33,607 nucleotides of DNA from a virus: IMG/VR virus record IMGVR_UViG_3300036790_000261, positions 88,725-122,331 of that record; one strand, 5' to 3'. The notes below the pieces were generated by a model, which worked only from the letters and a program-made list of their open reading frames with translations, was not told where the DNA came from and did not search any database. The translations under genes and the position numbers were made by a program. Below, piece after piece: positions 1-33,607 of the stretch (the first letter of the stretch is position 1; every line of letters starts with the position of its first letter).

Positions 1-1
1 G

Positions 2-2671
2 GCCGTCTGGCGCCAGTACCCCAGCGGCATCGAGGAAGCGCAGAAGAAGGCCCTGGCCGGGCCGCCGGCCGCCGCCGCGCACGCGGTCTTCATCGATGCC
101 GCTCCCATCGGGGCCTACCGGCTGCCCCCCTGGGAGCCAGCGCACGAGCTGCCTGTCTCCACCATGGAACTCAAGGACGCCTACCTGGTCAACCGCCTCG
201 TCCGGTACGTGCTGTGGCGCCGGTTCACCTGGGCGCGCGGCCTGCAGTGGATGACCTGGACCGGGCGCCGGTGGGAGTCAGTCGACGAGTCCGTGGTGCG
301 CGACGCCGTCCGCGAGTACTTCATCTACCTGCACACCCAGATGCTGCACGCCGATGACGCTGACATGGAATTCCTCAAGTCCATCACCGGGCTGCTGTCC
401 CAGGCGAAGATATCCGCCGCGGTCAAGCTCTGCCAGGGTCACTCCGGCGCCCACATCCGCGACGCCGGCGCGTTCGACGCCCACCCCGACCTGCTGAACA
501 CCCCCGAGGGCATCGTCGACCTGCGTAACGGCACCGTCCTGCCGCACAACCCGGAGCTGCTGCTCACCAAGATCACCCGGGGCTCCTACCGGCCCGGCCT
601 CACCCACCCCGACTGGCAGCAGGCCCTGACCGCACTGGACACCGAGGAGCGCGCGTGGTTCCAGGACAGGATCGGGCAGGCGTGCACCGGCCACCCGCCC
701 TCGGACGGGATCATGCCCGTGCTGCAGGGCAGCGGCGAGAACGGGAAGACCGCGCTCACCACCGACGGCCCCGTCGTCGCGCTCGGGGACTACGCGGACA
801 TGGCCTCGTCCAAGCTGATCGCCAGCGTTACCCCGGGGCGCAGCGAGCACAGCACCGAGATGGCCGACCTCCGCGGGCAGCGCCTCCTACTGGGCGAAGA
901 GCTGGCTGAGGGCCGGTCCATCGACGTCACCGCGCTCAAGCGCATCCAGGACGTCGGCCGGATCAAGGCCCGGCTCGTGCACAAGGACAACATGTCGTTC
1001 GACGCGACGCACACCCTGTTCGTCACCACCAACTACACCCCGGACATTGCCGAGACTGACCACGGTACCTGGCGCCGTCTCGCGCTGCTGAAGTTCAGGT
1101 ACCACTTCAGGAAGCCCGGCGAGTCCATGGAGACCGCATTCGACCGGGCTGGTGACCCCGGGCTGAAGGGGCGGATCAAGAAGAGCCCGACCGGCCAGCA
1201 CGACGCGATCGTCACCTGGGCCGTGGAAGGCGCGATGCGCTGGTACGCCCGGGGAATGGCCGACGCGCAGCCTCCGGGGCAGGTTGTTGAGGACACTCTC
1301 GCGTGGCGCAAGTCAGCTGACAGCATCTGGCGGTGGCTGGAAGAAAACATGAGCGTCCCGGTCACGCTGCCCGACCCTGCCGATCACCCGTGGTGCGTTT
1401 CCAAGGACGAAGCGCTCGACAGCATCAACTCAATGCTGGAAGCAAGCGGGAAGGCGAAGTGGAGTGTCCAGACCTTTACGAGTCGGCTGCTCGGCCACCA
1501 AGAGTCACAACGGGCGGGGATTTCCGAGCTGCGCACGGTTCGCTTGAAGAACATCAGCAGGCCTCCGCTGGGTGCTCCGGGGGCACCTCGGCGCACGCTC
1601 AGTAGCCAGGTGCGAGTGCTCACCGGACTGGTCTTCCGGCCGACAGAGGAAAGCTCTGACCAGGAACTTGCCAGGCTTGCCACTACTCCCAATAATTCCC
1701 CAAGAGTCTCTCCGCGTAAAGGTTTTACTGAGTATGTGGCAACCCCGGCAAGCACTAGCAACTGGGAGCCACCCTCCGGTTATCCGCCTACTCCCCCTCC
1801 AGGCACAGACAGTGACCAAGATCCTGGCGACGGCGACCCGGCCGCCACTAAAAAGAGCCTTCCGCCGGAAACGGGCGAAAACGGCAAAACGCGCAAAAAC
1901 GCCGATTCCCCCCCAAAGCCGAAAATCCCGAAAAACCGGCTCACCGATGAGGAGAAGCTGGAACGCGCCCAGGCGCGGAAGGAGAAGCTGGCCCAGGATC
2001 GCGTTGACGCCCGCGCGGCGAAGGTGGCCGAGCTGGGCGGCCCGCTGGTGCCCCTGCCGGCGATCGTGCTCCGCGACCAGACGATCTTGCCGTGCACCGC
2101 GGAACAGGCCGCAGCGTTCCTGTCCGGGGCGCTGGACGAGGTCTCCGTGGATGTCGAGCACACCGGGTACCCGCGGATGCATGAATTTTATCGCCTAAGG
2201 CTTGTACAGCTAGGGAACGAGGGGGGTAGTGTCGTTTTCGACCCCAACGACGAGGTGCAAGCAGTTGTCATCCGGGATGTGCTCGGGCGAGCGAAGATTC
2301 TGCACGCACACTCGGCGCTGGCGGACTTGATCCCGCTGGAGCACGCGCAGCTAGGCGACAAGACGATGTGGGACAAGATGCGCGACACGGTAATCGCGGC
2401 GAAGTTGAGCGACCCGAGCCTGTGCGACAGCGACGAGGTTGGCCTGAAGGCGTTGGCGCGCAAGCTCCTCGGTGAGGACTACGCGGTCAGCTGGCGGTGT
2501 GACGAGCGCCGAAAGGAAATTTTCGCCGCAGGTGCCTGGATTGAGAATTGCGAGGTGACGACCGCGGTTGAAAGGAGCGGATGGGCGATGATTCCGCTAT
2601 GCGAAGCTTTTATCCGGTACGCGGCCTCTGATATTTTCGATTGCGCGGCAATCGCCCGCGTTCTCGCGTAA
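2..2671 (+). CDS. Primase-helicase (D5/SF3-like) fused to Pol I-type 3'-5' exonuclease; 5' end outside window
   Basis: The frame is open from base 2 and the first in-frame ATG is at 164, so the gene probably starts outside the window. A phage D5/P4-type SF3 helicase is visible: Walker A GSGENGKT (nt 728-751), Walker B LLLGEEL (884-904) and a sensor-1-like LFVTTNYTP (about 1016-1042). A Pro/Ser/Lys-rich linker (about 1740-2040) leads to a DnaQ-fold exonuclease: DVE as Exo I (2150-2158), HSALAD in the Exo II position (2309-2326) and YAASD as Exo III (2618-2632). In these families the helicase opens the fork and the exonuclease proofreads a family A polymerase. A prim-pol domain would be expected in the missing N-terminus (inference). 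The matching polymerase domain is a separate gene at 4421. The helicase call is firm; the exonuclease call is good. Confidence 0.85.
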   Translation, partial: AVWRQYPSGIEEAQKKALAGPPAAAAHAVFIDAAPIGAYRLPPWEPAHELPVSTMELKDAYLVNRLVRYVLWRRFTWARGLQWMTWTGRRWESVDESVVRDAVREYFIYLHTQMLHADDADMEFLKSITGLLSQAKISAAVKLCQGHSGAHIRDAGAFDAHPDLLNTPEGIVDLRNGTVLPHNPELLLTKITRGSYRPGLTHPDWQQALTALDTEERAWFQDRIGQACTGHPPSDGIMPVLQGSGENGKTALTTDGPVVALGDYADMASSKLIASVTPGRSEHSTEMADLRGQRLLLGEELAEGRSIDVTALKRIQDVGRIKARLVHKDNMSFDATHTLFVTTNYTPDIAETDHGTWRRLALLKFRYHFRKPGESMETAFDRAGDPGLKGRIKKSPTGQHDAIVTWAVEGAMRWYARGMADAQPPGQVVEDTLAWRKSADSIWRWLEENMSVPVTLPDPADHPWCVSKDEALDSINSMLEASGKAKWSVQTFTSRLLGHQESQRAGISELRTVRLKNISRPPLGAPGAPRRTLSSQVRVLTGLVFRPTEESSDQELARLATTPNNSPRVSPRKGFTEYVATPASTSNWEPPSGYPPTPPPGTDSDQDPGDGDPAATKKSLPPETGENGKTRKNADSPPKPKIPKNRLTDEEKLERAQARKEKLAQDRVDARAAKVAELGGPLVPLPAIVLRDQTILPCTAEQAAAFLSGALDEVSVDVEHTGYPRMHEFYRLRLVQLGNEGGSVVFDPNDEVQAVVIRDVLGRAKILHAHSALADLIPLEHAQLGDKTMWDKMRDTVIAAKLSDPSLCDSDEVGLKALARKLLGEDYAVSWRCDERRKEIFAAGAWIENCEVTTAVERSGWAMIPLCEAFIRYAASDIFDCAAIARVLA

Positions 2672-3045
2672 GCTGCTAAATCCGAGCACAGCCAAGAAAA
2701 GCGAAGTTAAGTACAGCCTAGCCGTGCCTTGCGTAGCCAAGCCTAGCGGAGCAAAGGATCTGCCTTTCGCGGAGTCTGGCGTAGTTCAGCAAAACAAAGC
2801 ACAGCGTAGGATAACGCGTTTCCACAGCACAGCTGAGTTAAGAATAGCGTAGCTGAGCCCGGTTTAGCGGAGCTGAGCAAAGCCCAGGTTTTTCTTCCGA
2901 AGTCCAGCATTGCCCAGCAAAGTGCAGTTCAGTAGAGCACGCTCTAGCGGAGCTTAGTACAGCGTAGGGACCAAACTCGGAGCTTAGAAAAGCGATGCGC
3001 TAGCCAAGTGGAGCCCAGTTCAGTTTAGCCAAGCGTAGGGATTAC
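2672..3045 (+). repeat. Pentamer array A (NAGYN units, exact 5-base period)
   Basis: This 374-base gap has no gene. It holds about 62 units in which the dinucleotide AG (rarely TG, GG or another) recurs every 5 bases. There are five blocks in strict phase: 2685-2755 (15 units), 2773-2808 (8), 2826-2886 (13), 2901-2966 (14) and 2981-3037 (12, with one 1-base slip). Spacers of about 10-18 bases separate the blocks. The base after AG is mostly C or T. TAG stops occur in every frame, so the array is not translated. The last unit, TAGGG at 3036-3040, is also the Shine-Dalgarno sequence of the gene at 3046. See the finding for possible roles. Confidence 0.9.
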
Positions 3046-3543
3046 ATGACCGACGATGTGTACGTGTTTAAGTCTCCGAGTCGTCCCGGTGAGCTGAAGA
3101 TAGGTCACAGCGGTGACCGGGATCAACGGCTAGTAGCCGCTCGCACCTGGCTGGAGCAGGGCACGTTTATCGCGGAGTACCCCGGTGGCGGGTACGCGAT
3201 GGAGCAGTGGCTGCACCGGCAGCTAGAGGCAGCTGGTTATGAGCGCGACGGGCGGACGGAGTGGTTCCGGTGCGATCTGCGCGCGGTACAGCTAGCCGTC
3301 AACGTGGCGGAAGAAGCCGACGTGGAGTTCGTGGCACGGGCCGTTGCCGAGCAGCGTAAGCAGGAAGCGGCGCGGCAGCGGCTGACGGGGCAGCAGGTTC
3401 AGCGACAACTAGCTCTAGGCGTTCGCGACGCGGCGCTGCATGAAGCACAGGTCGCGCGGGAGAGCGCGCAGCAGGCGCAGAGGTCTTCTCAGCCTCGGTA
3501 CGAGCGCCCGCTGCCCCGGCTCCCGCGAGAAAGAGAGAAGTAG
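3046..3543 (+). CDS. GIY-YIG-like protein of the T5orf172/MUG113 type
   Basis: 165 residues. The N-terminal 85 match the T5orf172/MUG113 branch of the GIY-YIG nuclease superfamily: VYVF then LKIGHS (the GIY and YIG positions), an Arg-containing helix, EQWLHRQL with the usual conserved Glu/His, and TEWFRC at the end of the domain. The remaining 80 residues are a Gln/Arg/Ala-rich helix, probably coiled coil. GIY-YIG proteins cut DNA, and free-standing ones may act as homing endonucleases; activity here is inferred. The gene lies between the exonuclease and polymerase halves of a Pol I, between two pentamer arrays, which suits a mobile insertion. Its ribosome binding site is the final array unit, GTAGGG, 5 bases before ATG. 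Confidence 0.7.
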   Translation: MTDDVYVFKSPSRPGELKIGHSGDRDQRLVAARTWLEQGTFIAEYPGGGYAMEQWLHRQLEAAGYERDGRTEWFRCDLRAVQLAVNVAEEADVEFVARAVAEQRKQEAARQRLTGQQVQRQLALGVRDAALHEAQVARESAQQAQRSSQPRYERPLPRLPREREK

Positions 3544-3548
3544 CAAAG

Positions 3549-4193
3549 ATGGAAAAGGTAGACAACCTCGTTACCGCTGAGATAACCGTGAGTGGCACGG
3601 GATACCTCACGCTGAACAATATCGACGCGGCTAACCCCGATCTCCCGCTGAACAAGGAGCACGCGGCGCTGGTTGACCGTGGCCGCGGAAAAAGCAACCG
3701 CACCGAGGTCGAGGAAGCGCGGATGCGCCGCATTCAATGGGAGCGCAGCCTCTACCTGAGTGCCGACCGGAAGCTCACGTTCCCGACGTACAACATCGCC
3801 TGCTGTTTCGTCGCCGGCGCGAAGAGCTACCGGCTAGGCAGCACCACCGAGCGCGCTCTGACCATGATGGAAATGGACGTTCCGCTGCGTTACGGCCAGG
3901 AGGAGGAGCGTCTCAACGAGATGAATCTCGACAAGCTGTGGGACTCCGGGGTCACGACGTGGAGCACGATTGTCAACGGGAATCCGTCCGCAGCTAAGGG
4001 TAGCTCCAAGGTCATGCTAACCCGGCCGCGCCTTCGCCCTTGGGCCCTTACCTGCACCGTCGAGGTAGACGTCCAGGTTCTCGACTGGGACGACTTTGAA
4101 AAGGTCGTGCACGCATCAGGTCGCGGAGTCGGTATCGGTAACGCGCGTAAGCTCGGACACGGACGGTTCACCGCGGAAATCAAGCAGCTTTAA
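3549..4193 (+). CDS. Conserved phage protein with C-terminal GIGNARKLGHGRF motif
   Basis: 214 residues starting 5 bases after the previous stop, so the two genes probably form an operon. The layout resembles, from memory, a widespread uncharacterised phage family: an N-terminal beta region, a central segment ERSLYLSADRKLTFPTYNI, and a C-terminal RPWALTCTVEVD followed by VGIGNARKLGHGRF. Members are often found near phage replication or recombination genes. The alternating beta/alpha pattern and terminal Gly-rich motif loosely recall RAMP-like folds, which is a guess. It is the only gene flanked on both sides within 600 bases by the pentamer arrays, so it is a candidate array-binding protein (inference). 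Confidence 0.6.
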   Translation: MEKVDNLVTAEITVSGTGYLTLNNIDAANPDLPLNKEHAALVDRGRGKSNRTEVEEARMRRIQWERSLYLSADRKLTFPTYNIACCFVAGAKSYRLGSTTERALTMMEMDVPLRYGQEEERLNEMNLDKLWDSGVTTWSTIVNGNPSAAKGSSKVMLTRPRLRPWALTCTVEVDVQVLDWDDFEKVVHASGRGVGIGNARKLGHGRFTAEIKQL

Positions 4194-4420
4194 AGCACGG
4201 AGCTTAGCGCAGTCGAGTACAGCTGAGTAGAGTGCAGCACAGTATAGCTTTAGCGCAGGATTTACCCGAAACCGTAGATAAGTGAAGCGAAGTGCAGTGC
4301 CGCCAAGCAAAGAGTAGAAAAGCATAGTAATTAATACGGAAGCCACACAGTTCAGCCCAGCGTAGTTAAGCGCGGATAAGCGGAGCTCAGTAGAGTACAG
4401 CCCAGCTTAGGATCTACCCT
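4194..4420 (+). repeat. Pentamer array B (NAGYN units, exact 5-base period)
   Basis: This 227-base gap before the polymerase gene has the same design as array A: AG every 5 bases in three blocks, 4201-4257 (12 units, one 1-base slip), 4276-4326 (11) and 4341-4409 (about 14). Short AT-richer spacers (4262-4274, 4331-4339) separate the blocks. The unit is again NAGYN. The last unit runs into TTAGGATCTACCCT before the GTG start at 4421, so the polymerase's weak ribosome binding site lies within the array. No other stretch of the window shows this periodicity. Confidence 0.9.
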
Positions 4421-5629
4421 GTGACACTTTCTACTGCCTTGCTCGATCGGGAGAAGCAGTTCGCCAAAGCGTTCCGCCCGGCCGCGCTTACCGGGATCAA
4501 GCTCGACCCGCTCCAGGTCGACAAGCTGATCGAAGAGCACACCGGGGGCAGGGACGCGTCCCGGCAGCGCGCTGAGGCCCTTAGCGACGGCCAGATCACC
4601 AACCCGAAGAGCAGCACTCAGGTCGCGCCTTATCTGAGCGCTACGGGCAAGTACGAGCTGCCGCTGAGTGAGAAGACAGGTAAGCCCGGGGCGCCGAAGG
4701 GCGCACTGGAGGTTTACAGCTACCTCGGTGACGAGCTGGCCCAGGCGCTCCTGGAGTACCGCCGGCATGACACCGCGCTGGGCTTGCTGCTGGAGCCGCG
4801 CCGGGAGCTAATCACTCACGGCGACGGCCGGGTGCGAACAAGCATCCTAACTTTGGCCGCGAACACGGGCAGGACTAGCAGTCGTAATGAGAATCTCCAG
4901 CAGATTAGCCGCCAGGGCGGGATGCGGGCGACGCACCTGGCGGAGGACGGCTGCCTGATCATCTCGGCGGACTTCAGCTCGGTGGAGGTGCGGGTCGGGG
5001 CGGCGCTCTCGGGTGACTTGTCGATGAAGAACCTGATCGCGCTGCTGGACGCGTACCCGGAGAAGAAGAAGGAGTACGACTTCCACTGGCGGACCGCGAT
5101 TACCTGCTACGGCCCGGACGCGACGTACGAGAACCGGTATAACTGCAAGCGGGTGAATTTCGCGAAAATGTACGGCTCGGGCAAGAAGAGCGCCGCCGGC
5201 CAGGTCGGCATCCCGCTTCCTGAGGTGTCCCGGGCGTTCGACGCGTTTGACGCGGTCGCGCCGCAGTACAAGGTGTGGGACCAGTGGATGCGCGACTCGG
5301 TGCGTAACGGGATGAAGTCGTTCCCGACGTACAGCGGCCGGGATATCTGGCTGACCGGGAAGGGCGAGCACGCCGCCGGGAATGCCGCCATTCAGGGCAC
5401 CGCAAGGGAGTTCCTGGTGGACGCGGTCGCGAAATGGGAAAAGGGCCGGTGGGGCGGTCACGTGCTCGTTCCGGTGCATGATGAACTGATCTGCTTTGAC
5501 GTGCCGGAGGCCGAGGCGGAGGCGGCGACCGCGTTCCTGATTGACTGCATGGAAGTGCCTGATTTCATGGGCGTGCGCATCGCTGCGGAGGCTAACCAGC
5601 CCAGCAAGTTCTGGATGGACGCCAGCTAG
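4421..5629 (+). CDS. DNA polymerase I-type (family A) polymerase domain, free-standing
   Basis: 402 residues covering only the polymerase domain of a Pol I. All diagnostic motifs are present: TGRTSSRNENLQQI (residues 149-162), motif A ADFSSVEVRVGAALSGD with catalytic Asp184, motif B R239-x3-K243 with NF and YG at 246-252, and motif C VHDE at 352-355. It copies DNA at the fork. The N-terminal 3'-5' exonuclease normally found in the same chain is instead fused to the primase-helicase ending at 2671. Start is GTG, with a weak GGA-type ribosome binding site inside the pentamer array, so translation may be controlled through the array. Function is certain from the motifs. Confidence 0.95.
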   Translation: MTLSTALLDREKQFAKAFRPAALTGIKLDPLQVDKLIEEHTGGRDASRQRAEALSDGQITNPKSSTQVAPYLSATGKYELPLSEKTGKPGAPKGALEVYSYLGDELAQALLEYRRHDTALGLLLEPRRELITHGDGRVRTSILTLAANTGRTSSRNENLQQISRQGGMRATHLAEDGCLIISADFSSVEVRVGAALSGDLSMKNLIALLDAYPEKKKEYDFHWRTAITCYGPDATYENRYNCKRVNFAKMYGSGKKSAAGQVGIPLPEVSRAFDAFDAVAPQYKVWDQWMRDSVRNGMKSFPTYSGRDIWLTGKGEHAAGNAAIQGTAREFLVDAVAKWEKGRWGGHVLVPVHDELICFDVPEAEAEAATAFLIDCMEVPDFMGVRIAAEANQPSKFWMDAS

Positions 5630-5641
5630 AAGGAGAAGGAA

Positions 5642-5755
5642 ATGGGTTACACCCCGTGCGGGCAGACGTGCCCGAAGTGCGGCCAGCAGTGCGCTAACAA
5701 TGACGGCCACGTGGGCAACGCCGGCGCGAGCCACAGCTGCGGGCACTACTACTGA
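5642..5755 (+). CDS. Cys/His-rich mini-protein, 37 residues
   Basis: 37 residues with five Cys and two His: CGQTCPKCGQQC near the start and CGH close to the end. The spacing suggests a single zinc site. A strong ribosome binding site (AGAAGGAGAAGGA) precedes the ATG, 12 bases after the polymerase stop, so it is probably co-transcribed with it. Its TGA stop is the left edge of a CTGCC-ACGT-GGCAG palindrome. No family recognised. Confidence 0.7.
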   Translation: MGYTPCGQTCPKCGQQCANNDGHVGNAGASHSCGHYY

Positions 5756-5773
5756 CTGCCACGTGGCAGTTGA
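5753..5773 (+). repeat. Palindrome copy 1, core CTGCC-ACGT-GGCAG (5756-5769)
   Basis: The only copy in the plus-strand operon. The sense reading TGA-core-TTG is the same as at most minus-strand copies. The TGA is the stop of the 37-residue gene, and the TTG begins the -35 box of the next promoter. Confidence 0.9.
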
Positions 5774-5797
5774 ACCTGGTGTTACCGGCGGTACACT
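5770..5797 (+). promoter_or_regulatory. Promoter, apparently leaderless
   Basis: TTGAAC (5770-5775) and TACACT (5792-5797) are separated by 16 bases. The A of the next ATG (5805) lies 8 bases after the -10 box, where transcription would start, so the mRNA would be leaderless. The palindrome core ends at 5769 and abuts the -35 box, as an operator would. Confidence 0.55.
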
Positions 5798-5804
5798 AAG
5801 GTGC

Positions 5805-6020
5805 ATGAACGCGCCTCCTGACCTCAGTAAGTACGACGAGTACCTGACCGTGCCCGAAGTAGCCGCCATCCTGCGGGTATCGAAGATGACCGTGTACCGG
5901 ATGGTGCACCGGGAGGACATCCGGGCGGTCCGGGTGGGGCGCAGCTTCCGGGTCCCCGACGACGAGGTGCAGCGCATCCTGCGGGACGGCATCCCGGTCA
6001 CCAGCGCGGTGGCGTCGTGA
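5805..6020 (+). CDS. Excisionase-like helix-turn-helix DNA-binding protein
   Basis: 71 residues of the helix_turn_helix_17/excisionase (MerR-like) type: YLTVPEVAAILRVSKMTVYR forms the HTH, then IRAVRVGRSFRVPDDEVQ forms the small wing. Such proteins act as excisionases or as small transcription factors. An ATG with only a weak AAGG upstream fits a leaderless message from the promoter just before it. The palindrome beside that promoter makes this protein one candidate reader of the window-wide palindromes (inference). It overlaps the next gene by GTGA. Confidence 0.8.
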   Translation: MNAPPDLSKYDEYLTVPEVAAILRVSKMTVYRMVHREDIRAVRVGRSFRVPDDEVQRILRDGIPVTSAVAS

Positions 6021-6346
6021 GCGACGAGCTGACTGAGCGGCTGAAGGACCTGGCCGGGGAAACCGTTTTCCTCAGCGACCAGGAGATGCTCGCCCGGGTG
6101 ATCGCCTGCGGCGGCGAGGTCATCGTGTCGGTCTTCCCGATGCGGATGCAGCCCGACGGCGAGCACCCCGGCGACAAGGTGTTCCCGCTCGCGGTCGAGA
6201 TCCCGGACGGCGGCTACCTCGCGGTGCTGTTCAGCTTCGGCCAGCCCAGCGACGACCCGGTTGAGGACTGGAAGCCCCGCTGGCGCGACGTTAGGGGCCC
6301 GATGAGCCTCGACGAGCTGAAGGCCCTGGGCCGTGGCCTCGCCTGA
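6017..6346 (+). CDS. Uncharacterised acidic protein, 109 residues
   Basis: GTG start overlapping the preceding TGA, so translation is coupled to the HTH gene. The sequence is soluble and acidic: LTERLKDLAGETVFLSD, then a beta-rich middle (EVIVSVFPMRMQ, GYLAVLFSFGQ) and a C-terminal MSLDELKALGRGL helix. No family recognised. Confidence 0.7.
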   Translation: MSDELTERLKDLAGETVFLSDQEMLARVIACGGEVIVSVFPMRMQPDGEHPGDKVFPLAVEIPDGGYLAVLFSFGQPSDDPVEDWKPRWRDVRGPMSLDELKALGRGLA

Positions 6347-6461
6347 CGACGAGGCAGCCGCCTTCTGCAAGGACGAGGAGCCCGTGTTCGTCGGCCCTGA
6401 GCACGCGGCCCGGCGACTGGCAGAGCTGAAGAAGACCGTGGAAGAGCCCGGCGGCGAGTAG
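6333..6461 (+). CDS. Small uncharacterised protein, 42 residues
   Basis: GTG start inside the end of the previous gene (14-base overlap), with AAGG about 9 bases upstream. The product is charged, with a C-terminal helix ARRLAELKKTVEEPGGE. It stops 3 bases before the HNH gene. The position in a tight operon is the main support; no family recognised. Confidence 0.5.
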   Translation: MASPDDEAAAFCKDEEPVFVGPEHAARRLAELKKTVEEPGGE

Positions 6462-6464
6462 CCC

Positions 6465-6893
6465 GTGCCCGCGCGCAGGAGAAGGCCGCCGGCCGCGAAA
6501 GCGCCGCTGAGGAACCGCGGAAGAGCTGAGGGGTCGGTCTGGCGGCGGGTCGTCAGCCAGGTCGTCAGCCGGGACCGGGGCCTGTGCTGGATCTGCGGGC
6601 ACACCGGGGCAGCGTCGGCGGACCACGTCATCCCGGTTACCGAGCGCCCCGACCTGGACCTGGCCGCCGCTAACCTGAAGGCCGCGCACGGGTACCTGAA
6701 AACCGGGGGCGGGGAATGCCCGGCCTGTTCCGCGGCGGCCTCGGTGAAAGCCGGGAAAGACGTTAAGGTGTTCTGCAATGAGCTAAAAGGCGGCCTTTCA
6801 GTGGAGAGGGCCAGAAAAATAATTGAAACGCGAACGGGCCTGGCCCTCGGCGTTACCGAAGACCAGGCCCGGGGTGAGCGCTCGTGGGATTAA
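6465..6893 (+). CDS. HNH endonuclease
   Basis: 142 residues, GTG start. A basic N-terminal tail (about 25 residues) precedes a zinc-anchored HNH domain: CWIC, then ADHVIP (catalytic His), N in AAANLKAAH, and a second CPAC pair that completes the structural zinc site. HNH proteins nick or cut DNA; in phages they serve as homing enzymes, packaging partners of terminase or replication nucleases. Last gene of the plus-strand arm, followed by a convergent hairpin. The final third (about residues 90-142) is unassigned and may be helical. Confidence 0.85.
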   Translation: MPARRRRPPAAKAPLRNRGRAEGSVWRRVVSQVVSRDRGLCWICGHTGAASADHVIPVTERPDLDLAAANLKAAHGYLKTGGGECPACSAAASVKAGKDVKVFCNELKGGLSVERARKIIETRTGLALGVTEDQARGERSWD

Positions 6894-6937
6894 CGGGGGC
6901 GATCTGCCGATGGGGCACGCCTCCACATTGGCCCCCG
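6894..6937. terminator. Convergent hairpin between the two arms
   Basis: CGGGGGC (6894-6900) and GCCCCCG (6931-6937) form a perfect 7-bp stem around a 30-base spacer, between the HNH stop and the end of the leftward operon at 6947. There is no U-tract on either strand. It is placed as a shared terminator, which is inferred. Confidence 0.4.
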
Positions 6938-6946
6938 CTTACCGCT

Positions 6947-7102
6947 TTACGCGCCGAGGTCGTAGATCGTGGTGCTCATGGTCTTGCCTAGGGTGAGGTA
7001 CTCCCAGCCGAGCCACCGCACCTGCCACGGGATAGTGCTCCCTGACTCGAAAGCGCCGTTCGCGAAGCTGTTTCCCGCGCCGATGCTCTGTCCCTTGTCC
7101 AT
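6947..7102 (-). CDS. Small protein, 51 residues, last gene of the minus-strand arm
   Basis: Preceded by an excellent ribosome binding site (AAGGAGGTGA, 6 bases before ATG). The product, beginning MDKGQSIGAGNSF, is Gly/Ser-rich then Trp-rich (IPWQVRWLGWEYLTLGK). It overlaps the C-terminal part of the zinc-binding gene upstream in another frame. No family recognised; the ribosome binding site is the main argument that it is made. Confidence 0.6.
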   Translation of the reverse strand: MDKGQSIGAGNSFANGAFESGSTIPWQVRWLGWEYLTLGKTMSTTIYDLGA

Positions 7103-7212
7103 GCTATTTCACCTCCTTTCTTTTGTGCTGCCTGCCAGCACTTGACGCACATGGTGCCGATGTAAACCGGGTTCGCCGTGCAGACGGAGCACGCGTCCTC
7201 TTCGCTGGCCAT
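6988..7212 (-). CDS. Zinc-binding mini-protein (CxxC-CxxC), up to 74 residues
   Basis: The first 40 residues carry two Cys pairs, CSVC and CVKC, 13 residues apart, a typical zinc knuckle. From residue 35 on, the frame is Arg/Ser/Ala-rich and overlaps a strongly initiated gene in another frame, so the natural C-terminus is uncertain. A shift into either other frame just after AAAAGAAAGGAGG would end the protein at once (TGA or TAG). Only a weak AGG-type ribosome binding site is seen. Confidence 0.55.
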   Translation of the reverse strand: MASEEDACSVCTANPVYIGTMCVKCWQAAQKKGGEIAWTRDRASARETASRTALSSQGALSRGRCGGSAGSTSP

Positions 7213-7228
7213 CCGGCTAACCTAGCGG

Positions 7229-7342
7229 CTACGCCTTGCACAGGCCGGTCAGGCAGTCCCCGTGCGCGCCGCGCCGGCACCACTGGCACGTGACGCCGCA
7301 CGCGCACTGCACCGCCCGCAGCATCTCGGTCAGCTTCTTCAC
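7229..7342 (-). CDS. Cys-rich mini-protein, 37 residues
   Basis: GTG start with a strong GGAGGAG site. The product has six Cys (CACGVTCQWC and CLTGLC) after a short helix VKKLTEMLRAV, suggesting metal binding or disulphides. It overlaps the upstream gene by GTGA and ends 16 bases before the next zinc mini-protein. No family recognised. Confidence 0.6.
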   Translation of the reverse strand: MKKLTEMLRAVQCACGVTCQWCRRGAHGDCLTGLCKA

Positions 7343-7557
7343 GACTCCTCCTCTCCAGGGCCCTTCGGGGCGCCCATAGCCCGCAGCCGCCGGGTCACCT
7401 CGTCTACCGCGTTGGAGACGCGCTCCCGCTGCGGTACCGACATCCTGACCCCGGGGAAGAGCACGCCCAGGCTGTTTCCCTCAAGCAGGTCAGCTAGTTC
7501 CTCTGCGACCCACCGGAGGGCCTCGCCTTTCGTTTTCGGCCCCTCGTTGACCGCCAT
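7339..7557 (-). CDS. Uncharacterised protein, 72 residues
   Basis: The ATG at 7557 is chosen because AAGGAGGCAAGG lies just upstream. The product has a helical first half (GEALRWVAEELADLLEG), a middle VRMSVPQRERVSNAVDEV and a charged tail ending EES. Its TGA overlaps the GTG of the next gene. No family recognised. Confidence 0.65.
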   Translation of the reverse strand: MAVNEGPKTKGEALRWVAEELADLLEGNSLGVLFPGVRMSVPQRERVSNAVDEVTRRLRAMGAPKGPGEEES

Positions 7558-7571
7558 CCTTGCCTCCTTGC

Positions 7572-7700
7572 TTAGTGCACGATCGAGTGGATTCCGCTCA
7601 GGAACCCGGTGACCAGGTGCCCGGCCGCGTCCGGGTTCTGCACCGCCCAGAACGCGGCCAGGAACAGCAGGATGAACACCACCCACGTCGGCAGCTTCAC
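7572..7700 (-). CDS. Single-pass membrane mini-protein, 42 residues
   Basis: GTG start with GGAGGGAGGG upstream. One clear membrane segment (WVVFILLFLAAFWAV, residues 6-20) is followed by a short polar tail. It starts 1 base after the stop of the gene above. Small membrane proteins are common in this arm; the role is unknown. Confidence 0.6.
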   Translation of the reverse strand: MKLPTWVVFILLFLAAFWAVQNPDAAGHLVTGFLSGIHSIVH

Positions 7701-7701
7701 G

Positions 7702-8190
7702 TTAGCCCTCCCTCCGCCGCGCGGTACCGTTCTCGGCCAGCGTCACCAGCCGGTGCCAGTCGTCCAGGCTCAGCGTGAGGCCCGCTCCGGCCTGGTACGG
7801 CTCGGTCCCGAGCTTTTCCAGGCGCAGCCGGATGGTCAGGGCCCGCTGCAGCGCCTGCTCCGCGGCCTGTTCCTGCGTTGCCTGCGCCCCGTCGATCTCC
7901 TGTGCTCTCGCCGGGGTGTAGAACAGGACGTTCTGGTACTGCTTGCGCTTAACGAGCTGGCCGGACCGCACCGCGGTGTTCAGCTGGGTGAGGACCTGGC
8001 CGTTGAACTTCTTTTCCGATGCCTCCTGGTCCCACCGGCGCAGGCCGGAGTAGTCCATGTGCAGCCGCTCGCGCATGAGCTGGTACCAGGCGTACGTTTC
8101 GGCGACCGGCTCCTGGTTGTCTTTCGCGCACTCGTTCAGGTAATCGCTCAGCGCCGCCTTGATGATGTCTGCGTGCACGTGATCAGGCAT
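7702..8190 (-). CDS. Uncharacterised protein, possible winged-helix, 162 residues
   Basis: Two helical halves flank a stretch KKFNGQVLTQLNTAVRSGQL then VKRKQYQNVLFYTP, whose helix-loop-strand pattern resembles a winged-helix recognition unit (tentative). The C-terminal half is helical and Gln/Ala-rich. Start ATG at 8190 with AGAGAG upstream. The gene overlaps the ligase gene by 8 bases, so the two are probably co-translated. Confidence 0.6.
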   Translation of the reverse strand: MPDHVHADIIKAALSDYLNECAKDNQEPVAETYAWYQLMRERLHMDYSGLRRWDQEASEKKFNGQVLTQLNTAVRSGQLVKRKQYQNVLFYTPARAQEIDGAQATQEQAAEQALQRALTIRLRLEKLGTEPYQAGAGLTLSLDDWHRLVTLAENGTARRREG

Positions 8191-8971
8191 GCTCTCTCTT
8201 TTCTTTCTTGCTCTTCTGCTCCGGCTGGAGCGCTCGCGCGTAATCCTGGAACCGCGCCTTGGCGATCAGGCTCCGGTCCGCGCTGCGCAGCACGATGCCC
8301 TCCGGCTGCCCGCCGGCCGAGTCGTCTAGCGCGACCAGGGTTTCCGGCAGCCAGCTAACGAGGAACCGCTCCGTGTCAGCTAGCCCCGCCGGCAGCTCGT
8401 TACCGGGGACGGTACCCAGGCGCGGGACAAGCGGGATGCCCCCGGCCAGGGCTGTTTCGGTCAGCTGCTCCTCGGAGAAGAAGTACTGCCCGCCCCGGTC
8501 CCGCCACCCGGCGATATCCGAGCGGACCAGGTCGAGCACTCTCAGCGGGACAGCTGCGACGTCGAGCAGCCGGTACCCGACGGCTTGCGCGTCCCGGGTG
8601 TACTGCTTAGCCGCCCCGCCGATCCGGTAGCCGTACACCTCCAGGAAGTACACCCGGATCATGGACCCGGACCCTGGCAGGGCGGGCGCCAGCGGCAGCA
8701 GCGCCGGGACGATACCCAGGCCCGGGTTCTCGATCCGGTCACCGCGGGCGTACAGCAGCTCCTCCCGCGAGCCGATGAACCAGTCGCCGTCCGGCATCAC
8801 CACGACCCGGCCGCTGGTGCCGTCGACCTTCTCAGTCAGGGTGACGGGGTACTTCCCGAAGAACATCGCCGGGGTACTCAGCTTGCCTGTTGCCGGGTCG
8901 AGCCGGTGGTAAGTCTCGATCGGCGGGTACTTGGTGGCGCTGTTCAGCCGCCCGAGCCAGTCGTCAGCCAT
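8183..8971 (-). CDS. RNA-ligase-like nucleotidyltransferase
   Basis: 262 residues with the conserved motifs of covalent nucleotidyltransferases: motif I EKVDGTSG (Lys is the adenylation site), FLEVYGYRIG as motif III, EGIVLRS as motif IV and IAKARFQDY as motif V. Length and motif order fit the RNA_ligase/T4 Rnl2-like group better than ATP-dependent DNA ligases, which carry an extra OB-fold. Family role: sealing nicks in RNA, often to repair host-cleaved tRNA. A link with the Ku gene 1.6 kb upstream in the arm is possible but unproven. Start ATG has AAGG upstream. Confidence 0.8.
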   Translation of the reverse strand: MADDWLGRLNSATKYPPIETYHRLDPATGKLSTPAMFFGKYPVTLTEKVDGTSGRVVVMPDGDWFIGSREELLYARGDRIENPGLGIVPALLPLAPALPGSGSMIRVYFLEVYGYRIGGAAKQYTRDAQAVGYRLLDVAAVPLRVLDLVRSDIAGWRDRGGQYFFSEEQLTETALAGGIPLVPRLGTVPGNELPAGLADTERFLVSWLPETLVALDDSAGGQPEGIVLRSADRSLIAKARFQDYARALQPEQKSKKEKREHA

Positions 8972-8981
8972 CCTTGCTCCC

Positions 8982-9113
8982 TCAGTTCCGGTGCTTATAG
9001 ACGATGTAGACGATCAGGGCTATGACCAGCCCGGTGCCGACAACGAGGAAGGCGCCCGGCCAGGTAACGCCGTCGTTAGCTGCTTGCGCGGCAGCCAGTA
9101 TTCCAGGGGTCAT
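8982..9113 (-). CDS. Single-pass membrane mini-protein, 43 residues
   Basis: ATG with AAAAGGAAAAGAA upstream. A short N-terminal stretch is followed by GAFLVVGTGLVIALIVYIVY (a membrane helix) and a basic KHRN end, so the C-terminus is probably cytoplasmic. It ends 10 bases before the ligase start. Confidence 0.65.
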   Translation of the reverse strand: MTPGILAAAQAANDGVTWPGAFLVVGTGLVIALIVYIVYKHRN

Positions 9114-9131
9114 TTCTTTTCCTTTTCTTGA

Positions 9132-9145
9132 CTGCCACGTGGCAG
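9132..9145 (+). repeat. Palindrome copy 2 (centre ACGT)
   Basis: TGA-core-TTG reads on the plus strand, opposite to the flanking minus-strand genes. It lies 18 bases upstream of the membrane mini-protein start and beside the long hairpin at 9150-9223. Confidence 0.85.
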
Positions 9146-9149
9146 TTGG

Positions 9150-9223
9150 GTGCCGGGCGCGGGCCGCAGGCGCATACGCATTGGCGCGCGTAACATCGAT
9201 GTCCCGGCTCCCGCGCCCGGCAC
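9150..9223 (-). ncRNA. Long perfect hairpin in the 3' untranslated gap
   Basis: GTGCCGGGCGCGGG (9150-9163) and CCCGCGCCCGGCAC (9210-9223) pair perfectly over 14 bp around a 46-base loop that itself contains GCGC/CGCG-rich pairs. It lies between the HTH gene stop (9233) and the palindrome at 9132. There is no U-tract. It could be a terminator, an RNA-stability element or a small RNA. Confidence 0.45.
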
Positions 9224-9232
9224 GATCTTGGG

Positions 9233-9637
9233 TCAGGCCTCGGCGGCCTGGTGCGCCTCGACTTCGGCGGAGGCCGGCACCTCGGGTACCCGCTCCCGCC
9301 TGACCTTGTCAGACCCGCAGTCTGTGCAGCGGAACGCGTAGGCGTAGTGCGCGATCTCGCTGTCGCTGGCCAGCCGGCCGACGTCGTAGGTGCCGACCGC
9401 GCGGGACACCTCCAGCAGCAGGTGCACGCTTGAGTACTTGCGGAACAGCCGCGCGTAGGTGCCGATCCCGTTGCCGGTCAGCCCGACGGCCTCGCCGAGC
9501 ACGGCATAGCTGTAGCCGGTGTCGTGCAGCTCGTTGACGACCCCGCCGAACTCGTGAGCCGCCCGGAGGCTGCCCTCGCCTGCCCGGGTGAGCTGCTGGT
9601 GCAGCTGGACCAGGCGGGTAAAGCTGTCGGTCTTCAC
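9233..9637 (-). CDS. Helix-turn-helix DNA-binding protein, 134 residues
   Basis: GTG start at 9637 with AAGGAAGGGAAGA upstream. A central HTH is clear: GYSYAVLGEAVGLTGNGIGT followed by YARLFRKY. The N-terminal helices LVQLHQQLTRAGEGSLRA may dimerise. A single CTDC pair near residue 105 could be half a zinc site. The domain resembles actinobacterial sigma-region-4/WhiB-independent HTH proteins only in general form. It is a good candidate regulator of this arm and, with the excisionase-like protein, a candidate reader of the palindromes (inference). Confidence 0.7.
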   Translation of the reverse strand: MKTDSFTRLVQLHQQLTRAGEGSLRAAHEFGGVVNELHDTGYSYAVLGEAVGLTGNGIGTYARLFRKYSSVHLLLEVSRAVGTYDVGRLASDSEIAHYAYAFRCTDCGSDKVRRERVPEVPASAEVEAHQAAEA

Positions 9638-9654
9638 GTTCTTCCCTTCCTTGG

Positions 9655-9897
9655 TCAGGCCCACGGCCCGGGTACCTGCGTGCCCGCGGGCGGCGCCTCC
9701 GGCTGGGTGGTCATGACGACTTCCCCGTCCTTCCACACCGCTTCCACGTTCCCGAACGTACCCAGCCACTGCGCCTGGTCCTCGTCCGCGTACACCCGGA
9801 TTGCGAGCTCGCCGACTGGCGCCAGGCCCGCCAGGTTCGTGCTCACGCCGTTGGCCACCTCGTAGGTGTTTCCCGACGTGACGTACACCTTGATCAC
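9655..9897 (-). CDS. Uncharacterised beta-rich protein, 80 residues
   Basis: GTG start with GGAGAGAAC upstream. The sequence begins IKVYVTSGNTYEV and continues as short beta strands with a Pro-rich C-terminus (EAPPAGTQVPGPWA). It lies between two genes of the same operon with gaps of about 10-18 bases. No family recognised. Confidence 0.65.
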   Translation of the reverse strand: MIKVYVTSGNTYEVANGVSTNLAGLAPVGELAIRVYADEDQAQWLGTFGNVEAVWKDGEVVMTTQPEAPPAGTQVPGPWA

Positions 9898-9906
9898 AGT
9901 TCTCTC

Positions 9907-10236
9907 CTATCTCCGCTCGGCTAGTGTCAGCGTGTACGTGCCCGGCAGCATGCCCGCGCCCGTGTCGTAACTGCGGACTGCCGCCGTGCCCTTGGCGTCT
10001 ACGGCCCATTCCTCGAACGCGGTGTTCAGGCCGAACCTGTGCAGCTGTATGTTCACGGTGACGTTCCACCCGGGGGCGACGCTGACGTGATTCCAGCCGG
10101 GGAACAGCCGCCGCGCGGCGAGTGCGAACGGGCACCCCTGCGCGCTGTTCGGCTGCCCCTGGTCGATGTCTTGCTGCGTAACCTCAAGGGCCCTTGTCTC
10201 GGTCTCTGTCTCGTTTATGCTGCTCTCCTCTTTCAC
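9907..10236 (-). CDS. Uncharacterised protein, 109 residues
   Basis: The GTG at 10236 is chosen because it overlaps the upstream TGA as GTGA, the arm's usual junction. A GAGGAG box just inside the gene precedes an ATA codon; that start is not preferred. Content: acidic N-terminus, then CPFALAARRLFPGWNHVSVA and a beta-rich end GTYTLTLAERR. No family recognised. Confidence 0.6.
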   Translation of the reverse strand: MKEESSINETETETRALEVTQQDIDQGQPNSAQGCPFALAARRLFPGWNHVSVAPGWNVTVNIQLHRFGLNTAFEEWAVDAKGTAAVRSYDTGAGMLPGTYTLTLAERR

Positions 10237-10349
10237 GTTGCCGCCCAGACTGCCAGCCCGATCGCGACGGCCCAGATCAGTACGTAAAGCGTTTTGCCCA
10301 GCGGGGTCATCCCCCGCCACCAGTCAGGCCCCTTCACGCGCCCCTTCAC
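10233..10349 (-). CDS. Single-pass membrane mini-protein, 38 residues
   Basis: GTG at 10349 overlaps the upstream stop as GTGA; a second in-frame GTG lies 12 bases further in. A basic, Trp-containing N-terminus (VKGPDWWRGMTPL) precedes one membrane helix (LYVLIWAVAIGLAVWAA). Its own TGA overlaps the next GTG. Confidence 0.6.
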   Translation of the reverse strand: MKGRVKGPDWWRGMTPLGKTLYVLIWAVAIGLAVWAAT

Positions 10350-10552
10350 GCTTGCTCATTCCTTTCCTTGTAGAGCCAGAGGTCTTCCGGGGTGATCCTC
10401 AGCCGCAGGACCTCGTGCATGACCAGGCTGCGCCACTGCGCCTTGGTGACCCGGCGGGTAGTGACCGGGCCCGGTGCCTGCCCGGTCTTGACGACGACGT
10501 GCGAGCCCTCGTCCCTGAAGTCGAGGATGTCCTTGATGTCCCGCGTGGTCAC
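10346..10552 (-). CDS. Uncharacterised protein, 68 residues
   Basis: GTG start overlapping the Ku stop as GTGA, so it is translationally coupled to Ku. Sequence: TTRDIKDILDFRDEGSHVVV, then VTKAQWRSLVMHEVLRLR and a charged helix. The coupling suggests a Ku-associated function, but no family is recognised. Confidence 0.65.
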   Translation of the reverse strand: MTTRDIKDILDFRDEGSHVVVKTGQAPGPVTTRRVTKAQWRSLVMHEVLRLRITPEDLWLYKERNEQA

Positions 10553-11385
10553 GCCACTGCCTTCCTCGCCCGTGGCTTGCGTACGGGGGCCTTAGCCGCC
10601 CGCGCCTGCTGCGCCTGCTCGACGGACGCGGTCAGCACGGCCATGATGTCCTGCGGCGGGGTGACCGCCGACGGGACAGCCGGGGTGCCGAGCGCCTGCC
10701 CGGTTTCCAGCTTCGCCTGGATGACCGCGGCCAGGTTCTCCCGGCTCTGGTCGGTGTACTTCTCCCATTCCAGCGGCCTGGTGAACGTCTCGACGAACGT
10801 GTCCATCATCGCCGTTTCCGCGCTGGTGAACTCCGGCACCGGGACGGTGAAGTCCGGCCGCCTGACGTCCGCCGCCCACTGCAGCCGCTCCAGGACCAGG
10901 TAGCCCTCGCCGGTGGCGTATAGCACGCCCGTGGCCTCGCGCTGCCGCACCGCGAACGACACGACCGCTGCCTTGCCGGCCCGCAGCATCGCCTGCGCGA
11001 GCATCGCGTACGCCCGCTTCCCGCTCTCGCCCGGCTCTACGTAGTAGCTGGTCTCGTGCGCGGTGCGCGGCAGGCCGGACGCGTCGGTGAACATCTCGAC
11101 TTTCACCTGCTTGTCCTTCTCGCCGTACGCGCGGGCGAAGTCTTCCTTCTCCAGGATTACTGTCTGCCCGGTGCCGGTGTCGTAGCCGCGCGCCGTGTCT
11201 GCGAAGTCGACTTCCGGCCCGTCCGGGCCGTCGGCCTCCGCGTAGCGCTTCATCCTGATCCGGCTGCCGTCTTCCCGGCGGACCTGGTGCAGGCCGAGGT
11301 CGTCTTCCCGGCTGACCGCGTTGCCGAGGCTGACCGGGAAGGCCAGCGCCGCTACCGTCAGCGTGCCTGTCCAAATGTGGCGCAT
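10549..11385 (-). CDS. ku: Ku homologue (bacterial-type NHEJ end-binding protein)
   Basis: 278 residues. The start is set by AAGGAGAACGGC upstream of ATG 11385; a longer frame upstream runs through repeats and is not used. The N-terminus MRHIWTGTLTVAALAFPVSL, then LHQVRREDGSRIRMKRYAEA and ARGYDTGTG are characteristic of bacterial Ku. The usual Cys residues of the CxxC-like region are absent (RYAEADGPDGPEVDFAD). The C-terminus is basic (PVRKPRARKAVA). Ku binds DNA ends as a ring and recruits ligase. Ku genes occur in some mycobacteriophages (Omega, Corndog), where they help circularise the genome. The expected ligase (LigD) is not in this window. Confidence 0.92.
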   Translation of the reverse strand: MRHIWTGTLTVAALAFPVSLGNAVSREDDLGLHQVRREDGSRIRMKRYAEADGPDGPEVDFADTARGYDTGTGQTVILEKEDFARAYGEKDKQVKVEMFTDASGLPRTAHETSYYVEPGESGKRAYAMLAQAMLRAGKAAVVSFAVRQREATGVLYATGEGYLVLERLQWAADVRRPDFTVPVPEFTSAETAMMDTFVETFTRPLEWEKYTDQSRENLAAVIQAKLETGQALGTPAVPSAVTPPQDIMAVLTASVEQAQQARAAKAPVRKPRARKAVA

Positions 11386-11430
11386 GCCGTTCTCCTTGCT
11401 GTTGCCACGGGCGTGCCGCGCCTGGGTTGC

Positions 11431-11583
11431 GTATCTGTATTGGCCCGTGCTGCCTTGTGCGGGTCGGGCGTTCATACATTGGCGCTCGTCTAGATATTGG
11501 CCCGCTTTGCCTTGTGCAGGGCGGGCGCTGCCCTTGGGGGTTTCGCTTGTATCTTGGCCCGCCCTGCTCCTACTGTAAACCAT
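11431..11583 (-). promoter_or_regulatory. Ku leader: three 57-base-spaced repeats and possible promoter
   Basis: TTGGCCCG occurs at 11440-11447, 11497-11504 and 11554-11561, exactly 57 bases apart, each within a longer similar block (the first two share about 25 of 33 bases). On the minus strand the block reads CGGGCCAAT/GAT. Just upstream, TGTAACAATGGTTTACAGTA (minus strand, 11571-11590) resembles TGACACATCTGTTACAGTA before the ATPase gene at 14310; both are followed 8-9 bases later by GCGGGCCA. This suggests a shared promoter/operator. No gene fits this 210-base gap. Confidence 0.55.
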
Positions 11584-11595
11584 TGTTACACGTGG

Positions 11596-11820
11596 CTATT
11601 CCTCGCGGGTGTACTTCCAGGTCAGCCGCCCGGATTCGTACACCTGCAGCGGCTGCCAGTCCCGCGCGTCCCGCACCAGGAACAGCACGTGCTGCCCCGG
11701 CGCCCGCGTGCTCGCCTGCTCGGTGTCCTGCACTGCCGCCGCCAGGTACCGCAGCGTGTACGGGTAAATGCACGGCACCTCTGTCCCGGTGCGCAGGTAG
11801 CGGCGGCCGTCAGGGGGCAT
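11596..11820 (-). CDS. Uncharacterised protein, 74 residues
   Basis: Starts inside the end of the upstream gene (11-base overlap), with GGAGG directly before ATG. Sequence features: VPCIYPYTLRYLAAAV helix, then GQHVLFLVRDARDWQPLQVY, ending WKYTREE. No family recognised. Last gene before the Ku leader region. Confidence 0.6.
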   Translation of the reverse strand: MPPDGRRYLRTGTEVPCIYPYTLRYLAAAVQDTEQASTRAPGQHVLFLVRDARDWQPLQVYESGRLTWKYTREE

Positions 11821-12145
11821 CCTCCGTGTCCCCCCGGAACTCGCCGTCCGTCCCGACGTACCGGGCGTAGATTGCCACCTTCTGCTGCCGGTCCTCCAGC
11901 ACGGTGCGGGTGACCGACTCGAACGCCCCGGCCGGCTGCAGCGCCGGGTACCGGCCCGTGCGGATCTGCGTCCCGATGGTCCGCGCCGTTCCCTCTTGCT
12001 GCCAGTGGTAGTCCCGCACCCGCAGCCACTCGCCGGGCTTAGCGCGCATCAGTGCCGCCTCAGCCTCGAACGTGCGAATACCAGGGCGCCGTCCAGGCCG
12101 CTTCGCCGCCGGCGGCGCTTCCCAGTTCTCGTCCGTATTCGTCAC
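11810..12145 (-). CDS. Uncharacterised basic protein, possible HTH, 111 residues
   Basis: GTG overlaps the preceding TGA. After a disordered N-terminus, EAEAALMRAKPGEWLRVRDY and GTARTIGTQIRTGRYPAL suggest a helix-turn-helix-like region, then a beta hairpin KVAIYARYVG. It resembles small phage proteins with a 'GEW...A...IR.G' pattern used in mycobacteriophages (recalled, not checked). Function unknown. Confidence 0.6.
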   Translation of the reverse strand: MTNTDENWEAPPAAKRPGRRPGIRTFEAEAALMRAKPGEWLRVRDYHWQQEGTARTIGTQIRTGRYPALQPAGAFESVTRTVLEDRQQKVAIYARYVGTDGEFRGDTEDAP

Positions 12146-12306
12146 CGCTCTCCTTCCAGCAGGACGCTCAGCTTTTGCGTAAACAGCACGCGTACCAGCG
12201 CCCTGCGCTCGATCTCCCTTCGCTCCGGCTCCGGGACGTGCACCCTCGCCAGCCTCGCGACCAGCTCACGGTGCCCCTCCGGGCTGCACGGGCACCTCTT
12301 GCTCAC
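12142..12306 (-). CDS. Small helical protein, 54 residues
   Basis: GTG at 12306 overlaps the upstream stop as GTGA, and its own TGA overlaps the next GTG. The sequence starts SKRCPCSPEGHRELVARLAR, with a Cys pair and a His that could bind metal, followed by an Arg/Glu-rich amphipathic helix. No family recognised. Confidence 0.6.
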   Translation of the reverse strand: MSKRCPCSPEGHRELVARLARVHVPEPERREIERRALVRVLFTQKLSVLLEGER

Positions 12307-12977
12307 GCTGCTCCTTCCAGCCCGAACTGGGCCAGTACCTCGTCCGCGTCCGCTGTCCCTGACCGCACTGCCTCCAGCGCCCGCTCAACATGGCAGAACC
12401 GGATCTTCTCCCGGTCGACGATGATGAACGGCAGCCCGATGCCCATGATGCACGGCACCGTTTCCGGCGCCCGGCACGGGTTCTCGGGGCACGCTACCGC
12501 CAGCAGGGCGGCCATGCGGCGCATTCGCTCCAGCTCGTCCGGCAGTTCGCCCGGCAGTTCAGCGATTCCCGGCCCTGACTGCCACGCGGCAGTTGGCTCA
12601 GCCTCGGTAACCTCGCCGCGGCCCGCCTCCACGCGCAGCGCGGCCAGCTCCCGCAGCTCCGCCGCCCGCGCCCGCAGTACCTCCGGCGTGATGCCCGGCC
12701 TCGGCGCGTACCTGCGCTCAGCCTGGCGCGCGTACGACCGGCGGGTGAAGAACCCGGCTGATACCAGCACCAGCCAGGTCATGACTGCGTTAGCGCCGAG
12801 CAGCGGCCAGAACACCGCGCTGCCCTGAATAGCCGTGACCGCCATCCACAGCATGGTCATCGGCAGGATGCAGAACAGCACCGCGGTGAACGTCCACGGT
12901 CCGCCCGGCTGCTTCCTTGACTTGTTGTACGCGCGCACCTGCCAGCGGGCTGCGTCGTACGCAATGCGTCCTAGCAT
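12303..12977 (-). CDS. Membrane protein with two helices and a cytoplasmic Cys domain, 224 residues
   Basis: Two membrane segments (about residues 30-51, FTAVLFCILPMTMLWMAV; and 57-76, FWPLLGANAVMTWLVLVSAG) are followed by a helical, charged region and a Cys-containing end (CPENPC, VPCIMGIGLPFIIVD). A palindrome copy lies inside the reading frame (12579-12592), followed in sense by two more half-sites (GAACTGCC), encoding an acidic ELPGELPDE segment. This could mark an old fusion of two genes. No family recognised. Confidence 0.65.
   Translation of the reverse strand: MLGRIAYDAARWQVRAYNKSRKQPGGPWTFTAVLFCILPMTMLWMAVTAIQGSAVFWPLLGANAVMTWLVLVSAGFFTRRSYARQAERRYAPRPGITPEVLRARAAELRELAALRVEAGRGEVTEAEPTAAWQSGPGIAELPGELPDELERMRRMAALLAVACPENPCRAPETVPCIMGIGLPFIIVDREKIRFCHVERALEAVRSGTADADEVLAQFGLEGAA
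12579..12592 (+). repeat. Palindrome copy 3 (centre ACGC), inside a coding region
   Basis: One of two copies inside a gene. It is translated as PTAAWQS within the two-helix membrane protein, and TGA-core-TTG reads opposite to the gene. Confidence 0.8.
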
Positions 12978-13153
12978 TTTCTATTCGGGTCATCTCCTTC
13001 TGTGACAGTGAAGTCGTACTCCGGAAAGTCGCCTTTCAGCATCTGGTCGGCGTATGCCTTCAGGTACCTGATCAGGTACCTGGCAAGGTTTTCCTCGTCC
13101 CAGCCGCCGGTTAGCTCCAGTTCATTGCGAGTAACGTCGATGACGACTTTCAC
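12971..13153 (-). CDS. Uncharacterised protein, 60 residues
   Basis: GTG overlaps the stop of the ATPase gene (GTGA), so it is coupled to it. Sequence begins KVVIDVTRNELELTGGWDEE (strand-turn-helix), then a helix LARYLIRYLKAYADQML and an acidic tail. It overlaps the next gene by 7 bases. No family recognised. Confidence 0.65.
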   Translation of the reverse strand: MKVVIDVTRNELELTGGWDEENLARYLIRYLKAYADQMLKGDFPEYDFTVTEGDDPNRKC

Positions 13154-14310
13154 CGCACTGCCGTTAGTGTTAGCGCTCGCTGCACCCGGTCCGGTCCTGA
13201 AGTAGCAGGCGCCGGGTTCAGCTCCTCCATCAGGTCAGCCGCAGCGTCCATGATGTCGGAGGCCAGCCACCCTTCGCCGCGGACGGTGCGTCCGTCCAGT
13301 GACCGGCCGCGCATCAGCTGCGGCTCGCCTAGTGCCTGCGGCAGCAGGTCCTCGACGAGGTACCGGGTGTCGACCTTGCGGTAGAACTCGTCCGGCAGCA
13401 GCTGCAGCGCGGGCACCAGGTCAGCGGTGAACAGCTGCTCACGGCCTGAGTCGGTCAGCACCTTCGCCGCGTCCAGCAGGGCCTGCTCGTCCCGCTGCCG
13501 CACCGGCCGCTCTGACTCGTCCAGCCCCAGCGACAGGAACGCGCTCATGCACAGCCCCGGCCAGTTACCGCCCGCCGCGTGCGCGACCGCGAACAGCGGC
13601 CCCCACAGTTGCAGCAGCCGGTTGTCCAGCAGCGGGTGGATGCGGTGCCCGTTCTCGATCAGCCAGGCCGCCATCTCCCGGCGGTTCGCCGTCGCCCAGC
13701 GGTGCAGCTCCTTCTTCAGCGGCTCAGCCTCCAGCCGGACCGGCACCGAGTTCGCCGGGCGCTTGCGTATCCCGGCTGGCTTGGCGACGGTCGGGAACTT
13801 GATGCACCTGGTCGCCACGTCACCGGGCAGCACGTCGCCCAGGCCGTTGAAGAACCCCACGCCGTAGGCTGGCGCCTCGACTGTGCTTCCCTGCCGGGAG
13901 ACCGCGACCCGGCCGGTGTCCGCGTACCCGTTGACGGCCAGCTGGGTGACCCCGGTGGTGCCCGAGCCCCGGCCGCTGGCCCCCCAGATCTTGGACGCGT
14001 CATCGAAGACGAACGAGTCCGGGGACACCCGCTCCAGGAACCGGTTCCGCAGCCCGTCGGAGGTAGTCAGCCGGTCGATGATGAACGGGTTACTCGCGAA
14101 CAGCAGCGGGATGTCCTTCGTCAGCGTGCTCTTGCCCGACTCAGCCGCGCCGGTCGCCAGCACGTACGGCACGTTCGGCGAGATGTGCTTGACGTGCGTC
14201 AGCGCCAGGATCAGCGCCATCGCGTCCAGCTGCTCGTCCGGCGCGTGCATGACCGTGCTGATGAACCTCCGCACCCGGTTGAGCGCGTAGTCCTGCTTGC
14301 GGTTGCTCAT
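13150..14310 (-). CDS. DUF3631-like P-loop ATPase, 386 residues
   Basis: Walker A is GAAESGKSTLT (about residue 53-63) and a Walker B-like SFVFDDASKIWG follows. The C-terminal half (LLQLWGPLFAVAHAAGGNWP) has the W-x-P-L-x-A-x-A-x-x-x-x-G-x-W-P pattern of DUF3631, often found behind primases on actinobacterial phages and integrative elements. Likely a helicase-like or DNA-remodelling ATPase (inferred). Start ATG has GAGGAAGAG upstream and a leader with a possible promoter. It leads the group running down to 12.0 kb. Confidence 0.8.
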   Translation of the reverse strand: MSNRKQDYALNRVRRFISTVMHAPDEQLDAMALILALTHVKHISPNVPYVLATGAAESGKSTLTKDIPLLFASNPFIIDRLTTSDGLRNRFLERVSPDSFVFDDASKIWGASGRGSGTTGVTQLAVNGYADTGRVAVSRQGSTVEAPAYGVGFFNGLGDVLPGDVATRCIKFPTVAKPAGIRKRPANSVPVRLEAEPLKKELHRWATANRREMAAWLIENGHRIHPLLDNRLLQLWGPLFAVAHAAGGNWPGLCMSAFLSLGLDESERPVRQRDEQALLDAAKVLTDSGREQLFTADLVPALQLLPDEFYRKVDTRYLVEDLLPQALGEPQLMRGRSLDGRTVRGEGWLASDIMDAAADLMEELNPAPATSGPDRVQRALTLTAVR

Positions 14311-14417
14311 GCTTTGCTTCTCTTCCTCGTTAGCGGGCGTGCGGTGTGTTGGTTTCGGTTGGACTGTGGCCCGCTGTTGTGTACTGTAACAGATGTGTCA
14401 AGTAGGGCATTCCGTAA
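14311..14417 (-). promoter_or_regulatory. Leader and candidate promoter of the ATPase operon
   Basis: On the minus strand TTGACA (about 14397-14402) is followed by TGTTACAGTA and, 8 bases later, GCGGGCCA. The TTACAGTA-N8/9-GCGGGCCA module also precedes Ku. A good -10 box at standard spacing from TTGACA is not evident, so the exact promoter is uncertain. Confidence 0.45.
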
Positions 14418-14431
14418 CTGCCACGTGGCAG
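14418..14431 (-). repeat. Palindrome copy 4 (centre ACGT)
   Basis: The TGA stop of the gene at 14432 directly abuts the core. The possible ATPase promoter lies just downstream. Confidence 0.9.
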
Positions 14432-14833
14432 TCAGGACGCCCGCGACTGGAACGTCTGGCCCGCGACCGGCATCCTCTGACGGCCGGTGTCGATGTCAGG
14501 CGTGCGCGGGTACAGGTAACGGACGAACTTGTCCTGCCAGATGTGGCCGAGCTTGTTGTCCATCGCGACCTGGCTCAGCCACGTGCTGGTCGCCTGGTGG
14601 CAGTCGCTCGCGCCGTTGACGGTGAACCGCACCCGGCCGTCTGCGTACAGGGTCGCGATCGTGGTGGCGTACAGCCGGACCATGATCAGCGCGCCCTCGT
14701 CCGGGTCGTCGTACCGGATCAGCATGACCGTGGTCCCGACAGGCTTCATCCGGTCTGCGCCCATGTAGGCGTCCAGCCCGGTCCATGTCAGCTCCGGCGT
14801 GTCCCGGGGCATGCGGAAGATGTACTCGTTCAC
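14432..14833 (-). CDS. Uncharacterised protein, 133 residues
   Basis: GTG at 14833 with GAAGGAAGC upstream, overlapping the previous stop as GTGA. Content: YIFRMPRDTPELTWTGLDAY, a beta-rich stretch GTTVMLIRYDDPDEGALIMV with an amphipathic middle, and KLGHIWQDKFVRYLYPRTPD near the end. A much longer frame upstream is not used. No family recognised. Confidence 0.65.
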   Translation of the reverse strand: MNEYIFRMPRDTPELTWTGLDAYMGADRMKPVGTTVMLIRYDDPDEGALIMVRLYATTIATLYADGRVRFTVNGASDCHQATSTWLSQVAMDNKLGHIWQDKFVRYLYPRTPDIDTGRQRMPVAGQTFQSRAS

Positions 14834-15042
14834 GCTTCCTTCTTTCCCGCCGCCTGCGCGGCCGTGATGACCCTGGTGTGCAGCCCCCGGTTGAGCGCGT
14901 CGCTGATCAGCTGCGCCCGTGCCTGCGACTCCGGCCCGAACACTACCCGCTGCTCGCTGACCGGGATGGTGACCCCGTTCACCCGGATCAGGTAAACGAG
15001 GAACCGGCCGTCCCTCGGCCGCATCTGGAAGCTGAGCCTCAC
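14830..15042 (-). CDS. Uncharacterised protein, 70 residues
   Basis: GTG overlaps the previous stop. Two beta strands (RFLVYLIRVNGVTIPVSEQR) lead to a helix ESQARAQLISDALNRGLHTR. Linked by GTGA overlaps on both sides. No family recognised. Confidence 0.65.
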   Translation of the reverse strand: MRLSFQMRPRDGRFLVYLIRVNGVTIPVSEQRVVFGPESQARAQLISDALNRGLHTRVITAAQAAGKKEA

Positions 15043-15437
15043 GCGTCCTCCTTGCAGAACTCGTTCTTGGTCTTCTCATTGAAGTCGCAGCGCCCGTCAT
15101 ACGGCCCGAACTTAGCGTCCGGGTCCGCGGTGAAAACCTCCGCCATGAACCAGCCGTACTCGCGCCAGGTTGCGGTGTACTCGGCGCCTGCCCCCCACTG
15201 ACCGCTGTTCTTGTACTTGCGGATAAGCATCTTGTGCCCCCGCTGGTCTGTGTGCCCGGCCGGCAGTGAGTCCCGCTCGTACGTGCCGAGCTGCACCTCG
15301 AACGCCCGCGCATGCGAGTTAGAGCGGTGCTCGCTCCAGCCAGTGAACGTCACGTCCGGTGTCACGTGCCCGGCCTCCTTCGCCTGCTGCAGCGCAGTGC
15401 GCACCTGCTGGCCGTCCAGCTTCGTGTGTAGTCTCAC
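15039..15437 (-). CDS. Uncharacterised protein, 132 residues
   Basis: GTG at 15437 overlaps the upstream stop; GAAAGGAACAAGAA lies upstream. Contains LDGQQVRTALQQAKEAGHV, then SEHRSNSHARAFEVQLGTYE, an aromatic stretch TWREYGWFMAEVF and a Cys-containing end (RCDFNEKTKNEFCKEDA). This pattern of a small mixed alpha/beta protein with late Cys recurs in this arm; function unknown. Confidence 0.65.
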   Translation of the reverse strand: MRLHTKLDGQQVRTALQQAKEAGHVTPDVTFTGWSEHRSNSHARAFEVQLGTYERDSLPAGHTDQRGHKMLIRKYKNSGQWGAGAEYTATWREYGWFMAEVFTADPDAKFGPYDGRCDFNEKTKNEFCKEDA

Positions 15438-15667
15438 TTCTTGTTCCTTTCTTGTAGCAGTGCCTCCCACAGCAGGACCGTGGGCAGGTCAGCGGTTGCG
15501 TTGCACAGCCGGCAGCGCGGCCCTGCTTGCGGGCGCCAGCCCAGCAGCGGCCTCTCGCACCGGCAGCCTGCCGCCCGGACCAGCCGGCTCGCGTAGCCGA
15601 TGCTGAAGGGCAGCCAGTGCCGCACGCTGTCCGCGTACAGCGCCTCGTCCAGTTCCCGCTCGGTCAC
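15434..15667 (-). CDS. Zinc-binding small protein, 77 residues
   Basis: GTG overlaps the preceding TGA. Four Cys in the middle (CRC, then CRLC after 14 residues) suit one zinc site, followed by a helix TVLLWEALLQERNKK. N-terminal half helical (ERELDEALYADSVRHWLPF). No family recognised. Confidence 0.65.
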   Translation of the reverse strand: MTERELDEALYADSVRHWLPFSIGYASRLVRAAGCRCERPLLGWRPQAGPRCRLCNATADLPTVLLWEALLQERNKK

Positions 15668-15876
15668 GCCTCGTCCGGGATCTGGTTGACGATCATCGTC
15701 TTGAGCCCTAGCAGCCGGTCGATCACGCCGTCGCTGACCAGCTTCGAGTACACGCCGTACTCCGCCCTCTCCAGCGCGCTGAGCCCCCTGAGTGCCCTGC
15801 CCAGGGCGTCCACCACGCGGTCCGCGTCCTGCTGACTCAGCTCGACCGTGTACTTGATTTTCCGCTTCACCTTCAC
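15664..15876 (-). CDS. Small helical protein, 70 residues
   Basis: GTG at 15876 with GAGGAGAAAACA upstream; longer upstream frame not used. A basic N-terminus KVKRKIKYTVELS is followed by one long helix (DADRVVDALGRALRGL) and LLGLKTMIVNQIPDEA. Probably soluble. No family recognised. Confidence 0.65.
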   Translation of the reverse strand: MKVKRKIKYTVELSQQDADRVVDALGRALRGLSALERAEYGVYSKLVSDGVIDRLLGLKTMIVNQIPDEA

Positions 15877-15958
15877 TGTTTTCTCCTCGTTCTCGTGCTC
15901 AGACTTGCCAGTACGCCTTGCGCATGTCGGTGCCGTCCTCGTCGACGATCGCCGGCGG

Positions 15959-16216
15959 TCAGTCAAGGGGCCTGCTGCCGATGCGCCCCGGGTACTGGGC
16001 GACCAGCCACGCGTCGAACACCGGGTACGTAGCCTTCGCAGTGCGGAGGTTAGTGCCCATATGCTCATTTGCGATAGCACGCGCGGACCGGCCACGCCGC
16101 TTCAGGCCCCTTACCTCCAGGCGCAGCGCACCCCGCAGGGCAATCAGGCTCGCTGCCCTGATGTTGTCCGCGCCGGTTACGGTGATAGACGCGGCCGGGT
16201 TGAATGCCTCACTCAT
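15959..16216 (-). CDS. Uncharacterised basic protein, 85 residues
   Basis: ATG with GAGGGGACAGC upstream, overlapping the previous stop as ATGA. After a short acidic N-terminus, AASLIALRGALRLEVRGLKR and a helix-loop-helix with RSARAIANEHMGTNLRTAKA suggest an HTH-like DNA-binding protein (tentative). Followed by an 82-base gap with no convincing gene. Confidence 0.6.
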   Translation of the reverse strand: MSEAFNPAASITVTGADNIRAASLIALRGALRLEVRGLKRRGRSARAIANEHMGTNLRTAKATYPVFDAWLVAQYPGRIGSRPLD

Positions 16217-16677
16217 GCTGTCCCCTCGATCAGTTCGAAGTCGTCGTTCAGGTTGTCGGCGTCGTGATCCCAGTCACCGGCCCAGCGCCAGCGGTTCAGG
16301 TCGACGACGTACAGCGCGTTGTCGTCCGGCGGGCTGTCCAGGTACACGTTCGCCTCGTCTAGCAGCCGCTTTAGTTCGCAGGTGAGGAACTCGTACAGCG
16401 CAGGCCCGGCGAACTCGTCCGCGCTGTGCGCCCCGTTGTCCGCGGACCACACCAGCTCAGCGCCCGCGAAGCTGCGCAGCGGCGGCACGTAGCTGTTCCC
16501 GGTGACGTGCACGACCGGCGTGTTACTTTCGCGGGCAGCGTGCGTCACCAGCACTGCGATCTCATACGCGTACCGCCGCACCAGGCCGTACCCCATGATC
16601 CGCTCGCCGACGAACTGCTTATGGCGGCCGTACTGGTCGGCGCTGTAGCCCTTGCTTGTCAGGTCGTTGTAGCTCAC
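16213..16677 (-). CDS. Uncharacterised protein, 154 residues
   Basis: GTG with GAAAGGGGAAGACGC upstream. Sequence: N-terminal SYNDLTSKGYSADQYGRHKQ, a helix YEIAVLVTHAARESN, beta strands TPVVHVTGNSYV, and a very acidic end (WDHDADNLNDDFELIEG). No family recognised. Confidence 0.65.
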   Translation of the reverse strand: MSYNDLTSKGYSADQYGRHKQFVGERIMGYGLVRRYAYEIAVLVTHAARESNTPVVHVTGNSYVPPLRSFAGAELVWSADNGAHSADEFAGPALYEFLTCELKRLLDEANVYLDSPPDDNALYVVDLNRWRWAGDWDHDADNLNDDFELIEGTA

Positions 16678-16694
16678 GCGTCTTCCCCTTTCTG

Positions 16695-16835
16695 TTACAG
16701 GCCGAAGAGAGCCCGGAATTCGGATAGCAGTTCCGTCAGCCGCTCCGCCTCTGCGCTGTCTCCCCGCGCGACAGCCTTTTCTATCGCTGCCTCGTACCGG
16801 GCAGCTAGTTCTCCCGGGGTAGTCTTCCCGCTCAC
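16695..16835 (-). CDS. Small helical protein, 46 residues
   Basis: GTG overlaps the previous stop as GTGA. One long amphipathic helical region GELAARYEAAIEKAVARGDS and a second AERLTELLSEFRALFGL form a likely helical hairpin. No family recognised. Confidence 0.6.
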   Translation of the reverse strand: MSGKTTPGELAARYEAAIEKAVARGDSAEAERLTELLSEFRALFGL

Positions 16836-17029
16836 GCGTTCCTTTTTCCTAGGTAGTGGCGGATCAGCTCGCGCATGCTGTCCTTGGTGCCAGCGCGCAG
16901 CAGCGGGGGTACTGCGGTGCCGAACCTGCTGTCGCCGGAGATTCGCGCGTCCCACCGGATACCTGCTGAGTTGAAGCAGGCCGGGTAGACGCTGACTCCC
17001 TTGTACACCCAGGGGGCACGCGTGCTCAC
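16832..17029 (-). CDS. Uncharacterised protein, 65 residues
   Basis: GTG at 17029 overlaps the upstream TGA. Aromatic N-terminus STRAPWVYKGVSVYPACF, then IRWDARISGDSRFGTAV and a C-terminal helix SMRELIRHYLGKRNA. A longer upstream frame is not used. No family recognised. Confidence 0.6.
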   Translation of the reverse strand: MSTRAPWVYKGVSVYPACFNSAGIRWDARISGDSRFGTAVPPLLRAGTKDSMRELIRHYLGKRNA

Positions 17030-17682
17030 GCGAGGTCCTTTCGCGTCTTCTCTTCCGGGTAGTCGTCTTCTTCCGCGTGGTCCGGGCTGCCCCCCTGCTC
17101 GGCAAAACCCCCGGCCGCCCACGCCTCGCGTGCTGCCCCGCAGGCGTACTCGTGACCGTAGTAGCCGCCGACGGACTTCACGGTCTCCCACGTCTCGCGG
17201 TCCGGGTAGTCCAGGTAGTCGAGTTCTGTCGCCGTCCACGTGACCAGCTTCTCGATCGCGTAGGTGTACACCTCGCCCTCGACGTACGCCTTCCACGCGT
17301 CCAGCAAGTGCAGGTTTCCCGCCGACGACGCGTTGTCCGGCAGCCCGGCGGCGTAGTCGCGCCACGCCTTGCTGTCGTAGCTGGTGTACCAGTAGCTACC
17401 GGAATAGTAGGTGTCGATGACGGTGACACCGTAGAACGCTTGCAGGTACTTCTCGAACAGCTTCCAGCCTCGTGCCGAGGGTGCGCCGAACCGGCTGACT
17501 GCTTCCTCGACCCGCTCGTCATCCTCGTGCGGCCGGCTATTGCCGTCGATGTGCTTCACGCTTCCGCAGCCGATTCGCAGCAGCGGCGCCTGCCCGTCGT
17601 CGTACGGCTCCTTCGGGTACGGGTCCAGCGCGATGACCAGCCGCATCCCGTTGCACTCTTCCAGGACTTCCTTCTCGCTCAT
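17026..17682 (-). CDS. Uncharacterised acidic aromatic-rich protein, 218 residues
   Basis: ATG with AAGGGGCAAGGGC upstream. Rich in Tyr, Trp, Asp and Glu (EKYLQAFYGVTVIDTYYSGS then YWYTSYDSKAWRDYAA). The C-terminus is acidic and ends EEKTRKDLA. The acidic surface is reminiscent of small phage DNA-mimic or inhibitor proteins, but only the composition supports this. First gene downstream of the palindrome at 17711. Confidence 0.65.
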   Translation of the reverse strand: MSEKEVLEECNGMRLVIALDPYPKEPYDDGQAPLLRIGCGSVKHIDGNSRPHEDDERVEEAVSRFGAPSARGWKLFEKYLQAFYGVTVIDTYYSGSYWYTSYDSKAWRDYAAGLPDNASSAGNLHLLDAWKAYVEGEVYTYAIEKLVTWTATELDYLDYPDRETWETVKSVGGYYGHEYACGAAREAWAAGGFAEQGGSPDHAEEDDYPEEKTRKDLA

Positions 17683-17710
17683 GCCCTTGCCCCTTATCTC
17701 GGTTTGTCAA

Positions 17711-17724
17711 CTGCCAGGTGGCAG
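17711..17724 (-). repeat. Palindrome copy 5 (centre AGGT) with 5' half of the GCCGGCGCACGG element
   Basis: In sense, the stop TAG at 17745 is followed by GCCGGCGCACGGTCGCC and then the palindrome, as at 21.6 kb. The complementary 3' part is missing here (ACAAACCGAG follows), so this looks like a degenerate or truncated copy. Confidence 0.8.
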
Positions 17725-17744
17725 TCAGGCGACCGTGCGCCGGC

Positions 17745-18113
17745 CTAGCCCTCTTCCACGGACGGCTGCTGCCAGTCGACCATGTCGAATTCGTCCGGGT
17801 CAGTCAGTTCCTGCGCTTCCTCGTACGCGTCTTCGCGCGTCTCGGCCTCGATCTGTACCGTGTACTCCGCGGTGCGCGTGACGGTCCACGTCCTCATGTC
17901 GCTCATGTCAGTCTCCGTAACTTGGCCGTCCTTGAGTCCTGCCTCGTACGCGTTGGCGAGTGCGTCAGCGACGGTGCCGGCCAGCTTCTGCGAGCTGAAC
18001 GGGCCGAGCATGTCCTCGGCCAGCCCTACTCCGATCGAGTCGCTCCCGCTGCCGCCGGCGCTGTGCAGCACCCACTTGCCGTGCGAGCCGCCTGACTTCC
18101 ACGTGTGCGTCAT
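17745..18113 (-). CDS. Uncharacterised protein, 122 residues
   Basis: ATG at 18113 (GAGGGAGC upstream, ATGA overlap with the gene above). Two parts: a Gly/Ser-rich N-terminus SGGSHGKWVLHSAGGSGSDS leading into a helix, and a C-terminal beta-alpha unit MRTWTVTRTAEYTVQIEAET with a long acidic helix, a pattern seen in many small phage proteins. Function unknown. Confidence 0.65.
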   Translation of the reverse strand: MTHTWKSGGSHGKWVLHSAGGSGSDSIGVGLAEDMLGPFSSQKLAGTVADALANAYEAGLKDGQVTETDMSDMRTWTVTRTAEYTVQIEAETREDAYEEAQELTDPDEFDMVDWQQPSVEEG

Positions 18114-18403
18114 GCGTAGCTCCCTCGGTAAACGTCGCCCTCGACGTAGTGCATTGTCTCGCCGGTGACCCTGTTTTCCGCTTCCCACAGGTAGTCGTTC
18201 TCCAGGTAGCGCAGGTTCCAGCCTGCGTCGCGCAGCGCGTAAGACAGGTGGTCGTCTGCGTTGTTGCCGAAGAACGCTATCCCGCTAGACGGCTCCTGGA
18301 AGTCATTCAGGATCGCGGCGACGGCATCGACGGTGGACGGCCGCTCTGCGCGGACGCGGGCTAGCGTTGCTGCGTACATCGCCCAGAAGCTTTTGTTGTT
18401 CAC
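18110..18403 (-). CDS. Uncharacterised protein, 97 residues
   Basis: GTG at 18403 with GGAGGCGAG upstream; longer frame not used. Helical N-terminus FWAMYAATLARVRAERPSTV, then SSGIAFFGNNADDHLSYALR and WNLRYLENDYLWEAENRV. No family recognised. Confidence 0.65.
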   Translation of the reverse strand: MNNKSFWAMYAATLARVRAERPSTVDAVAAILNDFQEPSSGIAFFGNNADDHLSYALRDAGWNLRYLENDYLWEAENRVTGETMHYVEGDVYRGSYA

Positions 18404-18405
18404 GC

Positions 18406-18654
18406 TCACTCGCCTCCGCTTGGTGCCCAGCCGTGCCACGTCATCGGGTCCTCGGGGGTGCCCGGCTCGGCACTCCAGTTTTCCGCGATGAACTCCTCCC
18501 AGGTGAACTCGTCGTTCCCCCGGTCGTACGCGGTGCCCATCGCGTTCCCGGCGACGTTCAGCAGGTCGGCCTGCTCGTCGTCCAGGTTCAGCTGGGCCTT
18601 CACCCAGTCGATGCCCTGGTTGAGTGCCTGCAGGAACTTCTCTTTCTCGCTCAT
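18406..18654 (-). CDS. Uncharacterised acidic protein, 82 residues
   Basis: ATG at 18654 with GAGGAAGC upstream, overlapping the previous stop as ATGA. Helical and acidic: SEKEKFLQALNQGIDWVKAQ, then DEFTWEEFIAENWSAEPG. No family recognised. Confidence 0.65.
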   Translation of the reverse strand: MSEKEKFLQALNQGIDWVKAQLNLDDEQADLLNVAGNAMGTAYDRGNDEFTWEEFIAENWSAEPGTPEDPMTWHGWAPSGGE

Positions 18655-18815
18655 GCTTCCTCGTTTCCCTCGCCGCAGGCGCACGGGCAGGGCGAGTCGT
18701 AGTTACGGCGGCCCGGTTCCAGCACCCGCAGCTCGTCACGGGTGTGAATGCCGTCCGGCCAGTACCAGCTGACATGCTGGATGTCCTTGATCGTGTCCTC
18801 GAAAGTCCACGGCAT
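18651..18815 (-). CDS. Uncharacterised small protein with terminal Cys cluster, 54 residues
   Basis: ATG at 18815 with GGAGGGGAAAGC upstream. Begins PWTFEDTIKDIQHVSWYW; the end has CPCACGEG, three Cys in five residues. Could bind metal. No family recognised. The palindrome at 18833 precedes its ribosome binding site. Confidence 0.6.
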   Translation of the reverse strand: MPWTFEDTIKDIQHVSWYWPDGIHTRDELRVLEPGRRNYDSPCPCACGEGNEEA

Positions 18816-18832
18816 GCTGCTTTCCCCTCCAA

Positions 18833-18846
18833 CTGCCACGCGGCAG
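18833..18846 (-). repeat. Palindrome copy 6 (centre ACGC)
   Basis: The TGA stop of the gene at 18847 abuts the core; the next gene's ribosome binding site follows within 14 bases. Confidence 0.9.
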
Positions 18847-19161
18847 TCAGGCGTCGTTTTTCTTGCCGGTTGTCACCAGCAGCCACAGCGTGGCGAATGC
18901 CTCGCTGACGTCCTCGTCGGTAGAGCGCTCTTCTCCGGTTACGTGCTGCTCCAGCAGGTTGAGCGCGGCGTTCGGTGTCATGTCAGTTCTCCTCTGTATG
19001 ATCCTGAGGCGGTGCGCCTCGTAGGTGATCAGTCCGCGCCACACAGCGTTGGTGCACGTGAACACCGGGGCGCCGTTAAGCAGGATGCGGACGCTCTCGC
19101 CGTCGTCGTCCACTTTGAACGTGTCGTTGCGCGGCATGCTGAACGGGTCTGTCCAGGCCAT
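18847..19161 (-). CDS. Uncharacterised protein, 104 residues
   Basis: ATG lies 2 bases after the GMC oxidoreductase stop, with its GGAGGG site inside the end of that gene, so the two are probably co-translated. Mixed alpha/beta: FKVDDDGESVRILLNGAPVF, VWRGLITYEAHRLRIIQRR, and a helical tail. It resembles the product at 10346 (both contain W-R-x-L-x-x-x-E-x-x-R-L-R-I), suggesting an internal paralogue. Role unknown. Confidence 0.7.
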   Translation of the reverse strand: MAWTDPFSMPRNDTFKVDDDGESVRILLNGAPVFTCTNAVWRGLITYEAHRLRIIQRRTDMTPNAALNLLEQHVTGEERSTDEDVSEAFATLWLLVTTGKKNDA

Positions 19162-19162
19162 G

Positions 19163-20677
19163 TCATCCCTCCAGCAGGTGCGAGCCGACGCGCAGCGCGT
19201 TAGCCATCGCGGTCAGCGCGGGGTTGACCGCGCCGATGCTCGGGAACACGGACGTGTCCGCGATGTACAGGTTGCCCAGGTCGTGGCTCTTGCAGTTCGC
19301 GTCCACGACGGAGGTCGCCGGGTCGTCGCCCATCCGCGCGGTCCCCGCCTGGTGCGCCACGCCGGCCAGCGGGACGCGCATCCCCGCGAACACGTTTCGG
19401 TCCATGACATGATGCGCCGCGATCCCGGTGTGGTTCATGATCGTGCGCAGCTCCCGGTAAAGCCCGTCCGCCGCCCGGTCGTTGTTCCGCGCGTAGGAGA
19501 GCCGGATGTCCCCCCCGGACGTCAAAGACACCCGGTTGTACGTCGCCGGGAAGTCCTCGGTGGTCAGCCAGAAGTCAACCGCGTGCGACGCGACCCACGC
19601 CAGCGTCTTGCCCGGGGCCAGTTTCGCCAGGGCGTCCTCGCCGCGCATCGCCTCCGCGCACGACTTGCCCACCATCTGTATCGAGCCGAGCGTGTCGATG
19701 AAGTCATGGAACGCGAGGGTCTTCTGGAAGACGGTGGTGTTCCGCTCCCGGTCGATGGCCAGCACCGCGCGGCTGTTGTGCATCATGAAGTTCGCGCCGA
19801 CCATGCCCGAGCTGTTCGCGATGCCGGAGGCCAGCAGGATCTTCGCGGTGTTCGCCGCGCCCGCCGCCAGGATCACCGTGTCAGCCGTAAAGCTGTCGGT
19901 CCCGCCGTCCTCGATCGCGTACTGGACGTCAACGCGGGTGACCCGCTGCCCGGTGATGTTCGTTCCCAGCTGCACGACTTCCGCGTTGGTGACCAGCGTG
20001 ACGTTCGGCAGGCCCAGGACCGGGCGGATGCCGATCACCTCCGCGTCCGCCTTGGCGTGCAACTGGCACGGGTGCCCGTCGCACGTGTTGCACCGCACGC
20101 ACGGCAGTTCCTTTCCGGGCCCGCTCTCGTTCAGCAGCACCGCGGACGGCGCGTGGAACGGGTGGTAGCCGGCAGCGGCCAGGTCGTCCGAGATCCGCTG
20201 GATATGCGGGCTGTGGCTGACCGCCGGGTACGGGTACTGCTGCGACCACCAGCCCTCGGTGGGGTCCTCGCCGTGGTTCCCGTGCACCTGGTACAGCTGC
20301 TCGGCGCGGGAGTAGAACGGCTCCATGTCGTCGTAGCTGACCGGCCAGGCGGGCGAGATGCCGTCAGCGCTGACGCGCAGCCGGAAGTCGGACGGGCGCA
20401 GCCGGAACAGTGCCGCCCCGTACCGCTTGGTCGCCCCCCCGACGTAGTAGCTCGCGTTCGGCGCGAACGCCTTCCCGTGCCGGTCGTACCAGGTGTCCTG
20501 GCTCACGTACCGGCCGTCGATGAACACCGACTTCGGGTCCCAGTTCTCTCGCTCCTGCGGCAGGAAGTCACCCCGCTCCAGGATCAGGATCTTGCGGCCG
20601 GCCTCCGCGAGCTGGCGGGCGATCGTGCCGCCCCCCGCCCCCGTGCCGATAATGATGAACTCGTACTCGTTGCTCAT
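19163..20677 (-). CDS. GMC-family FAD-dependent oxidoreductase
   Basis: 504 residues, a normal length for the family. N-terminal FAD-binding IIIGTGAGGGTIARQLAEAG with the following LILERG is the Rossmann dinucleotide motif. Later landmarks are SYYVGGATKRYGAALFR, a Cys-containing PCVRCNTCDGHPC segment, and the C-terminal HQAGTARMG and VNPALTAMANALR, the FAD/active-site region of glucose-methanol-choline enzymes. These oxidise alcohols or sugars to carbonyls using FAD. Start ATG 20677 has GAAAGGGCAGAGC upstream and overlaps a membrane mini-protein by ATGA. No other sugar or choline gene is near, so the substrate is unknown. Such an enzyme is unusual beside phage replication genes. Confidence 0.9.
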   Translation of the reverse strand: MSNEYEFIIIGTGAGGGTIARQLAEAGRKILILERGDFLPQERENWDPKSVFIDGRYVSQDTWYDRHGKAFAPNASYYVGGATKRYGAALFRLRPSDFRLRVSADGISPAWPVSYDDMEPFYSRAEQLYQVHGNHGEDPTEGWWSQQYPYPAVSHSPHIQRISDDLAAAGYHPFHAPSAVLLNESGPGKELPCVRCNTCDGHPCQLHAKADAEVIGIRPVLGLPNVTLVTNAEVVQLGTNITGQRVTRVDVQYAIEDGGTDSFTADTVILAAGAANTAKILLASGIANSSGMVGANFMMHNSRAVLAIDRERNTTVFQKTLAFHDFIDTLGSIQMVGKSCAEAMRGEDALAKLAPGKTLAWVASHAVDFWLTTEDFPATYNRVSLTSGGDIRLSYARNNDRAADGLYRELRTIMNHTGIAAHHVMDRNVFAGMRVPLAGVAHQAGTARMGDDPATSVVDANCKSHDLGNLYIADTSVFPSIGAVNPALTAMANALRVGSHLLEG

Positions 20678-20790
20678 GCTCTGCCCTTTCGGATTCGCTC
20701 GGTAACGCTCTGCGCGGCCATGATGATGCCGCCCACGGCCGGGAGGAAAACAAGGCCGATGACGTAGCAGGCCAGCTGTGTGTAGTTCAT
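20674..20790 (-). CDS. Single-pass membrane mini-protein, 38 residues
   Basis: GAAAGGAGAACGGC precedes the ATG. One membrane helix (LACYVIGLVFLPAVGGIIMAA) and a basic tail ERIRKGRA. Its stop overlaps the GMC start, so it is coupled to the oxidoreductase and could anchor or assist it (inference). Confidence 0.65.
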   Translation of the reverse strand: MNYTQLACYVIGLVFLPAVGGIIMAAQSVTERIRKGRA

Positions 20791-20806
20791 GCCGTTCTCC
20801 TTTCAA

Positions 20807-20820
20807 CTGCCACGCGGCAG
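20807..20820 (-). repeat. Palindrome copy 7 (centre ACGC)
   Basis: The TGA stop of the gene at 20821 abuts the core; the ribosome binding site of the next gene follows in sense. Confidence 0.9.
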
Positions 20821-21195
20821 TCAGCACTCGCCGGTGCTTCCGCCGTTTTGCACGGCCGTGGTCGTGGACACGGAGCCCGCGCCGCTCTCGGTGACGTAGA
20901 ACTGCACGCCTGCGTAGCAGAAGCTGGTGATGTACACCACGGTCCCGCCTGACTGGTACGGGCTGTCCGGGATCTTCGTCCACTGGATGTCCCGCATGTC
21001 CGTCGCCCCGTTCAGCGGGCGCACCGACGGGGCAGGCGGGGGAGGGGGCAACGGCGCGGCCCTGCGCGACGATGAATTCACCGGGGGCGGCGTGCTGCTA
21101 CCTGAGGTAAGGCTGAGGCAAACCGGAACTGTGACGCCTGCGGCAATGAGCAGGCCGGCCGCTACTCCCAGCGTGTTGACGGTGCTGCTTTTCAT
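20821..21195 (-). CDS. Secreted or membrane-anchored protein with Pro-rich linker, 124 residues
   Basis: An N-terminal signal/anchor segment (VAAGLLIAAGVTVPVCLSLT) is followed by Ser/Pro-rich PPPVNSSSRRAAPLPPPPPA and a beta-rich domain with two later Cys (FCYAGVQFYVTES, GGSTGEC) that could form a disulphide. Likely exported to the envelope. ATG has AAGTGAAAGGGAAAC upstream. No family recognised. Confidence 0.7.
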   Translation of the reverse strand: MKSSTVNTLGVAAGLLIAAGVTVPVCLSLTSGSSTPPPVNSSSRRAAPLPPPPPAPSVRPLNGATDMRDIQWTKIPDSPYQSGGTVVYITSFCYAGVQFYVTESGAGSVSTTTAVQNGGSTGEC

Positions 21196-21221
21196 GCTGT
21201 TTCCCTTTCACTTGCGGTCAA

Positions 21222-21235
21222 CTGCCACGCGGCAG
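21222..21235 (-). repeat. Palindrome copy 8 (centre ACGC)
   Basis: Here the abutting stop is TAA instead of TGA. The A that replaces G still pairs with the opposite T of the hairpin. Confidence 0.9.
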
Positions 21236-21544
21236 TTAGCTGGCGACGGACGTCCAGAACTGGCCGAGCTTGATGCTGTGGAAGGTGAATTCGTCTACGG
21301 CCACCCAGCTGCACGGGTTACTTAGCGCTGGCTTTCCGGGGCTAGTGCACAGGTTGATCTGGTACTCGACATCGTTAGCGTCGAACTCCGGTGTAGCGCC
21401 TGCGTAGTCCCACTGCGGGAAGTAATAAGCCTGGTAGACGTACCCGCTGGTTAGGGGCGGGGAGTCAGGGCCAATTGCGCACGCTGTTGCGCTCGCGAGC
21501 ACCCCGGCGATAACGACGGCAGCGGGCAGGATTCTCTTGTTCAT
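21236..21544 (-). CDS. Probable lipoprotein, 102 residues
   Basis: The ATG at 21544 is chosen because AAAGGAAAGAGA sits just before it. Basic MNKR, a hydrophobic run ILPAAVVIAGVLASATAC and then Cys form a lipobox-like signal (ATAC, so not canonical Leu at -3). The mature part has two more Cys (LCTSPG, PCSW) and is beta-rich, ending FWTSVAS. Paired with the exported protein upstream of it; role unknown. Confidence 0.65.
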   Translation of the reverse strand: MNKRILPAAVVIAGVLASATACAIGPDSPPLTSGYVYQAYYFPQWDYAGATPEFDANDVEYQINLCTSPGKPALSNPCSWVAVDEFTFHSIKLGQFWTSVAS

Positions 21545-21571
21545 TCTCTTTCCTTTCACTTACGGTGGGTG

Positions 21572-21630
21572 AGGTAAGTACGCGACCGCCCAACTGCCAG
21601 CTGGCAGTCAGGCGACCGTGCGCCGGCCTA
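21572..21630 (-). terminator. Extended hairpin element, palindrome copy 9 (centre AGCT)
   Basis: In sense, the TAG stop is followed by GCCGGCGCACGG, then a stem whose tip is the palindrome (core 21594-21607), then GCGTACTTACC. The lower stem GGTCGCC pairs with GGCGGTC (8 pairs, two wobble). No U-tract. Shares its outer parts with elements at 28.7, 29.5 and 30.8 kb. Likely a 3'-end or RNA-processing structure. Confidence 0.6.
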
Positions 21631-21897
21631 CCCGACGGTGTGCGGGCCGTGCGAGTGCGGGAACCGCACCCCCTGCTCCGCCGCCATCTCGTCGACCTGG
21701 TGCCGGCTGAACGGCTCAGGCAGCGGTGCCGCGTCCGTGTCGTACTGCACCGCCCCCGCCTCAACCGTCGAGGCCCCGAGCTTGCGCAGCCACGTCATCA
21801 CGCGGCCGTGCGGCCTGGTGCGCAGCGCTGACGTCAGCCGCTCGCGGCGGTCCCGGTCCTGCTGCCGGGCAATCGCCCGGATCAACTCTGGGTGCAT
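21628..21897 (-). CDS. Uncharacterised protein, 89 residues
   Basis: ATG at 21897 with GAAGGGGAACAGC upstream; upstream codons read through the palindrome and are excluded. Basic helical N-terminus (HPELIRAIARQQDRDRRERL) and an acidic C-terminal half ending HGPHTVG. No family recognised. Confidence 0.6.
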   Translation of the reverse strand: MHPELIRAIARQQDRDRRERLTSALRTRPHGRVMTWLRKLGASTVEAGAVQYDTDAAPLPEPFSRHQVDEMAAEQGVRFPHSHGPHTVG

Positions 21898-21920
21898 GCT
21901 GTTCCCCTTCTCTGTTGTGA

Positions 21921-21934
21921 CTGCCACGTGGCAG
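21921..21934 (-). repeat. Palindrome copy 10 (centre ACGT)
   Basis: The TAA stop of the isomerase-like gene abuts the core in sense. Confidence 0.9.
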
Positions 21935-22627
21935 TTAGAACCTCGCCCGCGGCGCGGCCAGCGCGGTCTCGTAGTTGGGGTGCAGCACCTTGTTGTCCTG
22001 CGCGATCCGCGCCTTCCACTGGTAGAAGCCGATCGGGGCGCCCTCCCACTCGGCGACGAAGCTGACGTAGGCCGGCGCCTTCATCTCGTGGTGGTCGTTG
22101 CGATCCGGCCCGATCTCGGCGACCTTGACGTCCCCCGCCATGAAGTGGAACTCCTCGGGCTCGCCGCTGGTCGGGTGCTTGTGGATGCTGACGGTGTCGG
22201 TCAGCATGACGGTCTCGCCCTCGGCGTGCTCCAGCCGCTCCGGTGACAGGACCTGGTGGCCGGTCAGGTGCGCGGTGTAGAAGCGGTTCAGGTCCGCCCA
22301 CGTCATCTTCAGGTCGGGCCGGTCCTGCGCCGGGTAGCCCGGGTCGTTCGGGTTGACGCACAGCGGCTCGACGGTCACCGTCATCCACGGGAAGAACGGG
22401 AACGAGGTGTACGCGTCGTGGACCGCCTGCACGTCCGCCACGTCCCACAGCGCGATGTGGTTCCTGGTGCCCGGAACACGCCACACCCGGGCGAACTCAC
22501 CCGACTCCAGGTACGGCCGGGCTGCCTCCGCCTCCGCCGCGTACATCTCCTGCTCCCACTGGTCATCCTTCACCAGGTCCCTGGCGGCCGGGAGCCTCAG
22601 GTTCATGCGGACGAGGAACATTGCCAT
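21935..22627 (-). CDS. Muconolactone-isomerase-like protein with C-terminal extension
   Basis: 230 residues. The first 95 resemble muconolactone delta-isomerase (CatC, about 96 residues): MFLVRMNLRLP at the start, EAEAARPYLESGEFARVWRV and NHIALWDV, then FPWMTVTVEPLCVNP. CatC isomerises muconolactone in the catechol branch of the beta-ketoadipate pathway. A further 135 residues of unknown fold follow (rich in His, Asp, Trp; includes TWADLNRFYTAHLTGHQVLS), making it over twice the usual length. Ribosome binding site GAAGGAGAAAGC. It lies 1.3 kb upstream, in sense, of the GMC enzyme in the same run; in some bacterial genomes such domains neighbour GMC oxidoreductases (recalled). The isomerase call is moderate; the substrate may differ. 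Confidence 0.65.
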   Translation of the reverse strand: MAMFLVRMNLRLPAARDLVKDDQWEQEMYAAEAEAARPYLESGEFARVWRVPGTRNHIALWDVADVQAVHDAYTSFPFFPWMTVTVEPLCVNPNDPGYPAQDRPDLKMTWADLNRFYTAHLTGHQVLSPERLEHAEGETVMLTDTVSIHKHPTSGEPEEFHFMAGDVKVAEIGPDRNDHHEMKAPAYVSFVAEWEGAPIGFYQWKARIAQDNKVLHPNYETALAAPRARF

Positions 22628-22646
22628 TGCTTTCTCCTTCTGCTGA

Positions 22647-22660
22647 CTGCCACGCGGCAG
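22647..22660 (+). repeat. Palindrome copy 11 (centre ACGC)
   Basis: TGA-core-TTG reads on the plus strand, opposite to the surrounding genes. It sits between the isomerase-like gene's ribosome binding site and the tandem hairpins. Confidence 0.85.
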
Positions 22661-22680
22661 TTGGGTGATTGCTGTTTAAG

Positions 22681-22740
22681 GCAGTGCGGCCCGGCGCCTG
22701 TCTAGTAGGCATCGTTTCCGGGATAGCCGGGCCGCACTGC
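22681..22740. ncRNA. Tandem hairpin 1: 15-bp stem, 30-base loop
   Basis: GCAGTGCGGCCCGGC (22681-22695) pairs perfectly with GCCGGGCCGCACTGC (22726-22740). The 30-base loop starts with a small hairpin (GCCT-7-AGGC) and ends with a single-stranded run. On neither strand does a U-tract follow. The gap contains no gene. Confidence 0.7.
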
Positions 22741-22766
22741 TGCTCTTTGGGCTTGCTGCGGTTAAG

Positions 22767-22826
22767 GCAGTGCGGCCCGGCGTTCCCAAACTGGGGGACG
22801 TATTAGGACTGGCCGGGCCGCACTGC
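22767..22826. ncRNA. Tandem hairpin 2: same stem, different 30-base loop
   Basis: The same 15-base arms as hairpin 1 recur at 22767-22781 and 22812-22826. The loop is again exactly 30 bases but unrelated in sequence, and again carries a small hairpin at its start (TCCC-AAACT-GGGG). The conserved stem with a free loop suggests a repeated RNA device. Confidence 0.7.
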
Positions 22827-22840
22827 TGTTCAGGGACGGG

Positions 22841-23119
22841 CTAGAAGCGCCCGACGTAATCGAGGAATTCCTGCACGGCCAGGGTGGTGAACGAAACGCC
22901 CCCCACCACGTCAGCCCCCAGGATCGGGCCGCCGACGAATGAGATCAGGCCGGAGCAGCCGAGCAGGCACATGTGAATGTGCAGCCGCCGCTGCATCTTC
23001 ACTGCCTCCTCCTCTTCCGACTTGACGAACTTGTGCAGCCCGACATCGAGCTTCGCCCGCGTCACGTGGTACCAGCGGGTCATCCGCTCCAGGCAGGACT
23101 TGCGGATCTCGACGATCAT
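22841..23119 (-). CDS. Membrane protein, 92 residues
   Basis: ATG overlaps the preceding stop as ATGA. Helical, charged N-terminal half (IRKSCLERMTRWYHVTRAKL, KSEEEEAVKMQRRLHIHMCL) followed by one or two membrane segments (GCSGLISFVGGPILGADVVG). Role unknown. Its stop TAG is 15 bases from the tandem hairpins. Confidence 0.65.
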   Translation of the reverse strand: MIVEIRKSCLERMTRWYHVTRAKLDVGLHKFVKSEEEEAVKMQRRLHIHMCLLGCSGLISFVGGPILGADVVGGVSFTTLAVQEFLDYVGRF

Positions 23120-23472
23120 TCAATGACCTCGTACTTTCGCTGAGTCGCCATGTACGTAGCGACGATCGGGGCTTTCCCGCTCTGGTTCATGTACGCGAAC
23201 GCCGTCGCCCGGCTCGCGCCGAACAAGTCGAAGTCATCGCAGTACAGGTACCGCATGTCCGGCAGGCACTCGCCGATGGCGGTGATGTGCGACACCACGC
23301 ACGCGTGATCGCTTAGGCACACGATCAGCAGCGGCTTTCCCGTTGACGCCGCGATGATCGCCCCGATCGCGATTCCGTGGTGGTCGCCGGCGACGACGAT
23401 GGCGTCGAACTCGTCTACGTAGTCAGCCAGGTCATCGACGGCCTGGACCGAGTAGTCGTCCGGGGTCGCCAT
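23116..23472 (-). CDS. Phosphoribosyltransferase-like protein, 118 residues
   Basis: A Rossmann-like alternation of strands and helices: FDAIVVAGDHHGIAIGAIIA, KPLLIVCLSDHACVVSH and then MRYLYCDDFDLFGASRA. The last segment has the D-D-x-x-x-x-G-(A)-S/T layout of the PRPP-binding loop of type I phosphoribosyltransferases. Such enzymes move nucleobases to or from PRPP. The usual flexible-loop residues are not obvious, and the protein is shorter than most family members (about 170), so it may be catalytically altered. Function is tentative. Confidence 0.5.
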   Translation of the reverse strand: MATPDDYSVQAVDDLADYVDEFDAIVVAGDHHGIAIGAIIAASTGKPLLIVCLSDHACVVSHITAIGECLPDMRYLYCDDFDLFGASRATAFAYMNQSGKAPIVATYMATQRKYEVIE

Positions 23473-23473
23473 G

Positions 23474-23629
23474 TCAGTAGCCGTCCTCGATCTGGTGGGC
23501 GCTGGTCATGAGCGCCGCGTACAAGCGCTTGCACCCGCACGCCTTTGCCGCGCTGCACAGCCGGTAGCGCCAGCGGACAGCCCGCAGCAGCCCCGGGGGG
23601 TAGGTGACCGTGATCTCTCCTGTTTGCAT
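23474..23629 (-). CDS. Small protein with Cys pair, 51 residues
   Basis: ATG at 23629 with GGAAAGGAAAACCGC upstream. Begins QTGEITVTYPPGLLRAVRWR, then CSAAKACGCKR, three Cys in nine residues, and ends HQIEDGY. It stops 1 base before the next start. No family recognised. Confidence 0.6.
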   Translation of the reverse strand: MQTGEITVTYPPGLLRAVRWRYRLCSAAKACGCKRLYAALMTSAHQIEDGY

Positions 23630-23658
23630 GCGGTTTTCCTTTCCTTGTTTTCCTTCAA

Positions 23659-23672
23659 CTGCCGCGTGGCAG
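23659..23672 (-). repeat. Palindrome copy 12 (centre GCGT)
   Basis: CAA-core-TCA on the plus strand, in sense between the stop at 23680 (7 bases away) and the ribosome binding site of the 51-residue gene. Confidence 0.85.
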
Positions 23673-23679
23673 TCAGCTG

Positions 23680-24150
23680 TTACTTCCGGCCCGCGATGAG
23701 CATGTCGTGCGGGTCTCGGTACTGCGCTTGCCACTCCGGGGTCCGGCTCTGGTCTTCGTAGTAGCCGCGGTGCGGGTGAAACGGCGCGTACCAGGAACCG
23801 TCCGGCGCCTTGTACCGGGCGAACTCGCGGTTCTCGTGCTCGTCGCACCAATTGATCTTCTCCAGCACCCAGAACATGAGCGCGTCCTTGTTCTTCCTCG
23901 CAAATTCGGGTACGCCAAGCGGAAATTGCAGTGTCCACGGCTCCGGGTACGTGCCGTCCGGTGCCGTCACGGACGAGTTCCGGCCTTCCTTTTCCAGCGT
24001 GACGAGCAGCCTGGACGGGACGTCGTTGGCACCGTAGCCCGGCCAGGGGCTTGCGCTTGCTGACACCGACCAGCCGGGCGGCCAGGTGGTGTCCTCGTTG
24101 AGAAACCGCGCGGAATCCTCGGGGCTAAGCGGGGTACTGCTGTCAGTCAT
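23680..24150 (-). CDS. Uncharacterised protein, 156 residues
   Basis: ATG at 24150 with GAGAAGGGACACAC upstream; longer frame reads through the terminator and is excluded. Contains PPGWSVSASASPWPGYGAND, beta strands SRLLVTLEKEGRNSS, aromatic EPWTLQFPLGVPEFARKN and Trp/Tyr/His-rich WYAPFHPHRGYYED. The Pro/Trp/Tyr-rich composition hints at a beta-rich domain, perhaps sugar- or ligand-binding (weak). No family recognised. Confidence 0.65.
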   Translation of the reverse strand: MTDSSTPLSPEDSARFLNEDTTWPPGWSVSASASPWPGYGANDVPSRLLVTLEKEGRNSSVTAPDGTYPEPWTLQFPLGVPEFARKNKDALMFWVLEKINWCDEHENREFARYKAPDGSWYAPFHPHRGYYEDQSRTPEWQAQYRDPHDMLIAGRK

Positions 24151-24174
24151 GCGTGTGTCCCTTCTCGTTGACCG

Positions 24175-24241
24175 TTCCGCCCGTTCGGGCACGGAAAAGG
24201 CCGGCGCCAACTGCCACGCGGCAGTCAGCCCCGGCCCCACC
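24175..24241 (-). terminator. Two-hairpin terminator, palindrome copy 13 (centre ACGC)
   Basis: In sense GGCCGGGGC ... GCGCCGGCC forms a lower stem below the palindrome core (24211-24224), 17 pairs with one mismatch, followed by TTTT. A second hairpin TTCCG-CCCG-tt-CGGG-ca-CGGAA (24175-24196) follows at once. A 15-base CCGTTAGCTCACGG box precedes. The layout is shared with 26.8 kb. Confidence 0.75.
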
Positions 24242-24254
24242 GTGAGCTAACGGG

Positions 24255-24374
24255 TCAGCTTTCCCCCGTTGTTTCGATCGACCCTTCTACGAAGGTATTG
24301 CGCGCGGTTTCCAGGAGAGCCCCGGCGCTTTCCGGGTCATTGTCTTCCAGGTAGTCGATGGCGTTGTCGATCAT
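24255..24374 (-). CDS. Small acidic protein, 39 residues (or 54 from an ATA start at 24419)
   Basis: From ATG 24374 the frame is a typical acidic helical protein, IDNAIDYLEDNDPESAGALL, ending in a TGA at the terminator. The same frame continues upstream without a stop to 24419, where GGGGGCAAGGCAG precedes ATA, with REESPVYWAWYLKTM reading well. Whether translation starts at the weakly preceded ATG or at ATA, or whether a start further up was lost, is unclear. Confidence 0.45.
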   Translation of the reverse strand: MIDNAIDYLEDNDPESAGALLETARNTFVEGSIETTGES

Positions 24375-24431
24375 TGTCTTGAGGTACCACGCCCAGTAGA
24401 CCGGGCTTTCTTCGCGTATCTGCCTTGCCCC

Positions 24432-25367
24432 CTACTGAACCAGCGTCTTGCCCGACAGCGCGTGCCGCTTGTAGCACTGGCAGCCCTCGTCCTCGGGCAA
24501 GCAGCAGAAAACGCAGCTGAAGCAGTGTTCGCAGTAATCGTCGTCCGGGTACACGCCAACCTGGTCGCATACCGCGCACACCAGTCCGTACGCCTCGTCG
24601 TCCAGCTGGCCGGCGCTGTACGCGTCTTCCGGGTCGTGCGGCATCGTGACCCCTGCGTTCTGCTCGTGGAACAGCAGGTACTTCGCAGTCATCGCGAACG
24701 TGTCACTCAGGTGGGCGTAGCCGCGCTCGGAGTGATAGTCCCCCCGGTAGCCGGCCCCCCAGTTGAACGCCTTGACGCCGAGGTGGTCCAGGTAAGCGAT
24801 GTCGGAGAAGCTGCCCCGCCCGACCTCCGCGCCGCACGCCTCCACCCGCTGGCACGACTCGTCGTCCTCGTACTGGTACATGACGACGTCGGTGCCGCCC
24901 CGGTCGAACTCGATCACGTGGTCGTAGTCCTTGCCCGCCTTGAAGGACTCAGCGGTTGACTGGCCGTCTTCCTCCCCGACGGTGAGCAGCCAGTCGCAGG
25001 TGATCCCGAGTTTCGGCAGCAGGTCCAGGATCACGTACGCGCCTAGCCGGTCGTCGAGTGCCCCGGAAACAACCAGCGGTCCCCCCCGCGTGCGGGAGAA
25101 CCTGGGCGCGCGGCGGTCCGGGCGGACCACGGTGTCCAGGTGCGCGACGGCCAGCACGCTGCTTCCGTTGTCCCGGAAGTGGTAGTAGTCAGCCGCCGGC
25201 CTGCCGCGCCAACTGCCACGTGGCAGTTCACCGGCCCCGGTCTTGACCGTTTCCATCGTGAAGGCGGCCCCGAAGTCCTGCTCCGGCATGGTCAGGACGC
25301 GGGCCAGGTCGCGCTGCCGGTACGCCCCCTGGACTTGACGGGCGACTGAGTTCTTCTTACGCGACAT
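24432..25367 (-). CDS. Metallopeptidase of the M20/M28 type with C-terminal zinc-ribbon-like tail
   Basis: 311 residues; ATG 25367 preceded by AAAGGAGACAGTGC. The metal-site pattern is clear: AVAHLDTV (first His, Asp), SGALDDRLGAYVILD (bridging Asp), TVGEEDGQ (catalytic Glu-Glu), a later EFDRGG, and YHSERGYAHLSDTF (last His). This suits co-catalytic two-zinc exopeptidases. The last 80 residues hold about ten Cys (CAVCDQVGVYPDDDYCEHC then CVFCC and CQC), an unusual added zinc-binding tail. A palindrome copy lies in frame near the start. Peptidase fold likely; substrate unknown. Confidence 0.8.
   Translation of the reverse strand: MSRKKNSVARQVQGAYRQRDLARVLTMPEQDFGAAFTMETVKTGAGELPRGSWRGRPAADYYHFRDNGSSVLAVAHLDTVVRPDRRAPRFSRTRGGPLVVSGALDDRLGAYVILDLLPKLGITCDWLLTVGEEDGQSTAESFKAGKDYDHVIEFDRGGTDVVMYQYEDDESCQRVEACGAEVGRGSFSDIAYLDHLGVKAFNWGAGYRGDYHSERGYAHLSDTFAMTAKYLLFHEQNAGVTMPHDPEDAYSAGQLDDEAYGLVCAVCDQVGVYPDDDYCEHCFSCVFCCLPEDEGCQCYKRHALSGKTLVQ
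25213..25226 (-). repeat. Palindrome copy 14 (centre ACGT), inside the peptidase gene
   Basis: A perfect 18-bp palindrome AACTGCCACGTGGCAGTT translated as ELPRGSW. Its presence in frame argues against a pure terminator role. Confidence 0.85.
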
Positions 25368-26736
25368 GCACTGTCTCCTTTTCGGTTCGGGCGGCCTGCT
25401 CGTCACTGAACAGGTCAGCGTGCGCGGAGACGCCCGGGTATACGCCTTTGCTCTCGTACTCCCCGGCGATATCCTCGGGCGCGACCAGGTAGCCGTTTTT
25501 GCCGTTGATGTACATCGGCTCGCATTCGAAACTGGTTTTCCGGTACGTCCAGCCCGTCATGTGCGCCATGATCCGGGCGGCGGCGTACTCGCTCAGGTCG
25601 CCGTACCCGTTGAACACCATGAACGCGTCCGGGGTTTCCGTGTCGAAAGTCGGACCTAGCGGCATTCCGTAGTCCATCATTCGCCGCAAGGGCATGACCC
25701 ACGCGCGACCGGAAACAAACCCGTACTCGCTGCTGAACGTGCGCAGCCCGAACCCGCCGTTAGTCTTGAGCGCGCACCGGCTTTCCTTGTAGTCGGTCCA
25801 CCAGCATGAGCCCTCGTGGTAGAAGTCTTCCGCGCTTAGGTTCAGGTCCCGGGTGACTTCGACAACGTAACTAGACTGGCTGCCGCTGTTATCCCGCGCG
25901 ATGCAGCCAACCTGCGCCAGGATTTTCGGGGAAAGCCTCACCCCGTACACCGTGTAGGCAAACCGGCTGAGCCGCTTGGGGTAGTTGCCCCGCTTGTCCT
26001 GCCACAGGTCACCCAGGACGGCCAGGTCGTACACCAGGTTTGTACTTTCACCCTGTACGTTCAGTTCCTGCCGAAGGTAGCTCTTGATGGCGTCCAGCCC
26101 CGGCGCGGAGATGATCCCGGCCGGCAGCGTGACCGTCACCCGCGTGTCGTTAGCCAGCGGCGGCGCGCCGTCATTGCGGACGGTGAACGACTCTTGCGGC
26201 GACACGCAGCCGCAGCCGTCCTCGTCGTCGTGGTCGTGCTCGTCCTCGTACTCGTCGGCGTAATAGCCTTCGCAGTACTCGCAGTACGTGTAGTCCCGCC
26301 CCAGGCAGTTTGCGCAGGTGTCGTCACCGTTGAGCGCGGTGATCAGGTCACCGTCCGGGTACTTGCTTGCGCAGCCGGCGCAGCTAACCCAGCTGTCGGC
26401 GCACGGCTCGCAGAGACGGTCCGTGCTTATCTCCCCGGCCTGGCTCGTTTCATCTTCCCAGGCGGGTGCGCCGCAGCCTGAGTTGACGCAGAAGACCACG
26501 CTGTCGATCTCGGCCGGGTTACGGGTGATGCTGCGCAGGAACGCCCGGAACGCGGGCTTGGAGCTACTTTCGAAGTCGCCCCACAGGTCAGCCAGGTTCA
26601 GGTCCTCGGCGCAGACGTTCTTCGGGTTCCCGTCCCGGTCGTAGCCGTCCCGGTCAGCCCCGTTAGCGTCGTAGCCCTCGCCGTCGTAGCCGTCTGCCTC
26701 ACCGAACAGCGGCTCGAAGCAGTAGGTCACAGTCAT
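25357..26736 (-). CDS. Large Cys-rich, acidic conserved-looking protein, 459 residues
   Basis: N-terminal acidic repeats GYDGEGYDANGADRDGYDRD, then an extended set of Cys pairs (CGAP..., CEPC, CAGC, CANC, CEYC) forming two or three zinc-finger-like sites, a very acidic loop DEYEDEHDHDDEDGCGC, and a C-terminal mixed alpha/beta half (about residues 200-459) with many Tyr/Phe. It overlaps the peptidase start by 11 bases. Zinc-finger content suggests nucleic-acid or protein binding (inference). No known family assigned. Confidence 0.7.
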   Translation of the reverse strand: MTVTYCFEPLFGEADGYDGEGYDANGADRDGYDRDGNPKNVCAEDLNLADLWGDFESSSKPAFRAFLRSITRNPAEIDSVVFCVNSGCGAPAWEDETSQAGEISTDRLCEPCADSWVSCAGCASKYPDGDLITALNGDDTCANCLGRDYTYCEYCEGYYADEYEDEHDHDDEDGCGCVSPQESFTVRNDGAPPLANDTRVTVTLPAGIISAPGLDAIKSYLRQELNVQGESTNLVYDLAVLGDLWQDKRGNYPKRLSRFAYTVYGVRLSPKILAQVGCIARDNSGSQSSYVVEVTRDLNLSAEDFYHEGSCWWTDYKESRCALKTNGGFGLRTFSSEYGFVSGRAWVMPLRRMMDYGMPLGPTFDTETPDAFMVFNGYGDLSEYAAARIMAHMTGWTYRKTSFECEPMYINGKNGYLVAPEDIAGEYESKGVYPGVSAHADLFSDEQAARTEKETVHVA

Positions 26737-26764
26737 TTCATGCCGTCCCCTTCTTGATTCCGTT

Positions 26765-26832
26765 CCGCCCGTTCGGGCACGGAAAAGGCCCGTGCCAACT
26801 GCCGCGTGGCAGTCAGGCGGGCCTCAACCGTG
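26765..26832 (-). terminator. Two-hairpin terminator, palindrome copy 15 (centre GCGT)
   Basis: Same design as 24.2 kb: AGGCCCG...CGGGCCT lower stem under the palindrome (core 26799-26812), a TTTT run after it, then the identical second hairpin, all preceded in sense by the same 15-base box. The lower stems differ in sequence between the two loci but both pair. Confidence 0.75.
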
Positions 26833-26850
26833 AGCTAACGGCTCAGTCAG

Positions 26851-27057
26851 TTATTTGATCAGGGTCACCATGGTGAGGTTCTTGTACCGCACTGACAGGG
26901 TGACGCCGGCCGGCTTGTCCAGCTTGTTGATGTACCGCCCGTCATCGGGCGATGACATGTCGTTGATCTGGAAGTCCTTGCCGGCGTTCCAGTCCGCCAG
27001 CACGGCGGCCTTTGACTTGTAGTCGCGCCCGTACGCGGGGACCACGGTTAGGTACAT
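26851..27057 (-). CDS. Uncharacterised small protein, 68 residues
   Basis: ATG at 27057 preceded by AACGGAGCAAGGC, a leader shared with several genes here. Beta-rich: YLTVVPAYGRDYKSKAAVLA, then FQINDMSSPDDGRYINKLDK and a final VTLSVRYKNLTMVTLIK. No family recognised. Its upstream neighbour is separated by a palindrome. Confidence 0.65.
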   Translation of the reverse strand: MYLTVVPAYGRDYKSKAAVLADWNAGKDFQINDMSSPDDGRYINKLDKPAGVTLSVRYKNLTMVTLIK

Positions 27058-27077
27058 GCCTTGCTCCGTTCTCTCAA

Positions 27078-27091
27078 CTGCCACGTGGCAG
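27078..27091 (-). repeat. Palindrome copy 16 (centre ACGT)
   Basis: The TGA of the gene at 27092 abuts the core; GAGAGAACGGAGCAAGGC then ATG follows in sense. Confidence 0.9.
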
Positions 27092-27436
27092 TCAGTCTTG
27101 GCTCTTGTCCCGGTTGTCGTCCGGTGTGTGCCCGAAGGCGTCGATCTCGCCGCGCTCGTACGCCATCCGCATCTCGCCGATTGCTGAGTCCCGCTGGTCT
27201 TGCAGAGAGCGCGGCTGCCTGATGTACAGCGTCTGGTAGTTCGTGCGGATCAGCAGCCCCATGGTCTTGGCCAGTTCCGCGAACTTGATCAGCACGGCCG
27301 GCGCTACCTCGCTCTCGCCCAGGTTCAGGCTCGCCACGTCAGTGGCCCTGAAGTAGGTCGCCAGCTTCGTGCGCACCCACTCGTCAACTGCTTCCGGCGG
27401 GAAGAAGTCGTATGCTGCCTTGTGACTCATGCTCAT
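27092..27436 (-). CDS. Uncharacterised protein, 114 residues
   Basis: ATG with ACGGAGCAAGGC upstream. Helical, largely charged protein: AAYDFFPPEAVDEWVRTKLA, FAELAKTMGLLIRTNYQTL, and a polar C-terminus. No family recognised. Confidence 0.65.
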   Translation of the reverse strand: MSMSHKAAYDFFPPEAVDEWVRTKLATYFRATDVASLNLGESEVAPAVLIKFAELAKTMGLLIRTNYQTLYIRQPRSLQDQRDSAIGEMRMAYERGEIDAFGHTPDDNRDKSQD

Positions 27437-27457
27437 GCCTTGCTCCGTTTCCCGTAA

Positions 27458-27471
27458 CTGCCATGCGGCAG
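27458..27471 (-). repeat. Palindrome copy 17 (centre ATGC)
   Basis: The only copy with this centre. In sense it follows a spacer of 19 bases after the stop at 27491, then precedes ACGGGAAACGGAGCAAGGC. Confidence 0.85.
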
Positions 27472-27490
27472 TCAGCTAGTGAACTGTGAG

Positions 27491-27694
27491 TTAGCGGTGT
27501 AGTGCGCGGAGCAATCTTGCTCTTACCCCCGTGGAGCCGCCGGGGCGGCGTGCGAGGGCAGCTGAACAACCCGCGCCCCTTGTGCCGTCACCGTAGATCG
27601 CGACGTAGCTACCGCTGGGCAGGTGCACGACTGCGTACTCTTGCGTGCTGTGCAGGGTGATTGCACCGCGGAATCTTCCTGGCTTGCTGTTCAT
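27491..27694 (-). CDS. Uncharacterised small protein, 67 residues
   Basis: ATG at 27694 with ACGGAGC upstream. Beta-rich N-terminus (SKPGRFRGAITLHSTQEYAV) and a basic, Arg-rich C-terminal third (VRARLLRALHR). No family recognised. Confidence 0.6.
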   Translation of the reverse strand: MNSKPGRFRGAITLHSTQEYAVVHLPSGSYVAIYGDGTRGAGCSAALARRPGGSTGVRARLLRALHR

Positions 27695-27714
27695 GGTGCT
27701 CCGTTTTCTCTCAA

Positions 27715-27728
27715 CTGCCACGTGGCAG
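27715..27728 (-). repeat. Palindrome copy 18 (centre ACGT)
   Basis: A TAA stop abuts the core. In sense GAGAGAAAACGGAGCACC and ATG follow. Confidence 0.9.
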
Positions 27729-27848
27729 TTACGCGATGTTGGCCAGTACCAGCAGCTCGATAGCGATAGCGATGACGCCTAGCCACCACGCCATGCCCCA
27801 CAGCAGGGTGACCAGCGCGGTGAACGCGACGACGATTACGCAGCCCAT
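27729..27848 (-). CDS. Membrane mini-protein, 39 residues
   Basis: ATG at 27848, inside the end of the upstream gene (13-base overlap). Almost entirely hydrophobic: GCVIVVAFTALVTLLWGMAW, then WLGVIAIAIELLVLANIA, one or two membrane helices. A longer frame is not used. Confidence 0.6.
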   Translation of the reverse strand: MGCVIVVAFTALVTLLWGMAWWLGVIAIAIELLVLANIA

Positions 27849-28027
27849 GTCCGGGCCCAGTTCCGCAGCCGGGCCAGGACAAGCCGCTTGTTCGCCTGCC
27901 TGCGCAGCGCCGTGCACTCCTCCAGGGAGAAGCTAGCTTCGATGACGCCGAGGAACCAGTCATCCCGCTCGGCCACCTCCGCGCGGAGGATCGTGTTTCG
28001 CATTGCCTGCCGTTCACGCTCTGTCAT
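27836..28027 (-). CDS. Small helical protein, 63 residues
   Basis: ATG at 28027 with ACGGAGTAAGGGC upstream. Helical: TERERQAMRNTILRAEVAER, DWFLGVIEASFSLEECTALR, and a basic end. No family recognised. Confidence 0.65.
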   Translation of the reverse strand: MTERERQAMRNTILRAEVAERDDWFLGVIEASFSLEECTALRRQANKRLVLARLRNWARTWAA

Positions 28028-28048
28028 GCCCTTACTCCGTTCTCTCAA

Positions 28049-28062
28049 CTGCCACGTGGCAG
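28049..28062 (-). repeat. Palindrome copy 19 (centre ACGT)
   Basis: The TGA of the gene at 28063 abuts the core; GAGAGAACGGAGTAAGGGC precedes the next ATG. Confidence 0.9.
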
Positions 28063-28302
28063 TCAGCGCCAGCCTCCGGTTACGAATGCGTGCAGCCCGT
28101 GCCCCAAGGCAGCGATGATCAGGAACATGATCATGAATGGCCACAGCCACGCGGTGAATAGGCGGTTGATGTGCGTGTTCCGCTCTGCTGTGTGCTGCCA
28201 GTTACTGTCCTCTTCAAGTAGCTGCTTCCAGGACAGGAATCCGTACATGCCGCGCACGGCCAGCAGGTACCCGGCGATAGCTATTGTCGGTATCCACCAC
28301 AT
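28063..28302 (-). CDS. Membrane protein with two helices, 79 residues
   Basis: ATG at 28302 with GAGAGAACGGAGCAAGGC upstream. Membrane segments at each end (WWIPTIAIAGYLLAVRGMYG and LWPFMIMFLIIAALGHGLHA) separated by a polar loop EEDSNWQHTAERNTHINR. Role unknown. Confidence 0.7.
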   Translation of the reverse strand: MWWIPTIAIAGYLLAVRGMYGFLSWKQLLEEDSNWQHTAERNTHINRLFTAWLWPFMIMFLIIAALGHGLHAFVTGGWR

Positions 28303-28322
28303 GCCTTGCTCCGTTCTCTCAA

Positions 28323-28336
28323 CTGCCACGTGGCAG
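28323..28336 (-). repeat. Palindrome copy 20 (centre ACGT)
   Basis: Fifteen bases separate it from the stop at 28352. In sense the GAGAGAACGGAGCAAGGC leader of the next gene follows immediately. Confidence 0.9.
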
Positions 28337-28351
28337 TCATTAATGGACTGC

Positions 28352-28576
28352 TTAGTCGTTGGGATGCGGGATGGGGGTAATGACCGGGCCATGCCGTTGC
28401 CCGGCTCCTTCCTCTTCTTCGCGGCTGTCGTCGTTCTTGTCCTCAGTAGCGTTGTCCACGTCGACCAGGATGACCCCGCCCGCCCCCCGGCGCGAGTGAT
28501 AGCGCCAGTCAGGATGGGCGACCAGCAGCCGCGTGACCCGCCCCATGTCCTGCCGCGATGCGATCACCAGAGTCAT
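28352..28576 (-). CDS. Uncharacterised small protein, 74 residues
   Basis: ATG with GAGGTACCCGC upstream; overlaps the preceding TGA as ATGA. Begins TLVIASRQDMGRVTRLLVAH, a strand-helix unit, then GGVILVDVDNATEDKNDDSR and an acidic, disordered tail. No family recognised. Confidence 0.6.
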   Translation of the reverse strand: MTLVIASRQDMGRVTRLLVAHPDWRYHSRRGAGGVILVDVDNATEDKNDDSREEEEGAGQRHGPVITPIPHPND

Positions 28577-28677
28577 GCGGGTACCTCGCTAGTCAGTGAG
28601 TCGATCACCCGCATGAGGTCCGCGAGTTCTTCCGCGAACTGCGCGTCTGTTTCTGCCTGCCATTCCTCCGGCCCCAT
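28573..28677 (-). CDS. Small acidic helical protein, 34 residues
   Basis: GGAAAGGAAACGGCT precedes ATG. Product GPEEWQAETDAQFAEELADL then a short hydrophobic helix; stop overlaps the next start as ATGA. Very short, but the ribosome binding site and coupling support it. Confidence 0.55.
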   Translation of the reverse strand: MGPEEWQAETDAQFAEELADLMRVIDSLTSEVPA

Positions 28678-28707
28678 AGCCGTTTCCTTTCCCTGTGTCC
28701 CGTGCCA

Positions 28708-28769
28708 GGTAAGCACGCGGCAAGCCAACTGCCACGCGGCAGTCAGCTCACCGTGCGCCGGCCCGCTTA
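28708..28769 (-). terminator. Extended hairpin element, palindrome copy 21 (centre ACGC)
   Basis: Sense order: TAA stop, GGGCCGGCGCACGG, lower stem GGTGAGC with GCTTGCC (8 pairs, two wobble), palindrome core (28729-28742), then GCGTGCTTACC. Same outer parts as 21.6 and 29.5 kb with a different, still complementary, lower stem. Confidence 0.65.
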
Positions 28770-29111
28770 GAACGGGGGAGTGTGACAGGGTTCGGTAACC
28801 GCGTCGCCCTGATTCGCCGGATTGTCGTAGAAGTCTCGGTTACCGTGCCCGGCAATCGGCGTGACACTGGCATCGCGCCACTCAGTTCCGTCCCACGTGC
28901 GAATGACGATGTGCGGCGTGTCTAGGAACACGTCACCGGGGGAGCGCCGGCTGTCCCCGCACGGGTACACGGCCACGATGAACTGCCCTGCCGTGCGCAG
29001 CGATTTGTCTTGCGTGACGTAGTGATTGCCGAACCCCGCCCCCATGGGGTAGGCGAACGGGATGTTCCGGATGCGCGCGTGAGCGTTGTCACTGCTGTCT
29101 GTGAATGTCAT
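28767..29111 (-). CDS. Uncharacterised protein, 114 residues
   Basis: ATG with ACGGAGCAAGGGGC upstream. Beta-rich: RIRNIPFAYPMGAGFGNHYV, SLRTAGQFIVAVYPCGDSRR, VFLDTPHIVIRTWDGTEWRD; two Cys. No family recognised. Confidence 0.65.
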   Translation of the reverse strand: MTFTDSSDNAHARIRNIPFAYPMGAGFGNHYVTQDKSLRTAGQFIVAVYPCGDSRRSPGDVFLDTPHIVIRTWDGTEWRDASVTPIAGHGNRDFYDNPANQGDAVTEPCHTPPF

Positions 29112-29129
29112 GCCCCTTGCTCCGTTCGG

Positions 29130-29303
29130 TCAGACGGGGGTGAAAACAGAGATCGCGGTGGCCAGCAGCAATGCTGCCAGAATGAATATAAGCGCGCCTA
29201 TCACGCGCTTGAACTTGACCAGCGGCCGGCAGTAGGGCGCGTTCGCGTGTACCCCGACGCGCCGCGCGGGCAGGAACTTGACTCGCCCGTTGCTGTGTTT
29301 CAT
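29130..29303 (-). CDS. Membrane protein, 57 residues
   Basis: ATG overlaps the preceding stop as ATGA. Basic N-terminus (KHSNGRVKFLPARRVGVHAN) with one Cys, then a C-terminal membrane helix (VIGALIFILAALLLATAISV). Only a weak GCGGATTT-type site precedes it, so coupling may set its translation. Confidence 0.65.
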   Translation of the reverse strand: MKHSNGRVKFLPARRVGVHANAPYCRPLVKFKRVIGALIFILAALLLATAISVFTPV

Positions 29304-29467
29304 GACGAAATCCGCCCGTCCGGGCCACAGCCTACGTAGATCGGGCCGATCCAGCCGGCTACGTAGCCCTTCGGCAGGTCGAACGGGTGCCAGTAGTCGG
29401 TCGCGACGAATTCAACGCGGTACCGCGCGCACAACTCGCGCAACGCTGCCTCTTGCCCAGGGGTCAT
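29300..29467 (-). CDS. Uncharacterised small protein, 55 residues
   Basis: ATG at 29467 with GAAGGGAAAGCAGC upstream. Helical start (GQEAALRELCARYRVEFVAT) then Tyr/Gly-rich KGYVAGWIGPIYVGCGPDGR. No family recognised. Confidence 0.65.
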   Translation of the reverse strand: MTPGQEAALRELCARYRVEFVATDYWHPFDLPKGYVAGWIGPIYVGCGPDGRISS

Positions 29468-29496
29468 GCTGCTTTCCCTTCACTGTCTCGCGCTCA

Positions 29497-29556
29497 CGGT
29501 AAGCACGCGGGAGGCAACTGCCACGTGGCAGTCACCTCCCGTACGCCGGCCCCTAG
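29497..29556 (-). terminator. Extended hairpin element, palindrome copy 22 (centre ACGT)
   Basis: The most regular of the class: CGGGAGG pairs with CCTCCCG below the palindrome (core 29518-29531), an unbroken 15-pair stem with two wobble pairs, and GCGT/GTGC extends it beyond one mismatch. TAG stop just before it and GCGTGCTTACC after it, in sense. No U-tract. Confidence 0.7.
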
Positions 29557-29873
29557 CAGGAGATCAAGCGTTCCGATGACTCGTCCCACGTCTGCAGGAG
29601 CGCGGTCGGCGCATCCGTGGCCGGCGCATCCGTGGCCGGCGCATGCCGCGCGTGCCACTTGTCGACTGCCCATCGCGCGAATTTGATCAGGGCTACGATG
29701 ACTATTTCGTCGGCCTGCCCTGGGAATATCAGTGCCACGACGAACACGGTCATCACGATGACTTTGACCCATACCGGCCCCGGTATCTGCCTCCACAACT
29801 CGCGGAGCATGTCCTTAGCCCACCACCACAGCCACGCCACGCGGAACTGCAGCCATTCGCTGTAGTCACTCAT
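29553..29873 (-). CDS. Membrane protein with repeat tail, 106 residues
   Basis: ATG with AAGAGGGGAAAGAGCGC upstream. Trp-rich amphipathic start (WLQFRVAWLWWWAKDMLREL), one or two membrane segments (VWVKVIVMTVFVVALIFPG), and a C-terminal APATDAPATDAP from a 15-base tandem repeat. The interfacial Trp/Arg pattern recalls phage membrane effectors, but no family is assigned. Confidence 0.65.
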   Translation of the reverse strand: MSDYSEWLQFRVAWLWWWAKDMLRELWRQIPGPVWVKVIVMTVFVVALIFPGQADEIVIVALIKFARWAVDKWHARHAPATDAPATDAPTALLQTWDESSERLISC

Positions 29874-29935
29874 GCGCTCTTTCCCCTCTTGCTCACAGGC
29901 GACAGTTCAGGACTCACGCTTGCCATTCCCTTCAA

Positions 29936-29949
29936 CTGCCACGTGGCAG
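29936..29949 (-). repeat. Palindrome copy 23 (centre ACGT)
   Basis: The TGA of the gene at 29950 abuts the core. In sense a GGGAATGGC-type sequence and then the next gene follow at some distance. Confidence 0.9.
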
Positions 29950-30468
29950 TCAGTAGCGCGGGCTAGGGGAAAGCCTCCCGCTAGCCGTGGTCCCCGTTGG
30001 GTAGCTCTCGCCCGCGTCAAGAACGTCGCCGGCGTCGCGCGCTAGGTTCTGCCGCGCGCTAGCCCATCCCCGGTATCCCCCGTCGGTGCCGGCTGCCTCA
30101 GCCTCAGCAAGGGTTACCCCCGGGGCCACGCGCGTGCCGGCCACGCGGATACCGTGCGACGGTGTGACAGCCGGCGCTGTGGTGCGGGCCATGGCAGGCA
30201 CGGGATTGCCTGCAAAGTGCGCGGCGTTGGGCCGGAACGTGCCTCCGTACCGTCCGCCGTTGCGGCGGTTGGCGTTCGTGTTGACGCGCGGGCGCCGGCC
30301 AGTGCCTAGCCGCGTGCCGTCAAGTACCGACCCACGGTCTCCCGACGGTCCTCCGGTCATGGCCACGGTCGTGTCAGTAGCCTTGCGCGTCGCGGTGACC
30401 GGGGATACAGCGTGCGGTCGCATGCGCTCTTGCAGCCGCGCAATGACCTCGGCCAGTGGCTCACTCAT
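29950..30468 (-). CDS. Uncharacterised, mostly disordered protein, 172 residues
   Basis: ATG at 30468 overlaps the preceding stop as ATGA. Short helical N-terminus (SEPLAEVIARLQERMRPHAV), then a long low-complexity Gly/Arg/Thr/Asn stretch (RRPRVNTNANRRNGGRYGGT) with basic character and a final GRLSPSPRY. Nucleic-acid binding by a disordered basic tract is possible (inference). Confidence 0.6.
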   Translation of the reverse strand: MSEPLAEVIARLQERMRPHAVSPVTATRKATDTTVAMTGGPSGDRGSVLDGTRLGTGRRPRVNTNANRRNGGRYGGTFRPNAAHFAGNPVPAMARTTAPAVTPSHGIRVAGTRVAPGVTLAEAEAAGTDGGYRGWASARQNLARDAGDVLDAGESYPTGTTASGRLSPSPRY

Positions 30469-30752
30469 GATGCGCTGCACTCATTCAGTGAGCCGTTGCC
30501 GTAACTGTCAACGTCCATGGTGCAGGTGAGCGTCTGGCCGCTGATCACGGCGTGCGTGCGGTAGCTGTAGGGAGTGACCGGGCCGGTAGCCGGCGTACGC
30601 ATCGCGTAGAACGCGAACCCGATGGCAACGGCACTGAGCGTCATGCAGGTGACCACGTAGCGTCCGTAGCCGCGCGGCATGTTCCGGGGAAGGAACAAGT
30701 AGCCACCGACAACAAGCGCAATGCCGGCTAGTGCGATCTCAGAGAGCGTCAT
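30465..30752 (-). CDS. Membrane protein, 95 residues
   Basis: ATG preceded by GGAGGTAACCGC. Two membrane helices (SEIALAGIALVVGGYLFL and TCMTLSAVAIGFAFYAM), then an exported or periplasm-facing domain with two Cys (LTCTMDVDSYGNGSLNEC). Role unknown. Confidence 0.65.
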   Translation of the reverse strand: MTLSEIALAGIALVVGGYLFLPRNMPRGYGRYVVTCMTLSAVAIGFAFYAMRTPATGPVTPYSYRTHAVISGQTLTCTMDVDSYGNGSLNECSAS

Positions 30753-30780
30753 GCGGTTACCTCCGTAGCTGTGTCCGTGC

Positions 30781-30842
30781 GGTAAGCACGTGGCACGGGC
30801 CGCGCGTCGTTTGCGCGGTCCGCACCATGCGCCGGCCGGCTA
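30781..30842 (-). terminator. Extended hairpin element without the palindrome tip
   Basis: Outer parts match the others (GCCGGCGCATGG ... CCACGTGCTTACC in sense), but the tip is a different hairpin, CCGCGC-aaacgac-GCGCGG with flanking GG/CC. Outer GGT/CCA and GCGC/GTGC pairs hold with one mismatch. It supports a structure defined by its base, with an exchangeable tip. Confidence 0.6.
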
Positions 30843-30844
30843 GG

Positions 30845-31693
30845 TCACTCACTCACGGCCAGTTCCGCCATGCGCGCCACGATCGCGGCCGACAGCTCAG
30901 ACAGCATGTCGGTGTTGTCTAGGTCCGCGATGAATTCAGCCACCGCCGCCATGCTGAGAACGGGAACCATGCGCGTGACCGGCGCGGCCGGTGTCTTGCT
31001 GGCAGGGGTCTTGTCGGACGTGCCGGCCTTGCTAGCCTGCCCGCCGGCGGAGCGTGCCTCACTCGCGATGCCTAGTTCCTTGCGGTCACGCGCGACGGAC
31101 CGCGCGCCGGCCCCGGTCATGTCCGCGATGACCTGAACTTCGACCGTGTTGCCCATCGCCTTGACGACAATCTGGCGCGCTTTGGCGGGGAGCGCGAAAC
31201 CCGTGTCATTGTTCACGCCGATGACGCCCGAGTAGTACGCCGCGAGAGTCATCGGGTGACCGTTCCGCAGCTTCTTTCCCTCCCACGGGGCCAGCGGGTA
31301 GAGACGCACGATCACGTCGGCGAGCTTCATGGCCGCGTCCTCACCCGCGAACACCAGCGTTTCGGCGGAGTTTTCCAGCGCCGTGATTTCCGCCAGTTCC
31401 TCCGGAGTGTGCGCAGCGGCGACGGCAGCCGCCTCGGCCGCCGCACGCTTGTCAGCGGGCTTGACATCGGCGGGGTTGACGTCCGTGCGGACCGGCGACA
31501 CCTTGGCCGGCGGGGTGGTGGCCGGCGTCTTGGCCGGCGGGGTGGTGGCCGGCGTCTTGGCCGTGAGGATTTCGGCGAGTTGCACTCGGGTGACGCCACG
31601 GGTCACGGTGAGTCCGTTCTGCTTGGCGATCTTTCGCAGGTCCGCCATTGACATCGCGTCGTTGACGACGGGGGTGGCGACAGGAGTAGTCAT
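30845..31693 (-). CDS. DNA-binding protein with SAP/Rho-N-like domain, HTH and Pro-Ala-Lys repeats
   Basis: 282 residues; ATG 31693 preceded by AAAGGCACTCAC. N-terminal SMADLRKIAKQNGLTVTRGV with VTRVQLAEIL is a SAP/Rho-N-like helix-extended-helix. A 27-base tandem repeat encodes KTPATTPPA twice (linker). The middle (VFAGEDAAMKLADVIVRLYP) and MTGAGARSVARDRKELGI look like an HTH-bearing DNA-binding core; a Gln/Ser-rich linker and helical C-terminus follow. Its size and gene order make it a likely early or regulatory gene near the presumed right-hand promoter region. DNA-binding role inferred. Confidence 0.65.
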   Translation of the reverse strand: MTTPVATPVVNDAMSMADLRKIAKQNGLTVTRGVTRVQLAEILTAKTPATTPPAKTPATTPPAKVSPVRTDVNPADVKPADKRAAAEAAAVAAAHTPEELAEITALENSAETLVFAGEDAAMKLADVIVRLYPLAPWEGKKLRNGHPMTLAAYYSGVIGVNNDTGFALPAKARQIVVKAMGNTVEVQVIADMTGAGARSVARDRKELGIASEARSAGGQASKAGTSDKTPASKTPAAPVTRMVPVLSMAAVAEFIADLDNTDMLSELSAAIVARMAELAVSE

Positions 31694-31785
31694 GTGAGTG
31701 CCTTTCTCGGATTCTGTTCGTGCGATGCGCACGTGGCCGGCGTCATTCGCGGGGAATGATTCCGACCATGCACGGACGTACGATG

Positions 31786-31962
31786 TCAGTCGACGTCGAC
31801 AGTAGGGGCGCGGGCAGTGTCCAATTCGTAGCCCATACTCGCGGCGTATTCTGTGGCGTAGTCAAGCGCGGATTCTGCGCTTTCGGTGATCACGGGGACG
31901 GTCACGACCGTAAGCGCGGGAAGATCGTTTGTAACAGGTAGCGTGACGAGAAAATGTGTCAT
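31786..31962 (-). CDS. Uncharacterised small protein, 58 residues
   Basis: ATG at 31962 preceded by GGAGGTTACCGA. Beta-alpha fold: THFLVTLPVTNDLPALTVVT then VITESAESALDYATEYAAS. A 92-base gap after its stop holds no gene. It and the next gene share the ACGGAGGTTACCGA leader. Confidence 0.65.
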   Translation of the reverse strand: MTHFLVTLPVTNDLPALTVVTVPVITESAESALDYATEYAASMGYELDTARAPTVDVD

Positions 31963-31982
31963 TCGGTAACCTCCGTTACTCG

Positions 31983-32150
31983 TCAGGAAAAATCATTGAT
32001 GAATGCGGAAATACCGCCATCGTATTCGCGCTCAACGGCTAGATCGACGTCGTATGCGCCCATGGTGGACGCGTTACGGTATCCCCAATCGTGGAGAAGC
32101 TCACGCGCGTCATCCATTAGGACGATTGGGACGACAATGACAGATGGCAT
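31983..32150 (-). CDS. Uncharacterised small protein, 55 residues
   Basis: ATG with AACGGAGGTTACCGA upstream. Strand-helix-strand: PSVIVVPIVLMDDARELLHD, then GYRNASTMGAYDVDLAVERE. Similar in size and plan to the product at 31786, suggesting a tandem duplication. First gene of the leftward arm. Confidence 0.6.
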   Translation of the reverse strand: MPSVIVVPIVLMDDARELLHDWGYRNASTMGAYDVDLAVEREYDGGISAFINDFS

Positions 32151-32774
32151 TCGGTAACCTCCGTTGTGAGGTGACTGCCAGGTGGCAGTTTCGCGCGGCC
32201 CGCTGGTCTGATACCAGTGACACCCGTTGCCAGCGCCGGCGGTAGGGGTAAGCAATCGGGCCGCACAACTGAATGTGACTGCCAATCGCGGAATCCTGCC
32301 TGTTAGCGCCGCTAGTGACGGACCGCTTAAAGCTATGTGCTACATGATGTGCTACTTGCGTAGGGTTCCTAGAGCGCGATGACACTCGGTTGGCTTTCAC
32401 TGGGAACCGGCTATGTGCATGCCGTGCAACGGATCTCAGAACGGATCAACGGTGCAGTTGCCAGAATGGCTAGAAGCTACCGGCAAACGGTTTGTCATCG
32501 TGAGCGCTTACGCGCTTGACTAGGTGTGATGTACCGATTCCATCGCTTGCCAGCGCGCGTTCCGTGCGGGCAATGCGTGAAGCTGAATCGATCGATACGG
32601 TTTCTACGAACCGTTTAAACGTGGCGCTTGTCGGGCGCACTCTCCGGTGTTGAGTTTTCAAGTTTCGCGCGGGCACCTGCTTGGCACGCTAGCGCTTTGC
32701 CGGGCCGATGTTGTCAACTAGACCAACTAGACACAAGCTATGCGACGCGTGGCAGTTAGGTCAAATGTCAGCCA
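32151..32774. other. Non-coding region with likely leftward promoter and palindromes
   Basis: No convincing gene. Contains palindrome copy 24 (32175-32188, centre AGGT, plus-strand orientation), a degenerate half-copy TGACTGCCAATCGCGG (about 32278), ACGGTTTCTACGAACCGT (32597-32614, 6-bp arms) and a direct repeat AACTAGACC/AACTAGACA near 32720. A promoter for the arm should lie here, probably within a few hundred bases upstream of the start at 32150, but no unambiguous -35/-10 pair was found. Confidence 0.55.
32175..32188 (+). repeat. Palindrome copy 24 (centre AGGT)
   Basis: The last full copy, in plus-strand orientation, before the first minus-strand gene. Confidence 0.85.
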
Positions 32775-32790
32775 TGTGACGTAGGTCACA
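32775..32790. promoter_or_regulatory. CRP/GlxR-like palindrome
   Basis: TGTGACGTAGGTCACA fits TGTGA-N6-TCACA exactly, the consensus of CRP-family sites, including actinobacterial GlxR and Crp. Several further TGTGA half-sites lie within the next 120 bases. Host control of the arm's region is possible (inference). Confidence 0.4.
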
Positions 32791-33607
32791 CTGTGAACTA
32801 GCTTGCCTGCTAGAGATGAACACGCACGTGTACGCGCGCCCGTGAGAGCCTGTGACCTGCACTGACTTGCTGTGCGCGCTGTGATCATGCCTGTGACCAG
32901 CGTAAACGCGTGTATGCCCCTGTACGGCTTGTACAGCCAATCTGAGCCACCTAGGCACGCCGGCGGGTGATTCCATGGGGCAGGCTAGTTCGGGGATTTC
33001 GTACGATATGTCCGGTTTGTGTATACGTACAGGTCACAGGATCAGACCACGGTGTGTGTTCTATAGACCAATCGTTATACGCGTATGTTCGTATTGTTGT
33101 TCGTATTGACGCTTCTAGCTGCATACATGTACCACGTACAGTATCCCTACCTGTACGGTGTGGTATGCCAGCAGACGTCACACACGTGTGTACCTGCGTA
33201 CCTATCACGGTCACGGTGCAGGTCAGGCGCATGCTGCACGCTCACGTGCGTTGTGCTCACAGCTTCACTGTCATGCACTGTCACCCGTACACGTGCATGC
33301 CTGTACGTGTACGTGTGTAGTCGACCATGCACGTGTGTATTCGTACATGCACGTGTGCATGCGTGGCACTGACAGCATGACCATTCACTAGTGACAGTGG
33401 TACGCATGTGCATACAGCATGACCATGCACTCATGCGTACATCCGTACCACTGCCCAACACTAGTACGCATGTGCGTACGTCATGACCATTAAACGACAG
33501 GTGACCATTCCTCCGTACATCCGTACCATTAAAGGGCACTCGTACGCATGACCGTACAGGTATGGTCATCAGGACCACCCGTTTTTTGTCCCACCAGTCC
33601 CAGGGAC
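32775..33607. repeat. Right-end repeat region: GTAC/CATG-rich, alternating purine-pyrimidine
   Basis: No gene is supported: the many short frames lack ribosome binding sites and are shadows of repeats. GTACGCATG recurs at 33400, 33464 and 33542; CATGACCAT at 33376, 33418 and 33482; GTACATCCGTACCA at 33437-33450 and 33515-33528, defining about 64-78-base tandem cassettes. A fully alternating purine-pyrimidine run of 24 bases lies at 33342-33365. The base composition is visibly less GC-rich than the coding part. Candidate origin, terminal repeat or regulatory region. Confidence 0.7.

Follow-up and report, generated by a model that had tools for sequence, protein, structure and literature searches.

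A probable VIPR locus with an AGY anchor in a phage genome, with two guides matching replication genes of a sister phage

Pentamer arrays between two replication genes

The window analysed here comprises 33,607 nucleotides of a 122,331-base phage record (IMGVR_UViG_3300036790_000261, positions 88,725 to 122,331). Near its start, two untranslated gaps (2672-3045 and 4194-4420) separate a primase-helicase/exonuclease gene, which extends past the window edge and encodes 1027 amino acids in the whole genome, from a gene for a family-A DNA polymerase (Table 1). Both gaps are filled by arrays of about 98 pentamer units in total, in eight blocks of 8-15 units each, and the two genes lying between them encode a RAMP protein, Vipr, and a protein with a T5orf172 domain. 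Judging from the GC content and from distant protein matches to actinophages, the host may be an actinobacterium.

Table 1. Features of the locus, in window coordinates
Feature	Coordinates	Strand	Remarks
D5 primase-helicase with C-terminal 3'-5' exonuclease domain	2..2671	+	flanking gene
Own exonuclease codons at V1 target position	2177..2217	+	21/28 matches, in frame
V1 vrRNA-like block	2685..2759	+	15 units: 14 guide units and terminal AGGAT
V2 vrRNA-like block	2773..2812	+	8 units: 7 and terminal AGGAT
V3 vrRNA-like block	2826..2890	+	13 units, AGGTT end
V4 vrRNA-like block	2901..2970	+	14 units, AGGGA end
V5 vrRNA-like block	2981..3041	+	12 units, AGGGA end
T5orf172-domain (GIY-YIG-type) protein, 165 aa	3046..3543	+	Pfam PF10544, 1.6e-8
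vipr, RAMP protein (predicted Cas7-like), 214 aa	3549..4193	+	sequence match, predicted fold and tree
V6 vrRNA-like block	4201..4261	+	12 units, AGGAT end
V7 vrRNA-like block	4276..4330	+	11 units, AGTAA end
V8 vrRNA-like block	4349..4413	+	13 units: 12 guide units and terminal AGGAT
Family-A DNA polymerase (polA), polymerase domain only	4421..5629	+	flanking gene, GTG start at 4421
Own polA codons at V8 target position	4697..4731	-	17/24 matches, in frame

The five-base recurrence of AG in eight blocks, described in a first-pass annotation of the bare sequence, is borne out by pair counts. The first gap holds 55 AG dinucleotides forming 42 pairs at lag 5, with 0-1 pairs at most neighbouring lags, and the second holds 39 forming 28 pairs, as against 8.0 +/- 2.9 and 6.4 +/- 2.6 in first-order Markov sequences of the same composition. 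Frequent in-phase blocks in such composition-matched sequences had been named as grounds for abandoning the pattern; the maximum among 20,000 of them was 18 pairs. Further in-phase AG runs are absent from the rest of the window on both strands, as the annotation had stated, and also from the rest of the 122-kb genome. When the 88 non-terminal units of five bases are aligned, A fills the first position 80 times, G the second 86 times and a pyrimidine the third 81 times; the last two positions show no bias (0.01 and 0.04 bits, respectively), and every one of the 16 dinucleotides occurs there. The unit is better framed as an AGY anchor followed by NN than as the NAGYN given originally, which is the same phase in rotation. 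V5 and V6 contain one six-base unit each (TGCGCT and AGCTTT).

Seven of the eight blocks terminate in AGG(AT/GA/TT), followed by short, unrelated spacers. Since blocks without a downstream gene are among them, AGG is a feature of the block and not only a ribosome binding site. The earlier statement that every array closes with the next gene's ribosome binding site applies to V5, whose terminal AGGGA is also suitably spaced from the ATG at 3046 for ribosome binding, and to V8, whose AGGAT also precedes the polA start. The blocks show no evident conserved and structured tail at their 3' ends, predicted folds being no better than shuffled ones, and the locus yielded no Rfam match and, on its plus strand, no sigma-70-like promoters or terminators above chance. 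A tandem-repeat scan of the window detected no CRISPR repeat-spacer array; the blocks are pentamers.

Vipr and its arrays in other phages

The 214-residue protein matches a single solved sequence, PDB 36pp_D, the 'SUSP1 Vipr protein' (phmmer, 1.5e-6, residues 12-211), and an alignment with five annotated phage homologues retains the G-rich C-terminal loop. DNA-level relatives were not found among annotated phages, nor close protein relatives in viral contigs by single-sequence search. A model from the single sequence was unusable (pLDDT 30) and an AlphaFold model from a 51-sequence alignment was confident (pLDDT 92.1, pTM 0.87), so that the alignment was what mattered. In a Foldseek search with the latter, the best solved folds were RAMPs of the Cas7 family (Csm3, type VII Cas7, Cas7-11), with E-values down to 1.9e-6. 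By sequence match and model, the protein is a Vipr homologue, a RAMP with a predicted Cas7/Csm3-like fold, in keeping with the annotation's proposal to look for RAMP-like rings among structure predictions of the protein at 3549. Class 1 CRISPR-Cas effectors, with their Csm3/Cas7 backbone, oligomerise on a guide RNA, the pairing of which is disrupted periodically. They share the Cas7-like RAMP fold with the present locus, which differs in having no repeat-spacer array and no contiguous guide, and in a period of five rather than six.

VIPR, as presented in a 2026 preprint (PMC13142463), is a CRISPR-like phage system of a small RAMP protein, Vipr, and of vrRNAs, built from GGY/NN pentamers, the NN dinucleotides of which recognise double-stranded DNA; one target base is skipped per dinucleotide, and the outcome is transcriptional repression. 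That preprint distinguishes seven types, and its main text admits 'a related consensus' besides GGY. The characterised systems are those of SUSP1 and of a Pseudomonas fulva prophage, the main target examples are satellites and prophages, and the defining features listed include arrays of about 9-16 units flanking vipr, an invariant structured 3' tail and a vap accessory gene (PMC13142463). The annotation's remark that no phage element of this kind had been described thus holds for the older literature, and not since April 2026.

Our locus shares with VIPR a RAMP protein of about 200 residues that is a homologue of SUSP1 Vipr, extended untranslated gaps flanking vipr with same-strand arrays, several vrRNA-like blocks of 8-15 pentamers (one here has 8 units), and a conserved triplet followed by hypervariable NN. 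Also shared is the decoding with a one-nucleotide skip, placed at the wobble base, towards targets in presumably competing phages, sense or antisense, as set out below. It departs from the characterised systems in its AGY anchor, where they have GGY, in having a T5orf172 gene and neither a recognisable structured tail nor vap1, and in its decoded targets, which are replication genes of a sister phage that has no Vipr.

The association of such arrays with vipr extends well beyond this phage. All five annotated phage homologues (Trine, MakoManhole, LittleE, Medea1 and EF202P1) have pentamer arrays beside vipr, with GG or GT anchors, and among 118 Vipr loci compared, 75 have GG arrays, 30 AG and 4 GT, with none detected at 9. 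A search for such arrays in other phage DNA, which had been suggested as a check, turned up many more in viral contigs: a motif-only scan for (AGYNN)x8, using no protein information, gave 46 loci with variable arrays, at 27 of which a Vipr was found in the DNA examined, in every case (27/27) encoded on the strand of the array and no more than 716 nt from it. In a tree of Vipr proteins, that of the window clusters with two other AG-type Viprs (L106 and L186, from uncultivated phages; support 99/99) to which it is 30-36% identical, and which likewise have AGY/NN arrays before and after vipr. Taken together, the 30 of 118 loci, the motif scan and the AG-type clade indicate that the AGY anchor is a recurring variant. 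A vap1-like gene follows vipr in L106 and L186, as in LittleE, MakoManhole and SUSP1-like phages, whereas the window's phage has no vap1 homologue. None of the other Vipr loci compared has a homologue of the T5orf172 gene. This gene belongs to a GIY-YIG-type family whose members are frequently found as homing genes of phages in the vicinity of essential ones (PMC10448857), and we regard it, by sequence, as a homing-endonuclease-like or candidate accessory gene.

Several of the collected loci deserve mention in their own right. In Gordonia phage Trine, the annotated start of gp40 (L002:4600-4704) crosses a GG pentamer array (4643-4704); it is probably mis-annotated, the stretch being a vrRNA. 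A further anchor variant, GT/TT, occurs at a Vipr locus of a 139.5-kb contig (IMGVR_UViG_3300033463_000027, L069:3592-4002). The 7.4 kb examined of IMGVR_UViG_3300037140_000074 contain seven AGY/NN arrays (L133:6526-7087) but no recognisable Vipr, and L195, L124, L104, L167 and L120 are similar; Vipr either lies outside the examined DNA at these loci or is too divergent. Very divergent Vipr-like proteins adjoin AGY arrays at L138, L181, L193, L199, L189, L162 and L109, and possibly represent separate VIPR types. Three closely related Vipr loci (L113, L155 and L202) have one guide in common, GA GC AG AA GA CT TA TT AA, while many of their other guides have turned over; no target for the common guide was found in viral contigs.

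Guide matches in a sister phage

Read as NN dinucleotides, the V1 guide is AC CA AA GA TA AC CT CG CT GT CA CT GG AA, which with a one-nucleotide skip becomes ACN CAN AAN GAN TAN ACN CTN CGN CTN GTN CAN CTN GGN AAN. As codons, this specifies T-H/Q-N/K-D/E-Y-T-L-R-L-V-H/Q-L-G-N/K, close to what the exonuclease domain of the phage itself has at the corresponding place. Viral contigs were scanned with the last eight units of V1 required, or 16 of its 28 positions, which gave 28 matches, of which one, in a contig of 117,211 bases (L254, the same as G001 and here called the sister phage), extended to 26/28, while the extensions of the others remained at background. This match lies in the exonuclease gene of the sister phage, in frame and with the skip at the wobble base. 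Because the sister phage had been chosen by V1 alone and V8 was tested afterwards, V8 constitutes an independent test: its guide, TC CC GT TA GC TA GG TC AG AC CC TT, matches the DNA polymerase gene of the sister phage at 22/24 positions, antisense, again in frame and with the skip at wobble. By a simple binomial expectation, such a V8 match would arise by chance about 2e-6 times per genome of this size, and 4000 shuffled guides reached maxima of 23 for V1 and 19 for V8. Both matches appear only with NN at register 4-5 and a skip of one, all other skips and registers being at background. Neither is perfect, as each misses one whole dinucleotide unit in the sister phage; since the window's phage and the sister phage agree at the failing unit at both sites, a third allele may be what the guides really target. 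V1 and V8 are the outermost guides, V1 adjoining the exonuclease and V8 polA, and their target genes in the sister phage are homologous to these two flanking genes.

Targets of this kind, with a one-nucleotide skip at wobble, were thus found for two of the eight guides, and target searches with V2-V7 gave none. A nine-unit scan with V1 in GTDB genomes returned eight matches, about the chance expectation, with extensions at background; an eight-unit scan with V8 in viral contigs returned four matches and a scan with V3 seven, all at chance level; V3 and V4, allowing up to 3 mismatches, had none in 395 genomes of the class of Kribbella; and within 1.7 Mb of collected loci, guide targets were as frequent as for shuffled guides. 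The best in-frame matches of V4 and V6 in their own genome fall in one tape-measure-like gene (L008:17664-20000; 19/26 and 18/22, p 0.032 and 0.011, uncorrected). Neither guide matches the divergent homologue of this gene in the sister phage. As a weak lead from sequence, they may point to the tape-measure gene of a rival.

The polymerases of the two phages are 73% identical, and the two target genes are about 79% identical at the target codon positions. The target windows diverge about as much as the rest of the two phages, and the difference at the targets is compatible with selection and with ordinary divergence alike. Although the sister phage has the same replication genes, it contains neither Vipr nor arrays. 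Its exonuclease and polymerase genes are separate too, so the break in the replication genes noted by the annotation is there and yet not peculiar to VIPR-bearing phages; the interval there is occupied by different cargo (a ParB/DUF5131 gene) and can thus be regarded as a cargo site. Three direct repeats of roughly 55-60 bases are found at the start of the polA reading frame of the sister phage (G001:C1:104040-104180, L267:4040-4180), within the interval that VIPR occupies in the window.

Weighing the explanations

What can be concluded about the function of the locus? The annotation had offered three readings. One of them, an 11-meric TRAP-like ring bound to NAG triplets and masking the ribosome binding site of the gene that follows, draws on a resemblance that is genuine, with a triplet at 4-5-nt spacing, AG every five bases, blocks of 8-15 units compared with about 11 repeats in TRAP, and Shine-Dalgarno-like AGG at the end of the last block before each gene. 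However, the phage has no match to the TrpBP/TRAP family, the gene between the arrays encodes a RAMP, and the arrays of relatives adjoin vipr; internal blocks have no gene behind them, and position 3 is restricted to Y while positions 4-5, between the anchors, carry decodable guide information. What would remain of the proposal is an RNA-binding protein that oligomerises, each subunit contacting one unit; TRAP itself has a negligible probability. Equally little credit is due to the other two readings, an origin of replication containing iteron-like sites, or a tract that bends DNA and is phased by half a helical turn. The adjoining primase-helicase and polymerase genes would suit them, as would the raised A+T content of the arrays (54-55% GC vs about 65%), but the sister phage has the same replication genes without arrays, and in LittleE and Medea1 arrays and vipr lie amid other neighbours, namely tail genes. 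Moreover, the NN positions are maximally variable, and this hypervariability, the association with Vipr and the decoded targets are all left unexplained by an origin or a bending tract.

Within a VIPR interpretation, the two matches could still be coincidental. That a target was found for just two of eight guides, and that V1 itself seeded the scan which found the sister phage, might speak for this; yet V8 had no part in that selection, none of its 4000 shuffles exceeded 19, and both sites obey the same frame rule, with a wobble skip, in homologues of the flanking genes, making coincidence very improbable. Somewhat less remote, and still unlikely, is a self-directed system, in which V1 and V8 would tune the phage's own exonuclease and polA, as an autoregulation of replication, or guard against superinfection by the phage itself. 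In its favour, the targets are the genes adjoining the locus, and their own copies match in frame at 21/28 and 17/24. The sister phage, however, is the better match at both sites, and with own and sister genes about 79% identical at these codon positions, the partial match to the phage's own genes is no more than homology by itself would produce.

We consider it very probable that we are dealing with a VIPR system in which AGY serves as the anchor and the eight blocks as guides, V1 and V8 being directed against the exonuclease and DNA-polymerase genes of sister phages. The VIPR reading is based on the homology and predicted fold of Vipr, the anatomy of the arrays, the pairing of arrays with vipr, and the two guide matches. 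By analogy with the characterised VIPR systems, which is the basis for RNA expression, RNP assembly, DNA binding and repression, the eight blocks would be made into guide RNAs (vrRNAs), on each of which Vipr subunits would polymerise, one per pentamer, gripping AGY and exposing NN. The string of NN would then pair with double-stranded DNA, one target base being skipped after each dinucleotide, usually the wobble base of a codon, and the complex would block transcription of the target. Through V1 and V8, the replication of a co-infecting or competing relative would be shut down at its exonuclease and DNA-polymerase genes, while the phage's own diverged copies, with seven mismatches each, would escape. 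The two phages are presumably competitors in one host.

A further scenario, which we put forward tentatively and hold to be rather doubtful, is an RNA-guided marker exclusion, with VIPR as cargo between exonuclease and polA and its outermost guides aimed at the sister alleles of both. If so, the replication genes of a co-infecting sister phage that lacks the locus would be silenced, and the VIPR allele would spread by recombination together with its escape-variant flanks, perhaps with the help of the T5orf172 nuclease, as a guide-directed analogue of the marker exclusion by homing endonucleases.

Seen from raw sequence, the gapped VIPR code would thus also be used with an AGY anchor, and the locus would present a natural case in which decoded guides point to replication genes of a sister phage, rather than to a satellite or prophage. 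As the target genes flank the locus, it may tie RNA guidance to the classical marker exclusion of phages in a specific and testable way. Searching for the AGY motif, finally, is a simple means of retrieving many divergent Vipr loci, and would help to map the RAMP lineage that has been proposed as a forerunner of CRISPR.
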